Below are positions 1-64,000 of a stretch of DNA of 64,000 nucleotides, piece after piece. Made by a program: the position numbers and the translations under genes. The DNA comes from Polychytrium aggregatum (taxonomy: Eukaryota; Chytridiomycota; Chytridiomycetes; Polychytriales): the NCBI RefSeq assembly GCF_025602895.1, contig NW_026516216.1:620001-684000 (forward strand). The letters are read 5' to 3'. Under the pieces are notes generated by a model. That model was not told the origin of the DNA and searched no databases. It saw nothing but the letters and a program-made list of their open reading frames with translations. The stretch's first letter is position 1. The number at the start of each line of letters is the position of its first letter.

Positions 1-855
1 GCAGTGGATCGACTTGGTGTGTCGCCGCAGCTCCTGCGGCCGACGGAACGAGCGGCAGCAGAACTCGCAGACAAACGGCTTGGAATAGTCGGCAACGGCA
101 GTACCTCCGTGGTGATGGTGGTGGTGATGGTGGTGGTGGTGGTGGGGTTGGTGGGGTTGGTGATGGTCGGGCCTTGGTGGCGCCTTGATTTCGCCGTTGT
201 CCTGGGTGTGGGCGGCAGCGTGTTCAGGGGGCTGCGACGCCGGGGGCTGTGGGAGAGCGGCAACGCTTGGCAGCAGGAGGCGAGCAGTGTCCCGCGAGCG
301 AGACCAGGGGAACTCATGGTCGGGCTGGCAGTCGGGGTCGCTACTGTCCAGGTCGTCGGGCCCTCGCTTCTGGCGGTCGAGTTCTTTGCTCGGATGCTCA
401 AAGTCTTCCTGGTGCTGGCTCTCGCCGCCATCGGAGCTGGTGGCGAGAGCCCGGGACCGCAGCTGGCTGTGGAAGGCATGCGGGCCAGACTCTTGGTGGG
501 CGCAATCCGGGCAGCTTGGGTGTGCTGCTGGCTCGGTCCTGGGTCCGGGACGGCCGGCACGCCCCGGTATGTCGGCCAAGAAGGTTGAGGCAGGCAGAGA
601 GGCCGGTTGCAGGGAGCTGGCAAGGGTGCGGCTGGGAGGAAACGGCGCATAGATGGTGGTGTCCGAGGGATGCACGACGAGCTCTGAGCGAGCGTGGAGA
701 CCAGGGAGTTCGACCCAGGGTTGGGTGGCGGAGCGGAGACGGCGGTCAAGCGAAGTGCGAGCTGGAATGCTGCTGGCATCATAGAGCCGAACGCCGGAGG
801 GCCGGAGGATGGGCGAAGTATCTTCGCGGTTGACGATGTCGGCAATGCGAATCAT
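1..855 (-). CDS. C2H2 zinc-finger transcription factor (Msn2-like), 3' end beyond window
   Basis: An uninterrupted minus-strand frame runs from an ATG at 855 off the left edge (285 codons visible). The N-terminus reads MIRIADIVNREDTSPILRPS. Then comes a long Ser/Pro/Asp-rich disordered region, a His/Gln-rich tract (about 109-165), and at the edge a classical C2H2 finger: KPFVCEFCCRSFRRPQ, then HTKSIH. The finger has C-X2-C and H-X4-H spacing, and its FVCEFC...FRR..ELRRH pattern resembles the first finger of fungal stress regulators such as Msn2/Seb1. These normally carry two adjacent fingers, so the second should lie just outside the window. The start at 855 is the first Met in the open frame; upstream residues in that frame look non-coding. 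Role inferred: nuclear, sequence-specific transcription factor. The exact orthology is uncertain. Confidence 0.75.
   Translation of the reverse strand, partial: MIRIADIVNREDTSPILRPSGVRLYDASSIPARTSLDRRLRSATQPWVELPGLHARSELVVHPSDTTIYAPFPPSRTLASSLQPASLPASTFLADIPGRAGRPGPRTEPAAHPSCPDCAHQESGPHAFHSQLRSRALATSSDGGESQHQEDFEHPSKELDRQKRGPDDLDSSDPDCQPDHEFPWSRSRDTARLLLPSVAALPQPPASQPPEHAAAHTQDNGEIKAPPRPDHHQPHQPHHHHHHHHHHHHGGTAVADYSKPFVCEFCCRSFRRPQELRRHTKSIHC
109..165. repeat. GTG/ATG triplet tract encoding poly-His
   Basis: A run of gtg/atg triplets that, on the minus strand in frame, encodes a His-rich stretch with PQH interruptions just ahead of the zinc finger. It is in frame with the finger, so it is probably translated. 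Confidence 0.8.
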
Positions 856-919
856 GATAGGGGAGAGCAGTTGGGGACGACGAAGAGTTGGTGGGCTGGT
901 GGAGACCAGGACCGATATA

Positions 920-950
920 GACAGGGAGACAGGGAGACAGGGAGACAGGG
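920..950. repeat. Tandem repeat, 8-bp unit GACAGGGA
   Basis: About four head-to-tail copies of gacaggga, 65 bp upstream of the zinc-finger gene start codon. Confidence 0.85.
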
Positions 951-2397
951 AAACGGAGCAAGGTGTAAGCCCGGGGGTTCGGAAAGCCAAGACGGCGCCC
1001 AACACGATGCCGGACGATGGCAGAGGACGCTGCTGCATCGCCCACGGCTCCCGCCGCAGCACCCACAACATGATGCCGGGCCATAAGCACATGGCGGCGG
1101 CTCTCTCCATGGCGCTGGCGACAATTGCTTTCTGCATGTCGCTGGCTCAGATTCCCGTGGTCACGATGGGGGTGGCGAGCGGCCTGGCATGGTGTCATGC
1201 TTCGGACTTACAGGCGGAGATGACGACACCAGCAGGTTGCGAGTGGCAAAGGGAAGTGGCAAAGGGAAGTGGAGGAGCAAGAACCACCAATGTGCTGGGA
1301 TGGACTCGGCCGAACAGATGAGGCAAATGCAGGAAAATGCAGGAAAATGTAGACAAATGCAGGCAAGACCAATGCAGACGAGACAAGTGCCAGGACCAGA
1401 GTCGCCAGAGGGAGGCTGGAGAGCAGTGGGCTGGAGCAGATGGGTGTGGATGCGCTTGTGCCTGGGCCGACAAGGAGAGGGGGGAACGAGAGCGGGCGGG
1501 GGGAGGCAATAAATGCAAGATTCCGGTCACGAAGGCGGGCGATACTGACTCGCGCATTGGGGCCGTGCGCCCCCCGGAGTTGTACTCGCAAGATAAGACC
1601 AGAGCGCTTTGCGCCCCCGCGGCAGGTGGGCGACAAAGAGTGCGACGCAGGCGGGCTGTGTCCATTTCGCAGCCTTCGGCAGCCGCCAGCAGCAGCGGGA
1701 CGAAGTGCCCTGGCAAGGACATGGGCCGTCTGCTGTCTGGTCGTGGTCCACCGAGCAGGCAAGCAGGCAGGAGAGGAGGAAGGGGGGGGGCTCGTACGCC
1801 AAGGCTGTCGGCAGACGGTGTTGCAATCGCACTGCTCGTTGCTCAGCCAGGCATGCCTGCCGTGCCTGCGGCGATTCCGGAGCTCGAGACGGCCGGGCAT
1901 CGGTCGGGCATCGGCCACGACGCACACGCTGCCAGGCATCGATGCACAGAGGGCGCGCGAGGGAAGCAGCGCAGGACGCATGGCTGATCGATGGATGTTG
2001 TTGAAGAGGGTTGCATTGAAATGCCATGGGAGGGCGATTCCTTGGAGGGTGATATCATTGAAAAGCGGTTGATCGACAGCGGCTGCATCAGAAAATGGAT
2101 ACATCTATATTACTGGTCCTGCTCAACGGCAATGACTACCTCCATCGATTGCACATTGCGCATCGCACATCGTACATCGCACATCCCCGATTTTCCCACA
2201 CCCTCGGCCGGCGCCGCTGCCCAAGTGTGTCGGCGGCGGCCTTGTTCGGCACGCGCGCCCCACGCCCAACAAGGACGCACGCTTGTGCTGCCTGCCCGCC
2301 GGCCCCGTGATCGGTCATCCCAGCCAGCCGTACCCCCGACCAATCCCGGTTTCGTCCGAGGCCCTGTTCCGCCGAGGCGTGTCCAGCCCATTCCTGG

Positions 2398-2437
2398 AGG
2401 GGCCAGGCGAAGGGCCAGGCGAAGGGCCAGGCGAGGG
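2398..2437. repeat. Tandem repeat, 12-bp unit GGGCCAGGCGAA
   Basis: Three copies of the unit, the last one diverged, in gene-free DNA. Confidence 0.8.
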
Positions 2438-2734
2438 CCGGTCGACGCAGCCGCAACCCAAACTCTATTGCTGGCTGGCAGTCGGCCGAGGTGTGTTGTC
2501 CTTGGCTGGAGCGAGTTTCTGGTGCAGAACATCAGGTTCGGCGGCGCTGGGCTGGGCTGGGCTGGGCTGGGCTGTCGGGGACAGGGTCGCTCTCTGCAGG
2601 CACGCGTCCGTTGTTGCCGCGGCGCTGGTGATCGCATTTGGTGCGAGGCTGTTTTGGGCTCGGATTGCTGTTGCGTCACAGCGCGTGCTGCCGGACGCTG
2701 CGTTTGTGGATGTGTTTCGTGCCTTGCTGATTGC

Positions 2735-2800
2735 TTGAGATTGGGGTTGAGATTGGAGTGAGATTGGGGTTGAGATTGTGGTTGAGATTGGGATCGAGAC
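2735..2800. repeat. Degenerate GATTGGGGTTGA repeat
   Basis: Several variants of gattggggttga / gattgtggttga in tandem. It resembles a G/T-rich satellite, but there is no perfect telomere unit. Confidence 0.7.
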
Positions 2801-3842
2801 TGAGACTCGCATTGGCAGCCTCGATCCGTCTCTGGCGATCTCGATTCCAGTCTCAGAGATCGCCCTATAGTGCCACAGTGCCGCTGTGTGTGGGCACTGC
2901 CCCATTCCAGAGCCCCCTTGTGCCTGCTCTGGTGACCAGCGGGGGGCGCGATTCCCCCTTGCCTTCAAAGCCCCCCTCCGCTGTGCACCCACCATCCTGG
3001 TGCAACCGCCCTCGGCTTCCTTACCGGCCATGCAAGCCGGTGGGGTCGGAGCTGCAACGAAGGACTCTCCCGAGGACGCAGGCGTGCTTCCGCTGGCAAG
3101 CCGGAGGAAAGCCGATGGAAGGCGCAAGGACGGAGGAAGAGGCTGGCTCTTGCGTCGCAGATGGCGCGCATGTCGGCTTTGCGAGCGGGTCATGCCCTTT
3201 CGCCGCTTCATCCCCAGCCAGCCCCCGATCTCCATGGCGAGAGGCCACCGGCAAAAAGCAGCAAGACCAGCAGCAGCCGACAAAGCAGCAAGACCAGCAG
3301 CAGCCATGTTGGCGCCTGCAAAAGCCGCAAGCGGCACCTCCCACGCCGATCATGTGGGCAGCTTCCCCCAGTTGCCCCAGTAGGCCGATCTCGAGATAGC
3401 AGCGACCCATTGCGAGCCGGAAAGATATCGCCGCTCCACGGCGCTGTCGATGCTGCTGGGCAAGTTGTCCCATGACATGAAACAGACGGCACGCAGAACC
3501 ACCCGCCGGCGCCGCCTGCTTGTGTAAAAACCGCTCCCACCCAGCCAGGCCCCACTGGCCGGGGATATCGAGCACTGGCCAATGCCGAGGATCTGCCCGA
3601 CCGAGAGCAGCGAGCAGTGAGCACGCCAAGTACTCTGCTGCCTGGTCTGCACTTGGCTGCTCCTATCGACCTTGCTGCTTTGCCAGCATGGCCGAGCCAA
3701 TGTCCCACGCAGGTCAGCCGGCCACATCGCTCGCCCGCCCGTCCGGCTGTCCACATCCCACACACTTGCACCATTCGCCCATCTATCACTCGCTGGGGGC
3801 TCTGCCCTTGATCAGTTGTCCGGCTCGTCCTCGCCATCTGCA

Positions 3843-3903
3843 CACCACTCGCAGGCACCACTCGCAGGCACCACTCGCAGGCACCACTCGCAGGCACCAC
3901 TCG
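3843..3903. repeat. Tandem repeat, 13-bp unit GCAGGCACCACTC
   Basis: Four to five near-perfect copies in gene-free DNA. Confidence 0.85.
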
Positions 3904-4105
3904 CGCCGTCTCGACTGGCGGCCGTGCGAGTGGTGCAGAGGTGATGGTGTTATCTTGGTTGCGTCGCTGTCGCATATCCGGCCTCGTTACGATTGCGCTG
4001 CTGGCCCTGCGCCGCCATCGCCTGGCAGCTCGTCATCGCCACGGCCCCTGGCTCTGACACGCGAGGAGGCGCAATATTCGGACTCTGCGTTCTTGGGCGG
4101 CTCCG

Positions 4106-4113
4106 TGACGTCA
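4106..4113. promoter_or_regulatory. Perfect CRE palindrome TGACGTCA
   Basis: The sequence ctccgTGACGTCAccgcg contains the full CREB/ATF (Sko1/Atf1-type) palindrome. No gene start lies close by (the nearest are 855 minus, 3.2 kb away, and 8348 minus), so function is uncertain. Confidence 0.3.
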
Positions 4114-4695
4114 CCGCGGGAAATGGGGGTTAGTCCCGTTGGCCATGGCAATGGCGCCGGTGATGACGCCGATGTCGATGCTGGTGCTGCTGGTGGTGGT
4201 GCTGCTGGTGGTGCTGGTGGTGCTGGTGCTGCTGATGGTGGCGGCTGCTTTCGAGATCGATTGGTTTCGCACAGCACACCAGCCGCTCTGCACAGCCGAC
4301 CCTTCCCCGCTTTCCCAATTCGACAATCGCCAAATCGCATCAGGGTCCGTCGCTGTCATGCCCTGCTGTTCGCTCTCTCCTCTCCCCCCTCGAAGGAGTG
4401 TGCGAGCCGAATCGGGCCACCGGCTCATCCCCGTCCTCGCATCGGCAGCAAACTCTACTCTGCTGCTCAGCTCTCCGTCCAAGGCAGGGACGACTGACCC
4501 CCTCATTCCCAACACGATGGACCCTGGGGATAGCCACAGCCGCTCCCAGCGGCAACAAGGCCTGCTCAGGCAGTACTCTCTGGATCACACCAAGCACGAT
4601 CCCCCGGCTCCAATCGATGTCGACGAGGGGCAGGCGCCATGTCCCGCCAAGCCAGACATGGTCATGAGTTCCGCCCATAGAGTGCTCTCGGGCAA

Positions 4696-4698
<3 letters not shown>

Positions 4699-4731
<33 letters not shown>

Positions 4732-4733
4732 TG
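4699..4733. repeat. GGCT tetranucleotide repeat
   Basis: About eight copies of ggct. Confidence 0.85.
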
Positions 4734-4857
4734 TAGCATATGAGACCAGGGTTGTATTTGTGCATCTCGGAGCAGCGCAGTTGCGGTCATGCATAGTCAT
4801 CCAGGCCACGGCTGGTCTGCTTTTGGAGGCGAGAGGAGGGACATGTTTTGTCGTCCT

Positions 4858-4940
4858 TGTGGTTGTGGTTGTGGTTGTGGTTGTGGTTGTGGTTGTGGTT
4901 GTGGTTGTGGTTGTGGTTGTGGTTGTGGTTGTGGTTGTGG
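4858..4940. repeat. Hexanucleotide repeat GTGGTT, about 13 copies
   Basis: A near-perfect gtggtt array ending about 43 bp beyond the stop codon of the TAPT1-like gene on the transcribed side. It would give an (AACCAC)n tract in that gene's 3' UTR. Confidence 0.9.
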
Positions 4941-4982
4941 GAATGGGGCAGGATCCCCTCCTCTCGGCCTTACAGCGTTCGG

Positions 4983-7900
4983 TCATACGATGCGGTTCTT
5001 GATCATCATGAAGCGGTCTATCTTGTCGAGTTTGGCGTCCTCGAGCGATGCGGGTGGCTTGTCCTTTGCGTGGTGGCTCTCGCCAGCGCCTTCGCCGCTG
5101 GTTTTCGAGACATCTTTGCCAGAGTCGGGTTCGGGATGGGGCTTCCGTCGGCTCAGGTCCAGGACCTCAAAGTTTGGCACGGGATCAGGCACACCCCGGC
5201 CCTTGGCCGTGAGCTCGAGGATGCGAGACCGAGCAACAGACGCCAGGATGTACCCGACGCTCAGTTTGGCCACCACCAGTCTGCGAAATGGGGTAGAGAC
5301 CGGAAGCAGCGAGAGTACGCAGATGGATGCATATCAGCGATAGACAGGCTTTCTGCGACGCAAAGAGCCGCAGTGGTCTACCCACGGCCTTTCTGCCGGA
5401 AAAAAGGCTTCCACTCCGGGCGAGCCTCACACTTACAGCCCATACACGGCAAGTCCATAGAGGACGTAGGCCGTGCCATCTTCAATATCCTGCCAACGAT
5501 AGCGCTCCGGAATCGAGTTGAGAAAGCCAAGGAGGTCATCTTGCGTGCGCGGAATGGCCGCAAAGAATCGCCCAACACTGGCGGTCTCGAACTCGGAGAC
5601 GATTTCGCCCATTTCCAAGGCCTGGATCGATATTCGGACGACCACGCACGCCAGCGGGATCGAGACAAAGCCTATTCTTCGGGCGACAAAGGGGGATTGA
5701 TCCGGAACCTGCCGATGCCAAGCAAGGTGGGATGGTGCCCGATTAGTTTGCCCGTTTGCGGAAACAGGAGGTACGTTATCCACTGGGTTCGGGGTGCTTC
5801 GACTATGACTGCTTCGACTATGCATGCTCGACTATGCATGCTCGACTATCCATGCGGAAAGTCGTGGATTGTTGCGCAAGTAGGGTGACGAAATAGGGCT
5901 GAGAGGAGGATCAAAGAGTAGTCCAACTCCCACACAGCGCATGCTGTGGAGCAGAGCACAAAGGACACCACAAGACACATCGCAGATGTTTCGGTACACT
6001 CATAAAGTCGATCGAGACGTAGGAGTAGTAGTCTCGAAGCAGATATAAAGCCGCCAGACCGCAAGCATAGCCAAGAACACTTTAGCAGCGCCCCAAGGGC
6101 GACACAGACGCACCATGGTCGTTTTCAGACGAACGCCCATCAGATCGCGGAACAGGCTGTCCCTGAACTCCTGATAGACTTGCGGTTTTGTGTGGTTGAA
6201 CTTGGTGATGAAGGCATGCTTGAGATTGTCAACCAGAATCTCGGTTCCCATGACGAAAAACACGGGCGTGGCCAAGGTCTCGATGAGCTTGTAGGTCGGC
6301 GACGATACCAACACAGCCAGCCGAGAGACCATGACAGCCAGGTCTTGGATGTTGGCGGGAAAGCGCAGCTCCAGCGACTGATACAAAGCCAGGGGCGAGA
6401 TCTGGTACAAGTAGCCAATGACCGTGTCCATGCTGCCGTCTCCAGAGATTTCCACAAAGTTGAGAACCGTGATCATGCACAGGAACGCGGACAACTGAAA
6501 TCGCTCGACCATGTCTGCGGACCCAAGGGTACCATTCCAAGCGCGGGGCCATCAGATCGATATACAAAGGAACAGAAAACCCACGATCCACATCCACATT
6601 CGCATGCACATTCGCATGCACATCCGCATCTGCGTGCGTGGTGGCAGTTGTGCATTCGGAATGCGGTTGGTATACCACAGTCGCTTGCCAGGGGGGTTCC
6701 GTTGTCTTACCTCCACTAGCCAGCTGGAAGAGATTCTCTCGCTCGAATCGCTTAAACACGTGGCTCTTGATTTCGCTAAAGTGGTTGCTGAGGAGCAGCG
6801 TCAGCAGTGCGTTGGAGAATGAGTTGATGGCCACGTTGAGGGTCATGACTTCGTAAAAGAGGATGATTGAATGCACATAGACATAGACCATGGCGATGCA
6901 AAAGTGGGGGATCCGCCCCCAGTAGCGATGGCGCGTGAAGCTCTCATTGAGCCGTTCGTTGGACTGCCGCTTGACGGTCGAGAACAGCGAGTCCAGGATA
7001 TCGTGGCCGAACGCGCTACAGAGCTTGTCGCAGATCTACCACACCGAGAGCAAAAGTGATGTGATTTAGGACAGATGCCCACAGCCATTAGCTCCTCGGT
7101 TGCAGATGCCTAATGATATCTATTGAGGCTGCTTCGAGCTTTCAATGCACGATCCAAGTCGGGCGAGGGGAGGGACGCCATCAATCCGCCAAGCGCCAAA
7201 TGCCGACATCGCACCGGCGCTTCTTTGCATCGAGCACGACCCACCTCCAGGGAGCTGAAAATGAAGTAGAGCTTGATGACGGACTGTCCGCGGATCGAAT
7301 GGTATGCATATGACGTGTCGGTGTACTGCAGTGCGTAGCAGCATATAAATATGATGATGCCTTTGAGCAGGTCGATGGTGCGCACGCCCTTCATGGGCTT
7401 GCCGCTGTCCCAGGAGCGATGAGAGGGAGAGAGAGAGACAAGGGCCATCAGCACTGCGTTCCAACAAATATCTGCCAAGGGTGAGCCAGCTCGCACCGGG
7501 TGCTCGAGTCTCGACCACCACGAGACGCACGAGCCAGCCCGGGGAGCAGCCGACGCAAATTCTCTCCAAGGCAGCTCCGCCTACCAAAAGACAATGCTCT
7601 TCAGGAGGGAGCCGACCGAGATAAGGATGCGGACGGGCAGCACCGTGAACAGATACAGGAATGAATCTAGACAAATAAAGTAGCCAAGCAACATGAGCTG
7701 GAGCCATCAGAAGCCGGATGGTTAGGACACGGGCATGCTCAACACGTCGCTTCGCTGTCGCTGTCGCTCTGCCCCTCTGAGCATCATCATTATGCTGCAC
7801 AATTTGCAGAGCATTCAGCTTGGCTCAAAGTCCAAAACCAACGACCGCACCTTCTCCAGCTCATAGGGAACCCGAAGAAAGTTCTGCACTCGTTCGCGCT

Positions 7901-8348
7901 TGCGCTCGTCGACGTGCTCTGCCTGTGCGGGGAAGAGCTCCAGATGCCAGTAGCTTTGAAGGTCGCGGGAGGCCAACGACAGCTCGGTAATCTCAGGATC
8001 CGGCGGGTCGGCGAATGGCTGGCTGCTATTCAAAAGAGGCTCGGATACGGGGCGTTGTATCGGCGGCAACGACGCCAGTGAGGCTGCCAGCGGTGCCGAC
8101 GTGGACTCGGAAGGCGGCTTGTTTTCGGGCACAGGCTCGCTTGCTGATGTGAGGCTGCCGTCGATCCCCTTCGACCGAGGATCGGCTGGTGGAAGCGGCA
8201 GCGGCGGGACGGCTTGCGGTTGTGTATGCGACGGCAGGGGGTCAGAGGACGACGATAGCGACGGGACGAGCTGATCGGCGTGTGAGTCGATTGAGGCATG
8301 TGAGTGCGCCGCCGATAAGAGTCCGTCGGTGCTATATGCAGTTTCCAT
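4983..8348 (-). CDS. TAPT1/Emp65-family ER transmembrane protein
   Basis: Seven exons join in phase: 8348-7851, 7697-7585, 7404-7245, 7035-6711, 6514-6114, 5708-5437 and 5280-4983, giving 688 aa. The TAPT1 core is clear in order: VPYELEK, then ICLDSFLYLFTVLP, DLLKG with HSIRGQSVIKLY, SAFGHDILDSL, TLNVAINSFSNALLTLLLSN, FVKHAFITKF-like LKHAFITKFNHT, VARRIGFVSIPL, and the family-typical tail KIDRFMMIKNRIV. Human TAPT1 and yeast Emp65 are multi-pass ER proteins; TAPT1 also affects cilia, which would suit a zoosporic fungus. The N-terminal 140 residues are Ser/Pro-rich. The Met at 8348 was chosen; the frame stays open to 8768 with other Mets, so the start is uncertain. Introns of about 90-405 nt were found; two donors are GTGCGN. 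Confidence 0.9.
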
Positions 8349-9465
8349 ATCGGCGGGTGCAGGTGGTATAACTTGGATGGCGGCAGGAGTGCCCCAGGCT
8401 GGGTCTGGAAGGGCAACAGCGGCGATGGCGCCGAGAAAAGGCCGATGGGTCCGGAGGATGCGCGTTTGGGCGAGGAGGTCCAGAGGGTCGCCAGCGACTT
8501 TTTTTTGGGGGGGGGGCATCCGATTTGGCAAAACGAGATTGGCGGGCTGAAGCGTTGCAGGCCGGCCAGACAGAACCATGATTCGCTGGGGCTGCGCCCT
8601 GGCCCGCCTGGATCGATGCTGGTTTCCACTCAGATACCCTGCTGCGGCCGTGAAAATACATGCATTCGAGGCCAAGCACAGGCCGCTGGCGCTGTCGACC
8701 TTGACATGATTCCTCGCTGCTTCAGAGCGGGCTGTGGCTGTGGAGGAGAGCCCTTGGCGACACCACACGCCGTGACTGCCGATCCAATCCCAGATCCAAT
8801 CCCAGATCCAATCTCAGATCCAATCTCAGATCCAGTGCCATATGCCTTGGCAATCTTGGTTGCTGCACGTGTTGCATGGCCGGCTGGCAGGACGAGCCAA
8901 AGGAGCCACACGCCGCACTGCTCGGCAGGTTGGTGCGTTGGATTCAGGCAACAGAGAGGGCGATGGCGAAATGCGGCAGAGACTGGCACTATGAAAAAAA
9001 AGCTGACGTGTAAATTACGCGTTGGCCAATACTTCCCTCGCAAATCCCCCACCGGACTCAGCATAACAAGGAAAAACACGTCTTCTCGCGTTTTGTTTTG
9101 CCTTGGGGGTCGCGTCTGGCCACTGAAGCGACCGCGACGGGCTCGGGTCACCCGCATTTCTCCTTGTTCGTCCAGGTTGCTGGCTCCCTGGGTGTCCCCG
9201 AACCCGCACTGCCACATCCCGTGGAGCCCTCGGCCAATGGGCTGCTTCCGTTCACGTGACATGGCATCCGAGTCATCCCGGCTTTTCACTGTCTTCCGCG
9301 ACTCGTTCACTGTCCATGACCCCCGGCTGCTTTCCTGACTCATCTGTGTTCATGGGTCATCAGAGCCTTCGGACTTGGACAAAAACCGGGCATTTCCGCC
9401 CCCAGTTGCTTCGTCAATCTCCTCTTGATCCTTTCTCCCCTCGACCTTCTCATCCGACTCTAATC
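8349..9465. other. Intergenic region between TAPT1-like gene and transposase gene
   Basis: No supported gene. It may hold additional N-terminal codons or 5' UTR of the TAPT1-like gene (open minus frame up to 8768) and the 5' flank of the transposon gene. A T8G10 homopolymer junction lies at about 8500-8517. Confidence 0.5.
8784..8838. repeat. Tandem repeat, 11-bp unit CCAGATCCAAT
   Basis: Five imperfect copies of the gatccaatccca / gatccaatctca unit. Confidence 0.8.
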
Positions 9466-12400
9466 ATGAGTTCAGCCGCTCAACCATCTGGGCACGATCA
9501 CCCAAGGCATACTCCATATCCAATATCATCGACCAGGGTACCATCCTCGATAAATAGGGCTCACGATGGGCTTCCCAAGAACAGATCCATCTGTCGTTGT
9601 CGCAAGTGTAGCACCGATTCGCAAGGCTTCAGGATTGTCTCCAGAACGACCTACTACGACCACTTCTATCGCTATGGCTTTCCACCTGGAGTCCCCCCTG
9701 TTCACATGTACTCGCTCAAAGATCCTCAAGAAAACACAGCTGGCCATCTTTCTTCGTTCCCTCACCGTCCTATTACAAGCATATGCGAAAATAACCCCAA
9801 TTTGCGAACTTCGCCGACATTTCATCCCCCAGTGTTGGTGGTAGATGAACTGCGACCACATGGGATAACATCGCAGCGACCTTCATTGGGTAAGACTGAG
9901 CACCTGATATCACATTCTCGCTAAATTTTTGTGTGCGTCACGGTTTCAGTCTTGAGCAATAATCAGTGATCTGTGCTTGGACGCTGCCAGAGCTCACTAC
10001 GAAATGACCAATACACTCTCGATTTGTCCGACTTTGTTTCTTCATCCTTGGCCTGGCCCAAAGGCTCACCCCGCGCATTTGAGCACGAGAGCATGGATAT
10101 CCAAACAGGAGCATCTATTCAGCAATGCACCCAAGACAACGAAGGCCCTGCTCCAGCTCAATTTGAACGCTGCCCTTCGTGGTCGCCAAGCATGTGGGCA
10201 TCGCGGGACTCTGAAGAAGCGTCCATGTACTACGAAGACTCTGAAGACTCTTCGATAGACTCAGAAGACACCACTTCAAGCTCACCGAGAGAATTCGATG
10301 ACATTTCGGGTGAGATATCAACGTCACCCAGCCTGATCGTATCGTCGAATCTTCCTGGTCTTGCTTCAGAGTCCGGTTGACTCATATAAATGCCACGGTT
10401 CACCTTCCAGGACAGTATCCGGATAGCTTCCTCGGCCACTTTCGACTGCTTGAAATGAATGAAGATGATGAAGAAACTGGTGACGAAGAGCCCCGCATAT
10501 CAGATGGTGAGTCAAATTCAAAGGACAGATAGCAATCCGATGTAGCATCCGAATTGATGTATTCACCCGCGGCTTTCCCCCAGATATCCCGCCCTTCTAT
10601 TCGCAGCTGGTCAAGGTGTTGACCGAGTGCAATGTTACCGACAAAGCCATCAAATCTGTCCTTAATCATTGCAACAAATTCCAAGGATTGTCATTACCAG
10701 CTGCACCCAGTCTGTACAAGATCCAAAAGATCATTTGTTGCGAGTGGAACGAGTATCTTCAGAGGCTTCCCTGCTGCCCAAACAGCTGCATGGGATTCGA
10801 CATCAATGATAACCAGAGTCGAATATGCACGTTTTGTGGAGAGGATGCTTATGCGACGGTGAACGAAAAACTTCTGAATGGCGGCATTCAACCACAACTG
10901 AGGCCGATTCAGACCTACAAGTATTTCGATTTTGTTCAGATACTTCAGACACTCTACCGAAATCCAACTATGGCAGAGTTGATGATGTACAGAGCAAACA
11001 GAGCGAGCGAACCAGGTACTTTCCACCCGTATTATTTCCCAATACTATATTGCTATATGGTGCTCTGAACTCACCAAATCTGAATCTTCAGGCATCATGA
11101 ACGACATATTCGATGCCGAATATTACCAGCACCTTTGTAGTCGCTCAATGTTCCAGCAGCCCACCGACGTTGCTCTCGGGCTGCATTTTGATGTCTTCAA
11201 TATCAATCAGAGGTACGCCCGCTCTCTGTTTCAAAATCAGATTATAACCACAGCTGACCTTTGTATCTGGTGTAGGCAAAGCCATCAATCGTGGGGCTTC
11301 ATCTTGATCAACTTCAATCTTCCACCTGCTCTGCGCTACAAAAAGGAAAATCTCATTACGGTCTTGCTTACGCCTGGTCCACGATCGCCTCGTGACTTTG
11401 ATACATTTTTGAAGCCGTTTTTCGAAGATATGAAGAGACTTGAGACCGGTGCGTAAGCCCCTCTGGTGTGGATCACTTGGTCACTCCACATAATCCTCGC
11501 GAGAGCACGCTGCTGACGGAGCAATGTCTCTCGCTCCCAGGTGTTGAGGCGATAAGGGTCGACAAAAATGGCGTGGAACATTCTTTCACTCTCCGAGGTC
11601 ACTTGCTGTACTGCCAGAGTGACATGCCCGGATCCAACAAATTCGGTAAATTTTCTGGGCACACCGCCACGAAGGGCTGTCGTCTCTGCGAAATAACGGC
11701 CACGAGGGCCGGGGGTGCCATGTGCTTCTATGAGCGTGACACTCCCAGTCCATACCGCACCGAAGAGAGTCTGAACAGAATATGGGAGGCCATCGATCAA
11801 GACGGCATGCCCCGAAACGGTACGTTAACGAGACGAGTCAGGGCGTTGTTTTCGACTCCGATGTTAACATTAACTATGTTGATCAGGGATCGTGGGGCGA
11901 CCAGGTGTAACTCAACTTGAGTCCATCGAGCTCAGCTTCTGTCTTCCTCTCGATCTGATGCATGTGATCTCGAACATCGGTCCACTCATGATGGAGATTT
12001 GGAATGGAACGCGGAAGGCTCCCTCATCCTCAAGTTTGGACCAAAAGATCACGTCCAAGTGCCTGAAAAAGATCGGAAGATGGATCAGCGAAGGCAGGAT
12101 TCAGATTCCAACAGGCTTTGGTGCCTCTTGTCGGGACCCTGTCTCATACAAAAGCTTCAAAACCGAAGAATGGAAGAATTGGATTATCATGTACTCCCTA
12201 CCTCTGCTCAATGCGGCGGGCTTTCCACTAGAACACTTGTAAGCTCTTGATATTGTACCCTGCTCGAACCGGGGCCCGTCCTACGGTCGATGAGATACTT
12301 GATTCGAATTGATCCTAACAGTGATGCTATTGTGCCTAGATTGGGATGGAGGCGCTTTGTCTATGCCCTTCGATTGATGCTGCTTCCCCAGTTGAATGTT

Positions 12401-13637
12401 GCTCAATGCAATCAGATCGAGAGAAATCTTCAGAGGTTCCAGGAGTACTACACAGAGCAAGTAGCACGAGACAGCAGTCCCTTCACTTGAGGATGTTGGG
12501 CAGCTCACTAATTCTCAATATCTAACCACGTATACTCGAAATGTATTCACCAGGTCAATCGCAAATCTCCCAGAGTCACTCGAACCTCCTCCAGACAGAG
12601 CTCCAGACCTGTCTGGACTTCGTTTGATGAAAACCTACGTGCATCAGCTCCAACACTTGCCCAGGTGCATCCGATTGTTTGGACCCTTGGTATATCAATG
12701 GCAGTTTGAAATGGAAAGAACCTGTGGTCGCCTGAAGCTCATCGGGCGATCGAAGGTCCATCCAGTGGACAATATGGCCAATCGGCTCGTCCTCCAAAGC
12801 TCTCTGAGCGGTCCAAGCATTGCTCCGAACTTGACCTTGAGAGGAACATCCAGGTTGGGCGAAGACCCTGGGATATGGCCATCCTCCTTTGCAAACAATG
12901 GGCGGGCCTCGAATCAAGATAGCCGCGGAACCTTGTCTGGCCAGCAACAAAAGCTGAAACTACCTTCTGAACAAGTCGCGAAGCTAAAGAGCGCTTATGC
13001 CAGGACGATTTCTGCCAATTCCTCATACGGCTATCGTGAAGCCTTGCAATATGTCCATTCACTTTGGGATCAGAATTCGGACACTTGCTCCAAACACACC
13101 AAGATGGACGCGGGGGAACTACATGTCATATCTCAATCACATCGGATGAGCACGGCACATCATCGGATGAACTCTGTTGTGAAGGTAAGGCATTCGGCAG
13201 CGCGCGATAGCGAAGCCTCATATGAGCTAATGCATTCTGAATCTACAGGTTTGGACCAATATGCCCGATGCATCAGCAAGCAATCACCCATATTCTTCTG
13301 TCCGCTTCTATCAAGTCCAATATTTCATCAGCCACTCCTTTGATGGAGAAACAACAAACTGGGCATACTGTGTGATTCCAAAGATCAACATCAGATATGG
13401 AGATGACAGTTCAGGATACCGCCCATGCAAAGAGTGTGCTACCTTTCACCTCGACAGCATGGAGTCAACGAATCATATCTTTGTCCCAGTCGATACAATC
13501 GTTTCTACTGTCGGATACTTCGAGATGGAAGGCGGTGGGTACAGCTTTGCTGCAATTGGAGAGGCAAAGTCAGGCTGATACTTATATCAACCATTCCAGG
13601 TGGCTTTTATATTATCGAGCAAGATCCTCCGATTTGA
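9466..13637 (+). CDS. Tnp2-type (CACTA/Plavaka-like) transposase, many exons
   Basis: Twelve or so exons from the ATG at 9466 to a stop at 13635-13637. The N-terminus has a Cys-rich block (SICRCRKCSTDSQG). An acidic linker at about 9991-10376 follows. Then come DIPPFYSQLVKVL, CCPNSCMGFD with CTFC, the conserved DVALGLHFDVFNINQ, the block NLPPALRYKKENL with LLTPGPRSPRDFD, a zinc-ribbon-like GHTATKGCRLCE, a PLDLMHVISNI block, and EMERTCGRLKLIGRSKVHPV. This order matches fungal Tnp2/Plavaka elements. Clear introns start at 10507, 11015, 11212, 11450, 11821, 13184 and 13535. The joins near 9890-9990, 10376-10411, 12240-12293 and 12480-12552 are less certain. No internal stop was found inside the clear exons, so the gene may be intact or recently active. 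Terminal inverted repeats were not recognised. Confidence 0.75.
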
Positions 13638-15232
13638 CAAGTCGATGCAAATGTCGCAGGTAGTTGGGCCAAAAAGTGCTTGAGGCCGCTTGATGACGAA
13701 GGGAGTTTGTCCGAACTTGACCCATAGTGACCATATCAGTGTAATGACAGGTCAAGTCGGAAGGTTTGGAATATAAATATCCCCCCGACCACCGCTTCCT
13801 GCCCGCTTCCGTCGTCAGGCTCAAGTCAATACTCCCCTCAGGCCCTCTCTATCCTAACTTCCTCGGCGGGCCCATGAGCCGATCGATGACATAGGTGCCG
13901 TTAAACGCATGCATATTGAGGATGAGCCGCATCATGAATATGTCTCTAATGTTTTTAACTCTAACGCTTCCTCTTTCACTATCTTGAATATGTCTCGAAT
14001 GTAGGAAGCCATCCAAATCCAAGTAAGTCCCTTCATGACGATTGAGTATCATCTGAGAGAGCTCGAAGGCGACGCTTCAACTAACCGCATCGCTCATTCC
14101 CTCCAGATATCCTCGCCCCCATGGGACATTATCTTGATTATTATCATTTCGGGTTTGTTATCACTTGCGTTTTTACTGAACACGGCATATCATACCGCAT
14201 TCTGTTTGCGACTCTGAGGTTAAACTGGCTGGTGGAGCAGTGACCACCGCGGGTTTGACCTAATCCTGGACTAGTTAGAACGGCCGAGGATTGCCCCAGG
14301 AGTTCACGGTGCCGCCCAACGGCGGTCGGAACTGGGGTGTCCGAAAGGCAGTTCTCAGAACGGGTCATGGTGAGGGAGAATGAGGATATGAGAGGTTCGG
14401 GGCCGGGAGAAACCGGGGCGGAGGGGTCCCGGAACGGAGCGGGACGGAGCGGGACGGCAAGCGAATGCCAAATCGGGCCAGAGCACGTGTGGGAAGCAAC
14501 GCTGTTGATTGGCTAGCGAGCAGTCCCAAAATGGCATCGTTCGGACGAGGCTGCACCAGACTGTCGGCACACACGTGACTCATTCTGTGTCTTAATGTGC
14601 CTGCTGACCAGGTCCCGAGCCGAACACAGCCACTGTAGAGGGGTCACGTCCTATTTTTTTCATCGTGTGGAATTGTGAATGCGCCGCGACCCGCAGCGAC
14701 AATGAACAACCGATGCCGCTGGTGGGTGCCCTGCTGTGGATGCCGCTGGTGGAGGAGCTGGATCCGCGATGTTGCCGGCAACGTGCAGCAGGCCACGTTG
14801 AGCGGCTCCCTGGGCCGCAAGGATTGCCTGCCTTGCTGTTACTGCCCGCAGCGATCTGCGCCAATCACCCCTCGGCCGTCACATCGGCAACAGGATCGGT
14901 GTACAGCGCCAGCCACGGGCGCTGTTTGGCCCAGCACATGTCGCCGTGTCCGCGCCCACGAAGCGCGTCCCCAGCAGCGCTGTCCGCGACTGGACCGGTG
15001 CCGTCGCACACGCCCTCGCGCCGAACGCGTCCGCCAGCGCGTTTCACTCAACCGTCGCACCCACAGCGCGACAAGCACCGGCCAGACGCGACCAAGGCAC
15101 AAGGCAGGGGAAAGCGAGGCGGCAGCGAGGGCCGGCCGTGCTGGACTGCCTGTGTTGCTGTGTAGACAGAGAGCCCTCTCGCTGCAGCGGGGACCCACCG
15201 AGAGCGGCCTGACGCCGTCGCTCGGGGGGCCT
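13638..15232. other. Gene-poor region downstream of the Tnp2 gene
   Basis: Contains the presumed right flank of the transposon and GC-rich DNA. A 67-codon minus-strand frame at 13849-14052 has unusually protein-like composition but no recognisable family. Nothing else is supported. Confidence 0.45.
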
Positions 15233-15577
15233 TCACCAGGCGTTCGCGGCCAAGGCCCTTTTCTCCTGCTTTGGCTCCTCCTGGGCTCGCTTGGACTGGC
15301 GTTCTTGGGCATCGCTTGCTTCGTCAACCGCCTTCTCCTCCTCCTCTCCCTCCATCGCGAGCCGTGGTGGTCGCAGCCCGACTCTGTGGATCCGTCCAAA
15401 CCTCCCAGGCGCCTTAGACACATTCGCAGAGCAACCCCGTTCGATCCAATACTGCAGCCATGTCGGGTAAGGATCCCGGCCATGCAGTTTTAATACTCGT
15501 CGTTCACGGACCGTTTTCTTGGAGGAACGGATGTCATTTTTCAGGAGTCGCCGCCCCGTCCTGCCGAGAGCCAGCAT
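15233..15577 (-). CDS. Small basic protein, possibly mitochondrial, function unknown
   Basis: A 114-codon frame. The N-terminus MLALGRTGRRLLKNDIRS is basic and amphipathic, with no early acidic residue except D15, like a mitochondrial presequence. The middle reads VLKLHGRDPYPTWLQYWIE, and the C-terminal 40 residues are a charged Glu/Lys/Gln-rich helix (EGEEEEKAVDEAS...). This layout is common among small mitoribosomal or respiratory assembly proteins, but no family is recognised. The frame is open upstream to 15874; the Met at 15577 was chosen because sequence before it is less coding-like and overlaps the divergent gene. It could still be a chance frame. Confidence 0.4.
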   Translation of the reverse strand: MLALGRTGRRLLKNDIRSSKKTVRERRVLKLHGRDPYPTWLQYWIERGCSANVSKAPGRFGRIHRVGLRPPRLAMEGEEEEKAVDEASDAQERQSKRAQEEPKQEKRALAANAW

Positions 15578-15752
15578 CGCTCCTCCTGGTTTGGCTGCGA
15601 TGCGAGACAGCGGGGCAATCGGCGGCAGGCCTCTCAATGCAGCCAGCAAGTCTGAACCAGATGCCGACTTGTCTCGGCTGCTCTGGGATCTCTGCCACCT
15701 CTCTTGCGTCCGTCGTCCGACTCTGCTCTCCTTGGCCCTCGTCTTCCACGCA

Positions 15753-17953
15753 ATGTGCTCCCTGTTGCTCAGGACGACCGGAATTCCACCCAAACTGATA
15801 CATTCTCTCGATGCGACCGCAGCCCAAAGCAGCACTTGTTCGAGCATCGGTGTCTCGGCACCCAATACATGCATGGCAAACGGAAACTGTGTGTATTGCT
15901 ACGCCGCCACCCCAGGAACGTCGTCAAGCGGCTTCACTGCAGGATGTAACGACATCAACAGCGCCGGGGCGTGCACCAGTCTCCAGTACCGTACGTATCT
16001 ACAGTTACCATGATCTTGGACAGCCGGGCGGGCTGTGGGATTACGGGTTTGCTGTGTTGCCGCCCAATCCGGCCACACCGCTTTTTGAGCCAAGAGTCCG
16101 AGAGCTCGTTCAGCAAGCCGGGGGGGGGCCTCTGGTTGCTAACTAGACTGGTCTCTGTGTCGCTTTGCTTGCCTCAACCATGTGCCATCGGCCCATCGAA
16201 CATATGGCGGACAAACCCGTATGGGCTTGTGGAATCTGCAGTGCCGCCGACTCTGGAGAACGACCCCAAGTCGCTCCAGACCATGTGCTCGGCGGATGGC
16301 TCAAACTGCATCCAGTTCTCCAACAGCACTTCGAGCTGCAGCTTCAACAAGGGATGCCAGAAAGGTAAGCCGTTCGTCCGCTGAGCAGCGAGAGAATCGA
16401 CCGCCACAATGTCAATTTGCCCCCCCCCATTTCTCACACGGTGTCTATGACTTGCTTTCCAGGCCAGGGATCCTGCTACATCTGTGATGCCGTTTGCCAG
16501 AGCACCCTTGCGAACAACAAATGGTGTCAGGGTAGGTGGATGCAACAGTCAAAAGCTTGCCGATGGATAGCTGTTGGATTGATCAGCACACACTCACGTT
16601 TCTCTATCGATCCGCTCTATCGATCCGCTCCATCGACCCAACATACTCCATGCCTTCCGCAACTGCTGTCCTCTTCGCGAAGCTCTTTCGTCTATTGCGC
16701 CGCTCCCGACCACGAGCTCGGTTCAGACAAGCAACTCTCTGCTGACTCTGGTCCTGCCAATCTGCCTCGGAGCCGTCGTCCTCATTGGCGCCATCTTTGG
16801 CTGGATCTACACCAAGCAAACCCGCAAGAGAAACCTGAGCTACAATATGACCAACCGCCGCAAGTCTATCTTGGCCATCCTCCCCTCGTCCCGGGCAGCT
16901 ACGGTCTCTGCTGGTGGCCAGCCGCCGGCGCAACAGCAGTACCGCAAGCGACAGAGCTTCTTTGGCGCTGCTGCTCGACTCTCGGGCTTCCCGCTGCCTC
17001 CCAGCGACGCTGTTGTCAAGCCCGACAACGATATCCAGCGCACCGATAGCCAGCGCATGCGAGGTCCTCGTGATGCCGCCTTCCGATCCTATGCCAGCAT
17101 TGTCAGTGACATCAACGAAACCCCCGAGCCGCCTGCGTCTCGTCGGGGCAAGGCAAAGCCGCTGCCCAACCGCCCGATCTCGCAGCTCTTTGGCGACAAG
17201 GGCCGCCGTCTCTCGTTCCTCGCCAGCGCCAAGACCAAGCCCACGGACATTGAGATGGCTGAGGAGCCTGTGCCCAAGCTGCCCTCCCTGGCGCGCAAGC
17301 ACAACGAACAGCTCTCCAAGATCACCGAGGAGACAGAGCAGCCCGAGCCCGTGGACATCTTCTCGGACAAGCACTCAATCGAACCCGAGGGAAGCCCCTT
17401 TGCGGACACCCACTCGGTCAGCGTTGGAAAGGACAATGTCTTTTCGGACTCGCATGCCGTCAGCGGACAGAAGCTTGCCAAGAAGCCGTCAGTTGCATCG
17501 TACACCTCCCCCTCGCTACCACCCCTGTCGATTAGCACCACCATTACTCTGCCTAGAACCGGCGGCAACTCGAACAGCGACAGCTTTGGCGATTTTCTCA
17601 GTACTGTGGGTGAGGAGGCTCCTCCGCCTATGCCCGCTATGCCCACGGTACGGCCTGCGCTGAAGCAGACCTCGCAGTCGCAGTTGAAAACCACTACCCA
17701 GACGACCAAGGCCACCCACCAACCGGTGCAGCCGCTCCTGACGACCGCCAACATGAAGGTCACGGTGCCGACGGCCAAGTCTACCCATGACGACACTGGG
17801 TCCGTTGTCTCCAGCGTCTCGCGCCGGTCGATCGTCTCCAGCTCAAATATTGTGGTTGCCTCGGGAAACAACAGCTCGCTCTCGCGCAAGACCTCTGTTC
17901 CTTCGACCAAGATCATGGTCGTCTCTGCTGAGAAGCCCGAACGGGACTCTTGA
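15753..17953 (+). CDS. Single-pass membrane protein with Cys-rich ectodomain
   Basis: A hydrophobic stretch (LLSLALVFHAMCSLLL) precedes a Cys-rich region: SSTCSSIG, NTCMANGNCVYCYA, GCNDINSAGACTS. Further exons carry NPYGLVES..MCSADGSNC..CSFNKGCQKG and GQGSCYICDAVCQST..WCQ. A membrane span follows (LLTLVLPICLGAVVLIGAIFGWIY), then a basic stop-transfer KQTRKRN and a long Ser/Thr/Pro-rich tail (16847-17953). Resolved introns: the one before 16463, and 16532-16682 (phase checked: WCQ, then ALSS). The donor at 15991 (GTACGT) is clear but its acceptor is not. The start is uncertain: the frame is open from 15519 and the signal core lies partly upstream of the Met at 15753. Topology predicted: ectodomain outside, disordered tail in the cytosol. 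No family or function is recognised; a cell-wall sensor or receptor-like role is only a guess. Confidence 0.6.
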
Positions 17954-18635
17954 ACGGGCATCGTGGCATGAGATGTGCGACCTTTGTCTACCTCCCCTCT
18001 ACTTGCTTCACTCCCCCCCCCTCGCTCTGCTTGCCCATGTTCCTGGGCCCACAACTGGCCTGTTTTTGTTATTATTCTGTTTGTTCGTTTTGTTTAGGGC
18101 TTCGAAATTGTTTTGAACTGAGCCGTTGGCAGTCACACCGAGGAGTCATGGTCCGAGACACTGCCCCAGACTCCCTCCCCCTCCCTTCCACAGCCGTGGC
18201 GGCGGTTGTCTCTCTGGTGCCAAGAGCCTGCTCCCAACACGGATTGTCTGACGACCATAACAATGAAACGGGGACACCTTGCGCTTGTTGTTTTTATTTT
18301 TGAATTGAAATACACATACATCGATCATCCACATTAGCCGTCTGTCCCGTGGAAGCAGGAGGCCAGGGGGACAGAGATATGGCAATGCTTGTGGATTGGC
18401 ACGGAGTGGACATGGAGAGCAAGCCATGGGTTTTGGAGAGCGAGCCATCTCCGCCATGAGCCGAGCGCGCCCCCGGTCTTGGGCGGCTGGTGGCTGTTGC
18501 TCGCCGGGGTGCCTTGGATCCTGCCTGCACCTTCCCCGTTGGGTGTCCATCTTCTGTCGACCGATCTATTGGCAGCACCCAACCACGCACGCCCGTCTTC
18601 GCCAGCAGCCTTGCGAGCCTCCCACATCGTCTCCC
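17954..18635. other. Intergenic region
   Basis: 3' flank of the membrane-protein gene and 5' flank of the isomerase gene. No further gene was seen. The upstream frame of the isomerase ORF (from 18396) is probably 5' UTR. Confidence 0.5.
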
Positions 18636-19403
18636 ATGCCCGCTGCACTCCCAAGACCAGCCCGCATCGAATGGTATTTTGACTTCATTTCGCCATACTC
18701 GTACCTGCAGTTCCATGTGCTCAAGCGCAAGGGCCTGTTCCAAGCCGGCACCGGCTGCGAGGTGATCCTGAAGCCCATCGTCTTTGGCGGCTTGCTCGAC
18801 CACTGGAAGCAGCGGGGCCCCGCCGAGATCCCGCCAAAGCGAGTGTGGACCTACCGACTGTGTCAGTGGCTCGCATACGAGCACCAGATTCCCCTGACGA
18901 TGCCAAGCACCCACCCATTCAACTCGCTCCCGCTCCTGCGACTCTGCGTCTTCCTGGGACCCACGCCCGAGACGGTCGAGCGCCTGTTCCAGTTTGTTTG
19001 GCGAGACGGGTATACCCCGACCGAGCCGCAGCATCAGGCTCGCTGGGCGGATCTCTTGTGCGAGATGCAGGTGGCCTCGCCCGAGCTGATCCATCAGGAC
19101 TCGGTCAAGATCCGACTCCGGCAGAACTTTGACGACGCCGTTGGACTGCAGCTCTTTGGGGTGCCCTCTGCCGTTGTGCATCACCACCCCGGTCGCAACA
19201 CCAACATCGACGACAAGAGCGACAACAAGAGCGAGGGCAGCGCCGTCGTTCCGCCAAAGGTGTTTTTCGGGTTTGATGCCACGACGATGATGCTGGCCTA
19301 TCTCGCCGGCGATTCGTTCTTTGTGGGCCCCGAGAGTCCAGACGACAGCGAGCGACTCGATCGACTGCCGCAGGCGCATCGCAAGGGCGTGGCCAAGCTC
19401 TGA
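18636..19403 (+). CDS. 2-hydroxychromene-2-carboxylate isomerase / DsbA-like (GST kappa) family protein
   Basis: A single-exon, 255-aa protein. It has the family N-terminus IEWYFDFISPYSYLQ (residues 11-25), where Ser19 aligns with the catalytic Ser of NahD-type isomerases. The family-typical PIVFGGLLDHWKQRGPAEI and KRVWTYRLCQWLA segments follow, then the helical insert around THPFNSLPLLRL, a cis-Pro motif GVPSAVV and a VFFGFDATTMM terminal helix. Known members isomerise chromene carboxylates using glutathione in naphthalene breakdown, and fungal relatives may simply be GSH-dependent oxidoreductases. The Met at 18636 was chosen because it directly precedes the domain; the frame upstream to 18396 looks non-coding. 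A 25-residue Asp/Lys/Asn insertion (NTNIDDKSDNKSEG) sits near the C-terminus. Confidence 0.85.
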   Translation: MPAALPRPARIEWYFDFISPYSYLQFHVLKRKGLFQAGTGCEVILKPIVFGGLLDHWKQRGPAEIPPKRVWTYRLCQWLAYEHQIPLTMPSTHPFNSLPLLRLCVFLGPTPETVERLFQFVWRDGYTPTEPQHQARWADLLCEMQVASPELIHQDSVKIRLRQNFDDAVGLQLFGVPSAVVHHHPGRNTNIDDKSDNKSEGSAVVPPKVFFGFDATTMMLAYLAGDSFFVGPESPDDSERLDRLPQAHRKGVAKL

Positions 19404-19924
19404 TGGTGATGGGGGCTTCCCTGTGGGCTCGGGATGTCATGTCTGTCTGTGGCTCTGGGTCTGAGGTCCACTCCAGACCAGGGGGAAAGTCATCTCCTTC
19501 AAAATACAGTCAATCCAACCCGCCCACTCTCATCAGCACACCGAGTGGCAACAGGGCTCGACTCGACTCGATTCGCAGTAATTACGGCGTTTTTATTCCG
19601 GGAAACTTTGGGTGTGAGCCCCTGGGGCTTTCCGGACGAGAGCAGCACCATACATACGAGGAGCGCCGAATAGAACGATAGACAGATAGAAAGACGACGA
19701 CGGGAGGCGGACACAGTCAAAGAAAAAGGACAGAGGAGCATTACGTGATCGGCATTTTCAGCTTATCATAGGAAAACTCAGACATCTACGGAGCAGTCAG
19801 GACGTCGACAGGGTTTGGGTTTTTGGTTTTGGGGCGGGGTTGGGACCGACGACTGTGAGCGGAGGGAGCGCGCACACATCAGGGGGAGGAGTCGGCCCCA
19901 GCCAGCATCATAATCATGATTGCT
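19404..19924. other. Intergenic region between convergent genes
   Basis: 3' flanks of the isomerase-like gene (plus) and the Atg22-like gene (minus). No gene was seen. Confidence 0.6.
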
Positions 19925-21699
19925 TTAGGCGGAAGCCTTGGCCTTGGCCTCGGCGGCCTCAGCCTCCTCGAAGGCAATGACATCGCGCTTGGCCTTCTCG
20001 GGGTTGGTCATCTGAATGATGACAAAGCCAATGAACATGAAGATGGTGGTGGGGATGAAGGCGATCCAGGTGGACTGGGGAGCACCGTTGGTGTTGTTGG
20101 CGGGGACGACGGCGGTGATCAGGGCAGAGATAAGAGGGCCAATGGCGGCAGAGAAACGACCGCAGATACCAAAGACGGAGAAGAAGAGGTAGGCCTTGCT
20201 GGGGGGGATAAGATCGGAGAGGTAGGTGTTCTGGTAAGCCCAGAAGGGAGCCTGGAAGAAGCCGAGGAGGGAGTTCTCGATGTAGAACTCGATGGCGGTC
20301 TTGTAGCCGATGCCGGGGGCCCAGATACCGACGACACCCCAGATGCTGACAAGGAGGGCAACCAAGTTGGTGACCTGGAACATGCGCTTGGTGGGGACCT
20401 TGAAGTGGTTGCCGACCCACCAGAAGACAATGCAACCCAAGACGGAGGTTCCGGCCTGGGCAAAGGTGTACAGGTTGTTGGTGAGGGTGTTGAAGGAGAC
20501 AAAGTTGTTCTGGAGGTTGCCGACGAGGATACCCATGGTGGCGTTGCCATCAGCAAAGAAGAAGAAGCCGATGATGTAGAGCCAGGCCTGGGGGAGACGT
20601 CTCCAGAGCTTGACGGCGTGGCCAAACTCGCGGTAGCCGAGGGCGGCGATGTTGACATCCTTGGGGACGGGGGGACCGGGGCGGGGCTTGTTGAGGACGA
20701 TCCAGGGCAGGGCAAAGACGAGCCAGTAGGAGATCAGGAAGAGCAGAATCCAGTTGTTGGTGACGAGGGAGGTCGGGTCGCCGGCAAGAATGTTGGCGGT
20801 GGGGTTGGCGGCGAAGATGAGACCGAAGGTCAGGACGGCGGGGACAAAGTAGCCGATGTTGGACCAGAGGGTCGAGATCATAGAGATACGGGAGCGCTGG
20901 AAGGCAATCTCGTTGTAGATGGACTCCTCCGAGTCACCACGCTCGATGGCAGCGCGGACTTCGGGCATGGCAGGGGCGAGACGGGGGAACAGGGCAAAGA
21001 AGTAGACAAGGGAGCCGGAGTAGGCGATCTGCTGGACACCCTGGAGGAAGAAGTGGAACCAGACAGTGCTCATGGGGGTGGTGTAGGGAAGGGCTGGCGG
21101 GGCAGATCAGGGTTGGTTAGTTGCGAGGAACCGGAGCAGCGCGACGCGAGGCAACGCATGAGCGACATGCGGCATGCACAATGCAGCATGCAATGTAGCG
21201 AGCAGTGCCAAAGGATGCCAGTGGATGCCATGGACACGCGAGGGGAACAGCAGGCGCACTTACGATCAGCAGAGCTACCGGGGAAACGGTAGAACATGAA
21301 GGCGGCTTGGGCAATCAGAGACAGGAAGGTGAAGAAGATCAAGAGGTTGCGGCCGTACATGGCGTAGTCACCATAACCAGAGATACTGATGAAGATGAAG
21401 GCAGCGAACAGGGAGGTGACGGACTGCTGGATCAGCACAAAGGTGGTGGTAGGCATGCCACCGCCGACGGGCAGGTTGCAGTCGGTGGAGTCGGCGGTAC
21501 AGGCACCACCGCCGTTGGAGGGCGAGCGACGGGCATCGTTCTGGTAGAGCTGGACGATGGAGGCGATCCAGCCGTTCTGGACACCGGCGTCGCCGTTGTA
21601 GAAGAGGTAGTAGGACCAGAGCTCGGCCCTGGAGACAACGGGGTGGTCGGTGTTGATGTGGTCTTCGCTGACGTGGCCTTCGACTTGCTTGGCACCCAT
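19925..21699 (-). CDS. Atg22-family vacuolar amino-acid effluxer (MFS)
   Basis: Two exons, 21699-21264 and 21093-19925, join in phase (GAT-C | CC) to give 534 aa. The N-terminal block RAELWSYYLFYNGDAGVQNG matches the Atg22 ELWGWYxYxxANS region. Multiple hydrophobic spans follow, including TTTFVLIQQSVTSLFAAFIF and WILLFLISYWLVFALPWI, plus the family-typical PPSKAYLFFSVFGICGRFSA and IEFYIENSLLGFFQAPFWAY. Yeast Atg22 exports amino acids from the vacuole after autophagic breakdown. Like other members, this one has an extended loop with Cys pairs (ACTADSTDCNLP). Codon use is strongly biased to C- and G-ending codons, suggesting high expression. A TATA-like element lies about 80 bp upstream of the ATG. 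Confidence 0.88.
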
Positions 21700-21777
21700 G
21701 GTTGCGGGGACGAGGAGGGGGAGGCAGAAGGTGGAAGGAAAGCTGCAAAGGGGGAAGGAGGGGGCATCGGCAGCGCG

Positions 21778-21785
21778 GTTATATA
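21778..21785 (-). promoter_or_regulatory. TATA box of the Atg22-like gene
   Basis: On the minus strand the sequence reads CGCTATATAACC, about 80 bp upstream of the start codon at 21699. The spacing and the TATATAA core fit a core promoter. Confidence 0.5.
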
Positions 21786-22189
21786 GCGAGGGGCGAGGCA
21801 AATTTGACTGGAGCGGCCGGCTGAGGCATTCGCCGGAGCATCGGGGCGGCAGCAAGGGGCGGCCGTGGGGCGATCGGCGGCCTTGCGAGGGCAAACAGCC
21901 GACGCCCAAGCACACACATGCCCAAAGGCGATGTACTCGCCCCTTCTTTGCGCCGCGACCGCGGCCGTCAGGCGGGCGGGCTTCGGCTTGTGCGCAGGCC
22001 GCGTGAGGGGTGGGGGCGGGCGGCAGCGACAGTGTCCGCTGTGTGTGCGCAGTGCGGCGGGCCCGCGCCTGAGAGGCATCCCCGCAAAATATTTGGTGCA
22101 CACACGCGACACCGTTGTGCGACGGCTGGGCCGGCCGCGTCGAGGCGATCGGCGAGCGCGACGCGCACAGAGACGCCGGCGCGCACGGG

Positions 22190-22250
22190 CAAGCAAGGGC
22201 AAGCAAAGGCAAGCAAGGGCCAGCAAGGGCAAGCAAAGGCAAGCAAGGGC
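22190..22250. repeat. Repeat of GGCAAGCAA-like units
   Basis: About six variants of ggcaagcaa/ggccagcaa in tandem in the upstream region of the Atg22-like gene. Confidence 0.75.
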
Positions 22251-23136
22251 AGGAGCAAGCACACACACAACCACATGCCGCACAAGCCAGCACAAGCAAG
22301 CACAAGCACATGCTGCACTCGGACTGTACAGAACACACCGGCGCGCCAGTGACACACGGTGAAGCATCTTCTGTCGGCTGAGCGCCGTCACACGCAAAAG
22401 GAAAAGGCTTGCTCGGCGGATGACACAGCACAGCTCGACAGAACACAGGCAACAGCAGTCAACAGGGACTGCAGCTCACCGACGAAATACACCGACAGTA
22501 CACACCAACAAGCACACCGACAATCCACATCGACAGCACACATCGACAAAACACACCAGCACAGCACGGCCCCCGCCTCACACAGCCGCCAGAGGGACAA
22601 ACAAAGAGGAAAGGCCGCCGCACAGCACCACTTTCTTGCCCGCCACGCAGCCCACCGCCGTCGCACCGTCTTGTTTTCGTGTGTTGCCCCCCATGCTTGC
22701 TCTTGTCGGCTGTGTCACCGAAGCCACGGCGCCATGGGCCCCTGTCCCCGCCGCCTTGCTGTGGCTGGCTGTCCACTCCCGCGCAGCCGTCTGGCTTGCC
22801 TGCCATGTCGCGCCCTGCCGGTCTTGTGAGTGGTTCCCTCCCTGGCGCTGGCGCGGGCTGTCAGGCGAGCCGGTCATGTGTGCGACGGGATCGGGCGACC
22901 TCAGCTGCATTGTCGCTGCCCCTGTGGGCCCCTGTGCATTCCTGTGCGAGGCGTCGGCTCTCTGTCCTTGCCTCTTGTTGTTTCTGTGCTTCCAAAACAC
23001 CAGCACAAGAGGCTCAGCCGCGGACCAATCAGCAGCGTGCTCAGGATCAAAGGGCCAGCCAACCACGGCAGCCCCAGTCGAGCCGAAGCCAGCTCGCGTG
23101 CTTCGGCTCGGCATCCGGTCCATGCTCCTGTCAGCA

Positions 23137-23187
23137 TCCTGGTTGGCATCCTGGTTGGCATCCTGGTTGGCATCCTGGTTGGCATCT
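23137..23187. repeat. Tandem repeat, 12-bp unit TGGTTGGCATCC
   Basis: Four near-perfect copies in gene-free DNA. Confidence 0.85.
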
Positions 23188-23901
23188 GGCAGCAACACTG
23201 GCAGCAACACTGGCAGCCTGGCACACATGTGCAGGCCGACATGCAAACATGCAAACATGCCGTCACCGCCAAACAAGCTCGCCCAGCCATCCAACCACCC
23301 AACTGACCTTCAGCCCCAGAACCGGCGACACACCAACCAGCCGCCGCGCCGTCGCTCCCCTGGCTGGCTGTCTGCGAGTGGGTGTGCATCGGTGGCGTCC
23401 AAACACCCATGTTCATGGCAGCCAACACTGCGGGTGTGTTCGTGGCTGTGGGTGCCTGTTGCTTCCAGCCCAGCCCAGTCCAGTCCAGCATCGTGTCCCC
23501 CTGGGATCGCTGGCTGCTCAGCTCGGTTGAGTTCGGTTCTGCTCTGCTTTGGCCCGTGTGCTGCCTGATCCATCATGCTCTCGCCCTTATCTATGCCATC
23601 GGTCCCCAACGCCATCCAGGAGACATCCAGGCGACATCCACCCCCCGTCCCTCTCCGACTCATCCTGCCAGCCATCGGTGTCGCTGCTCCTCACTCAGCC
23701 GTCGCGGCTTGGTAACCCGATCACAAAAACCTTCTCTCGCCGCCAGCCGGCTGTTGTGTTGCGAACAAGTCCCCACCTGGCTTGTTCGGCCTCGCCGCCC
23801 CGTTTCGCTCGCTCGTGCAGCATGGTGACCGTCGGCTGTCAGTCAAGTCGCAGCCCACGGCAAAGGGCGCCAAAGTATATTGGAGTGCCCGAATCATGCT
23901 C

Positions 23902-25628
23902 CTAGAGCTCCTTCTTCTCCTCCTCCTCCTCCTTGGGAACAGGGAGCTCGCCGCTGTCGGCAATCTCGATGGGGGTCTTGGGGCGGTCGCCTGCATCGCA
24001 CCATCGTCCGTTAGCGCCAGCGGCTGCAGTCCCTCGGATCCAATACCCCGCTCCGGCCGTGCACAGCAATTCCCGCTACCTTCCCGCCACCTCCAAACCC
24101 GAAACGGAACCAAGCTCAATCGCGCTGCTCTGCAAAATGGATACATACTGGGGCCGGTAGGAGTGTTCTCGATCTCTGTATCAGCGAAACAGCAAATTGC
24201 GACAGGAATTGTCCAATCAGAGGCTGTCCTCATGCCAGTCCGGCTCAAACCAACACTGCAGGCATGTCGCGCATGGACATGGATCCAGAGGCAGAGGCAG
24301 AGGCAGAGGCAGAGGCAGAGGCAGAGGCAGAGGCAGAGGCAGAGGCAGAGGCAGAGGCAGAGGCAGAGGCAGAGGCAGAGGCAGAGGCAGAGGCAGAGGC
24401 AGATACGTACTGGTAACAATGTCCATGCCCTTCAGAATCTTGCCAAAGACAACGTGGCGGCCGTCGAGCCACGGAGTTGAGACAGTGGTGATGAAGAACT
24501 GGGAGCCGTTGGTGTCTGTAGCGCCGCGGCATGGGAAAAGTCGACCGCCAAGGCGCGCCATGAAGCAACGAAGACGCAGCGACGAAGCGGATCAGAAAAG
24601 GAGCAGGCCTCCGTTTTCCCATGACCAGTGCTCTAACGCCGACACCCAGAATACGGACACAGACAAATGAGCAGAATAGGCCAGAGGCACCACCGCCTGT
24701 GCTCGGCCACCGACAGCATCGCCCTCTAGTCTGGCTCTTACCCTTGCCAGCATTGGCCATGGAGAGAATGCCGGGACCGGTGTGGCGGAGCTTGAAGTTC
24801 TCATCAGCGAACTTGTTGCCATAGATCGACTTGCCGCCAGTACCGTCGCCGCGGGTAAAGTCGCCGCCCTGGATCATAAAGTTCTGCAGCAGGCACGAGC
24901 AAGAGTACACAGACCCGTTAGCTGCACAGCAGACCGCCGTATTTCTGGCTCTGAGCCAGCACCAGCACCAGCACCAGCACCAGCACCAGCACCAGCACCA
25001 GCACCAGCACCAGCACCAGCACCAGCACCAGCACCAGCACCAGCACCAGCACCAGCACCAGCACCAGCACCAGCACCAGCACCAGCACATAGCCTCTTCA
25101 CCGATCGCCGCCGGCGTTGGGTCGCTAGATCGCTCCGATCACCTCTTGTAGTTCCTCAACGCCCCCTCCCTCTCTCCAGAGCCGATCTCATCCCCGAGCA
25201 TCCAAGAATCTTAGCTCCTCGTCGCGGCGTCCATCCGTCACATCGCTTTGGGGGCACTGCCAGCTGATCGCAGCCGCAGGGGCTGCTCGCCTTTTGATCT
25301 CCCATCCAAACACCCCCCCCCAGCCAACTCAGCAGTGAGCGCTTACCTTGATGACACGGTGGAACTTGGATCCCTTGTAGCCAAAGCCCTTCTCGCCGGT
25401 GGCCAGAGCTCGGAAGTTCTCGACGGTCTTGGGAACCGTGGCGCCATAGAGACCAATCTCGATGCGGCCGAGGCTCTCGTCTCCTTGCTTAATGTCAAAG
25501 TAGACAATGTTGGTGACGACGGGGCCCTTGGCCGCAACGACCGCGTTCTGGTCGAGGCAGCCGAGCAGGAGCAGGAGGGCCAGGGGGACACAAACGAATG
25601 CGACAATTGCGAAAGGCATGCGGGCCAT
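23902..25628 (-). CDS. ER-targeted cyclophilin B (peptidyl-prolyl isomerase) with KKEL tail
   Basis: Four exons, 25628-25347, 24883-24742, 24515-24411 and 23990-23902, join in phase to give 205 aa. A signal sequence (about residues 1-33, core [17 protein letters not shown]) is followed by the cyclophilin fold: [55 protein letters not shown] (catalytic Arg91), [33 protein letters not shown]. The Trp is the cyclosporin-contact residue. The last residues, EEEEEKKEL, end in a KDEL-like tetrapeptide, so ER-lumen retention is likely, consistent with a folding role for secretory proteins. Intron 1 and intron 3 each contain a long hexanucleotide array. The gene is head-to-head with SNW1, with 428 bp between start codons. 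Confidence 0.93.
24286..24402. repeat. Hexanucleotide repeat AGAGGC, about 19 copies, in cyclophilin intron 3
   Basis: An almost perfect array beginning within about 10 nt of the 5' splice site (GTACGT at 24410). On the transcribed RNA it reads as a pyrimidine-rich (GCCUCU)n tract. Confidence 0.95.
24956..25087. repeat. Hexanucleotide repeat ACCAGC, about 21 copies, in cyclophilin intron 1
   Basis: A perfect array over about 130 bp inside intron 1 (25346-24884). It reads (GCUGGU)n on the transcript. The translated Cys-Trp and Ala-Gly frames across it are artefacts. Confidence 0.95.
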
Positions 25629-26056
25629 AATGAGTGCTTTCTTGGTGCGGCGACGAGGCGGCGGGCGTTAAAAGCAAAAAGCAGATGCGCTCGAGGGGGT
25701 GTGCCGATCGGGTCGCCGCCGAAGGGCGAGGGGGCGCCTGGTGCGGCGGCCGGGTCCCAGCCACGTGTCGGTCACGCCGCTGCGCTTGCGCTGGTGGTGC
25801 CCGGCGATTGGCTGCCGACGACGCAACCGCCGGCTCGAGCCAGGCGGGTCGATCCGGATCCAGGGAGGCGCCGCCCGGCTCGAGCCGGCTCGTTCGAGAT
25901 CCCGTTTTGCGGCGCCTCCCAGCCAGGCAAACGCAGCATTCCGACCCAACAGAGGCGGCCTCACCCCATCCGATCCGCATCAACAGCCCACCCATCCACA
26001 TCCACATCCCATCCAGCCGCAGCCTCCTCCGTCCCGACGATCGTGTCTGCACACAC

Positions 26057-28404
26057 ATGTCTCGGCTGTCCAGGTGCGTGTGCATAGTCTGTCGTCTCCA
26101 TTGTGCATGATCTGTCAGCCCGCAGCACCAAAAGCCTGCATCTGACGCCGCCCTCTCTCTTTGCAGCGTCCTGCCCGCCCCCAAAAACGCCGGCTTCCAC
26201 TCCACTTCCCGTTCGAGATGGGAAGACTCGGAGGATGAAGACGAAGCGGCCCAGCTGACATCGACATCCCACAAGAGCCAGACGCAGTCTCTTCCTGCGG
26301 GCCCGCCGCCATATGGAAAGCGCAAAGGCTTCATTCCCCGAGTGCCGTCGGTAAGAAGCCCGTCTGAGGCAGCCTGGGCAAATCCTTCTCGCATGCGATC
26401 GATCGCCACGCTGGCACATGTCGGAGCCGGAAAGGCAGAAACATGCTCTCCAGCTCTCTAACCGGCAGCAACTGCACTCCTTCCCCACAGGACTTTGGCG
26501 ATGGCGGCGCCTTCCCGGAAATCCACGTTGCCCAATACCCGCTCGATCTCGGCAAGAAGAGCCAGTCCTCGGCGCTGAGCAACTCCTCTGCCATTCCGCT
26601 GCAGACTGATTCGGAGGGAAACATTCGCTATGACGTTGTTCTGAGGGGACAGGACAGCGACGCCTCCGGCAAGAAAGTGATCCACTCGCAGCTGAGTGCC
26701 TTGAAGGAAAAGGATATTCTGGAACACGACGACTCGCTCGCCCGGCCCGACGAGGAGACTGTCAAAGCCACAACCGAGAAGACCAAGCAGGCACTCGAGA
26801 AGCTTGTCGAAGGTGTGTATTCGCCAAAGACCCGTACCCTCGTCCACTACGAACTTGGTGATTATGTGGCCTTGGCCCAGCCTTCCCTGCTCTGCCTCTT
26901 TGCTGACTCGCCCATTTCGCTTGCTGTCTTGCTTGTCACGGACACGATGCTGCCACATACACCCAGGCCGTATCAAGTCTGCGCAGCCCACCCAAGTCGC
27001 ATCAGCAAAAACCAACGAGCCCGAATATCTGCGATACACGCCCTCCGGCTCCAGCTCCGGCCCAGCACAGACCAGGATCATTCGCATGGTCGAGGCCCCG
27101 GTCGACCCGATGGAGCCGCCAAAGTTCAAGCACAAAAAGGTCCCGCGGAAAGCGCCCTCGCCGCCCCCGCCGGTGATGCACTCGCCTCCCCGAAAAGTCA
27201 GCGCCGAAGAGCAGAAGAACTGGGTCATCCCGCCGTGCATTTCGAACTGGAAGAACGCAAAGGGCTACACCATCCCTCTGGACAAGCGTTTGGCGGCGGA
27301 CGGCCGTGGCCTCCAGACGGTACGGACCGCATCAGTCCCATTGCGTTGAACTACTCAGCGATCCTGGGCATCGTGGGCCTGTTCACAAGCAGCCATACAT
27401 TCCCCGTGTCCTTTCGCTCGTATTGCTTGCCTGTACTTTGCGCTCGCTCGTTTTCTCATCCACAATTGCTTCGCAGATCACAGTAAACGATGGCTTTGCC
27501 AAGCTGACCGAAGCTCTGCTGATTGCCGACCGACACGCCCGCGAGGAAGTTCGAATCCGTGCTGAAATGCAGACCAAACTCGCCCAGAAGGCCAAGGCCG
27601 AGAAGGAGCAGCAGCTTCGGGATATTGCACGCAAAGCCCGCGATGGCCGCGTTGGCCTCTCTGCCTCGGTCGGCGAGACCCAGCACGACCAAGGAGAAGG
27701 AGAGAGCGCTGAGGATGACGATGACGAGGATGAAGAGGACGACGAGCGCCTTCGTGAGCGCGATGCTCTACGACGGGAGCTGAGACAGCAGCACAAACGA
27801 GAACTGACACTGAGTCACATGGGCCGCGAGACCAAGGCCAAGGTCATGAGCAAGATGTAAGTCGGCCTGGGCCGCTGTGCTAATGATGGTGTACTCTGCT
27901 TGGGCAATATCGCCTGCTATCTGTTTCTCACTGCTGCTTGTTTGCTATTTCAGGGCCGATCGAGACATTTCCGAGAAGGTGGCTCTGGGTCTTGCCCAGC
28001 CAACCATGTCCAAGGAATCCATGTACGATCAGCGTCTCTTCAACCAGTCTGCTGGATTGTCCTCTGGATTCGGAGGCGAGGACGCCTACAACATCTACGA
28101 CAAACCACTGTTCTCTGGCACGTCGGCGCAATCGATCTACCGGCCCACCAAGGTCGCAGACGACGAAGTCCTGCCCGGCGTGTCGACCGCAGGAATCGAG
28201 AAGCTGCTGAGCAGCAGCGAGCCTGCCCGTGGCTTCAAGGGTGCGGAGGGATCGGGCGGTAGTGGTGTGAGCGGGCCTGTCCAGTTTGAAAAGGACGTTG
28301 CCGATCCGTTTGGTCTCGACGAGTTCATGGCCCATGCCAAGCGCGGCCGAAAGGACGACCATCGCGCCAGCGCTCCCGAGGAGAAGCGGAGCCGACGGGA
28401 CTGA
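26057..28404 (+). CDS. SNW1: SNW1/SKIP/Prp45 splicing and transcription coregulator
   Basis: Six exons, 26057-26073, 26167-26350, 26491-26812, 26967-27319, 27477-27856 and 27954-28404, all in phase, give 568 aa. The N-terminal PPPYGKRKGFIPR and DFGDGGAFPEIHVAQYPL blocks and the SNW domain are complete: EYLRYTPSG, PVDPMEPPKFKHKK, CISNWKNAKGYTIPLDKR with the defining S-N-W, DGRGLQ, NDGFAKLTEALLIADR, and ADRDISEKVALG. The tail contains SMYDQRLFNQSAGLSSGFG and IYDKPLF. SNW1/Prp45 is a component of the activated spliceosome (Prp19-associated) and, in animals, a nuclear-receptor and Notch coregulator. The first coding exon is only 17 nt. An acidic Asp/Glu patch lies at about 27700-27745. The gene is tail-to-tail with the Prp28 gene, another splicing factor. 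Confidence 0.96.
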
Positions 28405-28720
28405 CATGGGAACTAGGACCATCCGGTTTACTTGGCTGAAACACGAGACATGCAGCTCTGTGCCGCTGCATTCATGTCCCTCAACACTGGCTTTGTCAGC
28501 CGAAACCGATCCTGGGAGCAGCCTGCTGTGCCGCGTTGTCCTTCCGGCGTTGCGGCTTGGGGCGACATGCACACCGGGTGCCAGTGGTACGTTTGTCATG
28601 ATGCACGGACTGCTGTGGCCGTCACCAGCTTTTTATTCAGCCAATCGGATGCCCGGACGCAGAGAGGATGGGTGCGCGGCTATCCTTTCGGGGCGGGCAG
28701 AGTAAGAGGGGAGGGGCGCC
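28405..28720. other. Short intergenic region between convergent SNW1 and PRP28
   Basis: A 316-bp interval separating the two stop codons, presumably shared 3' UTRs and terminators. No gene was seen. Confidence 0.6.
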
Positions 28721-31700
28721 TCAAGACTGGAAGATGGTTTCTTCCTGCTTTCTCTTTGGCTTGAAGCTGCCAGGCTTGTTTTGAGCAGCCTGTGTGGGAA
28801 TATTGGACGGCCTTGTGAGCCTCAGATGCGCACCAGGACCACATCCGATCCTGCACGGTCCCCAGATCACTCCGCGAACGCTGCTGCATATTTGGCTCAG
28901 CCAGTGATCACCCACCTCGTGGTTGGCGAGCTCAGGAGGGCAGCGCGACAGGGGCGACTTGAGGATCATCTGTTTCAAGTCGTACATCACATCGGTGTCG
29001 CCGTTGCCGAGGAAGGTGATGGCTACACCGTCTTTGCCAGCACGACCAGTGCGGCCGATACGGTGGGTATAGTCTGCAAAAACGACGGAGATTAGACAAG
29101 GGTGCCAAGCGGCCCTCCCACAGCACTCTGGGCCATCCATCGCATTCCCGACATCACGGTGGCGCTGACGAGGACAGAGAGTCGCTGCAGCGCCCGCTGC
29201 ACGCGCAAACCCACCTTCGATCTTCAGAGACATGTCATAGTTGATAACCAGCGACACGTTCTTGACATCGATACCTCTTCCAGCGACGTCTGTGGCCACC
29301 AGAATGTCCTTGGTGCCGTTCTTGAGGGCAGCAAGCGAGGCCTCGCGCTGCTCCTGCGACTTGCCACCGTGCAGGGTCGTGGTGCGATACTGTGCCAGCC
29401 CATCGTTTGAGAAGAAAAGGGTCAGCCGAGCAATATAGATCGTCTAGCAATATCGCACATCTGCACAGCAACAAGCACGTTGCACATACACCAAGTCTCT
29501 CAAGGGCTTTCGAGAGGACATCGCACCCCTTCTTCTGGTTGACAAAGACAATGATCGGAGGCTCGAAGCGACCGTTGAGAATCTCAATGAGACGGTTCTT
29601 CTTCTTGTTCTCGTCGTTGATGAACTCGACACGCTGCTCGATACGGTCGACAACCTGGCCGGCCGTACCAATCGTGACCACAGCAGGCCGCCGCAAGTAC
29701 CTGCATCCAGCAGCAAAGCAAGCGACGTCAGCAAGGAGAGCCTTTCCCACACCAGCGAGAGACCCCTTGCCCCCCCCCACACACCACCACAGTGAGCTTA
29801 CTTTTTAGCGAGGCGTTCCACAGCAGCGGGCATCGTCGCCGAGAACATCACGGTTTGTCGGAAGCGATCCTTCATGCCCATGATCGCCCGTAGCTCCTCC
29901 ACATTCTCGGCGTCCTCCGTGTCGGGCTTGACGTTCGACACAGGCAGGGCATCCAGGATAAAGTTGACGTCGGTCTCGAAACCCATATCGATCATGCGAT
30001 CGGCTTCGTCCATGACAACGTAGGTGCACTGGCTGAGGACAAGCATACGACGATCCAGACAATCCTTGAGGCGACCAGGCGTTGCAATGATGATTTCGGC
30101 GCCGTTGCGGAGGGCGATAGCCTGCTCCTCTATCGAGTGACCACCGACGATCGAGACACAGTTGAACCCAAGCGGCCGACAGAACTTGTGCGTCTCCTGC
30201 TCGATCTGCTGCGCCAGCTCACGAGTGGGGGCCAGGATGATGGCATAGGGACCATCGTTTTGGTTGCTTTCGTCCAGTGGCGGCAGCTCGGTGATGAACA
30301 CGAGCATCGGAATCAAGAACGACGCCGTCTTGCCGGAGCCTGGAAGCAAAAATATGTCAGCCAAAGCAACATTCCGTCGCCAAAGTGGTCCACCCTAGAC
30401 TAGCCAGCCACGCCGTAGTCGGTCCCACCGCGCAAAAGACGCATCTGCTCACCCGTCTCGGCAATGCCGATGATGTCTCGGTTCTGCAGCCCAATTGGAA
30501 TAGCCTGGCGCTGAATAGGCGTGGGCTCCTTGTAGCCGACTTCGTTGATGACCTTGTGAAGGCGCTCCGGCAGCTCGGCTTCCTCCCAGGTGCGAAGCGG
30601 ATTCGGGATGTTGCCGCCCTTGGTCGAGATGTTAAAGTCCTCTTTGAAGATACGCCAATCGCGCTCCTTCATCTCCGAGAGCGGTTTTTCGGACCAGTGG
30701 CGGTCGTCCCAGGCGGCCTGCCGCTCTCGGCGGCGGTCAATCTCTATGAGCTCGCCAGCCCGATCCTTTTCCTCGATCGTTCGGCGCTCCTCGAGGAGAC
30801 GGCCGTAGAACTCGGAGCGCAGCTTTTTCTGGTGCTTGATGTCGATGCCGGCGATATGGCCTCGTCCAAAGAGCTGTACGTCATGTTTCTGGATGTAAAG
30901 CGGGTTGATGTCCTTGGCGGTGTCCTCCTGGGCGTCCCAGTCAAAGACAAACTTTTTGTCGTTCATCTTGCGGATTCGGCGCTTCTTTTGCTCTCCGCCC
31001 ATGTATCGATCCCTGATCGCCTGGAGCTCCTTTTCGCTGAGATTGTCTGATGATTTTGGCATATCGTCGTCACTGCTCGGACGGGCTCGGCGTCGATCCG
31101 GGCCGCGCTCGTCGACATATCGACCGGAGGAGCCTCGGCTTGGCTCGTCCCGTGGGCCGCGGGGGTCTCTCGGCCCGGCGGCGCTGGGCTCGTCTCTTCG
31201 GCCGGCAGAGAAGTGGTCTTGCACGGATCTTCGCTCCTGCTCCTGCTGCTGTCGAAGCTGCTCGACCTCTTGGGCTCGCTTCTCAAGAGCAAGCTTAGCG
31301 CGCTCTTCCTTGGAAAGGAACACAGGCTTGTCGCTTGCAGCCTTCTCTTCGGCCTTCTTCTTGAGCAGCTCCTCGAGAGAAAGCGGCGCTTTCTTGACGG
31401 GCTTGTTTGATTCGTCTTCGGCGCCCTCCATCTCGACATCATCGTTGGCTGGCCGGGACACTTCGGAGGGCCGACTCCTGGCGAACGGATCGTGCTCCGA
31501 GCCTCGAGCATCACTGCTGCCCCGAACGCTGCGGTCTACGTCGTAGCGATCGGCGTCTCGTCTGCCATCGTCTCGTCTGCGGTCGTACTCTCTCCTTGGC
31601 GGTTCATCGCGGCCACGGCGGTCGTCTCGGGACCCATAGCGAGCATCGTCGTAGTCACGGCGGCGATCTCGATCTCGATCCTTATCCCGATCTCTATCTC

Positions 31701-31945
31701 GCTCGCGGTCGCGGTCTCGGTCTCGGTCTCGGTCTCTATCCCGATCCCGGTCTCGGTCTCTATTCCGGTATCGGTCGCGGTCTCGATCCCGGTCTCGTTC
31801 ACGATCCCTGTCGCGGCCGTCTCGATAGTCGCTGCAAAATAGCACATGGAAGACCGAGGGAAGCGGCGGGTGAGATGCTGGGTGTGGCAGAGCAATAATG
31901 GCTCACGGCGTCGCACTGCAAGCGCATGTACCTGCGCGAATCCAT
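28721..31945 (-). CDS. PRP28: DEAD-box RNA helicase Prp28 (DDX23/U5-100K)
   Basis: Seven exons, 31945-31932, 31831-30453, 30339-29802, 29700-29490, 29389-29215, 29073-28916 and 28789-28721, join in phase to give 847 aa. The N-terminus is a long Arg-Asp/Arg-Glu alternating region, then Lys/Glu coiled-coil-like sequence and the Prp28-specific [22 protein letters not shown] and [11 protein letters not shown] blocks. Helicase motifs are complete: [10 protein letters not shown] (Q), AETGSGKT (I, Lys468), [17 protein letters not shown] (II), SAT (III), [20 protein letters not shown] (V), [11 protein letters not shown] (VI). Prp28 unwinds U1 from the 5' splice site so that U6 can replace it. The first coding exon is 14 nt (MDSR). 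The gene is head-to-head with the EMI1-like gene (319 bp between start codons). Confidence 0.96.
31650..31815. repeat. Purine/pyrimidine-biased repeat encoding Arg-Asp array of Prp28
   Basis: A degenerate hexamer repeat of the tctcggtctcgg / tcccgatctcga type that on the minus strand encodes alternating RD dipeptides, in frame with Prp28 exon 2. Confidence 0.85.
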
Positions 31946-32264
31946 CGCTGTGTGTTCGTGTGCGGTGCGTTTGCCGGGGGGGGGTGCTGTCTGTTGATGG
32001 GTATCGAGCCCAAGCAGCCAGCAGGACAAGCAACGGACGAAGCTGGGCTGCGGGATCTCGGTTTGGCTTGTCCCCGTGGGCGTGGCTGGCCGCGGTCTGG
32101 CTGGCTTTCCGTGCAGCCGCGACACGGAATCCGGCTGCGCGACGCAAGCCAAAATGCGATCCAGGCCGTTCTGCCTGCCCGCAGTCGACGTTGTCCATCC
32201 CTCAGCCGGCAACCAAGACCAACATCCAGCAGCCAGCAGCCCAAGACCGGCAGTCCAAGGCCAT

Positions 32265-33005
32265 ATGCAAGATCCCCCGAAAGCCGAGCAAGCCCAGACC
32301 AATGGCGGTGACACAGCCGACAGCACACCCGCAGCATGCAGCGTCTGGGATGCCTTTGACAAGATGCAGCTCTGCTACAGTAGGCATGCGGATCCAGCTT
32401 CGTTTCTCTTGCTGCTTCGTTTCTCTTGCAGCGCATCCAGAGAGCCTTCTGGACTGAAAAGGCTCTGCCATGCTTCTGCCGTTGCGCCTCCTGGTCACTG
32501 CAGCCTTGATCCCTCAGGTCAAGCACTACTATCGATACGGCAACTTTCGTGACTGCACGGCCGATCGAGAAGAGTTCAACTTTTGCTTGAAGATGAAGAT
32601 GAAGAGCCGGCCTGTCGCAGAGGCAAGGACAGCAGCGCCAAGCAGCGGCGCTGGATATCTCTTGTGCGGACGGTGAACAAGTCTGCTTTGAGCGTCACCG
32701 CACTCGACTCACCGATTTTGTACTGATCACTAGAAACTGATTCGGGAACGGCGAGATCTCAAATACCAGCAAAAGATCACTGAGCGGAGCTCGCTGGATA
32801 TCTGGGAGGTGGGTTTTGGAGCGTATGGTGATCCTCCGATGCATGCTGTCATCGACCGCTCTCCTTCGCCCGTCGTCGCTGCTCATTCTCGGCCAAACTC
32901 GGGCGTGTCGTGCAGCTGCGATCAAGCCCGCCGGAAAACTTCCCTCCAGCCCCGTCGACATCATCGACATCATCGACATCATCAACACCATCGTCGTCGA
33001 CGTGA
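32265..33005 (+). CDS. EMI1/DUF3128-family small protein
   Basis: Four exons: 32265-32379, 32504-about 32622, 32734-32808 and 32916-33005. They give the family core CSVWDAFDKMQLCY | TLIPQVKHYYRYGNFRDC | EEFNFCLKMKMKSRP | KLIRERRDLKYQQ..SSLDIWE | LRSSPPENFPPAP. This matches the DUF3128 pattern of conserved Cys residues, HYYxYG, FRDC and a terminal DxWELR. Yeast EMI1 affects meiotic induction and mitochondrial respiration; the molecular role is unknown. Exon 2 can end in phase either at a GC donor (GAG|GCAAGG, 32622) or at a weak GTCGCA donor (32613). The last exon is Ser/Thr/Pro-rich. The gene is tail-to-tail with the EF-hand gene. Confidence 0.8.
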
Positions 33006-33186
33006 TTCCAGACGCTCTCTGTCTGAGCCGCGACTGTAGCGATAAACCGGCCAAGACTGCTGTTGCATTTCAGCTGGGAATGAAGTCACAGGTGCTCCCT
33101 GAGCGACGTTGTGGCACGCCGGCCCGGCATTCGCAACGGCATGTCGTTTTCGCCACACCGGGCCGTTCCGCCGACACTGTGTTGGG

Positions 33187-33983
33187 CTACATGTCCATTT
33201 TTTCAAAATCTCGGAGATTGATTGCGCCATCCTTGTCTGCATCGAACTTGTCCAGAATACACTTGATGTCGCCCTTGTAGGGCAGGCCGTACGGGTTCAT
33301 GGTCTTGATGAGCCGCACCAGCGTCTCGTCGGAGACGGTCGTAGGGGTGTCTGATGGCTCCATAATCTTGTTTGCCGTGGGAAGGAGAGATGGAAAGGTG
33401 GTCGGTGTGGTTTCATGGAGCCGCATCGGAAACACGCTGGTGAATGAAGCAAGCGAGCCAGTGTTGAAACGGCACCCCGAATGCGAGCAAGCCATGCAGA
33501 AAGTCGGCGACAGTCGCCAGCAAGTACCTTGAAAGTATCCTCAAACGGCACGCAAGCCAGGGGTTTGTGCAGCAGCATGTTGGTGAGAGCTTCCTTGGTG
33601 AGCTCTTCCCTCCCTGTTCCCAAGAGCTTGAGGACTTTCTTGTTGCAGTTGTGGTGGAGCGAGTGCGGAAAATACTTGTCGAAGAAGTTCTGGATATTCT
33701 TGACCGTGATTTTTTTCCCGTCCTCCGAAAGCATCTGGAAGGCCATCTCGATATCGCGTTTCTGCATCGGGGGCTGCTCTTGCGCCTTGGCCGATCCTCG
33801 TACTCGGTCGACAATGGAGCGCGTACGGGCGATCGACTCCCGTCGGCCTGTGTCAGGGTTGCGGGCAATCGATTCCCCTCTGTGCATATCTGGAAGACGA
33901 ACGATCGATTCTCGTCGTGGGCCGTCGGCCGCACGGGCGCTCACAGGTCGGCTCTTGCTGGCGGACGGATGCAAGCTGGACAT
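33187..33983 (-). CDS. EF-hand (calmodulin-like) protein
   Basis: Two exons, 33983-33528 and 33366-33187, in phase, give 211 aa. An Arg/Ser-rich N-terminal region has a thrice-repeated RRESIxR motif (RRESIVR, RGESIAR, RRESIAR), possible basophilic kinase sites. It is followed by KRDIEMAFQMLSEDGKKITV (a degenerate EF-hand) and NNxLGTGREELTKEALTNML-like helices. The C-terminal canonical loop DADKDGAINLRD has Asp at positions 1, 3, 5 and 12 and Gly at 6. A calcium-sensing role is inferred. The acceptor (AACAAG|ATTATG) is weak but preserves the frame; an alternative acceptor at 33436 introduces a stop. The frame is open upstream to 34166, so the true start may be earlier. Confidence 0.7.
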
Positions 33984-34590
33984 GGCTTTTGGTGCGACTT
34001 GCTTGTTCCCAGGGTCGGTGCGAGCGGTTTTGATGCAAGTCCGAGGACATTGCCGTTGGCTCTCGGAGCCGCCGTTCGCAAGGCCTGAGACTCCGATTCG
34101 TGGCCCCCTCGGGGCATGATCCTGTGGCACCCTAGCGATATCGATGAGCACACCACCACAACCCACGAGGCTATATCGTAAGCAGCATGTGGGAATTGGA
34201 GCATATTGCTGACTCGAGCTGTGCTGAATGCAGATTTGCTGAAGTGTCCGCGATGGATGGCTCTGTCAGAGTCACCGAGACGAGAGATGGCTGTTCGCAA
34301 GACCCACAAGCCGACCAAAGCGAATCTAGGCCAGCGCCGTTCAAAGTGAGCTCAGTAATCAAGTTTATTCATTGCATCCAGGTTGTCCAACATCTTCAGC
34401 ACAGCAGCAAACACTGGCTGTTGCGGGAGCATGCCGGAGCTTGATCTTTTACAAAAGTGTCACAGCTAGAACATACCCACAAATGAAACAGGAAGCCACA
34501 ATCACGCAGAGAGGGAGAGAGAGCCGGCAGGGTCCTCCCCCGTCACCAGTCAGGCCAGTAGCCGGAATGGCGTGTCGCCAATCACACGAT
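33984..34590. other. Intergenic region
   Basis: 5' flank of the EF-hand gene and 3' flank of the CBM9-like gene. No additional gene was seen apart from possible extra N-terminal codons of the EF-hand protein. Confidence 0.5.
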
Positions 34591-35346
34591 TCACCAATCA
34601 AACAAGAATCGTCCAAAGCACGGAACAATGTGGAAGCTTACGACGTTGGGGGCATTCCAGGCGCCGTAGTGCTGAACCCAGTTCTGGGTGTTATCCTGAA
34701 CCATCACGGTTCGGAAAAAGTTCATTCGCCAAAAGGTGCCTTCGGGGCTGTTGACGTTGAAGAGACTGAGGGGAAAGCTCACTTGAGACGACCAAGTCTT
34801 TGCCGCGGGATTGGTGTTGGTGTTTGCACTGATTCCGATGAAGGCACCTTGGTTTCCGTTGTCATAGACGGGAACGAAGAAATGACCAAAGGGAGCACCG
34901 GCGGCCCTGACAAGAGAGGGATTATACACAAAGGACGAGTACGTGACCCCGTTGGGTGCAACTTCGAACTCGAGGTAGTTGCTTGGGTCGTCGGTGCCAG
35001 TCTGAAGGAACGTCTCCATGACGGTGTACGCCCAAATGTTGTCGTTGTGTCCCAGAGTAGAGTTCACATAGTACGACGGCTCGCCGGACGCAACAAATTT
35101 CATGTTGAGATTGGTTTGGTTGTAGCAGAGCTGGACCGTGGCAGGAGGGAAGTTGAACTGGGGCTCGGAGACAAGGTCAGTCGCAATCTGCAAGGTCAAG
35201 ATGGGGTTCCACTCAGACTCGGTCCCGCACTTGGTGATGCGGTAAGTGTTCGGGTTGCTGCAGCCATATTGGGCGGCAAGGCTCGAGCCCGTCGAAGCGG
35301 AGATCAAGGTACCAAGAACAACGGCGACAGCTCCAGCGATTCTCAT
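34591..35346 (-). CDS. Secreted CBM9/DOMON-like carbohydrate-binding protein
   Basis: A single exon of 251 aa. The signal peptide MRIAGAVAVVLGTLISASTG is followed by an all-beta domain: WNPILTLQIATDL, ATVQLCYNQTNLNMKFVASG, NSTLGHNDNIWAYTVMETFL, SNYLEFEVAPNGVTYSSFVYNP, SFPLSLFN, GTFWRMNFFRTV and a terminal SFHIVPCFGRFLF. The YLEFEVxPxG, WRMNFxR and FHxPxxFG blocks are typical of fungal CBM9-like (DOMON-related) secreted proteins. It probably binds sugars outside the cell. A GTAAGC that looks like a donor lies near 34640, but reading through gives the conserved FHxPxxFG end, so no intron is called. The Met at 35346 was chosen by the signal peptide. Confidence 0.8.
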   Translation of the reverse strand: MRIAGAVAVVLGTLISASTGSSLAAQYGCSNPNTYRITKCGTESEWNPILTLQIATDLVSEPQFNFPPATVQLCYNQTNLNMKFVASGEPSYYVNSTLGHNDNIWAYTVMETFLQTGTDDPSNYLEFEVAPNGVTYSSFVYNPSLVRAAGAPFGHFFVPVYDNGNQGAFIGISANTNTNPAAKTWSSQVSFPLSLFNVNSPEGTFWRMNFFRTVMVQDNTQNWVQHYGAWNAPNVVSFHIVPCFGRFLFDW

Positions 35347-35529
35347 TTTGTAGTGGCGATAGAAAGTGGTTAGGAGAGAGGTGTTGGTTTGTTGCGGCAA
35401 TCAAGACCCAAACGTTGAAGGCAAAAGTGTGTCCTCGGGAACCCGTGGGAATCAGGGGCAAAGTCAGAAGGGGAGATGGCGATCTGAGCACTGGTGGCTA
35501 CTTGACGACTCGACTGCTCGAGCTATTTA

Positions 35530-35555
35530 CACTTTATTCAGAAAAAAACGGGACA
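35530..35555 (+). repeat. Left terminal inverted repeat (Fanzor side)
   Basis: 26 bp next to TA. 22 of 26 positions match the corresponding end of the copy at 57786-57811. Confidence 0.85.
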
Positions 35556-35640
35556 ATATAGCCGTTTCCATGAACATGTAGTATGTGCTGTGCTTGCGTC
35601 AAGCAAAGCCACAAGAAATAAAACAGATCACTTTGGCAGC
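35556..35640 (-). ncRNA. Candidate Fanzor guide-RNA (fRNA) 3' region
   Basis: The non-coding gap between the Fanzor stop (35628) and the element end contains a perfect 6-bp hairpin, TGCTTG-CGT-CAAGCA (35591-35605). In studied TnpB and Fanzor loci the guide scaffold overlaps the 3' end of the ORF and continues to the transposon end, with the guide taken from the flank. Here that would place the guide beyond 35530, going toward lower coordinates. This is inferred from position and structure only. Confidence 0.35.
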
Positions 35641-38000
35641 CTCCGAGTGAAGACCACCGGTCGCTCTCCGATCTCCACAATCGACCTGCATACTGTGATC
35701 ATGTTGCGCGCCGCATTGACGTCGCGATTCCACACTGTCCGGCAGCTGGGATTCTTGCAGCTCCTGACAAAGTGGGAATTCGCAACACTGGGCGCATCGA
35801 GTCCTTCCAACCGAACTGGCTCCAGGCACTTGGAGCACACTTGCGAGGTGTTGAACTCGTTCGTCGAGGCCACCTTGACGCTTCCATGATGGTGATTGGG
35901 ACGGCGTCGGTGGTGCTCGAATTGCTCAAAGTACCGAGCGAACCGCTGCCTCCGAGGGCTGGATGCATAGCCCTTGCCCTGTCGCCATGACGCATTGCCA
36001 AAGGCGATCACCACATCGGTCCGTATCGGGGCGTGCTTCAGGACGGCCTTGCACATCCTGTCGACGGCCACTTGGCGCCTCTTGTGGCCTGTGAAGCGAT
36101 GGTGACGGGCCTTCTTGCCAAGGTGGAAGTCGAGCTGCACTCGCAGCTCCGGTCGCAGGACATGGGTGAGATGGACCTTGAAAGCCTCCGAGGACGACAC
36201 CTTGGGCGAGGGGGTGGTCGACATCCAGGTCTCGATGCTGAGTCGATACTTCATGATATTGTGCCACTTGGTGTTGGACGTATGGCCACACATGTGCTGG
36301 TAGTGACCATTGGAGAATGAGACCACCTCGTCTTGGTGACCCGGTGCTTGGATGACCGCCGTGAAGATGGAGCCGACTCCAGGATCGATGCCAATCCAAG
36401 TGGTGCGGTTGGGGTCTGGGTCGCCGATGTGGGCCTGGATGCGCTGCTCGGAAGTCGGAGGAGGCTCGATGGTCTCGGTGTGATCGGTTCGAGGCAGAAA
36501 CTTGACGAGACCGATGGTGCATCCAATGCCATCGGTGCTGATCTCGTAGTTGAACAGCTTCTTGTCCCTGACCCGCTCTTGGAAGAGGGAACTACGCAGC
36601 TTGAAGCAACTGCGCCAGAGACGATCCTGGTTGTTGATGCCGTCATCACCTTGTTCCTTGAGCATGTCCCTGGTGAGTCCAAGGCGTTTCTTTGGACCAA
36701 GGAGCTCCCAGAGAGTGACCGTGTCGATCTTGACATACTTGGCCTTGGTGGTGCACAGAGGAACCATCGTGCACACGGCTGGAGGAGTGTCGAGAGCGAG
36801 CTGCTTGAGTGCCCACTTGAGCCTGGATGCCAGCTTGTTGATCTTGGACTTGGTGGTGCCGAGCTCAGACTTGGCCTTGGTGAACCTCTTGTCGTCGGAG
36901 GGAATGCCTTGGGTAGTGAGCTCGTCTAGCTTGACCTGGCGCTGCAGCTCGGTGACTCGGAGGGCGGGCATGTCACAGTCGATCCACTTGTGGACATTGT
37001 CGACCATCTTGTCTCGGGCGAGGATTCTCACATGGTGTGAGAGGCGGTAGAGGGTCCGGAAGCGGTCCTGGTCGTTGCTGTACCGAAACTCGTCCAGGAT
37101 GTGACCAAAGTCGGGGTAGAGGAACTCGAGATCGGCCTTGGGTGGAGTCTGCCCTGGTTTCTCGAAGAGCTCGAGACAGGCCTCGATGGCTTCGTGCTTG
37201 TGCTTGTTGGCAGGGAAGACGGCAGCGCAGAAGCGGCGAAGGAGTCGCCAGTAGGCCAGGTCGAGGTGGGTGGTGCAGTTGGTAGCATAGGCATTGACAG
37301 CCAGTGTGAGAAGCTGACTGTGAGCACCATCAGGCAGACAAGGGGCCGGAGGCAGGTCTGCATGTCGAGTGGTCTGGTAGTCGCGAAAGGAAGCGACCAG
37401 ATGCTCGTTGTATTTCTCGTTGTCCCCGGTCGGGGAGAGGGCATCGGCCTCGACAATCGTGAAGCATTGGCGGATGAATGCAGGGGTGGACTTGGAGATG
37501 ACGGGGACGGGAAGATCCTGCTCGATGCACCTCAGGATGTGCAGGTTGAGCAGCCTGGATGCCTCGAACTGGATCTGGGTCATGGCCTCGACGGTGGCCT
37601 GGATCTTGTCGCGGAGAGCGGGATTGAGACAACAGCCATCCATCGTCTGCTTGAAGCAGCTGAACTGAGGGGCGGATGACCTTCCATCCACGAGTGGGAC
37701 GACAGAACTCTTGAGGGGGTGATATTTTGGACACTTGCTAGTGTTGCAGCGTTCGTGATCGGTGCCATCGCACTGGCGACATCGCTTGCCGGTACTCGAG
37801 GAAGTAGATGGACCAGGCTCGGTGGGATCGACATCCATTGGATCTGCAGAAGCAGTGGTGGTGAGCGACGGAGCAACAGACGACCAAGCATGCGTGGGGT
37901 CAGAATACGAACCAGAGACAGGCTCCGACTGTGACTTGGCTTTCTTGGGCCTGGGTGGCCGAGGCTGGCCATCACCGGCACCCTTACGCTTCGGAGGCAT
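35628..38000 (-). CDS. Fanzor RNA-guided nuclease (eukaryotic TnpB homologue)
   Basis: An uninterrupted single exon of 790 aa. A basic, nuclear-localisation-like N-terminus (MPPKRKGAGDG...RPKKAK) is followed by a Cys cluster (RCRQCDGTDHERCNTSKC, about 73-90) and a helical region. The RuvC fold starts at about 533: WIGIDPGVGSIF (Asp539), VVIAFGNASW (664-673), NEFNTSQVCSKC (Glu715, Cys722, Cys725), then Cys748 and Cys753, and WNRDVNAARN (Asp760). The spacing from Asp539 to the TS-x-x-C4 zinc finger and the RD fits the published Fanzor signature. The Glu of NEFNTS is a plausible alternative catalytic Glu in the rearranged Fanzor site (inference). TnpB and Fanzor proteins cut DNA guided by an RNA from the element end. 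It lies 251 nt downstream of the transposase stop in the same orientation. Confidence 0.9.
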   Translation of the reverse strand: MPPKRKGAGDGQPRPPRPKKAKSQSEPVSGSYSDPTHAWSSVAPSLTTTASADPMDVDPTEPGPSTSSSTGKRCRQCDGTDHERCNTSKCPKYHPLKSSVVPLVDGRSSAPQFSCFKQTMDGCCLNPALRDKIQATVEAMTQIQFEASRLLNLHILRCIEQDLPVPVISKSTPAFIRQCFTIVEADALSPTGDNEKYNEHLVASFRDYQTTRHADLPPAPCLPDGAHSQLLTLAVNAYATNCTTHLDLAYWRLLRRFCAAVFPANKHKHEAIEACLELFEKPGQTPPKADLEFLYPDFGHILDEFRYSNDQDRFRTLYRLSHHVRILARDKMVDNVHKWIDCDMPALRVTELQRQVKLDELTTQGIPSDDKRFTKAKSELGTTKSKINKLASRLKWALKQLALDTPPAVCTMVPLCTTKAKYVKIDTVTLWELLGPKKRLGLTRDMLKEQGDDGINNQDRLWRSCFKLRSSLFQERVRDKKLFNYEISTDGIGCTIGLVKFLPRTDHTETIEPPPTSEQRIQAHIGDPDPNRTTWIGIDPGVGSIFTAVIQAPGHQDEVVSFSNGHYQHMCGHTSNTKWHNIMKYRLSIETWMSTTPSPKVSSSEAFKVHLTHVLRPELRVQLDFHLGKKARHHRFTGHKRRQVAVDRMCKAVLKHAPIRTDVVIAFGNASWRQGKGYASSPRRQRFARYFEQFEHHRRRPNHHHGSVKVASTNEFNTSQVCSKCLEPVRLEGLDAPSVANSHFVRSCKNPSCRTVWNRDVNAARNMITVCRSIVEIGERPVVFTRRLPK

Positions 38001-38251
38001 GGGGGCAGAGAATGCTGGATGTCTGCCAGTGGTACTGGTCAGAGCAGAGACTTTTTTTATCGTACAATGGCGCGATGATCAGATCAAGGCGAGATGAGGG
38101 AAGAAAGCAGCAGGACGAAGGTGTGGCATTTATACCCGAGAGCAGGAACCCGTCTGCGCGGGCTGGTTGGGGGGGTGACCCTGTTCAAAAATCGCCGAGA
38201 GGTTCAAGCCAGGGATTTGAGCGTGAAAATGGCGGCGTGATTGGAGGGAAC

Positions 38252-39184
38252 TCAACCCCAGAAGCGCATCGCTCGCTCAATCAGCCGTGGGAAGACATCT
38301 GGAAGCACCCTCCGAACGGCAGACTCAAACAGGGTCACCATTCCGACTCTGAACCCCTCGGACGCATTCAGCGCTGCTGCCTTCCTGTACTGATGCTTCA
38401 CAATCCCAAAGAAGTTCTCGATGGGATTGAAGTCGGGTGAAGCAGGTGGGGTGAAGATCACTGACCATCCTCGGCGATCGATGCAGTCCAGGACAGCCAT
38501 TGTCTTGTGCATGCTGACATTGTCCATCACAATCACAGAGTCGTCTGGGAAGCTCGCTCGCTCAAAGAACTCGACCATCGAGTGTGTCTTGAATGATGTG
38601 GGGATGTACATGCGATGCAGCACACCAGAGTGGTTGATTGCAAATGCAGCCGAGACAGACTTGTGCTTCATGTGATTGCGCTAGCGAAGCGAAGCACCCT
38701 TCGGTGAGTATCCGTAGAGAGGGAAAATGGATCTCCTGATCCCTGTCTCATCGACAAAAACGAATCGCCGCGGGTCGATGGAGCGGACCCGGTCCCTGAA
38801 CTGTGCCACTCGCTCATCCAGTCGCTTGGACTTGTAGAGGTGTGTTGCCCTCTTGTGTGAGAGACCTGCTCGGTGGATGGCAGTGTGGCAGAGTGAGAGT
38901 GATACTTTCCTCTGGAGGATGGACTCGAGCTTGCACCGCAACACAGGACCAGTCTGGAACGGGTCCTGTTCAATCAGGGTGCGAATGACTGGACATGCCT
39001 GCTCGAAGAAAGTGGATCTGCGAGCTGGGACCCGGGATGGGTCATCCAGCTTGCATCCTCGGTGCCATCGATGGATGGTGCTCTTGGACACACTGAATAT
39101 GGAGGCGACCTTACGCAGGCTATGGATGAGGGCGTAGCATCGCAATGCGGCGGTGCGAAAGTCGGATGTGTGGCGAATGGTCAT
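38252..39184 (-). pseudogene. Tc1/mariner (IS630-like) DD34E transposase with one in-frame TAG
   Basis: One continuous frame of 310 codons with a single TAG at 38681-38683 (codon 168). The N-terminal helix-turn-helix (LRKVASIFSVSKSTIHRWHR) is followed by the catalytic FVFVDETGIRR (Asp145), then after the stop VIVMDNVSMHKT (Asp221) and SPDFNPIENFFG (Glu256). There are 34 residues between the second Asp and the Glu, a DD34E triad typical of Tc1-like transposases. No splice signals surround the TAG, so it probably inactivates this copy unless read through or repaired by another source. The transposase would act on the 26-bp terminal repeats at both ends of the element. Confidence 0.85.
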
Positions 39185-39242
39185 GGCCAGCGCGCGATAA
39201 CATTGGGTAGCAAAATATTCGATGAATGGTCAAAATCCCGGG

Positions 39243-39268
39243 TGTCCCGTTTTTTATTGGATTGCCCG
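39243..39268 (-). repeat. Right terminal inverted repeat (transposase side)
   Basis: Inverted relative to 35530-35555. The inner 13 bases are identical and TA follows at 39269-39270. Confidence 0.85.
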
Positions 39269-39270
39269 TA

Positions 39271-40105
39271 AGGTCATCCCCAGTGCAGCCACGCCGTGAT
39301 CATTAGAAGCAACGAACACTTCTATGAAGGCGCAGTGGGGTGATCACCGAGTGCACGAGCTCTCTGCGCGGAAACTCTGGAAGGACGATGGGGAACCTTG
39401 CGATGGCGTGGGTATCCGTCTGCCGTGCACGCAACTCGGGATTGGGTAGAACCGTCCGATTCCGGTGATACCACGGAGAGAAAGTCTGTTAGTGTGACAC
39501 AATCGCTTCTCTGGGGTGATCGGCTCCGCGGGTCGCTTCACCCGGTTCTCAAAACGAAACAGCACAGCACAGTTGCGCGCATCCACCGCCCTCCGCAACA
39601 CGCCCGAGGCCGGCATTGCCGCTGTGCGCTGGTGTGGGCGCCCTCTATTCGCTCGAGGCCGCCTCCATCGTCGCAGTAAGCGTCAAACGTCGCAGCAAGA
39701 GTCGAACGCCGCTCGTGAGAATCGATATCATGTATTCGAGACAAGGTTGTCCAAAAAGTGTTTGCCATCCGCAACTGACAGCGGCGGCGGGAGCAGCCAA
39801 AGTAAAGCAACGAGCTCTTTCCCGTCAGTGAGCACCACTCCGAAGCTCGGAAGGAGTATCGATGCGGGCGTCTGACTGGGAAGGAGGCACAGCGGACATC
39901 AAGATCCTCTGTTTGTGGCGCTCGTCTGGCACCGCTTGTGTTGTCCAATGTCGCTTGACTCCTTGGCGCCGACTGGCGGGGCGCTGTGGGCTCGACGTTC
40001 TTGGTGCCATACGGAGCGAACTTGCTTTCGACGAGTCTGCGGGCTCCATCGATCCTCGGCTCGGATGTGCAGCCATCTCCCGCATCAGAATTCATCCCGC
40101 GGCAT
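39271..40105. other. Gene-free region right of the Fanzor element
   Basis: Contains overlapping Arg/Ser-rich frames on both strands, none with a recognisable domain or splicing pattern. It includes the 3' flank of the EST1/SMG7 gene. Confidence 0.5.
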
Positions 40106-43100
40106 TCAGGACTGAGATGACGCTCCGAAAAGCTGGCTGCCTTCGCCGGGGCGGCTCAAGAGATCCATCCAGTGCATGCCGCGAGGAGACATCTTGTCAA
40201 AAGCGTTGCTGTTTGTCCCAAAAACATCCGCTGACGAAGGCGTCTCCGATGGGTTAGAGCTGAAGGGATAGGTCCAGGGAGATGGGCTCTGGGCGGCGCC
40301 CGAAAGGATCGCAGTGTTGGTAACGATGGCTTGCGTCGGAATCAGCATTCCCCCAAAGCCGGTGGAGGCATTCCGGAACGGCCGATTAAACTCTCCGCTC
40401 CATGTCATTGGCGATGCAGCTGTGGATCTGGGGCTGGCTGTCGAGAGTCCCAAGTGCGCGGTCGGCGCCATGGTTGCGACATGCTCATGGGGTAGTCCCA
40501 CATGAACTGAAGGGACTGGGCGTTGAATAGGTGTTGGCGACGAGTCGATTGCAAGATCTGCGAGTATTCCAAGGTTCTGAGGTTTGCTGCTGATCCAGGA
40601 ACGAAAACGCCGAGATGGTGAGCGCGCGGTTGTGTGCATGAGATCCCGATAATTGATGTCGCACAGCGGACACATTCTTATGTATGATATATGGAGAAAT
40701 CGTAAACTATACCTGATCGCATTACGGGCTTCCATGTCATTGAGCAGCCCCAGAAACGACAGCGTGCCGACCGCATCCGCGCCAGCTCCGAACGAGGAGC
40801 CCAGTTTCTCGGCGCTCAAGTCAAACTCGCCACCGCCGACGTCGACAGCCTTGGTTAGGTCGCTGGGGCACTCCAGTGGCAGAGAATGCATTGAATTTGG
40901 CGACAGTGGAGACTGCCTCGAGGAGCAGGCATTCTCAGGCTCCGCCAGATGATCAAGTGTCTTGAGAGACGAGATTGAGCTCTTGGTCCTCATGTGCTTG
41001 TGATCAAACTTGAGCAGGTCGGTGGGCTCCCCATTTGGAAATCCAGTCGAGATCGGTGCACCCCAAATGTTTTGCTGGTGATGATGGATGATGGGAGAGG
41101 TTGCCCGTGCACGGGCAAATCCTGCCTTGGCGACGCTTGCCAGCGGACTTCCGTTGGATGTCCGTCTCGACTTGAACGTCCGATCGAGGGTGTCATCGGT
41201 GAGGTGAACGCTGCCCGCATCAGGAGTGGGGCTACTGAGGCCAGACTTTGGCCTGCTGGATGTTGCTATCCGCAGAGGCGGATTGTCCTGAGAAGAGTGT
41301 GTCCCGTGGGCTTCGTTCTGTGCGTCAAATGTCGGAGATCGAGCACCTTGGTAGGCTGGTCTGGCGAGGCCCATGGGATCGTGATGACTACGAGAAAGGA
41401 AATCGACTCTGGGCTGTATCGGTTGTCGACGGGGACGGATCGAGCGATTCCTGCGGCTGGAGCAAACAGAGATCCATCAGAAGTCTGGCTCAGGTTATTT
41501 TTTTGCTGGCACACTTGCATCCACAGCGCGATCCTCACCTTTGCAAGCAGCACTGCCTCGATATCGTCGACCATCCAGAAGATGCGAATATCAAACTCGT
41601 CGTAAACGGACACATCATAGTGTCGCTCGCGGCCAGGTGCTCCAAGAGCACTGAGTGAGAACGCCGTCGGTACATGGCTCCCTCCAGTCTTGTGCTGCTG
41701 GGCATCTGTGCCGGCAAAGGGGGTGACAAGCATAAGGGGCGCAAATCCAGAGATTTCGAGACCTTCTGGCGACCGCGGCGGACCCACGGCCTTCACTGCT
41801 GGGGCTTGGGATGAGACTGACGCAGACGAGCCCTGCGGGCCTGAGTCATCGCGCGAAGATACAGGCGCCGTCTCATTCGCATCGCTGTCGCTACAGCGCT
41901 CTGAAAACCCGCAGTCGCGGCCACGTTCTTGAGCCACGGACCGGAGACGGCCAAAGAGCTGCTCGAGAGCATTCCAAAAGTTGTTTGTTGTCCAGTCCGA
42001 CCGGCTCGAGGCGCCGGTGGCCAATCCGTACGTGTTCTTGAAGTCACAGATCGGCGAAAGGGACGTCGGATTCGCGACCAGGTTGGCTTGCGAGCCACTG
42101 GAGTCGTTGGCTACGGAATGCTGTTGCTGCCGCGCGTACACCCACTTCAGGCCAAGATACAGAGTCATATAGCCCATCTTGAACCGAGATTCGTTCCACT
42201 GGCTGCCGATGTCATCATCGCTGCCGTCAGGATCTGTCATGATGAATTCAATGACTGACTGAAGCATTTTGTAGATCAACTGAACCACCTTTTGCTCGAT
42301 TGCCATGTGCTTGCCCTTGGAAAAGTTCTTGGTGGCAACAAACGAGCTTTCACCTGCTGCGGGAGGCTGCCGATTGCTCAGCGAGAGCTTGCTGCTGCCT
42401 GCCTTTGGTCCGCTCAACTGATGGATCTTCTGCTGATGCAGGAAGAGCGAGCTCATATTGATCGTAAAGAGCTTGAAGATCAGATCGCCGGGAGCAGGAG
42501 ATGCGCGAATGAGCCTCAGGAATTCTGGAAAGCCATTTTCGACCTGGATTATGGTGCTCGAAAACAGCGAGAGGCTGTGTTGTGGCAAAGGTGTAGCGTC
42601 AGCGGTCGATCAGATAGACGCATGGTGGACTGGGAGAGGAAGGGCATCCTGCTGGCTGCAAGTCGGGCTGGAGACGCTATGATACAGCGGGCTGCACCGG
42701 AAAACGACACGTAATCGTGGGAACGATGGGCCTTACTTTTCGTCGTTCCCAAAGATACTGCTGTGTAGGCTGAAAAACTGAACAAGAAATGAAAAGATCG
42801 CTCCGGAGGAGCTCTTCAGCACATCTGACGAGCTGACGAGCTCGGCGACCTGGCTCTTGAGGATGCTTCTGCCATGGACCTTGGTCTTCTTCTCGCCGTT
42901 GAGGTGCTCCAACTCGACTTCCCACTTTTTCTTTTCTTTCTCAAAAAAGAGGGCCAAGTTACCCCGAGCAGTAGGAAACGGAAGCTCGATGGCAAGGCTC
43001 CGGAAATAAGACTCGACTGCGCTCACGGCATTGCCGTCATAGGTATCGATGACGGCGAGCTGATTGAAGGGATTTCCGTTTCCAGGAGCGAGCGACAGTG

Positions 43101-44633
43101 CAATGGCATAGAATCTGCGAGCGGACGTCCAGTTCTTCCTTTTCTTTTCGGCATGAATCTCTCGATACCGCGCTACAACAGGGGGGATATTGGTCCGAGA
43201 GAGGTGAGCGCCGATGCTCTCTTCCCTGTGAAACCATCGAGCCTCATTTGTTCACTCGCATAGATTACCGCCAGCTCGCAGCGGACACATACCCAGATCA
43301 CCGAGAAAGATGAGAGATCGATGACAGGCCAGTAAAACCTTGTGCTGAAGCTCGGGTGTCAACTCATCGTCTGCACAGGGATCTAAGCGGGCAAAGACAA
43401 TGGATCGGATACATGAGCCCAAGGTGAATGACGCCTCACAAACGATGACCACCTCGCCAACGATGATCGCCTGAGCACCTCCAACAGCGACTCAGTGCCG
43501 ACACTGTGCCGACACTGTGCCGATGCACACAGAGGCAGTATCGTGGATCGGAGGCCGCATTTGGGCCCACTCGGCTACACCAAGCGTCGGCCGTAGCAGA
43601 AGCGTTGAACAGAGCAGCGGGCAGAGCATGGTATAACCTTGGTCAAGGCGCTCAAAGTCCATTCGGAAGGGCACAATGACTTTATCGGTGACAGGCTGCA
43701 GTCGGAAGCGAGCGGCGAGTTTGACGATCAAGTCCAGATAGAAGCCCTCGGACTCGGTCAGAAAACTTCGGAACTGAGCCGTGAGCTGGCGCAGCTCTCG
43801 GCCGTCCCGTGCAGCTGAGGCCGACGGTTTCTTCTGGCTCGAAAGCTGGGACCACACCATCGTAGCATACAGAGGTACGGTGTACATGAGAATGATGTTC
43901 GGGAGGAGGAGGTGCTGGGGCGAAAGCAACGGTCCCCTCGGCAGGAATTCGGTGGAGGCAGGTTACTGATTGGAAACAGCTCACTAGACTTACATGCCGA
44001 TGCTTTTTCCGAAACTCATCGATAACCCTGTAGTGGATGACTTTCCACAGTGTGGCCTCCAGGTCCTTGGAGAGCGCTAGCTCGAACTCACGAAGTATCA
44101 ACGACTCGATGTTTCCCCGAAGCCTGGCCGGATATGTCCGAAACAGAGTTGGGAGGAAGAGGATTCAGCGTGACGCTCTGTCCGCAAGCTTGCTCTTCAT
44201 CCCCCATGAGCGACCAGACTCGGTTGAGGCGGCGGCGCAGGATATTCGCCTGCCAGCCTCGGCAACGGGCATCTGGTCACAATGATGCGATACTGGACCA
44301 TCGGACCGCTCGCACCACGTACTCGAGTCGAAGCTGGTTGATGGCCTTGTCGAATATCGAGATGTCATCCTTTATCATGGACCTCAGTTCCCGCTCCTGT
44401 GCAGCTATGATGCTGTGGGGTGACGGATTCGTCGTTGCCAGCCGTATTTGCACCGTTTCCACGGTCGATGTCGATGGCCGAGACAAAAGAGTTGACCGAG
44501 ACGCAGGAACAATTTCGGCACCGTCCGATGGGATACAGAGGGATACAGAAGGATAAGCCTTCCGCCGAGTAACCGATCGACTGAGCCGAACCAGCCCACA
44601 CGAGGATATTCTCATGAACCGAAACCGAGCCAC
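40106..44633 (-). CDS. EST1/SMG5-7-family protein (SMG7/Ebs1-like)
   Basis: A multi-exon gene. The N-terminal EST1 region is visible as SIIAAQERELRSMIKDDISI, ILREFELALSKDLEATLW and VIDEFRKKH, then QFRSFLTESEGFYLDLIVKL. The hallmark of the DNA/phosphopeptide-binding TPR domain is created exactly by splicing: CHRSLIFLGDL | ARYREI, then WTSARRFYAIALSLAPGNGN, NQLAVI, AVESYFRSLAIELPFPTARGNL. Downstream come helical repeats and a long Ser/Pro-rich tail with no PIN domain, so it resembles SMG7/Ebs1/Est1 rather than SMG6. Known roles are nonsense-mediated decay via phospho-Upf1 and, for Est1, telomerase recruitment. Several introns are resolved (donors at 43999, 43630, 43270, 42737, 41539 and about 40712). 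The first coding exon and the join near 44300-44110 are uncertain. Confidence 0.8.
43490..43526. repeat. Tandem repeat, 12-bp unit GCCGACACTGTG
   Basis: About three copies, located in an intron of the EST1/SMG7-like gene. Confidence 0.7.
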
Positions 44634-45570
44634 AATTCACGCTGCGATCAGCATGGCTACGTACGACAGGGATGTCCGGGGCACCGGAGGTGGAGCCGGA
44701 GCCATGGGGTCTCCCGGAGATCTTTGTGGACGATGAGGAGGAGCAAGCGGGATGGACAAACGGATCAGAGACAGCAGCCGGATGGAATTGTCGGAGGGAC
44801 GCAGAGGCGGCACGGGCAGTGGTGGCGGCAAGCCGGCCAGAGCCGGGCGATATCCTTTCGAGGGTTAGCGCCGACAGCAGGTGCCACGCAGGGCGTTGGT
44901 AGAGCAGGGCGAGCTCCAGACGATGCAGCAGCATACCAGGAGGAGCTGGGCAGCTCGGGCCAAGCAGGAGGAGCAAGGAAGGCTCCCAGCGGGCCGCGCA
45001 AAAGAATCGTGGGAGGAAAGGCATGCGGCCTCGCGCGGTGAGATGCAGCGAGAGCCCGGCGAGAGCATGGCGAGAGTATGGCGAGAGAGCGGCAGCACGG
45101 CCTCGGCCTCGGGTGCCACAGACAGGCCGAAAGAGGCAGCAGCTGCCCCGTGACCCAGCTCCTGGGCCGGCACGTGTCTGGCGCCGATTCAGCAGACATC
45201 CATCAGACAACATCACCGAGGTCGGTCGTCTGCCAGCCCAGGCCATCTGCCAGCCCAGGCCATCTGCTTTCTGCTTGGTTGGCTCTGGTCCTGGCACCTT
45301 GGATTGGACCATCGGATGCCGCCATCGGCCGCCTGTCTCGAGCAGTACAGCGTCAATGTCCCGGCACCAGACCCGCCAAGAGTTGGCGCCGGCGCCATCC
45401 CGAAGTGTTGAGCGGCCGTCTGGTGCATGGTGTTCGTTTGCGGATAAGGCACACCTGCTGCATGTCCGTCGCTCGCTGGATCGGCTTTGACCTTGATCGT
45501 CAATACAACCGAAGCAATACCCGGAGCCTTTTGGTGGGCAAGCTCTGATTTCAAACCATCACCTGGCAGC
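44634..45570. other. Intergenic region
   Basis: 5' flank of the EST1/SMG7-like gene, possibly with an unrecognised first exon, and upstream of the candidate secreted protein. No other gene is supported. Confidence 0.45.
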
Positions 45571-46410
45571 ATGAAAACCGCACTCTGGGGACTGGCCGCG
45601 TTCCTTTGCTCGCTGGCTCAGCTTGGCTCCTCTGCTCCACTGGGATCATTCAGCCACCTCGGACTCGCTTGGGCAAAGGTCGGCGAGAGATGTCGGCCTT
45701 GAGGCCTTTGAGCGCTCCAGCCAGTACTTCAAGGTGTTCAGTCGTATCATTCGCATCACTCATCTTTTTGATGTCCAACAGGATCGCCGAGCGGAACAGA
45801 CACTGCCCGGTCCCGTCAGCGGCCTGCAACTGTGCAAGACAACTGGATTCTGCTATGCAAGTGTCGCGACCAGCCACGTATGTATCAACAGATCATCGAC
45901 CCTCACGATCATGGAGGCCATTCCGTGCACCATGCGTTTGTGACCTGGATTCATGTGATACCAAGGCCCAAAGGGACGATGCAGGGATCGTGAGAGTCGA
46001 GACCGAGTGTGGTTGCGATTGATACTCATTGGTTGCGAACGCCTGAGGTCCCATTGTCGCCGGTCTCACGCGTGCATCGACTGCCCTCTACTTTCATCGC
46101 GTGGATCTCGCCGCTATCGCAGTTCTGCTGGGACGATATCGCCAGTCAGCTGAGTCATCCACCCGTGGGAATCGTCGCAAAATCCAAGGCAGCGTGCACG
46201 GAGTGCATCCGCCTGTTTGTTCAGGATGTGCAGAACAGCACGGATCCTCGAATCAGCGGCGCCGTGGCTGGACTCACAAGTGCTTTGATGATGGATTGCG
46301 GCAGCAGCTTCATTGCCACAGGAAACATCACTGAGGGACCTCTGAGCGGAACTTGGGTCTCAACTGCAGATGTGTTTGTCAAGCTTGCTAGCCCCAACGA
46401 GACAAGCTGA
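45571..46410 (+). CDS. Candidate secreted protein, function unknown
   Basis: A strong signal peptide, MKTALWGLAAFLCSLAQLGS, begins at 45571. A possible middle exon ends LQLCKTTGFCYASVATSH at a good donor (GTATGT, 45878). A terminal exon beginning near 46122 reads FCWDDIASQLSHPPVGIVAK, AACTECIRLFVQDVQ, ALMMDCGSSFIATGNITEG and ends at 46410. Paired Cys residues and Asn-glycosylation sequons suggest an extracellular protein. The splice joins were not resolved and the family is not recognised, so this is a weak prediction. Confidence 0.35.
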
Positions 46411-47001
46411 GTGCCATCCGTGAGCCTTCCCGAGACAATTATAATGTGTGTAGCTGGTGGATCAATCCGTTCGAGCTCCCATTCAGCAATTTGGTAAACG
46501 GTACATCCACCTTGACATTCGAGACTTGAGCAGAGGCAGACAGTCATTCGATGCACAGTGCAGGGTGCCAGCACCCATAATACAAAACAGAGGAGTACAG
46601 GCCCCGCCTTACAGAAACAATGTGTCCGAAGCCCTGATAGTTTGTGGCAACAGGTGGCCGGCCACTCCGTGCAGCCATCGTCGCCTCGGGTGAAAGTAAC
46701 CCGATCATTACCAAGCGCCAAAGAGCCACCATGCCATTGCTCTTGATGAGGCTGATGATGTATTCGATCGATGCAATCATACGGCCACGACGCAACTACT
46801 CACGGAGAGCCGTGCAGCCCCGCGTCTAGCCAACGATCTAGAGCTACCCTTGGATAGAGGCTCAATTCAATATCGATCCGAGTCATATTGGCGCCCGTGG
46901 GCATGCTGTGTCAGCGACGTTGTCTCTCCAATTGCCATCACTGAGCTGGTTGCCAAGCACAGGTTTCGAATGGACGCGCCGTCCATTGAAGTGCTTTACC
47001 G
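46411..47001. other. Intergenic region
   Basis: 3' flanks of the candidate secreted-protein gene and the lipase-like gene. No gene was seen. Confidence 0.5.
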
Positions 47002-48923
47002 TTAAATCCTTTCTTTGATCCAGCCAGACAGGGTGTCGATAGCAGCGAGTTTGGTCTCCTCAAGCTCAAAGAGCACTGCGTTTGCCACCCGAAAGAGATG
47101 TGTTCAGAGATCACAGTGCTACGGCCGAGTGTGCGGAGAGAGCCATCACAGACTCGACACTGCGTTGCATGTCCGCTCCCGAATATTGAGTCGATGCCTG
47201 TCGCACCCAGGACGGAAGTAGATGGCCACTCAAGGCCGCGGCACAGCTCCTCGACTCGCGGCTTGAAACCTACATGAATGGCGAGCCCCAGGAAACTCCT
47301 TGAAGGTCTTGTCCGTCGACTTTGCTTTCTCAACAAATTTCCTTCCCGAGTCGGGTCTGCATTGTGCAGCAGGCATTTTCCACCGCCGGTACGAATGTTA
47401 AGCGACGAATGAGCGATAACTGAAGAGCAAACAGCGCGGTAAGGGAGTGCGCAGTCGAGACTCACGGCACAATCTTGTCGTCGCCGCCAAAGAGGACCAA
47501 CAAAGGGCACTCCAATGCCTCGGGAACGTCCTTATCGAACAGAGGAGGGAATGTGCAGAGAATATCTCTCACTGAAGGATCGGCGAGGAGACGTGACATC
47601 CAAAGAGCGTGGAGCCACCGAGTGGAGGTGGTCAAAATGAGTTGTATCAGCCGATCGATACAGTGGCGAATGCATTTGGTCGCATTATGAGACAGGAATG
47701 GAGGCACAAGGTCGCTAACCTGTAGCGATTGAAATCTTTGATGTGTTGAGAGGATCGTTCAGGAGCCACTCGTACAGATCCGAGTTTCGTGTGACCGGGG
47801 TGGCATCTTGAAACGAGGGTAACGAGAGATGAGCGGTCAGCGAGCAGAACCGCGGACCAAGCCTGTGGTTGGCATACACGGGCCGATGCATAGATGGGAT
47901 GCAGGAGGAGCGAGCGTCCTCGCCAAAACAACCTTTGCCCGTATCCATGACGAAGCCTGGCACCAGCGACCCGAGCAGGAACAGTGCTGTTTTGGCGACA
48001 AAGCCAGGGTTTGGCCCGGCCAGAGGAGGAGCTTCGCACATCCCGGTTATGCAAAAAATGGATGTGAGTGACTCTGCCAACGTCCAAAGGATATGTTCTG
48101 ACTCGAATGTGCTCAGCCAGACAGGCGACCAGATGGATCATAGGACGTTGTCCGGAGTTGGGCTGGCCCCAAGCTCTCGCAAAACCTACACAATGCAATG
48201 ACTCCCCGGACGATATCTGGCTGCTTCCAGGCGTGGAGCAGAGCAAGAGCCCCTCCTCGTGAGTATCCCATGAGAAAGAGCGGGACACTTGGATAGTCGT
48301 TGCGAATCAACGCGCTAATGTGGGCGATGTCGCCCAGCGACACATCCATTCCTATCGAAGCAGGAAGGTCAGGTCCCGAACGATACGATCCTCGCGGCAA
48401 ACGGCTAAACAGTCCGTGCGGCCAGGAAAGACGACAGAGACAAGCCAACCTTGGCAGTTGCCCATGGACTTGGATCTTGTCCCTGTTTCGCCAAAGCCCC
48501 TCTGGTCGATGCCGCGGATATAGAAGCCGTTCTGGGCAGCAATTGGGCCCAGGACGGCGTCGTATCGAGACATGTGGTCACCATGCCCGTGGATAAAGTG
48601 GATGGCTGCGACGACGGGAGTCTCTTTGGGCTATCGCGTCGGCGGAGGGGGATATCAAGTGGGCGTGAATATCGGGCAGATGACGGGTAGATGACGGGTA
48701 GATGACGGGCATATGTCGGGCACGCCTGCCTCCTCGTCTGAGCATTCGACTCGGCGCTGAGAGCAAGCACGGCATCGCGAGTGGGTGAGACCACGGCAGC
48801 GACTCGGCCGACCACGCTGGCTGTCGCCACCAGCCGGGGTCGATATACCTTCCACTCCAAGCTGTAGATCTCGGCGGAGCCGATGGAAATCCAACGCTCG
48901 GTTCGTTCGACGGGGAGGTCCAT
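47002..48923 (-). CDS. Monoglyceride-lipase-like serine hydrolase (Yju3/MGLL family)
   Basis: A multi-exon gene. The N-terminus MDLPVERTERWISIGSAEIY leads to the oxyanion-hole strand IHFIHGHGDHMSRYDAVLGP and FYIRGIDQRGFGETG. The nucleophile elbow is LFLMGYSRGGALALLHAW (Ser codon 48260-48262). The lid region contains DATPVTRNSDLYEWLLNDPL. The acid residue lies in CPLLVLFGGDDKIVP, and the catalytic His in FKEFPGARHS (47278-47280). The last exon, 47075-47002, splices in phase to LFELEETKLAAIDTLSGWIK. Order and motifs match monoacylglycerol lipases, which release glycerol and fatty acid from monoacylglycerol at lipid droplets and membranes. The exons between 48810 and 48660 and around 48400 are approximate. 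The GxSxG motif is GYSRG instead of the usual GHSMG. Confidence 0.85.
48670..48716. repeat. Tandem repeat, 12-bp unit GATGACGGGTAG
   Basis: Three to four copies within an intron of the lipase-like gene. Confidence 0.8.
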
Positions 48924-50389
48924 GGATGCGGTGCGAAGCAGGACAAGGCGAGACCGATGGAGCAGGACGCGGGGCGGGGAGGCTGGACCGGAAGCTGGAC
49001 CAGAAGTTGGACGAGAAGCCGGACGGGGAGCAGCAAGCCAGGACCGGGTCAGGTGCCCGGCTGACCAGGGCTCGGACAGCGTGTGGCGCGGGTGTGGCGC
49101 GGCACGCGGGCTGGAAGCACAGGCGAAACCAGTTTGGCGCGCCGTGTCCGGGCGGCTGTCCAGCACATGTGTGTGTGTGTGTGCGGCCGCTGTGTCACCG
49201 CGCGGCTGTATCCGCCGAAATGAATTTCATTCTGGTGCAGTCCGCCGCAGCGGCACGGCGCCGGGGTCCGCCGCTCTCGCCGCGGCCTCGCTTGTCCGCT
49301 CGCGGCTCTCGCTCATGGCTCTCTCGCTGGCCCTTGCCCCGCACCCACGCGTCCTCGCCCGTGCCCTCGCCCGTGCCCTCGCCGCGCCTCGCTCCGCCCC
49401 TCTCGCCTTCGCCGGTCTTCTCTCGTCTTCCGCCGCCTCGCTCCGACGCCTCGCCCGCTCACATTTTTTTTCTTCAGGCGCCTCGCGATTTCAACAGTCC
49501 AATGGTCCCGACCGTCCCTCGACAGCCCTCCTCCCGTCAAGCCTTCCGCCCCTGTTGCTGTTGTTCGGACGCCTTGAAGGACAAGACCTCCTCCTGCCCT
49601 TCCTTCGTCTCAGCCGACAGCTGCTCAACCAGAGCGAGAGTGAAGTTGTACTCGTCTGTCCACTTGCATCAGCGGGTCCTTCCCAACTTGTTCGCCATTC
49701 GACCTCAAGGGCATATAACTGAGTGTGAGCATCGACTTTCGTCTCGTCCTATTCTTCCCACCCGCCTTCGTGAGGGTGTCTGTCCGTCTCCTTTTTCTTC
49801 TTCGTCTCCACCCACCGGCTGCTCGATAGGCCGAAACGGTCTTGCCCCTGTTTCTTGTCGCATATCCTCCTCCCTGCCTCGCGAGTCCTTTGGTCGTCAT
49901 TTTCCATCTGTCGCGACCCTGTTTCTTGCTTGCGTCTTCGACCCCTGCACTGTTTTTTTTTCTGCATTGGCAATCGGCTCGCTGCGAGACATATTCTTTC
50001 GTATCGCCAAGAGCTTTCTGTGTCGCTCGACTTGCTGCTCCTCCCGGTCCCTCGGTCTTCCGTTCCCCTCCCCCAGTCGCTGGCTGTTCGTTGGGGTTCC
50101 TGGCCCGCACATCCTTTGTCTGCGCCTCCTGCTGCTCCTCTTGCTCTGATTTCTCGGTTGGCCCCGCTTGCCGTCTCGTGTGCGCTCTCTGCACCCGCCG
50201 CTTCCTGCCTCGCCTGTCCCTATTTACTTGCTCGCCTGTGGGAGACTTGCGCTTCGCTCGCCTTTCACTCTATCTCGGGTGAACAAAAGCCTGGCTTCCT
50301 CTCTGCTTCCCCTTCCTCACAACTCCAGGCCAGCCTCGGTGGCTCACTGTTTCCTGTGTTTCTCAACATCCACTCTGCTTCTCTTCCAG
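48924..50389. other. Shared upstream region of divergent lipase and GATA-factor genes
   Basis: The right part (about 49250-50389) is strongly CT-rich on the plus strand, typical of a long 5' UTR or leader. A TTCTCTTCCAG directly before the ATG at 50390 looks like a 3' splice site, so a 5'-UTR intron is likely. No supported ORF. Confidence 0.5.
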
Positions 50390-52747
50390 ATGGTTGCGGT
50401 TCGCAATAGGTCATCCTCGAGTCATCTTTCCACCCTCTCTGTCACCCCTACCCCCTCCTTCTCGCCCTATGCCCGCCCAAAGCGATCTCCGCTGTACCCC
50501 TCCTCCCCGTCCTCGTCTCCGACTCACTCTATGACGGGACTCGCCGATATCGACCCCGACCTTCGTTCGAGCGTGCTCGAGCCCGGGGCGACTTCTCCCG
50601 TTGCAGGTGGGATCCGGACACCCTCCGCTCCGATGATGACTCCCAGCGATCCGTCTCCACATACTCTCTCTCCCGACCAGCATCAGCTGGGTCTGTTGAT
50701 CCTTCACCATCTTCAACGTCACGCTGATGCTGGTCCCTTCCTCTTCCCGCTCGACCCAAAGGACTGGAATCTTCCTGACCTTTCCCCTGACCCCGCCTGT
50801 GTGTTCGACCTCGACACCATTGAGCGGCGTCTGGCCTCGCATGCTTACGCCTCGCTGCTGGAGTTTGTGGACGACATCCGCCTCGCTTTGCGTAATGCCC
50901 AGCGCCTGTGCGAGCCGCACCCCCGCTTGCTCCAGATGAGCAAGAACCTCGAGCTGTTCTTCGACTCACATCTCTCGAAGATGCTCCCTTTGGCCTCCCC
51001 TCAGCCGCCAAAACGGCCCCTGGACCCGTCTGAGCTGGTCTATCCCACCACCCCGAAGCGATCCCCGCTTCGTGTCGACGACGAGCCTGAACCACTTTCG
51101 CCATCGCTCTCAAAGCCCAGACGACGTGGTGGCAAAGCTCAAAAGGATCGCGCATCATCTCTCGGTGCCGGTGAGAACGACCCCTTGAAGGCTCCGCTTC
51201 GTGTCCCGGCTCCAGAGGAAGCCAAGCTCACGACAACGGACTCGCCCAAGATTTTCAAAACGCTGCAGCCCACTGATCTTAACTGCTTATCTCCGAAGCA
51301 CGAGAAGGCGCCGTCCAGTCTCCTGGTCCACTCGCCGCTCAAGTCGCCTCCGCCTTCACCTCCAACGAGTCCTCTCGTCAGCCGAGACATAGCGCCCGGA
51401 GACCTGTGCTTTACCCTCGGAGCTGCACAAACGTCGGTGGCAGCACCGGAAACCACATCGACATCGACATCGACGTCTGCGTCTGCATCTGTATCTGCAG
51501 CTGTACCTACATCTGCGGTCGCGTGTCTCGTCGATGCCCTCGCTCACGCATCCCCGGCTGCTGCTCCCAAGGTGCCGGATCCTGCATCAAGTATGGCCGC
51601 CCCACCTGCCGCTGCGACTTCGGTGTTGCCGTCTCCCGCCAAGACACCTGTTCCTCTTAAGAAGAGCCGATCGTGCAGCCACTGCTTCACCACGACTACC
51701 CCGATGTGGCGAAGCGGCCCACCGGGCTTCTCGCCCCTGTGCAACGGCTGTGGTGTCAAGTGGAAGCGCGGTCGCATCCAATTCCCGACCGATCCCAACT
51801 TGGCCCAGGAGTCCAAGACGACAGCGACTTTGGCGCCCCCAGCCACCCCGACCCCCGCTGCTGCTCGCCGCGAGGCAAAATCCAACATCAAGCCCCAGCC
51901 TGCGCCTCTATCCCGCGGCCGCCCTTGCAAATCAGACGGTCCAAAGGCTCTGTCCCTGCCTCCCAAGAAGGCCCACGACATCGAGCCCAAGTCCTTGAGC
52001 GACTACCATCGCATCCTCGGGCGCACATCTGCGTCCAAACCTCGAATGTTGGGCTCCACCGACATTTTCAACAACATCCAGGCCATCTATGACGATGCAG
52101 AGCACCATCTGGAGAGCTCGGACGACGACATGGACTACCTGTTCAGCAACCACGACCTGGCCTACGATGGGCATCGCGTCCGAGCGTCCAACGATCTTCC
52201 ACAGCTCAAGGTCACTATTTCACCGGAAATCTCCATCTGTGGCACCTACGATGCAACCTCCTCCAAGGTGCCGGACTTGTTTGTATCGGAGGACGTCGAT
52301 GTGCCACCCACGGCATGGGACGTTCCCTCCGACCCGCACGTTTCCGGTAGCAGCATGTCGCTGTTCCACTCGGATCTCCACGACCAGGACGAAAACTTCA
52401 TGACGTCCGTCATTCGTATGGACGAACTTTTGTCCGACGACGACACCAAGCACGACAAGAACGATGCTAGCCCTCACTGTATGCACTCTCCACCGGCTAC
52501 GTCTTCTCGCGAGGCACGCACATCTTGGCCGCACGGCCACATGCCCACCAAGGGGCTCCTCTATCCCAGCGCACGTCAAACAACTCTCATGCAACCGACC
52601 CAGGGCGGCCCAGAGTCGCATCACGCACACGAACCCGCAGCGCCGGTACTTGGCGGATACGACCCGGTCGATACGGAAATGTCGCTGGATGCCGCCTGGT
52701 GCGTCTGGTGCGAAGGAGGAGGCGCGTGTATCCTCGGCCATCTGTAA
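50390..52747 (+). CDS. GATA zinc-finger protein with a degenerate bromodomain-like module
   Basis: A single exon of 785 aa. A Ser/Pro-rich N-terminus precedes a helical module at about residues 98-201: ILHHLQRHADAGPFLFPLDP, WNLPDL, DLDTIERRLASHAYASLLEF, VDDIRLALRNAQRLCEPHPR, MSKNLELFFDSHL. This follows the bromodomain pattern (P-F, NLPDY, MDLxTIxxRL, FxxDVRLxFxNA) but lacks the acetyl-lysine-binding Asn (Cys in its place). A single GATA finger follows: CSHCFTTTTPMWRSGP..CNGCGVKWKRGR (Cys429, 432, 451 and 454, 18-residue loop). Acidic and Ser-rich segments fill the rest. A DNA-binding regulator with a chromatin or protein-contact module is inferred. Threonine and alanine microrepeats lie near 51455-51510. 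Confidence 0.82.
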   Translation: MVAVRNRSSSSHLSTLSVTPTPSFSPYARPKRSPLYPSSPSSSPTHSMTGLADIDPDLRSSVLEPGATSPVAGGIRTPSAPMMTPSDPSPHTLSPDQHQLGLLILHHLQRHADAGPFLFPLDPKDWNLPDLSPDPACVFDLDTIERRLASHAYASLLEFVDDIRLALRNAQRLCEPHPRLLQMSKNLELFFDSHLSKMLPLASPQPPKRPLDPSELVYPTTPKRSPLRVDDEPEPLSPSLSKPRRRGGKAQKDRASSLGAGENDPLKAPLRVPAPEEAKLTTTDSPKIFKTLQPTDLNCLSPKHEKAPSSLLVHSPLKSPPPSPPTSPLVSRDIAPGDLCFTLGAAQTSVAAPETTSTSTSTSASASVSAAVPTSAVACLVDALAHASPAAAPKVPDPASSMAAPPAAATSVLPSPAKTPVPLKKSRSCSHCFTTTTPMWRSGPPGFSPLCNGCGVKWKRGRIQFPTDPNLAQESKTTATLAPPATPTPAAARREAKSNIKPQPAPLSRGRPCKSDGPKALSLPPKKAHDIEPKSLSDYHRILGRTSASKPRMLGSTDIFNNIQAIYDDAEHHLESSDDDMDYLFSNHDLAYDGHRVRASNDLPQLKVTISPEISICGTYDATSSKVPDLFVSEDVDVPPTAWDVPSDPHVSGSSMSLFHSDLHDQDENFMTSVIRMDELLSDDDTKHDKNDASPHCMHSPPATSSREARTSWPHGHMPTKGLLYPSARQTTLMQPTQGGPESHHAHEPAAPVLGGYDPVDTEMSLDAAWCVWCEGGGACILGHL

Positions 52748-53972
52748 ATAATCACCTTTCTCTTTCCCCTTCCTCAAGGCAAGGTTCTTTTGCCACGGGC
52801 TTCAGTTGGTTCCACAGCCAATTCATTTCTCTATTACTACTCTGCACTCGCTGCCTCTCTTGCAGCACCCGCATTACTTTGCGCCCTTTGCTCTCCTCTC
52901 CTCTCGCGCCCCCTTTTTTTCCTCCAACCTTTTATTTCTCCATTATATGCATATTTATTGCGGGATATTGAACTTGCCCCACTCGATACATCCTCTCCGT
53001 TTTCTTAGACCACCCGATCCCTCACTTCCATCCCATTTCAGCCATCCCTATCCTCACTCCCGTGCTTCGTTTCTTTCGATGCCCCTCTCCCACTCAACGA
53101 ATTCGTTGATCTCTGTGCTCGTTGTGCTTGTCGCAGCCGCGTTGGTGTTGTTGATGTTGGTATTTGCAAATAATTCCATGTACTCTTCGTTCCGAACATA
53201 CGACGATATGTTGTTACCACCTTTGTGTCTGCCGTAACCTCTTCCCCACCCATCAGCTCCCCAAAATACACAAAAAAAAAACATATAATCACCCCGTATT
53301 TTGCTTCGCTGATCATTTCTCTCGTCCGGATGGGAGTGTGTTCGGGTGCAAGCGACAGATACAACTGGGGACACTGACCGTTTTGATGGTGGTCGCCGAG
53401 ATGGATGCGTTATGAGCCGGCGCCGCAAACCATGTGTTCCATGCCGATTCTCCAGCACGGACTGCCCCCATCCCGCCATCCTCCCCCCGCTGATACCCGC
53501 CCGAGTCAACTACGTCCAAATCCGTTTGCAAAGTCGTAGCTGTATACATTGAGAGGCTGGGACAAGAATATCAAACTGGGCAACAAGCGGAGAGGGATGT
53601 GAAGGGTTTAGGGACACAATAGACATACAGTGTAACTATCGTGTGGTTTGTCCACCGCCATCTCCGAACAACGGCGAGCACGGCCATTTGATTGTTGGAC
53701 GGACCGCCATCGAGCCTGCAACGTCAATAAAAGATGCTGAAACGACAGAGATTTGGCAAGTAGACGCAGGCCACTGACAGATAATCCATCACACATTACG
53801 ACGGACTGAGCTACAAAGAAAGGAAGCCAGGCAGCAAAAAGAACGTTGGCGACACAAGCAAAGACAGAGGGAGCCATAGCTGCACTGACGGGAGCAGGCG
53901 ACATCGGGACGGGGAAGGGGTCGTGGCATATCTTCGGCAGCACGAGACAACACGCGTGTTAGTGTTGCTACA
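52748..53972. other. Intergenic region between convergent genes
   Basis: The left half is CT-rich, probably 3' UTR. A short frame at about 53080-53237 encodes a hydrophobic segment (LISVLVVLVAAALVLLMLVF), but nothing else supports a gene. Confidence 0.5.
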
Positions 53973-55967
53973 TCAGAAGCAGCACCACAGGCTGCTGGAA
54001 ACCTCCTTCTTCAGGCTCGAGGTATCGTTGGCGGCGTTCTTGCGGGCTTCTTGGCGGCTGAAGCGCTGCTTGGCATCCGACTTTTCGCCCTCGAGGAAAC
54101 GCTCGACATCGATAGGCAGGTCGAGGTTGGGCAGGGTGGTCTTCTCTCCGTCGAGCACGGCAATGGCGCTGGCGCGCAAGAGAGCGACCTTTTCGGGGTC
54201 CTTGGGGAACTGGTGGCCGTGCGAGTCGGCCGTTCCGCCCTTCTGGAACAGGTCGGCAAGGGCCAGGATCGCAAAGACGTTGTTGCCCTGGCGCGCCGAA
54301 TCAATGTACCAACAGGCGGCCTTGAACAGATGCTTGCTGACATCGCCAACACCAAAGTCGTACATGCGGGCCAGTTCGTACTCGCCCTCCGAGCTGCTCT
54401 GGGTGGCTGACTGATAGAAGAGCATGGCGCACTTCTTGGAAACATCAGCCGCCGAGTCGGGGTCCTTCATACCGGTCTTGTAGAGCCGGCCAAGCTCCAG
54501 CTGAGCCTTGGAGTCACCCTGCTCGGCAAGGGGCCGCAGGGTCTTCATGCGATCGCTTTGGGTCTTGCTGACGGTCGAGTACGTGGTCTGGAGCATATCG
54601 AAGGCGTCGGTGTGGCCACGATCGGCAGCACGCTCGAGCCACAGCATGCCGCGCTGCAGGGTTTGCCAGTCTCCAGCCGAGCTGGAGATCGTGGTGATGC
54701 CCATCGAATAGCAGGCATCCAGGTTGCCAGTGACGGCGGCGCGGTGGGACCACTTGAGAGCCTCGTCTTCGTCGGCATGCACGCCCTTGCCCTTCTTGTA
54801 GCAGACCGAGAGGCGATAGGCGGCATCGGAGTGTGCCTGAGATGATGTCAATAGAGCGCAGGCCCAAGAAGGCGGTCGTTGGTATCGCCACGGGTCCAAG
54901 ACGGCCCCAAGAAACGATGCCATATGTGAGTATCGTTGCAGCGATCGAGCAGGAGAGCGGGCTCATGGCGTCGACCATCGCACCGAGGTGGCATCGCACA
55001 AGTGACGGGTGGCTGCTGCAGACGTACCTGGTCGGCAGCCAAGCTGTAGTAGTGAACAGCCTTGGACTCGTCCTTGAGAACATGCGGGTCGCCCATTTCC
55101 AGCATCTGGCCAAGCATGTACTGAGCATCGGCGCTGCCCTGTATATCCAAGGACATGTGGCGCGGAACAAGCAAGCACCTTGTCAGCTGTGTCGTTCCCA
55201 AAACTGGCGAGGGGAGATTGTGCTATAGGCACCGGCAGCGACGCGAACGGCTTTCTTGGACGGCACCGTTGACAGGCGATGGCAGCGACCAAGCGGCACA
55301 GTAACTATGGCCTTACACAGTCAGCAGCCCTGTAGTAGATCTTCACGGCTTCGTCTTCGTCCTTTCGAACGCCAAAGCCCGATTCATAAAACCGGGCCAG
55401 GAGGTACAGGGCCTCGGCGTTGTTCTGGGGAAAGGCAGGGGGGGGGACACCAGATCGTCGTCAGCACAATCAGCGCCGATCTCAGACCCCCGGGATCGAC
55501 AGCCACCAGTCTTTCTTTCCACAGGCCCAGAGAGTCCGCGGCTTCTGGCTCAAGCGGTGCCCGCCAGAACTGGCACCAGCACCACCACCATCACGATCGA
55601 TATGTTCCCGGCGACGCAGCCCCAGAGCACCAATAGACCCGACCGAGCCAGGCCCAAGGATTCCACCTACCGCTTCAGCAGCCTTCTGGCACCAAAACAA
55701 GGCCTTGTCCTCGTCCATGGTGAATCCAAACTCGGGGGCACCGGCAATGTACATCTGAGCCAGCGAAACCTGGGCCTCGACGTCGCCTTCCTCGGCGGCC
55801 ATGGTCAGTCGGTTGCGATACTCTTGCGAAACCAGCGCCTGAATGTCGGATGCGGCCTTGTCGGGGTTGGCCTGGGCAGCACTGGCGGCAGCGACCAGCT
55901 TTGCCTGGAACTCCTCATCTGCCTCGGACTGGGCAGTGGAGGCCATGGAGAGACGGCGGGTGGACAT
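53973..55967 (-). CDS. Sel1-like repeat protein
   Basis: Four exons, 55967-55671, 55424-55317, 55138-55028 and 54836-53973, join in phase 0 to give 459 aa. After a Ser/Ala-rich N-terminus, at least seven Sel1-type repeats follow, for example DVEAQVSLAQMYIAG..DEDKALFWCQKAAE, AEALYLLARFYESGFGV..AVKIYYRAAD, ADAQYMLGQMLEMGD..AVHYYSLAAD and SDAAYRLSVCYKKGKGV..ALKWSHRAA. Exons 2 and 3 (36 and 37 codons) each encode exactly one repeat. Sel1-repeat solenoids are scaffolds (for example Skt5/Chs4 for chitin synthase, Hrd3 for ERAD). The C-terminus ends SSLWCCF, which is not a proper CaaX box. The specific partner is unknown. Confidence 0.88.
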
Positions 55968-56109
55968 GCTGAGGTATAGTGGCGGGAGCTTGCTCCTACG
56001 ATGCGATGTGGTGCGATGCGATGGGCGGGGAGGTGAGGTTGCCGGCTGGCGGTCGAGCGGCTGGGAAAGGGGGGAGAGCGACGACGAACCAAGCGAGGGG
56101 CGACCCAGG

Positions 56110-56119
56110 GCTTTAAATA
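56110..56119 (-). promoter_or_regulatory. TATA-like element of the Sel1-repeat gene
   Basis: Minus-strand CCTATTTAAAGC lies about 145 bp upstream of the start codon at 55967. Confidence 0.35.
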
Positions 56120-56141
56120 GGCAATGAATCTGCAGCACACA

Positions 56142-56222
56142 GGCATCACACAGGCAGCACACAGGCAGCACACAGGCAGCACACAGGCAGCACACAGGCA
56201 GCACACAGGCAGCACACGGCCA
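56142..56222. repeat. Tandem repeat, 11-bp unit GCACACAGGCA
   Basis: About seven near-perfect copies, just upstream of the TATA-like element of the Sel1-repeat gene. Confidence 0.9.
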
Positions 56223-57735
56223 GGAATGCAGCACAAGGCGGCGCGTTTTTTCCTTTGGCCGGCGCGTCTTGTGTAGCGCCGCGGGGCTCTCTGCGCTGCG
56301 CAGCAACAGTGTCTGTGTGTGCGCCAGCTGCAGCGCAGTCAGGTGGGGAGCACGGGACCGACACTGTGGCACCGGCGGATGCTGTTCTGTGTCCGCGCGC
56401 CGTCGCCACCCAGTTCATGTGACGGGCGCCACCGCTATTTTGGGCCCGAGGCGAGAGCCCCAGCGAGAACAGCGAGATGCCGGGCGAGAGCGGGAGAGAG
56501 ATCAAGCCCAATCCTGGATCGCAAGCATACCACCATCAATTTTTTCCGGCCCCTCGCGGCTGCTCATCTCGGTCACCCGAAAGTCACGTTGGATGTGGCG
56601 CAGCAAAAGTTGGAATCCGGCCATGGTCGGTTGACGGCATTTGGTATCGTCTTGAGCCGATTGACGGTGGTGGTGGGCGATTGGTGTGGAGGAATGACCA
56701 ATTGTATCATTGTTGGAAGCTCCACTCCGATTGCGGACAAGAACCACCACCGTCTGAATCTCTCTGGTTGGAAACCTAGTCAAGCGTGGCTGTGTGTCAG
56801 CGAGATGACATGATCGTTTGGCTATCAGGCAAGACTCACCTTGACAAGATGTCTTCCCACGACTGATTGAGCGAGCGATGCGTTTCTGGATCTGAATCAA
56901 GGACGCCACTGTGCAGTATCTCTGCCAGCCCAAAATGCGCTGGTTTTGAGGAGATTCTTTCTTCCCCAAGGGCAGAACCAGCCATCGTCGCTATTTTCAC
57001 GCCAGATGGCTCCCCGCAAGAGAAAGACACCACCCAGGCGACCAAGTGGATCCAGAGCACCCACAATATACTTGGTCTGCAGGAATGGATGAGCACCACA
57101 CCAAGTCCCAAGATCCCTGGGTTGGATCCCTTCCTGCGATACATTCGCCATGTGTTCGATGGAGACATGCTGGAGAAACAGCTGTACTTCAGCCTGACCC
57201 GGCGACGGCGATTCAAGCGACTCGATCTCCACAGCAAGCGACAGCGCACCGTCCACGAGATGTGCAAGCGAGTCATTGACCAGGCACCAAGGGAGACCGA
57301 GGTGGTGATTGCCTTTGGGAATGCATCCTGGAAACAAGGGAAGGGATACACATCCAGTCCCAGGAGACTCAGGTTTGTCAAGTACTTTGAGCAGTTCCAC
57401 CACCACCGGAGACGACCACCAGACCGATCCATCTCCAAGATCCATGTGTGCTCGGTGAACGAGTTCAACACATCCCAGGTGTGCTCACATTGCCGGGAAG
57501 CCAAGCGACTCGAGAAGGTCGAGCATCTTGATGTCGAGAAACCACACTTTGTCCGGAGCTGTGCAAGCTGTCATACGCTGTGGGATCGAGACATCAATGC
57601 AGCCAGGAACATGATCTCGGTATGCCAGTCGATCATCGTCACAGGAGATCGACCGGGTGTATTCAAGACTGTGCTTCTCAAACCAACCAAAACCACTCGA
57701 TTGCCAACGAAGACAGGAGTGCAATGCCATGGCCT

Positions 57736-57765
57736 GCCCGCTGGGCCTACAGTCAGTCAGCGGGC
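57736..57765 (+). ncRNA. Candidate fRNA hairpin in the degenerate element
   Basis: GCCCGCTG (57736-57743) and CAGCGGGC (57758-57765) form a perfect 8-bp stem with a 14-nt loop, 20 bp inside the terminal repeat and just after the region aligning with the Fanzor C-terminus. A guide-RNA scaffold would be expected in that position. Evidence is structural only. Confidence 0.3.
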
Positions 57766-57785
57766 TTCAGAAGCCAGGAAGGATC

Positions 57786-57811
57786 TGTCCCGTTTCTTTC
57801 TGGATAGACTG
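57786..57811 (-). repeat. Terminal inverted repeat of the degenerate Fanzor element
   Basis: 22 of 26 positions match the reverse complement of 35530-35555. TA follows at 57812-57813. Confidence 0.85.
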
Positions 57812-57813
57812 TA

Positions 57814-57933
57814 AGTATCTTGTTCCTTGTGCATTTTGACAGTGGATGCCGGGTCGCCCATATTCTGGGCAGTCCACTTCGGGGTTGCCATCCCTCTTGG
57901 GATGGTCGATGGGAGGTGTTTGACTCTCTTGCA

Positions 57934-57992
<59 letters not shown>

Positions 57993-58577
57993 GTGTGTGT
58001 GTGTGACGGCGAGAGGCTTCTCGCCTTCCCTCGGGGGTCTCTCGCCAGAGACTGCTCTTCTCGCCAGAGACTGCTCTTCTCGCCGACCGAGGTGGCTCCG
58101 AGAGCGCGTTTTTTCGTTCTCGCTTATTTTTTTAACAAGAGGTTTTTTCATAGTGCACGAACGACCACCCTGGGGCAATCAGTCAAAGCCGAATAGGATT
58201 CACATCGATGGTTTACTGAGGAAGAAGAAAAGAGCAATAAAAAACGAGGAAAAGCAGGTGCTCTGAAACCGCCGCAGCACAGGGCGGCGGACGGGCTCGA
58301 GACAGACACACCATCAGAGCGCAAAGGCACGGTTTATGAATCGGAAAAAGGCAAAGGCAAAATTTTGCTTGCAGAAGTTGGATGGAGGCATCGATCGAGA
58401 CAGGGACGAGGAAACAGATCTTGTCGCTGCTCTTAGACGGGCTGGCTTCTGATCAGATTGGCTTGGCAGTAGGCTCAAGCCAACGGCGCTGCAGCCTGGT
58501 TGAGGGGCATGAGAGCGATCTTGATCCAGCTTTGGCTATCTTGACCTGCTTGGGGATGTGTCTTGGTTGACGCCGCT
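57814..58577. other. Intergenic region with TG microsatellite
   Basis: 3' flank of the CBS-domain gene and right flank of the degenerate element. Two copies of TCTCGCCAGAGACTGCTCTT-like sequence lie at about 58040-58085. No gene was seen. Confidence 0.5.
57936..58007. repeat. TG dinucleotide microsatellite
   Basis: About 24 plus 7 TG units interrupted by gcaaag. Confidence 0.95.
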
Positions 58578-60673
58578 TCAGAGGAGGCGGCTCATTACGT
58601 CGGACAGACTAACGACACCAACAACCTCGCCGTTGTTGTTGACTACCCAGACTCGGTGGGTATGGGTAGCGCTGGAGTTGCCGGAATCAGCCATGAGGAA
58701 AGACGCAGAGACGTGTGGCGAAGCGCAGGATTCGTACCGGCAGTCAGTAAGCCAGGAATACATGAGCCAGGTGCATGCCACGGATCAGTGGGAAGTTGGC
58801 TGATTCGGCAGACCAAGGCAGAGTTGCCAGATGCAGCCAGATCACGATGGCCGATCCAGCTGCTCTCTCAAGCACCGCGATTCGACGATTCAGTCACTCA
58901 CCTCATTTTTTCGATGGCCGAGATGAGCGTGGTGCTGGGGTGGACGGTGAATGACGGGGCACGATCGTTGCCGCCATTCTCCAAGCCCTGCTCCGATCTC
59001 AACTCGACAAAGAATCGGAATACGTTCTCAAACAGCCGGCGCCATCCACCACGATGGGCGAGGATTTCCTTGATATCGGTCATGCCAATGCTGCCACAGA
59101 GCTGCAGAAGATCGCCAAGAGAACCACAGACGGACTAGATGAGTCGGGATTCAGGGCGCGAGCTGCTGTAGCGACGCAGTGTGCAGCAGCTATTGTTTAT
59201 CGAGACGACGCGGTTTGCGCAGGGCATATTCAACAGAAAGCAGCATCTGAAAGAGCAAGATCGACTTCAGCCGCCCAACACTTACCGCAGACGATCCGTC
59301 CGCGCGGCTCACGATGGCAACGGAAGAGACTCCGCGGTCGTGCATCGTGAAGAGGGCTTCGAGGACCTAGATCGCAAAGGCCGATTGCATCGAGGGTGAG
59401 CGAGGGTGGGCGAGCATGCGACGGGCGGAGATCAGCAGCGGTGCAGGCAGCGGTAGTGTCGGGATATGCGATCGGCGGTGTGAGCAGGTGGTCAAAGATA
59501 GGCCCCGTTGTGGATCCTGCACCGGTATGATACTTACCGTATCCTCTTGGGTCACGGAGACCACATCTCCCGAGACCAGGCCAAGGTCCGCAAGGGTCTT
59601 TTCGCCGAGCGCCCAAGTTCCGATAAGGGCTCGGTTGGTGGACAGCTTTCCGAACTGCGAGGCCAGGTAGGCCGAAATCGACGACTGTGACAGAACACCG
59701 ATGAATCTCTGGCCGCCGTCCTCGGTGGGCTCCAGGACGATCACTCGGTGGGCACGGGCACGGACAAACTCTTCGACGGCATCAATTAGGGGGGCGCTCG
59801 CTTGCACCGAGACGAGCGGGTTCCGGTGGGACAGGTTGCTGACCAGCTTGACGGGAACGCCCTGCCGGTCCATAACGGCCCGCTTGACAATATCGGTGAT
59901 TTCCTAAATCACATCGAGAAAGATGGGGATGGTGAGAAAAGGCGCTGGGATTCGATCTGCATGGCGCCAAGGGCCAAAGGCCCATCCCAGACAGAGAGGA
60001 TGGTCAAGTACAGATGGTCGGCAGCGCCGCCAAGCGACCGCTCCCTGATCGCCATTCTGCACGTTGCTGGTGGCAATGTGAAGTTGCAGCCCATCGATCA
60101 GGTTCCCTTTTCGAGCCAAGAAACAGCCCTCCCAACGTATCCGCGCGAAAGCAGACTCAAATGGGGACGACGGCCGAATGATCGGGCAGGGAACGGAGGC
60201 GGTCTGATGGATGATCCAGCAAAACAGAGCCAACGCCGCGCGACCAGGCCGGACAGTACGATCGCCGTACCGTCGGCTGCAGATGGCTGGGAAGCCCTTT
60301 GGAGAGGAAGAGGCGAAGGGAGGGAATTGCACAGCATACATTGCCGGAACGCAGCGATCGGCCTTACCAGCTCCGCGTCGACCGGGACTTGGCTATGGGG
60401 AACCTTGTGGAATACCTCGAGGACGTAGGTGGCCAGATCTCGGTAGTCCAGCATGCCCACAAAGCCGCCGGCCTTTGCATCGTACACCGGGGCCGACGAG
60501 ATCTTGTGGGCAGCCAGGGCGGCACAGCCCTCCTGCACAGAGAGCTCAGAGTCAAGACAGACGGGATGGGGCGGCGCGGACGTGCCGTAGGGCCCGGCGA
60601 GCCCACCAAGCAGGTCCGAGCATTTTGTCGACGAAAGGAGCTTGTGGATGACGTTTTTGGATTCCAAAGTCAT
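58578..60673 (-). CDS. Four-CBS-domain protein (Snf4/Sds23-like)
   Basis: Five exons, 60673-60368, 59903-59538, 59366-59286, 59134-58902 and 58671-58578, join in phase to give 359 aa. Four CBS motifs are visible in order: LSVQEGCAALAAHKISSAPVYD..GFVGMLDYRDL, ASAPLIDAVEEFVRARAHRVIV..RFIGVLSQSSI, EDTVLEALFTMHDRGVSSVAIVSR..GSLGDLLQL, and PSTTLISAIEKMSATHTHRVWVV..EVVGVVSLSDVM. Paired CBS (Bateman) modules bind adenine nucleotides. The size and four-repeat layout recall the AMPK gamma subunit Snf4 and yeast Sds23, but the N-terminus does not allow a choice. The nucleotide-binding Asp pattern (S/T-x-x-D) is present in repeats 1 and 4 (LDYRDL, SLSDVM) and lost in repeat 2 (SQSSI). Confidence 0.85.
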
Positions 60674-61285
60674 GTCGAACAGCTATATGCGTATGTTGCG
60701 GGGGTTGGGAGAAGATGAGGAGATGGGATGGATGATGGAATGGATGATGGCGAGAGCAGCCAGGGAGAGGGAAGAGCCAGAAGGGGATGGAGTTGGCTTG
60801 GCTGGCTGGCTGGCTGGCTGGCTGCAGAAATAGCCCCGCCCCGATTGGCGGGTCAGTCAGAGCGAGTCACTGCCCAGCGCCGGCCCACCACGACGGGTGG
60901 CTGGGTCAACAGACCGCCGCGTGCAGCCAACACCGGTGCCATCGCCGACCCCAGCAAGTTCCGAGCTCCGCCGCCTGTCGGCAGGGCCGTTGCCGTTGCC
61001 GTTGCCGTTGCTGTCGCCGATGCCGTAGCTCGGAGTCGTCGCTGGAATGGCTGCAAGACGACCAAGAAGCCTTGGGCTGGGCCAGACCGTCAGCGATTTC
61101 TCCAGGGACAGCACAGCGATACACTGACAAAGTGGTTGATTTCCATACGCCTCGCCCTCTGGGCGGCGTTGTATTGATGACCCGACAGTACGCATGTTTC
61201 CGTCCCTCCCGAGGCCAGGCCTCGTCGCCCAACCGGTCCTTTCCTTGCCATGCTCCAAGGCAATCCAAGACAATCTGGTCCAAAG
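60674..61285. other. Intergenic region
   Basis: 5' flank of the CBS gene and 3' flank of the asparaginase gene. It has short ggct and ccgttg microsatellites (60799-60825 and 60985-61016) and no supported gene. Confidence 0.5.
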
Positions 61286-63943
61286 TTAGCCAATCAGGGC
61301 GCGCGTTTGGTCGATGCCCTCGGCCAGGATCCTGGCTGCCTCCTGGTGACCGAGCTCCCGTGCAATCGCCAGCGGCGTCTTCTGAGACACATCGCGGGGT
61401 TCGAGATCGATGCTGTCCAATAAGTGGGTGGCTTCGAGGCCTGCGACGGAGACCGGCGTGGCCCTGAGTCGAGCCAGAGACTCGTCCACCAGGAAGCGAA
61501 GGCATTTGAGCCGGTTCTCGAGTGTGGCCTGTGGTCAGACCAGAACCAGAGCCGGAACATGGGCATGAGTACGAGCCCGCCTGTTGCATCCGACATAAAC
61601 TTCCCCTCTCCTTTCATATGGCGCAGATCCTAATCACCGGCGACTGCAGCACCCTACCAAATGGATCAAGGCGAGTTTGCCAAAGGTTCTACGACCAAGG
61701 TCGGCACCGGCCACGCTGAAAGCGGCGAGGGTTCCGGCGTCATCCAGAGCCACGACCCTGATTGGTGGATGCCAAGCAGCTCGTTAGCCGGATCGCATAT
61801 AGCTCGCCGCAGGTATAGCCATAGTTCGCGAGATTGTCTCGGTGTGTCTGCATAGAGTGAGAGGCTGTTGGATGCGCCTTAGTTTTGCCAACAGGCTGCT
61901 GGACCCACCTGGTCAGTCTGATGACAACTTCGGACTGCTCTTCCTCCGAGAAATGGGCACCGCAGTCCCGGAGCAGCTGTACAGCTTCGCGGTTGCTACT
62001 GCTGGCAGCGTCCCACAGAGCCGAGTGTCCAAAGCGGTCTCGGGAGTGAACATTGCTCCCACGTCCCAAAAGGAACTGGATTGTGGCAATCTGGCCCTCG
62101 CTACATGCGACATGCAACGGCGTCTGTGAGCCAGGTTCGATAAGGCACATTGGTGGGGCCGTCAGTAGATACAGCGGATAGCCGACACCATCGAGGAAGA
62201 AATGCAGTCACCCTCCTTCGTGGCTCGAGTAGCTCAATCGGCATTCGTGTGCCCCAGGGCGGGTTATTTCTCATAGCGGCGCTCGGCGGCTCAGCGCCGT
62301 CCCGGATGGAAGAAACAGGGTGATGCATATGTTCCAATCGCGGTCACTCGGCTCCTCCCGGTACACTCAACTTACCCGTCCGTCATAGTCGCCCACGTTG
62401 ACTAGTCCCTCGTATTCGCCAAGGACCTCCATGATTCCAACGATATCGCCAATGCGCGCTGCCTGACAGAGCAGGAAGGGTACCAGGTTCACTTCCAGCG
62501 ATGCAATCTCGGCAGGATCTCGCTTGGGCTCGCCAAAGGTCAGGGTATCAGGGCGTCTGCTGGAGACACCTTCGATCGACGGTCGTCGGGGCAGGCTGTC
62601 TCCGTGGCCCAGGAGAGACATAACCGAGTTGATGAGCCCACGTGTGCGATGCTCGTAGGTAAATCGCTGGCTCCGGATCGGAACCGTGAGCTCGCCGCGC
62701 AGATTCAGCCTCATGCGTCCGCGGCACTCCTCGGGGCCATATCCCTTAGTGAGCAAATAGCACAGCTTGGCCAGTGCACACTGACGAGCAGTTGAATCGG
62801 TTGCAAGTTATCAGAGTGTTAGGGAGGCTTCAAGTCGGCGACGGGGGAGCGGTTGTACCGCTGCGGTGGCAGAGCGGTGCATGAGGTTTTCTCGCCAGTG
62901 AAGCTCCGCAGCCCGAAATCCGACTTGTATATCGAGCCTGCTCCACCACGAGCGCAATCAACAAACTATGTACAACACTGCTGATCGACTGTGGCCACCT
63001 ACCTCTGCCGTCATATCGTATCCGGGAATCACACCAACATCCAACAAGGCTTTCCCCGTGGCGTAAATATCGGTGACGAGACCTCGCCGACACTGGATCG
63101 TCAAAAGATGTCGGGATCCTTGTCAATGCGATTCTGCAGCCGGACGAAGGTGAGCTCCGACGACCTACATCTCTGCTGACGGACAAATCGTCGATCTGTG
63201 TAGCAAGTCCTTACTTGTGTGCAGTTGACAATGACAACGCCGCGATCGCTGGCTTCCTTGAGGATCTGGAGAATCTCCGGGTTGTTGCTGGGGCCATTGC
63301 CGCTGCCAAAGGTCTCAAGGATCGCACCCTTGACAGGAGGGGCGAGGAAGGACTTGACCGTATGCGCCGATATGCCCGGGAAGAAGCGGAGGGTGGCAAT
63401 GTCGGTGGTCATCTTCTTGTGCACACGGAACCTTTCGATGGCCGACGGCCGGAAGATGATGGGCCACGACACATCTGGGATCTGTGAGAACGCATGCTGA
63501 CGTGCTGGCCAGGGGCCGTGGGGTTCACACGAATGACCCCAGCGCAGATAGAGGCTCGCGGGGCTACTCACCAATGTTAATTCCAACGGAGACGAGCGGT
63601 CGGATGTTGGGCGAATCAAAAGCGTTGAAGTCGACAGCATCGACCTTGGAGCTGCGATTACCGCGATAAAGCTTGTGCGAAAAGTACAGCCCGACCTCCG
63701 GAATCACAAAGTGGCCGGCAATAGTCAGCGCCCCGAGAACGTTTTCAACGGCGTCGTTCCGGACCTCTGAGAGCGGGACCTGCGATCCCGTCAGAATCAC
63801 GGTCTTGCCGAGCTCTTCGAGCATGAACGACAGGGCGCTGGCCGTGTATGCCATCGTGTCGGTTCCGTGCAGGATGATGAAGGCGTCGAAAAGCTCGTAA
63901 TTGACCTCAATGTCCGTCGCAATCTTGACCCAATCCGTCATAT
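61286..63943 (-). CDS. L-asparaginase with ankyrin repeats (ASPG type), 5' end beyond window
   Basis: Seven exons in the window (63943-63572, 63474-63215, 63092-63003, 62780-62376, 62123-61909, 61757-61658, 61528-61286) all join in phase. The first begins at a splice acceptor, so the start codon lies beyond 64000. Type I asparaginase blocks: FDAFIILHGTDTMAYTASAL (the TD pair of the active site), KTVILTGSQVP, RGNRSSKVDAVDFNAF, GAILETFGSGNGP, GVVIVNCTQ and VTDIYATGKALLDVGVIPGY. The downstream half has ankyrin repeats: TPLHVACSEGQIATIQFLLG, GHSALWDAASSSNREAVQLL and KTPLAIARELGHQEAARIL. This matches the animal ASPG arrangement (asparaginase plus C-terminal ankyrins), cytosolic, converting asparagine to aspartate and ammonia. 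The first catalytic Thr would lie in the missing exon. Confidence 0.92.
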
Positions 63944-64000
63944 CTGACGCGGGGCAGGGTATTTGATCCGGGAGGCATGGCGTCAGCGATATTGGTAGTG

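Follow-up and report, generated by a model that had tools for sequence, protein, structure and literature searches.

A Fanzor1 gene in a many-copy Tc1/mariner transposon of Polychytrium aggregatum and a one-sided flank bias at its insertion sites

Structure of the element

The DNA analysed here (the window) is a 64,000 nt stretch of Polychytrium aggregatum (GCF_025602895.1, contig NW_026516216.1, 620,001–684,000, forward strand), and coordinates below are those of the window. Bp 35528–39270 are occupied by a many-copy Tc1/mariner (IS630-superfamily) transposon that carries a Fanzor1 gene; both of its genes lie on the minus strand. The element, as delimited here, includes a TA at 35528–35529 (its 3′, Fanzor-proximal end) and a TA at 39269–39270 (transposase side). 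Just inside these are imperfect inverted 26-bp ends, CACTTTATTCAGAAAAAAACGGGACA at 35530–35555 and its counterpart at 39243–39268, which constitute the terminal inverted repeats of a Tc1/mariner element. They are identical at 18 of 26 positions in the window copy; the inner 13 bases (AAAAAACGGGACA) are the same in both, and the two ends differ in the outer 13 bp and so are asymmetric. This arrangement, claimed in a preliminary description of the DNA, holds in the window copy, and its boundaries hold in the other copies.

The Fanzor gene (35628–38000, minus strand) is open in the window copy and encodes 790 amino acids. The protein has D539 in a DPG motif (IDPG at 538–541; D539 codon 36384–36386), E715 (35856–35858), a C4 zinc finger at residues 722–753 (35742–35837) and D760 (35721–35723), so the RuvC and zinc-finger motifs of the preliminary description are all present. 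The published Fanzor1 motif, D-X(125-275)-[TS][TS]XX-C4 zinc finger-X-RD (PMC3627910), is matched by D539, T718-S719, CSKC and CKNPSC, and RD760, with a gap of 178 residues from D539 to T718. Also described for Fanzor1 proteins (PMC10711439) are DPG and, close to the zinc finger, a repositioned glutamate; E715, which is assigned by position, lies seven residues ahead of C722, at the same place in four aligned Fanzors (families A, B and C; A is the family of the window element). D539 is kept in 37 of 37 near-full copies and D760 in 36. In profile searches PF07282 (TNB/OrfB zinc-ribbon domain) matched with 36.3 bits (cut-off 26.3); NCBIfam guided_TnpB reached only 25.2 bits, under its cut-off of 100. 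A PDB search with the single sequence returned 0 matches at 1e-3, and the best hits of a PDB profile search were very weak (LaTranC, E 0.094; a SpuFz1 chain, E 0.11). Assignment to the Fanzor1 class is thus suggested by the motif together with residence in a non-IS607 transposon.

The transposase gene (38252–39184, minus strand; 310 codons) has the catalytic residues D145, D221 and E256; the 34 residues that separate D221 from E256 make it DD34E, as first described. In the window copy, however, codon 168 is an in-frame TAG (38681–38683), which breaks the frame. The C-terminal piece matches DDE_3 with 60.3 bits, and the N-terminal piece falls under the cut-off for HTH_23. The frame is uninterrupted and full-length in 18 of 37 copies, and the product of one intact copy (L004) scores 125.3 bits for IS630 (cut-off 100) and 85.2 bits for DDE_3.

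The element end next to the Fanzor stop is likely the guide end, as the preliminary description predicted. A putative omega-RNA (reRNA) scaffold would comprise the 3′ end of the Fanzor ORF and the 3′ noncoding end (35528–35700, minus strand), with a possible hairpin in which an upstream arm could pair with the 3′ terminal repeat; such an arm is found with both 3′-end types. Fanzor1 reRNAs extend ∼15 nt beyond the target-site duplication (PMC10711439), and by analogy with them the predicted guide of the window copy is 35508–35527 (minus strand, past the 3′ TA). Folds of the single sequence are weak (z −1.9 for 173 nt, z −1.1 for 113 nt). The 3′ end region has the lowest diversity of five element regions, though equally conserved 50-bp windows occur elsewhere in the element, and the Fanzor-proximal end is retained in 10 of 10 short copies.

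Copies, boundaries and target sites

Genome searches for the two ends with their TA, allowing ≤2 mismatches, gave 349 matches for the transposase-side end and 260 for the Fanzor-side end, against 0 for reversed patterns of both. A whole-element search yielded 37 near-full copies (L001–L037, window copy included). The others are 95.5–99% identical to the window copy, several are internally deleted, and all start and stop at its end bases or one base inside, so the boundaries are common to the 37 to within a base. TA is present on both sides in 28 of 30 sites that were picked without requiring it. Ten short copies have the same ends and no Fanzor gene; the terminal repeats thus do occur apart from that gene, yet these copies are internal-deletion derivatives of the element. 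Relatives were found neither in the viral contigs scanned nor in the phages searched.

No empty site was found in the organism's own genome for any of 57 joined flanks (30 + 27) among the candidates scored (40 of 1090, 33 of 33 and 40 of 63 for the first 30 flanks; 40 of 274 for the other 27), so that the TA target-site duplication is one that we infer. Among the first 30 joined-flank sites, 23 turned up at more than one place. Matches that cross the junction (L008, L025, L037, L070 and L079) also arise from the occupied copy, whose 3′ flank at these sites is similar to the 5′ end of the element, and the partner places, where present, contain the element as well. Nor is there duplication beyond TA: in two registers tested, 0 of 57 sites share four or more further bases.

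The sequence ahead of the 5′ TA (read in Fanzor orientation) is strongly biased. Sites were counted as distinct when their last 7 flank bases differed; of 106 such sites in family A, 102 have T immediately before the TA. In the fetched subset this holds for 83 of 86 sites, against a background of 13.5% (T before TA in the window; P 4e-68), and position −2 shows a graded preference, with A or T in 69 of 86 as against 48%. The window copy itself reads CTTA (39269–39272, minus strand), the usual T at −1 preceded by a minority C at −2. The opposite flank is unbiased (A at +1 in 9 of 57, the same as background). We read the one-sided motif (A/T)TTA as a candidate TAM of the Fanzor. The short Fanzor-less copies also have T (9 of 9 distinct sites); for this reading to hold, such copies would have to use a Fanzor in trans. 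With a third end variant, CAGTC, mostly of unknown family, T is present at four of five distinct sites.

Copy variation

The Fanzor ORF has 3 indel events in 2373 bp, the transposase 18 in 933 bp and the spacer 12 in 251 bp. Judged by substitutions, conservation is no stronger in the Fanzor than in the transposase: pN/pS is 0.41 against 0.40, its allele-weighted value 0.40 against 0.25, and diversity 4.13% against 2.82%. Of the 37 copies, 7 have premature stops in the Fanzor frame and one has a frameshift there. Six copies (L032–L037) share transposase deletions with a copy elsewhere; four of their Fanzor frames are open, and L034 and L036 have one nonsense codon each. RIP-like hypermutation was rejected as the source of copy differences: C-to-T changes, though frequent, depend only mildly on their context (0.42–0.67 T alleles per site in four contexts). 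Linkage between variants drops to the shuffled level past 50 bp, and ectopic gene conversion from allelic pairs was for this reason not accepted. The scrambling is probably an assembly artefact, presumably one of short-read polishing; per-copy haplotypes are therefore not trusted, and family-level frequencies and flanks are used instead.

A cassette boundary between families

A sister family, C, has a transposase identical to that of family A at 301 of 310 residues (97%) and a Fanzor identical at only 315 of 758 (42%). The DNAs are 96% identical as far as the transposase stop and then diverge, so the cassette boundary between the families lies at that stop; their 3′ ends differ as well as their Fanzors. 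T is found at −1 in 7 of 12 distinct sites with the C type of 5′ end (CAGCC) and in three of six sites tied to a C-type 3′ end, both lower than in family A (Fisher P 0.0005 and 0.003, respectively). This count leaves out L178/L179 (one site, hybrid 5′ end) and L175–L177 (no TA). The difference points more to the Fanzor module than to the transposase as the cause of the bias; the sample is small, and the CAGCC-end sites are still enriched for T over background (P 0.0003). Since both CAGCC and CAGTC sites are T-rich, part of the bias may come from the shared transposase.

Relation to known Fanzor elements

The preliminary description proposed a new element family, but Fanzor1 proteins in Tc/mariner elements with TA duplications had already been reported by Bao and Jurka in 2013 (PMC3627910), and the family in the window is another member of that known kind. 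As described there, SPu-1, PUl-1 and PGv-1 likewise have a Fanzor1-type protein, terminal repeats and TA at both ends, with the transposase in some members (PGv-1 and PUl-1); the 790-aa Fanzor and the hundreds of ends set the present family apart from them, as far as those published descriptions go. Chimeric elements with a shared 5′ transposase half and differing 3′ halves are also reported in that paper. SpuFz1 of Spizellomyces punctatus has an experimentally determined TAM of CATA (PMC10432273); its assignment to the SPu-1 type of TA-flanked element in that fungus is a link of our own. The present protein resembles SpuFz1 in the D-E-D order of its RuvC residues, in a zinc finger ahead of the last D and in a TAM that would end in TA (PMC10432273, PMC11423790); it differs in its very weak profile match and in its predicted motif, (A/T)TTA. 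New to us is the one-sided flank pattern across copies, which hints at how a Fanzor may help its element persist in a genome.

A possible role in retention

TnpB proteins of IS200/IS605 and IS607 elements reportedly retain their transposons by guided cutting (Meers and coworkers, 2023). A similar cycle, in which an empty donor site is cut and the element copied back, may operate here; those systems, unlike this one, are bacterial and have other transposases. The DD34E transposase would excise the element and insert it at TA, and the Fanzor would bind an RNA that starts within the element's 3′ end and continues into the flank, its guide thus being the sequence just past the insertion. A site re-formed by excision, or an empty allele, would then read (A/T)TTA plus guide and could be recognized and cut, and repair off an occupied copy would restore the element. 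Insertions lacking T before the TA would go unprotected and be lost, leaving a one-sided TTA bias. As a whole, a Tc1/mariner family whose Fanzor1 RNA-guided nuclease promotes retention by cutting TAM-bearing empty sites seems to us the best explanation (probability roughly 0.65). A bolder version, which we hold tentatively and at slightly worse than even odds, is that the Fanzor decides where the transposon survives: it would be a guided retention or homing factor for each locus, hundreds of copies would persist almost only at its TAM, and a swap of the Fanzor-plus-RNA cassette behind a near-unchanged transposase would change the rule.

The bias might instead come from the transposase, if an asymmetric transpososome captures TTA in one orientation and the Fanzor has no part in it. 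The asymmetry of the ends, the T enrichment retained with nearly the same transposase in family C and the unbroken T bias of the Fanzor-less copies all agree with this, and since the A and C 3′ ends also differ, the Fanzor is not the only thing that changes between the families. Nonetheless, the fall in T frequency from family A to family C despite a 97% identical transposase, and the want of any counterpart to the bias across the symmetric TA, make this explanation rather unlikely in our estimation. That the Fanzor rides along as a passenger, influencing neither insertion sites nor persistence, is considerably less probable: its nonsense alleles, and substitutions constrained no more than those of the transposase, would suit a passenger, but frame-disrupting indels are nearly absent from its ORF compared with the transposase and spacer, its pN/pS is 0.41, and an open Fanzor frame is retained in four of the six copies with shared transposase deletions. 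It is hardly credible that the true ends lie elsewhere, with a duplication other than TA or with the extra T borne by the element. No empty site was aligned, and T at −1 is by eye nearly as constant as bases within the end; against this stand the graded, target-site-like A/T preference at −2, the lack of sharing beyond TA and the frequency of TA at sites chosen without regard to it.

The role of Fanzors for their transposons was called little known in 2023 (PMC10711439). This genome offers a handle on it: one transposase with two different Fanzor cassettes, hundreds of clean-ended copies, short copies from which the Fanzor gene is missing, and a TAM predicted from a flank motif. Insertion sites in the presence and in the absence of Fanzor could be compared to learn whether the nuclease shapes the location of a eukaryotic transposon. 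Family B proved unsuitable for testing the flank rule, since its shared 5′ boundary shows no terminal repeat. An internally deleted copy of it lies in the window at 56531–57813 (plus strand), with a transposase remnant (56847–56889), a C-terminal part of its Fanzor (57032–57682) and a 3′ end (57786–57813).

Element boundaries and gene content

The element at 35528-39270 belongs to a TA-flanked Tc1/mariner family (family A) that carries a transposase gene and a Fanzor1 gene. Searching its own genome (64.7 Mb, 418 contigs) with the whole element returned 52 rows, and 37 near-full copies (L001-L037, the window's own included) were fetched; they are a sample, 37 of the 1311 candidates having been scored. 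Terminal bases and boundaries are concordant across these copies, and the defined ends of the preliminary description hold. The genome-wide search for the ends that it proposed gave 349 and 260 matches to the two 28-base end patterns (≤2 mismatches), and the reversed control gave none. Pairing exact ends among the 100 matches listed for each yielded at least 53 elements, of which 43 measure 3177-3790 bp and 10 measure 283-1114 bp; 47 of the 100 right ends were without an exact partner among the matches listed.

The 790-amino acid Fanzor matches the TNB domain and has the complete motifs first ascribed to it: D539 (within IDPG), E715, a C4 zinc finger and D760. In alignment, three Fanzors of the sister families B and C share 42-45% identity with it. 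The transposase was correctly assigned to the DD34E class, and its intact version in copy L004 matches IS630 and DDE_3, but the window gene is interrupted by an in-frame TAG at codon 168. The Fanzor frame is open in 29 of the 37 copies and the full-length transposase frame in 18; the Fanzor has 3 indel events in its 2373 bp, the transposase 18 in 933 bp and the spacer 12 in 251 bp. At the level of substitutions the two genes appear similar (pN/pS 0.40 for transposase, 0.41 for Fanzor) or the transposase looks more constrained than the Fanzor (0.25 and 0.40, allele-weighted). Copies with common transposase deletions (L032/L033/L034, L036/L037 and L034/L035) lie at different sites, which implies either movement in trans or sequence exchange among copies. 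The family, suggested earlier as a candidate new one, is indeed new, but its kind was already known: PMC3627910 describes Tc/mariner elements that contain Fanzor1, relatives that have the same repeats but only a Fanzor, and chimeric Fanzor elements that have a transposase half in common.

Insertion-site flanks

Family A offers an unusually clear and testable flank rule. The base before the 5' (transposase-proximal) TA is T at 28 and A at 2 of 30 distinct sites, and T at all of 37 further distinct long sites and 9 distinct short ones. With 18 more fetched ends (105 flanks, 86 distinct) the counts are T 83, A 2 and G 1, and over 106 distinct sites, which add the distinct matched text among the matches listed, T 102, A 2 and G 2; of 2320 TA occurrences in the window, 13.5% have a T before them. 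The next base outward is A or T in 69 of 86 flanks (background 48%). The opposite side of the initial 30 sites has no bias to the mirror base, and A follows the 3' TA in 9 of 57 cases, near the 13.5% background, so the bias is one-sided. No publication on insertion-site preference of Fanzor elements was found in a search that covered few subscription papers.

Family C (L172, L173 and L174, the last with a broken Fanzor frame) bears on the origin of the rule. It is 96.4-96.5% identical to family A in DNA over element positions 1-1014, ending a few bases from the transposase stop; 3' of that stop, the L172 profile drops to an aligned identity of about 45%, although parts of the Fanzor ORF reach 68-80%. 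The transposases are identical at 301 of 310 residues and the Fanzors at 315 of 758. The C 5' end is one base off the usual A form, and the two families have different 3' end types. Among the 100 5' end matches listed, of which 97 were used (C96, C127 and C140 lack TA), the base before TA is T 7, A 2, C 2 and G 1 at twelve distinct CAGCC-end sites and T 4, A 1 at five distinct CAGTC-end sites. A C-type 3' end can be assigned to six sites: to L172 (G), L173 (C) and L174 (C) by sequence, and to the matches C63 (second copy), C68 and C72 (all T; C72 carries a CAGTC end) only by their distance from a 3' end among the matches listed. Both sets differ from family A (Fisher P 0.003 for the six, 0.0005 for the twelve), yet the twelve remain T-enriched over background (P 0.0003). 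The strict rule is thus better, although not exclusively, explained by the Fanzor cassette.

Seven sites occur on two contigs each, with elements differing by 0.03-3.2% and flanks 99.6-100% identical; the exceptions are a single flank of L006/L018 (94.6%) and a single flank of L010/L013 (95.6%). In the six pairs examined most differences fall at variants present in other copies, and among 30 non-allelic near-full copies linkage between variants is at the shuffled level beyond 50 bp. We think that short-read polishing scrambled the copies in assembly; it does not explain the size swaps between copies at one insertion site, namely 3666 bp (L037) vs 1114 bp (L152) and 3618 bp (L062/L097) vs about 312 bp (L153), all with matching flanks, and 3743 bp vs 3418 bp (L055, L080), matched by 5' flank. 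Scrambling should affect the flanks little, though some are repeats themselves.

L003 and L036 have a common 3' flank and different 5' flanks, with TTTTA before each element. GGGACA lies within 60 bp of the element in 7 of 56 distinct 3' flanks (L007, L008, L025, L037, L042, L095 and L105), as it would in related element ends; the reverse, TGTCCC, is in 1 of 56, and 5' flanks have 4 and 2 of 74.

The 3' ends

For Fanzor1, PMC10711439 has the terminal repeat and duplication predicted within the RNA scaffold, and reRNAs (omega-RNAs) extending about 15 nt beyond the duplication. The family A 3' noncoding end has the lowest diversity of five regions compared (2.17% vs 2.82-4.13%), with equally low 50-bp windows elsewhere in the element, and at least its last 168 bp are kept in all 10 short copies. 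The terminal repeat has a potential pairing partner in an arm upstream of it; among distinct ends, 23 of 32 of the B/C type and 8 of 13 of the A type show a pairing that ≤5% of shuffled arms match. Single-sequence RNA folds of the 3' end are weak.

An internally deleted family B copy lies on the + strand of the same window at 56531-57813. Its 3' end pattern, common to family C, has 278 genome matches (≤1 mismatch), and one repeat (AGTATCTTG...TTCGACAGTGGATGCC) follows 15 of 41 B/C-type 3' ends (window 57814-57880 and L108-L147), as if family B were part of, or seated in, a larger repeat. In L148 (C2:42900-47720) a C-type 3' end adjoins an opposite-strand open frame of 1188 codons, which we take to resemble a retrotransposon polyprotein.
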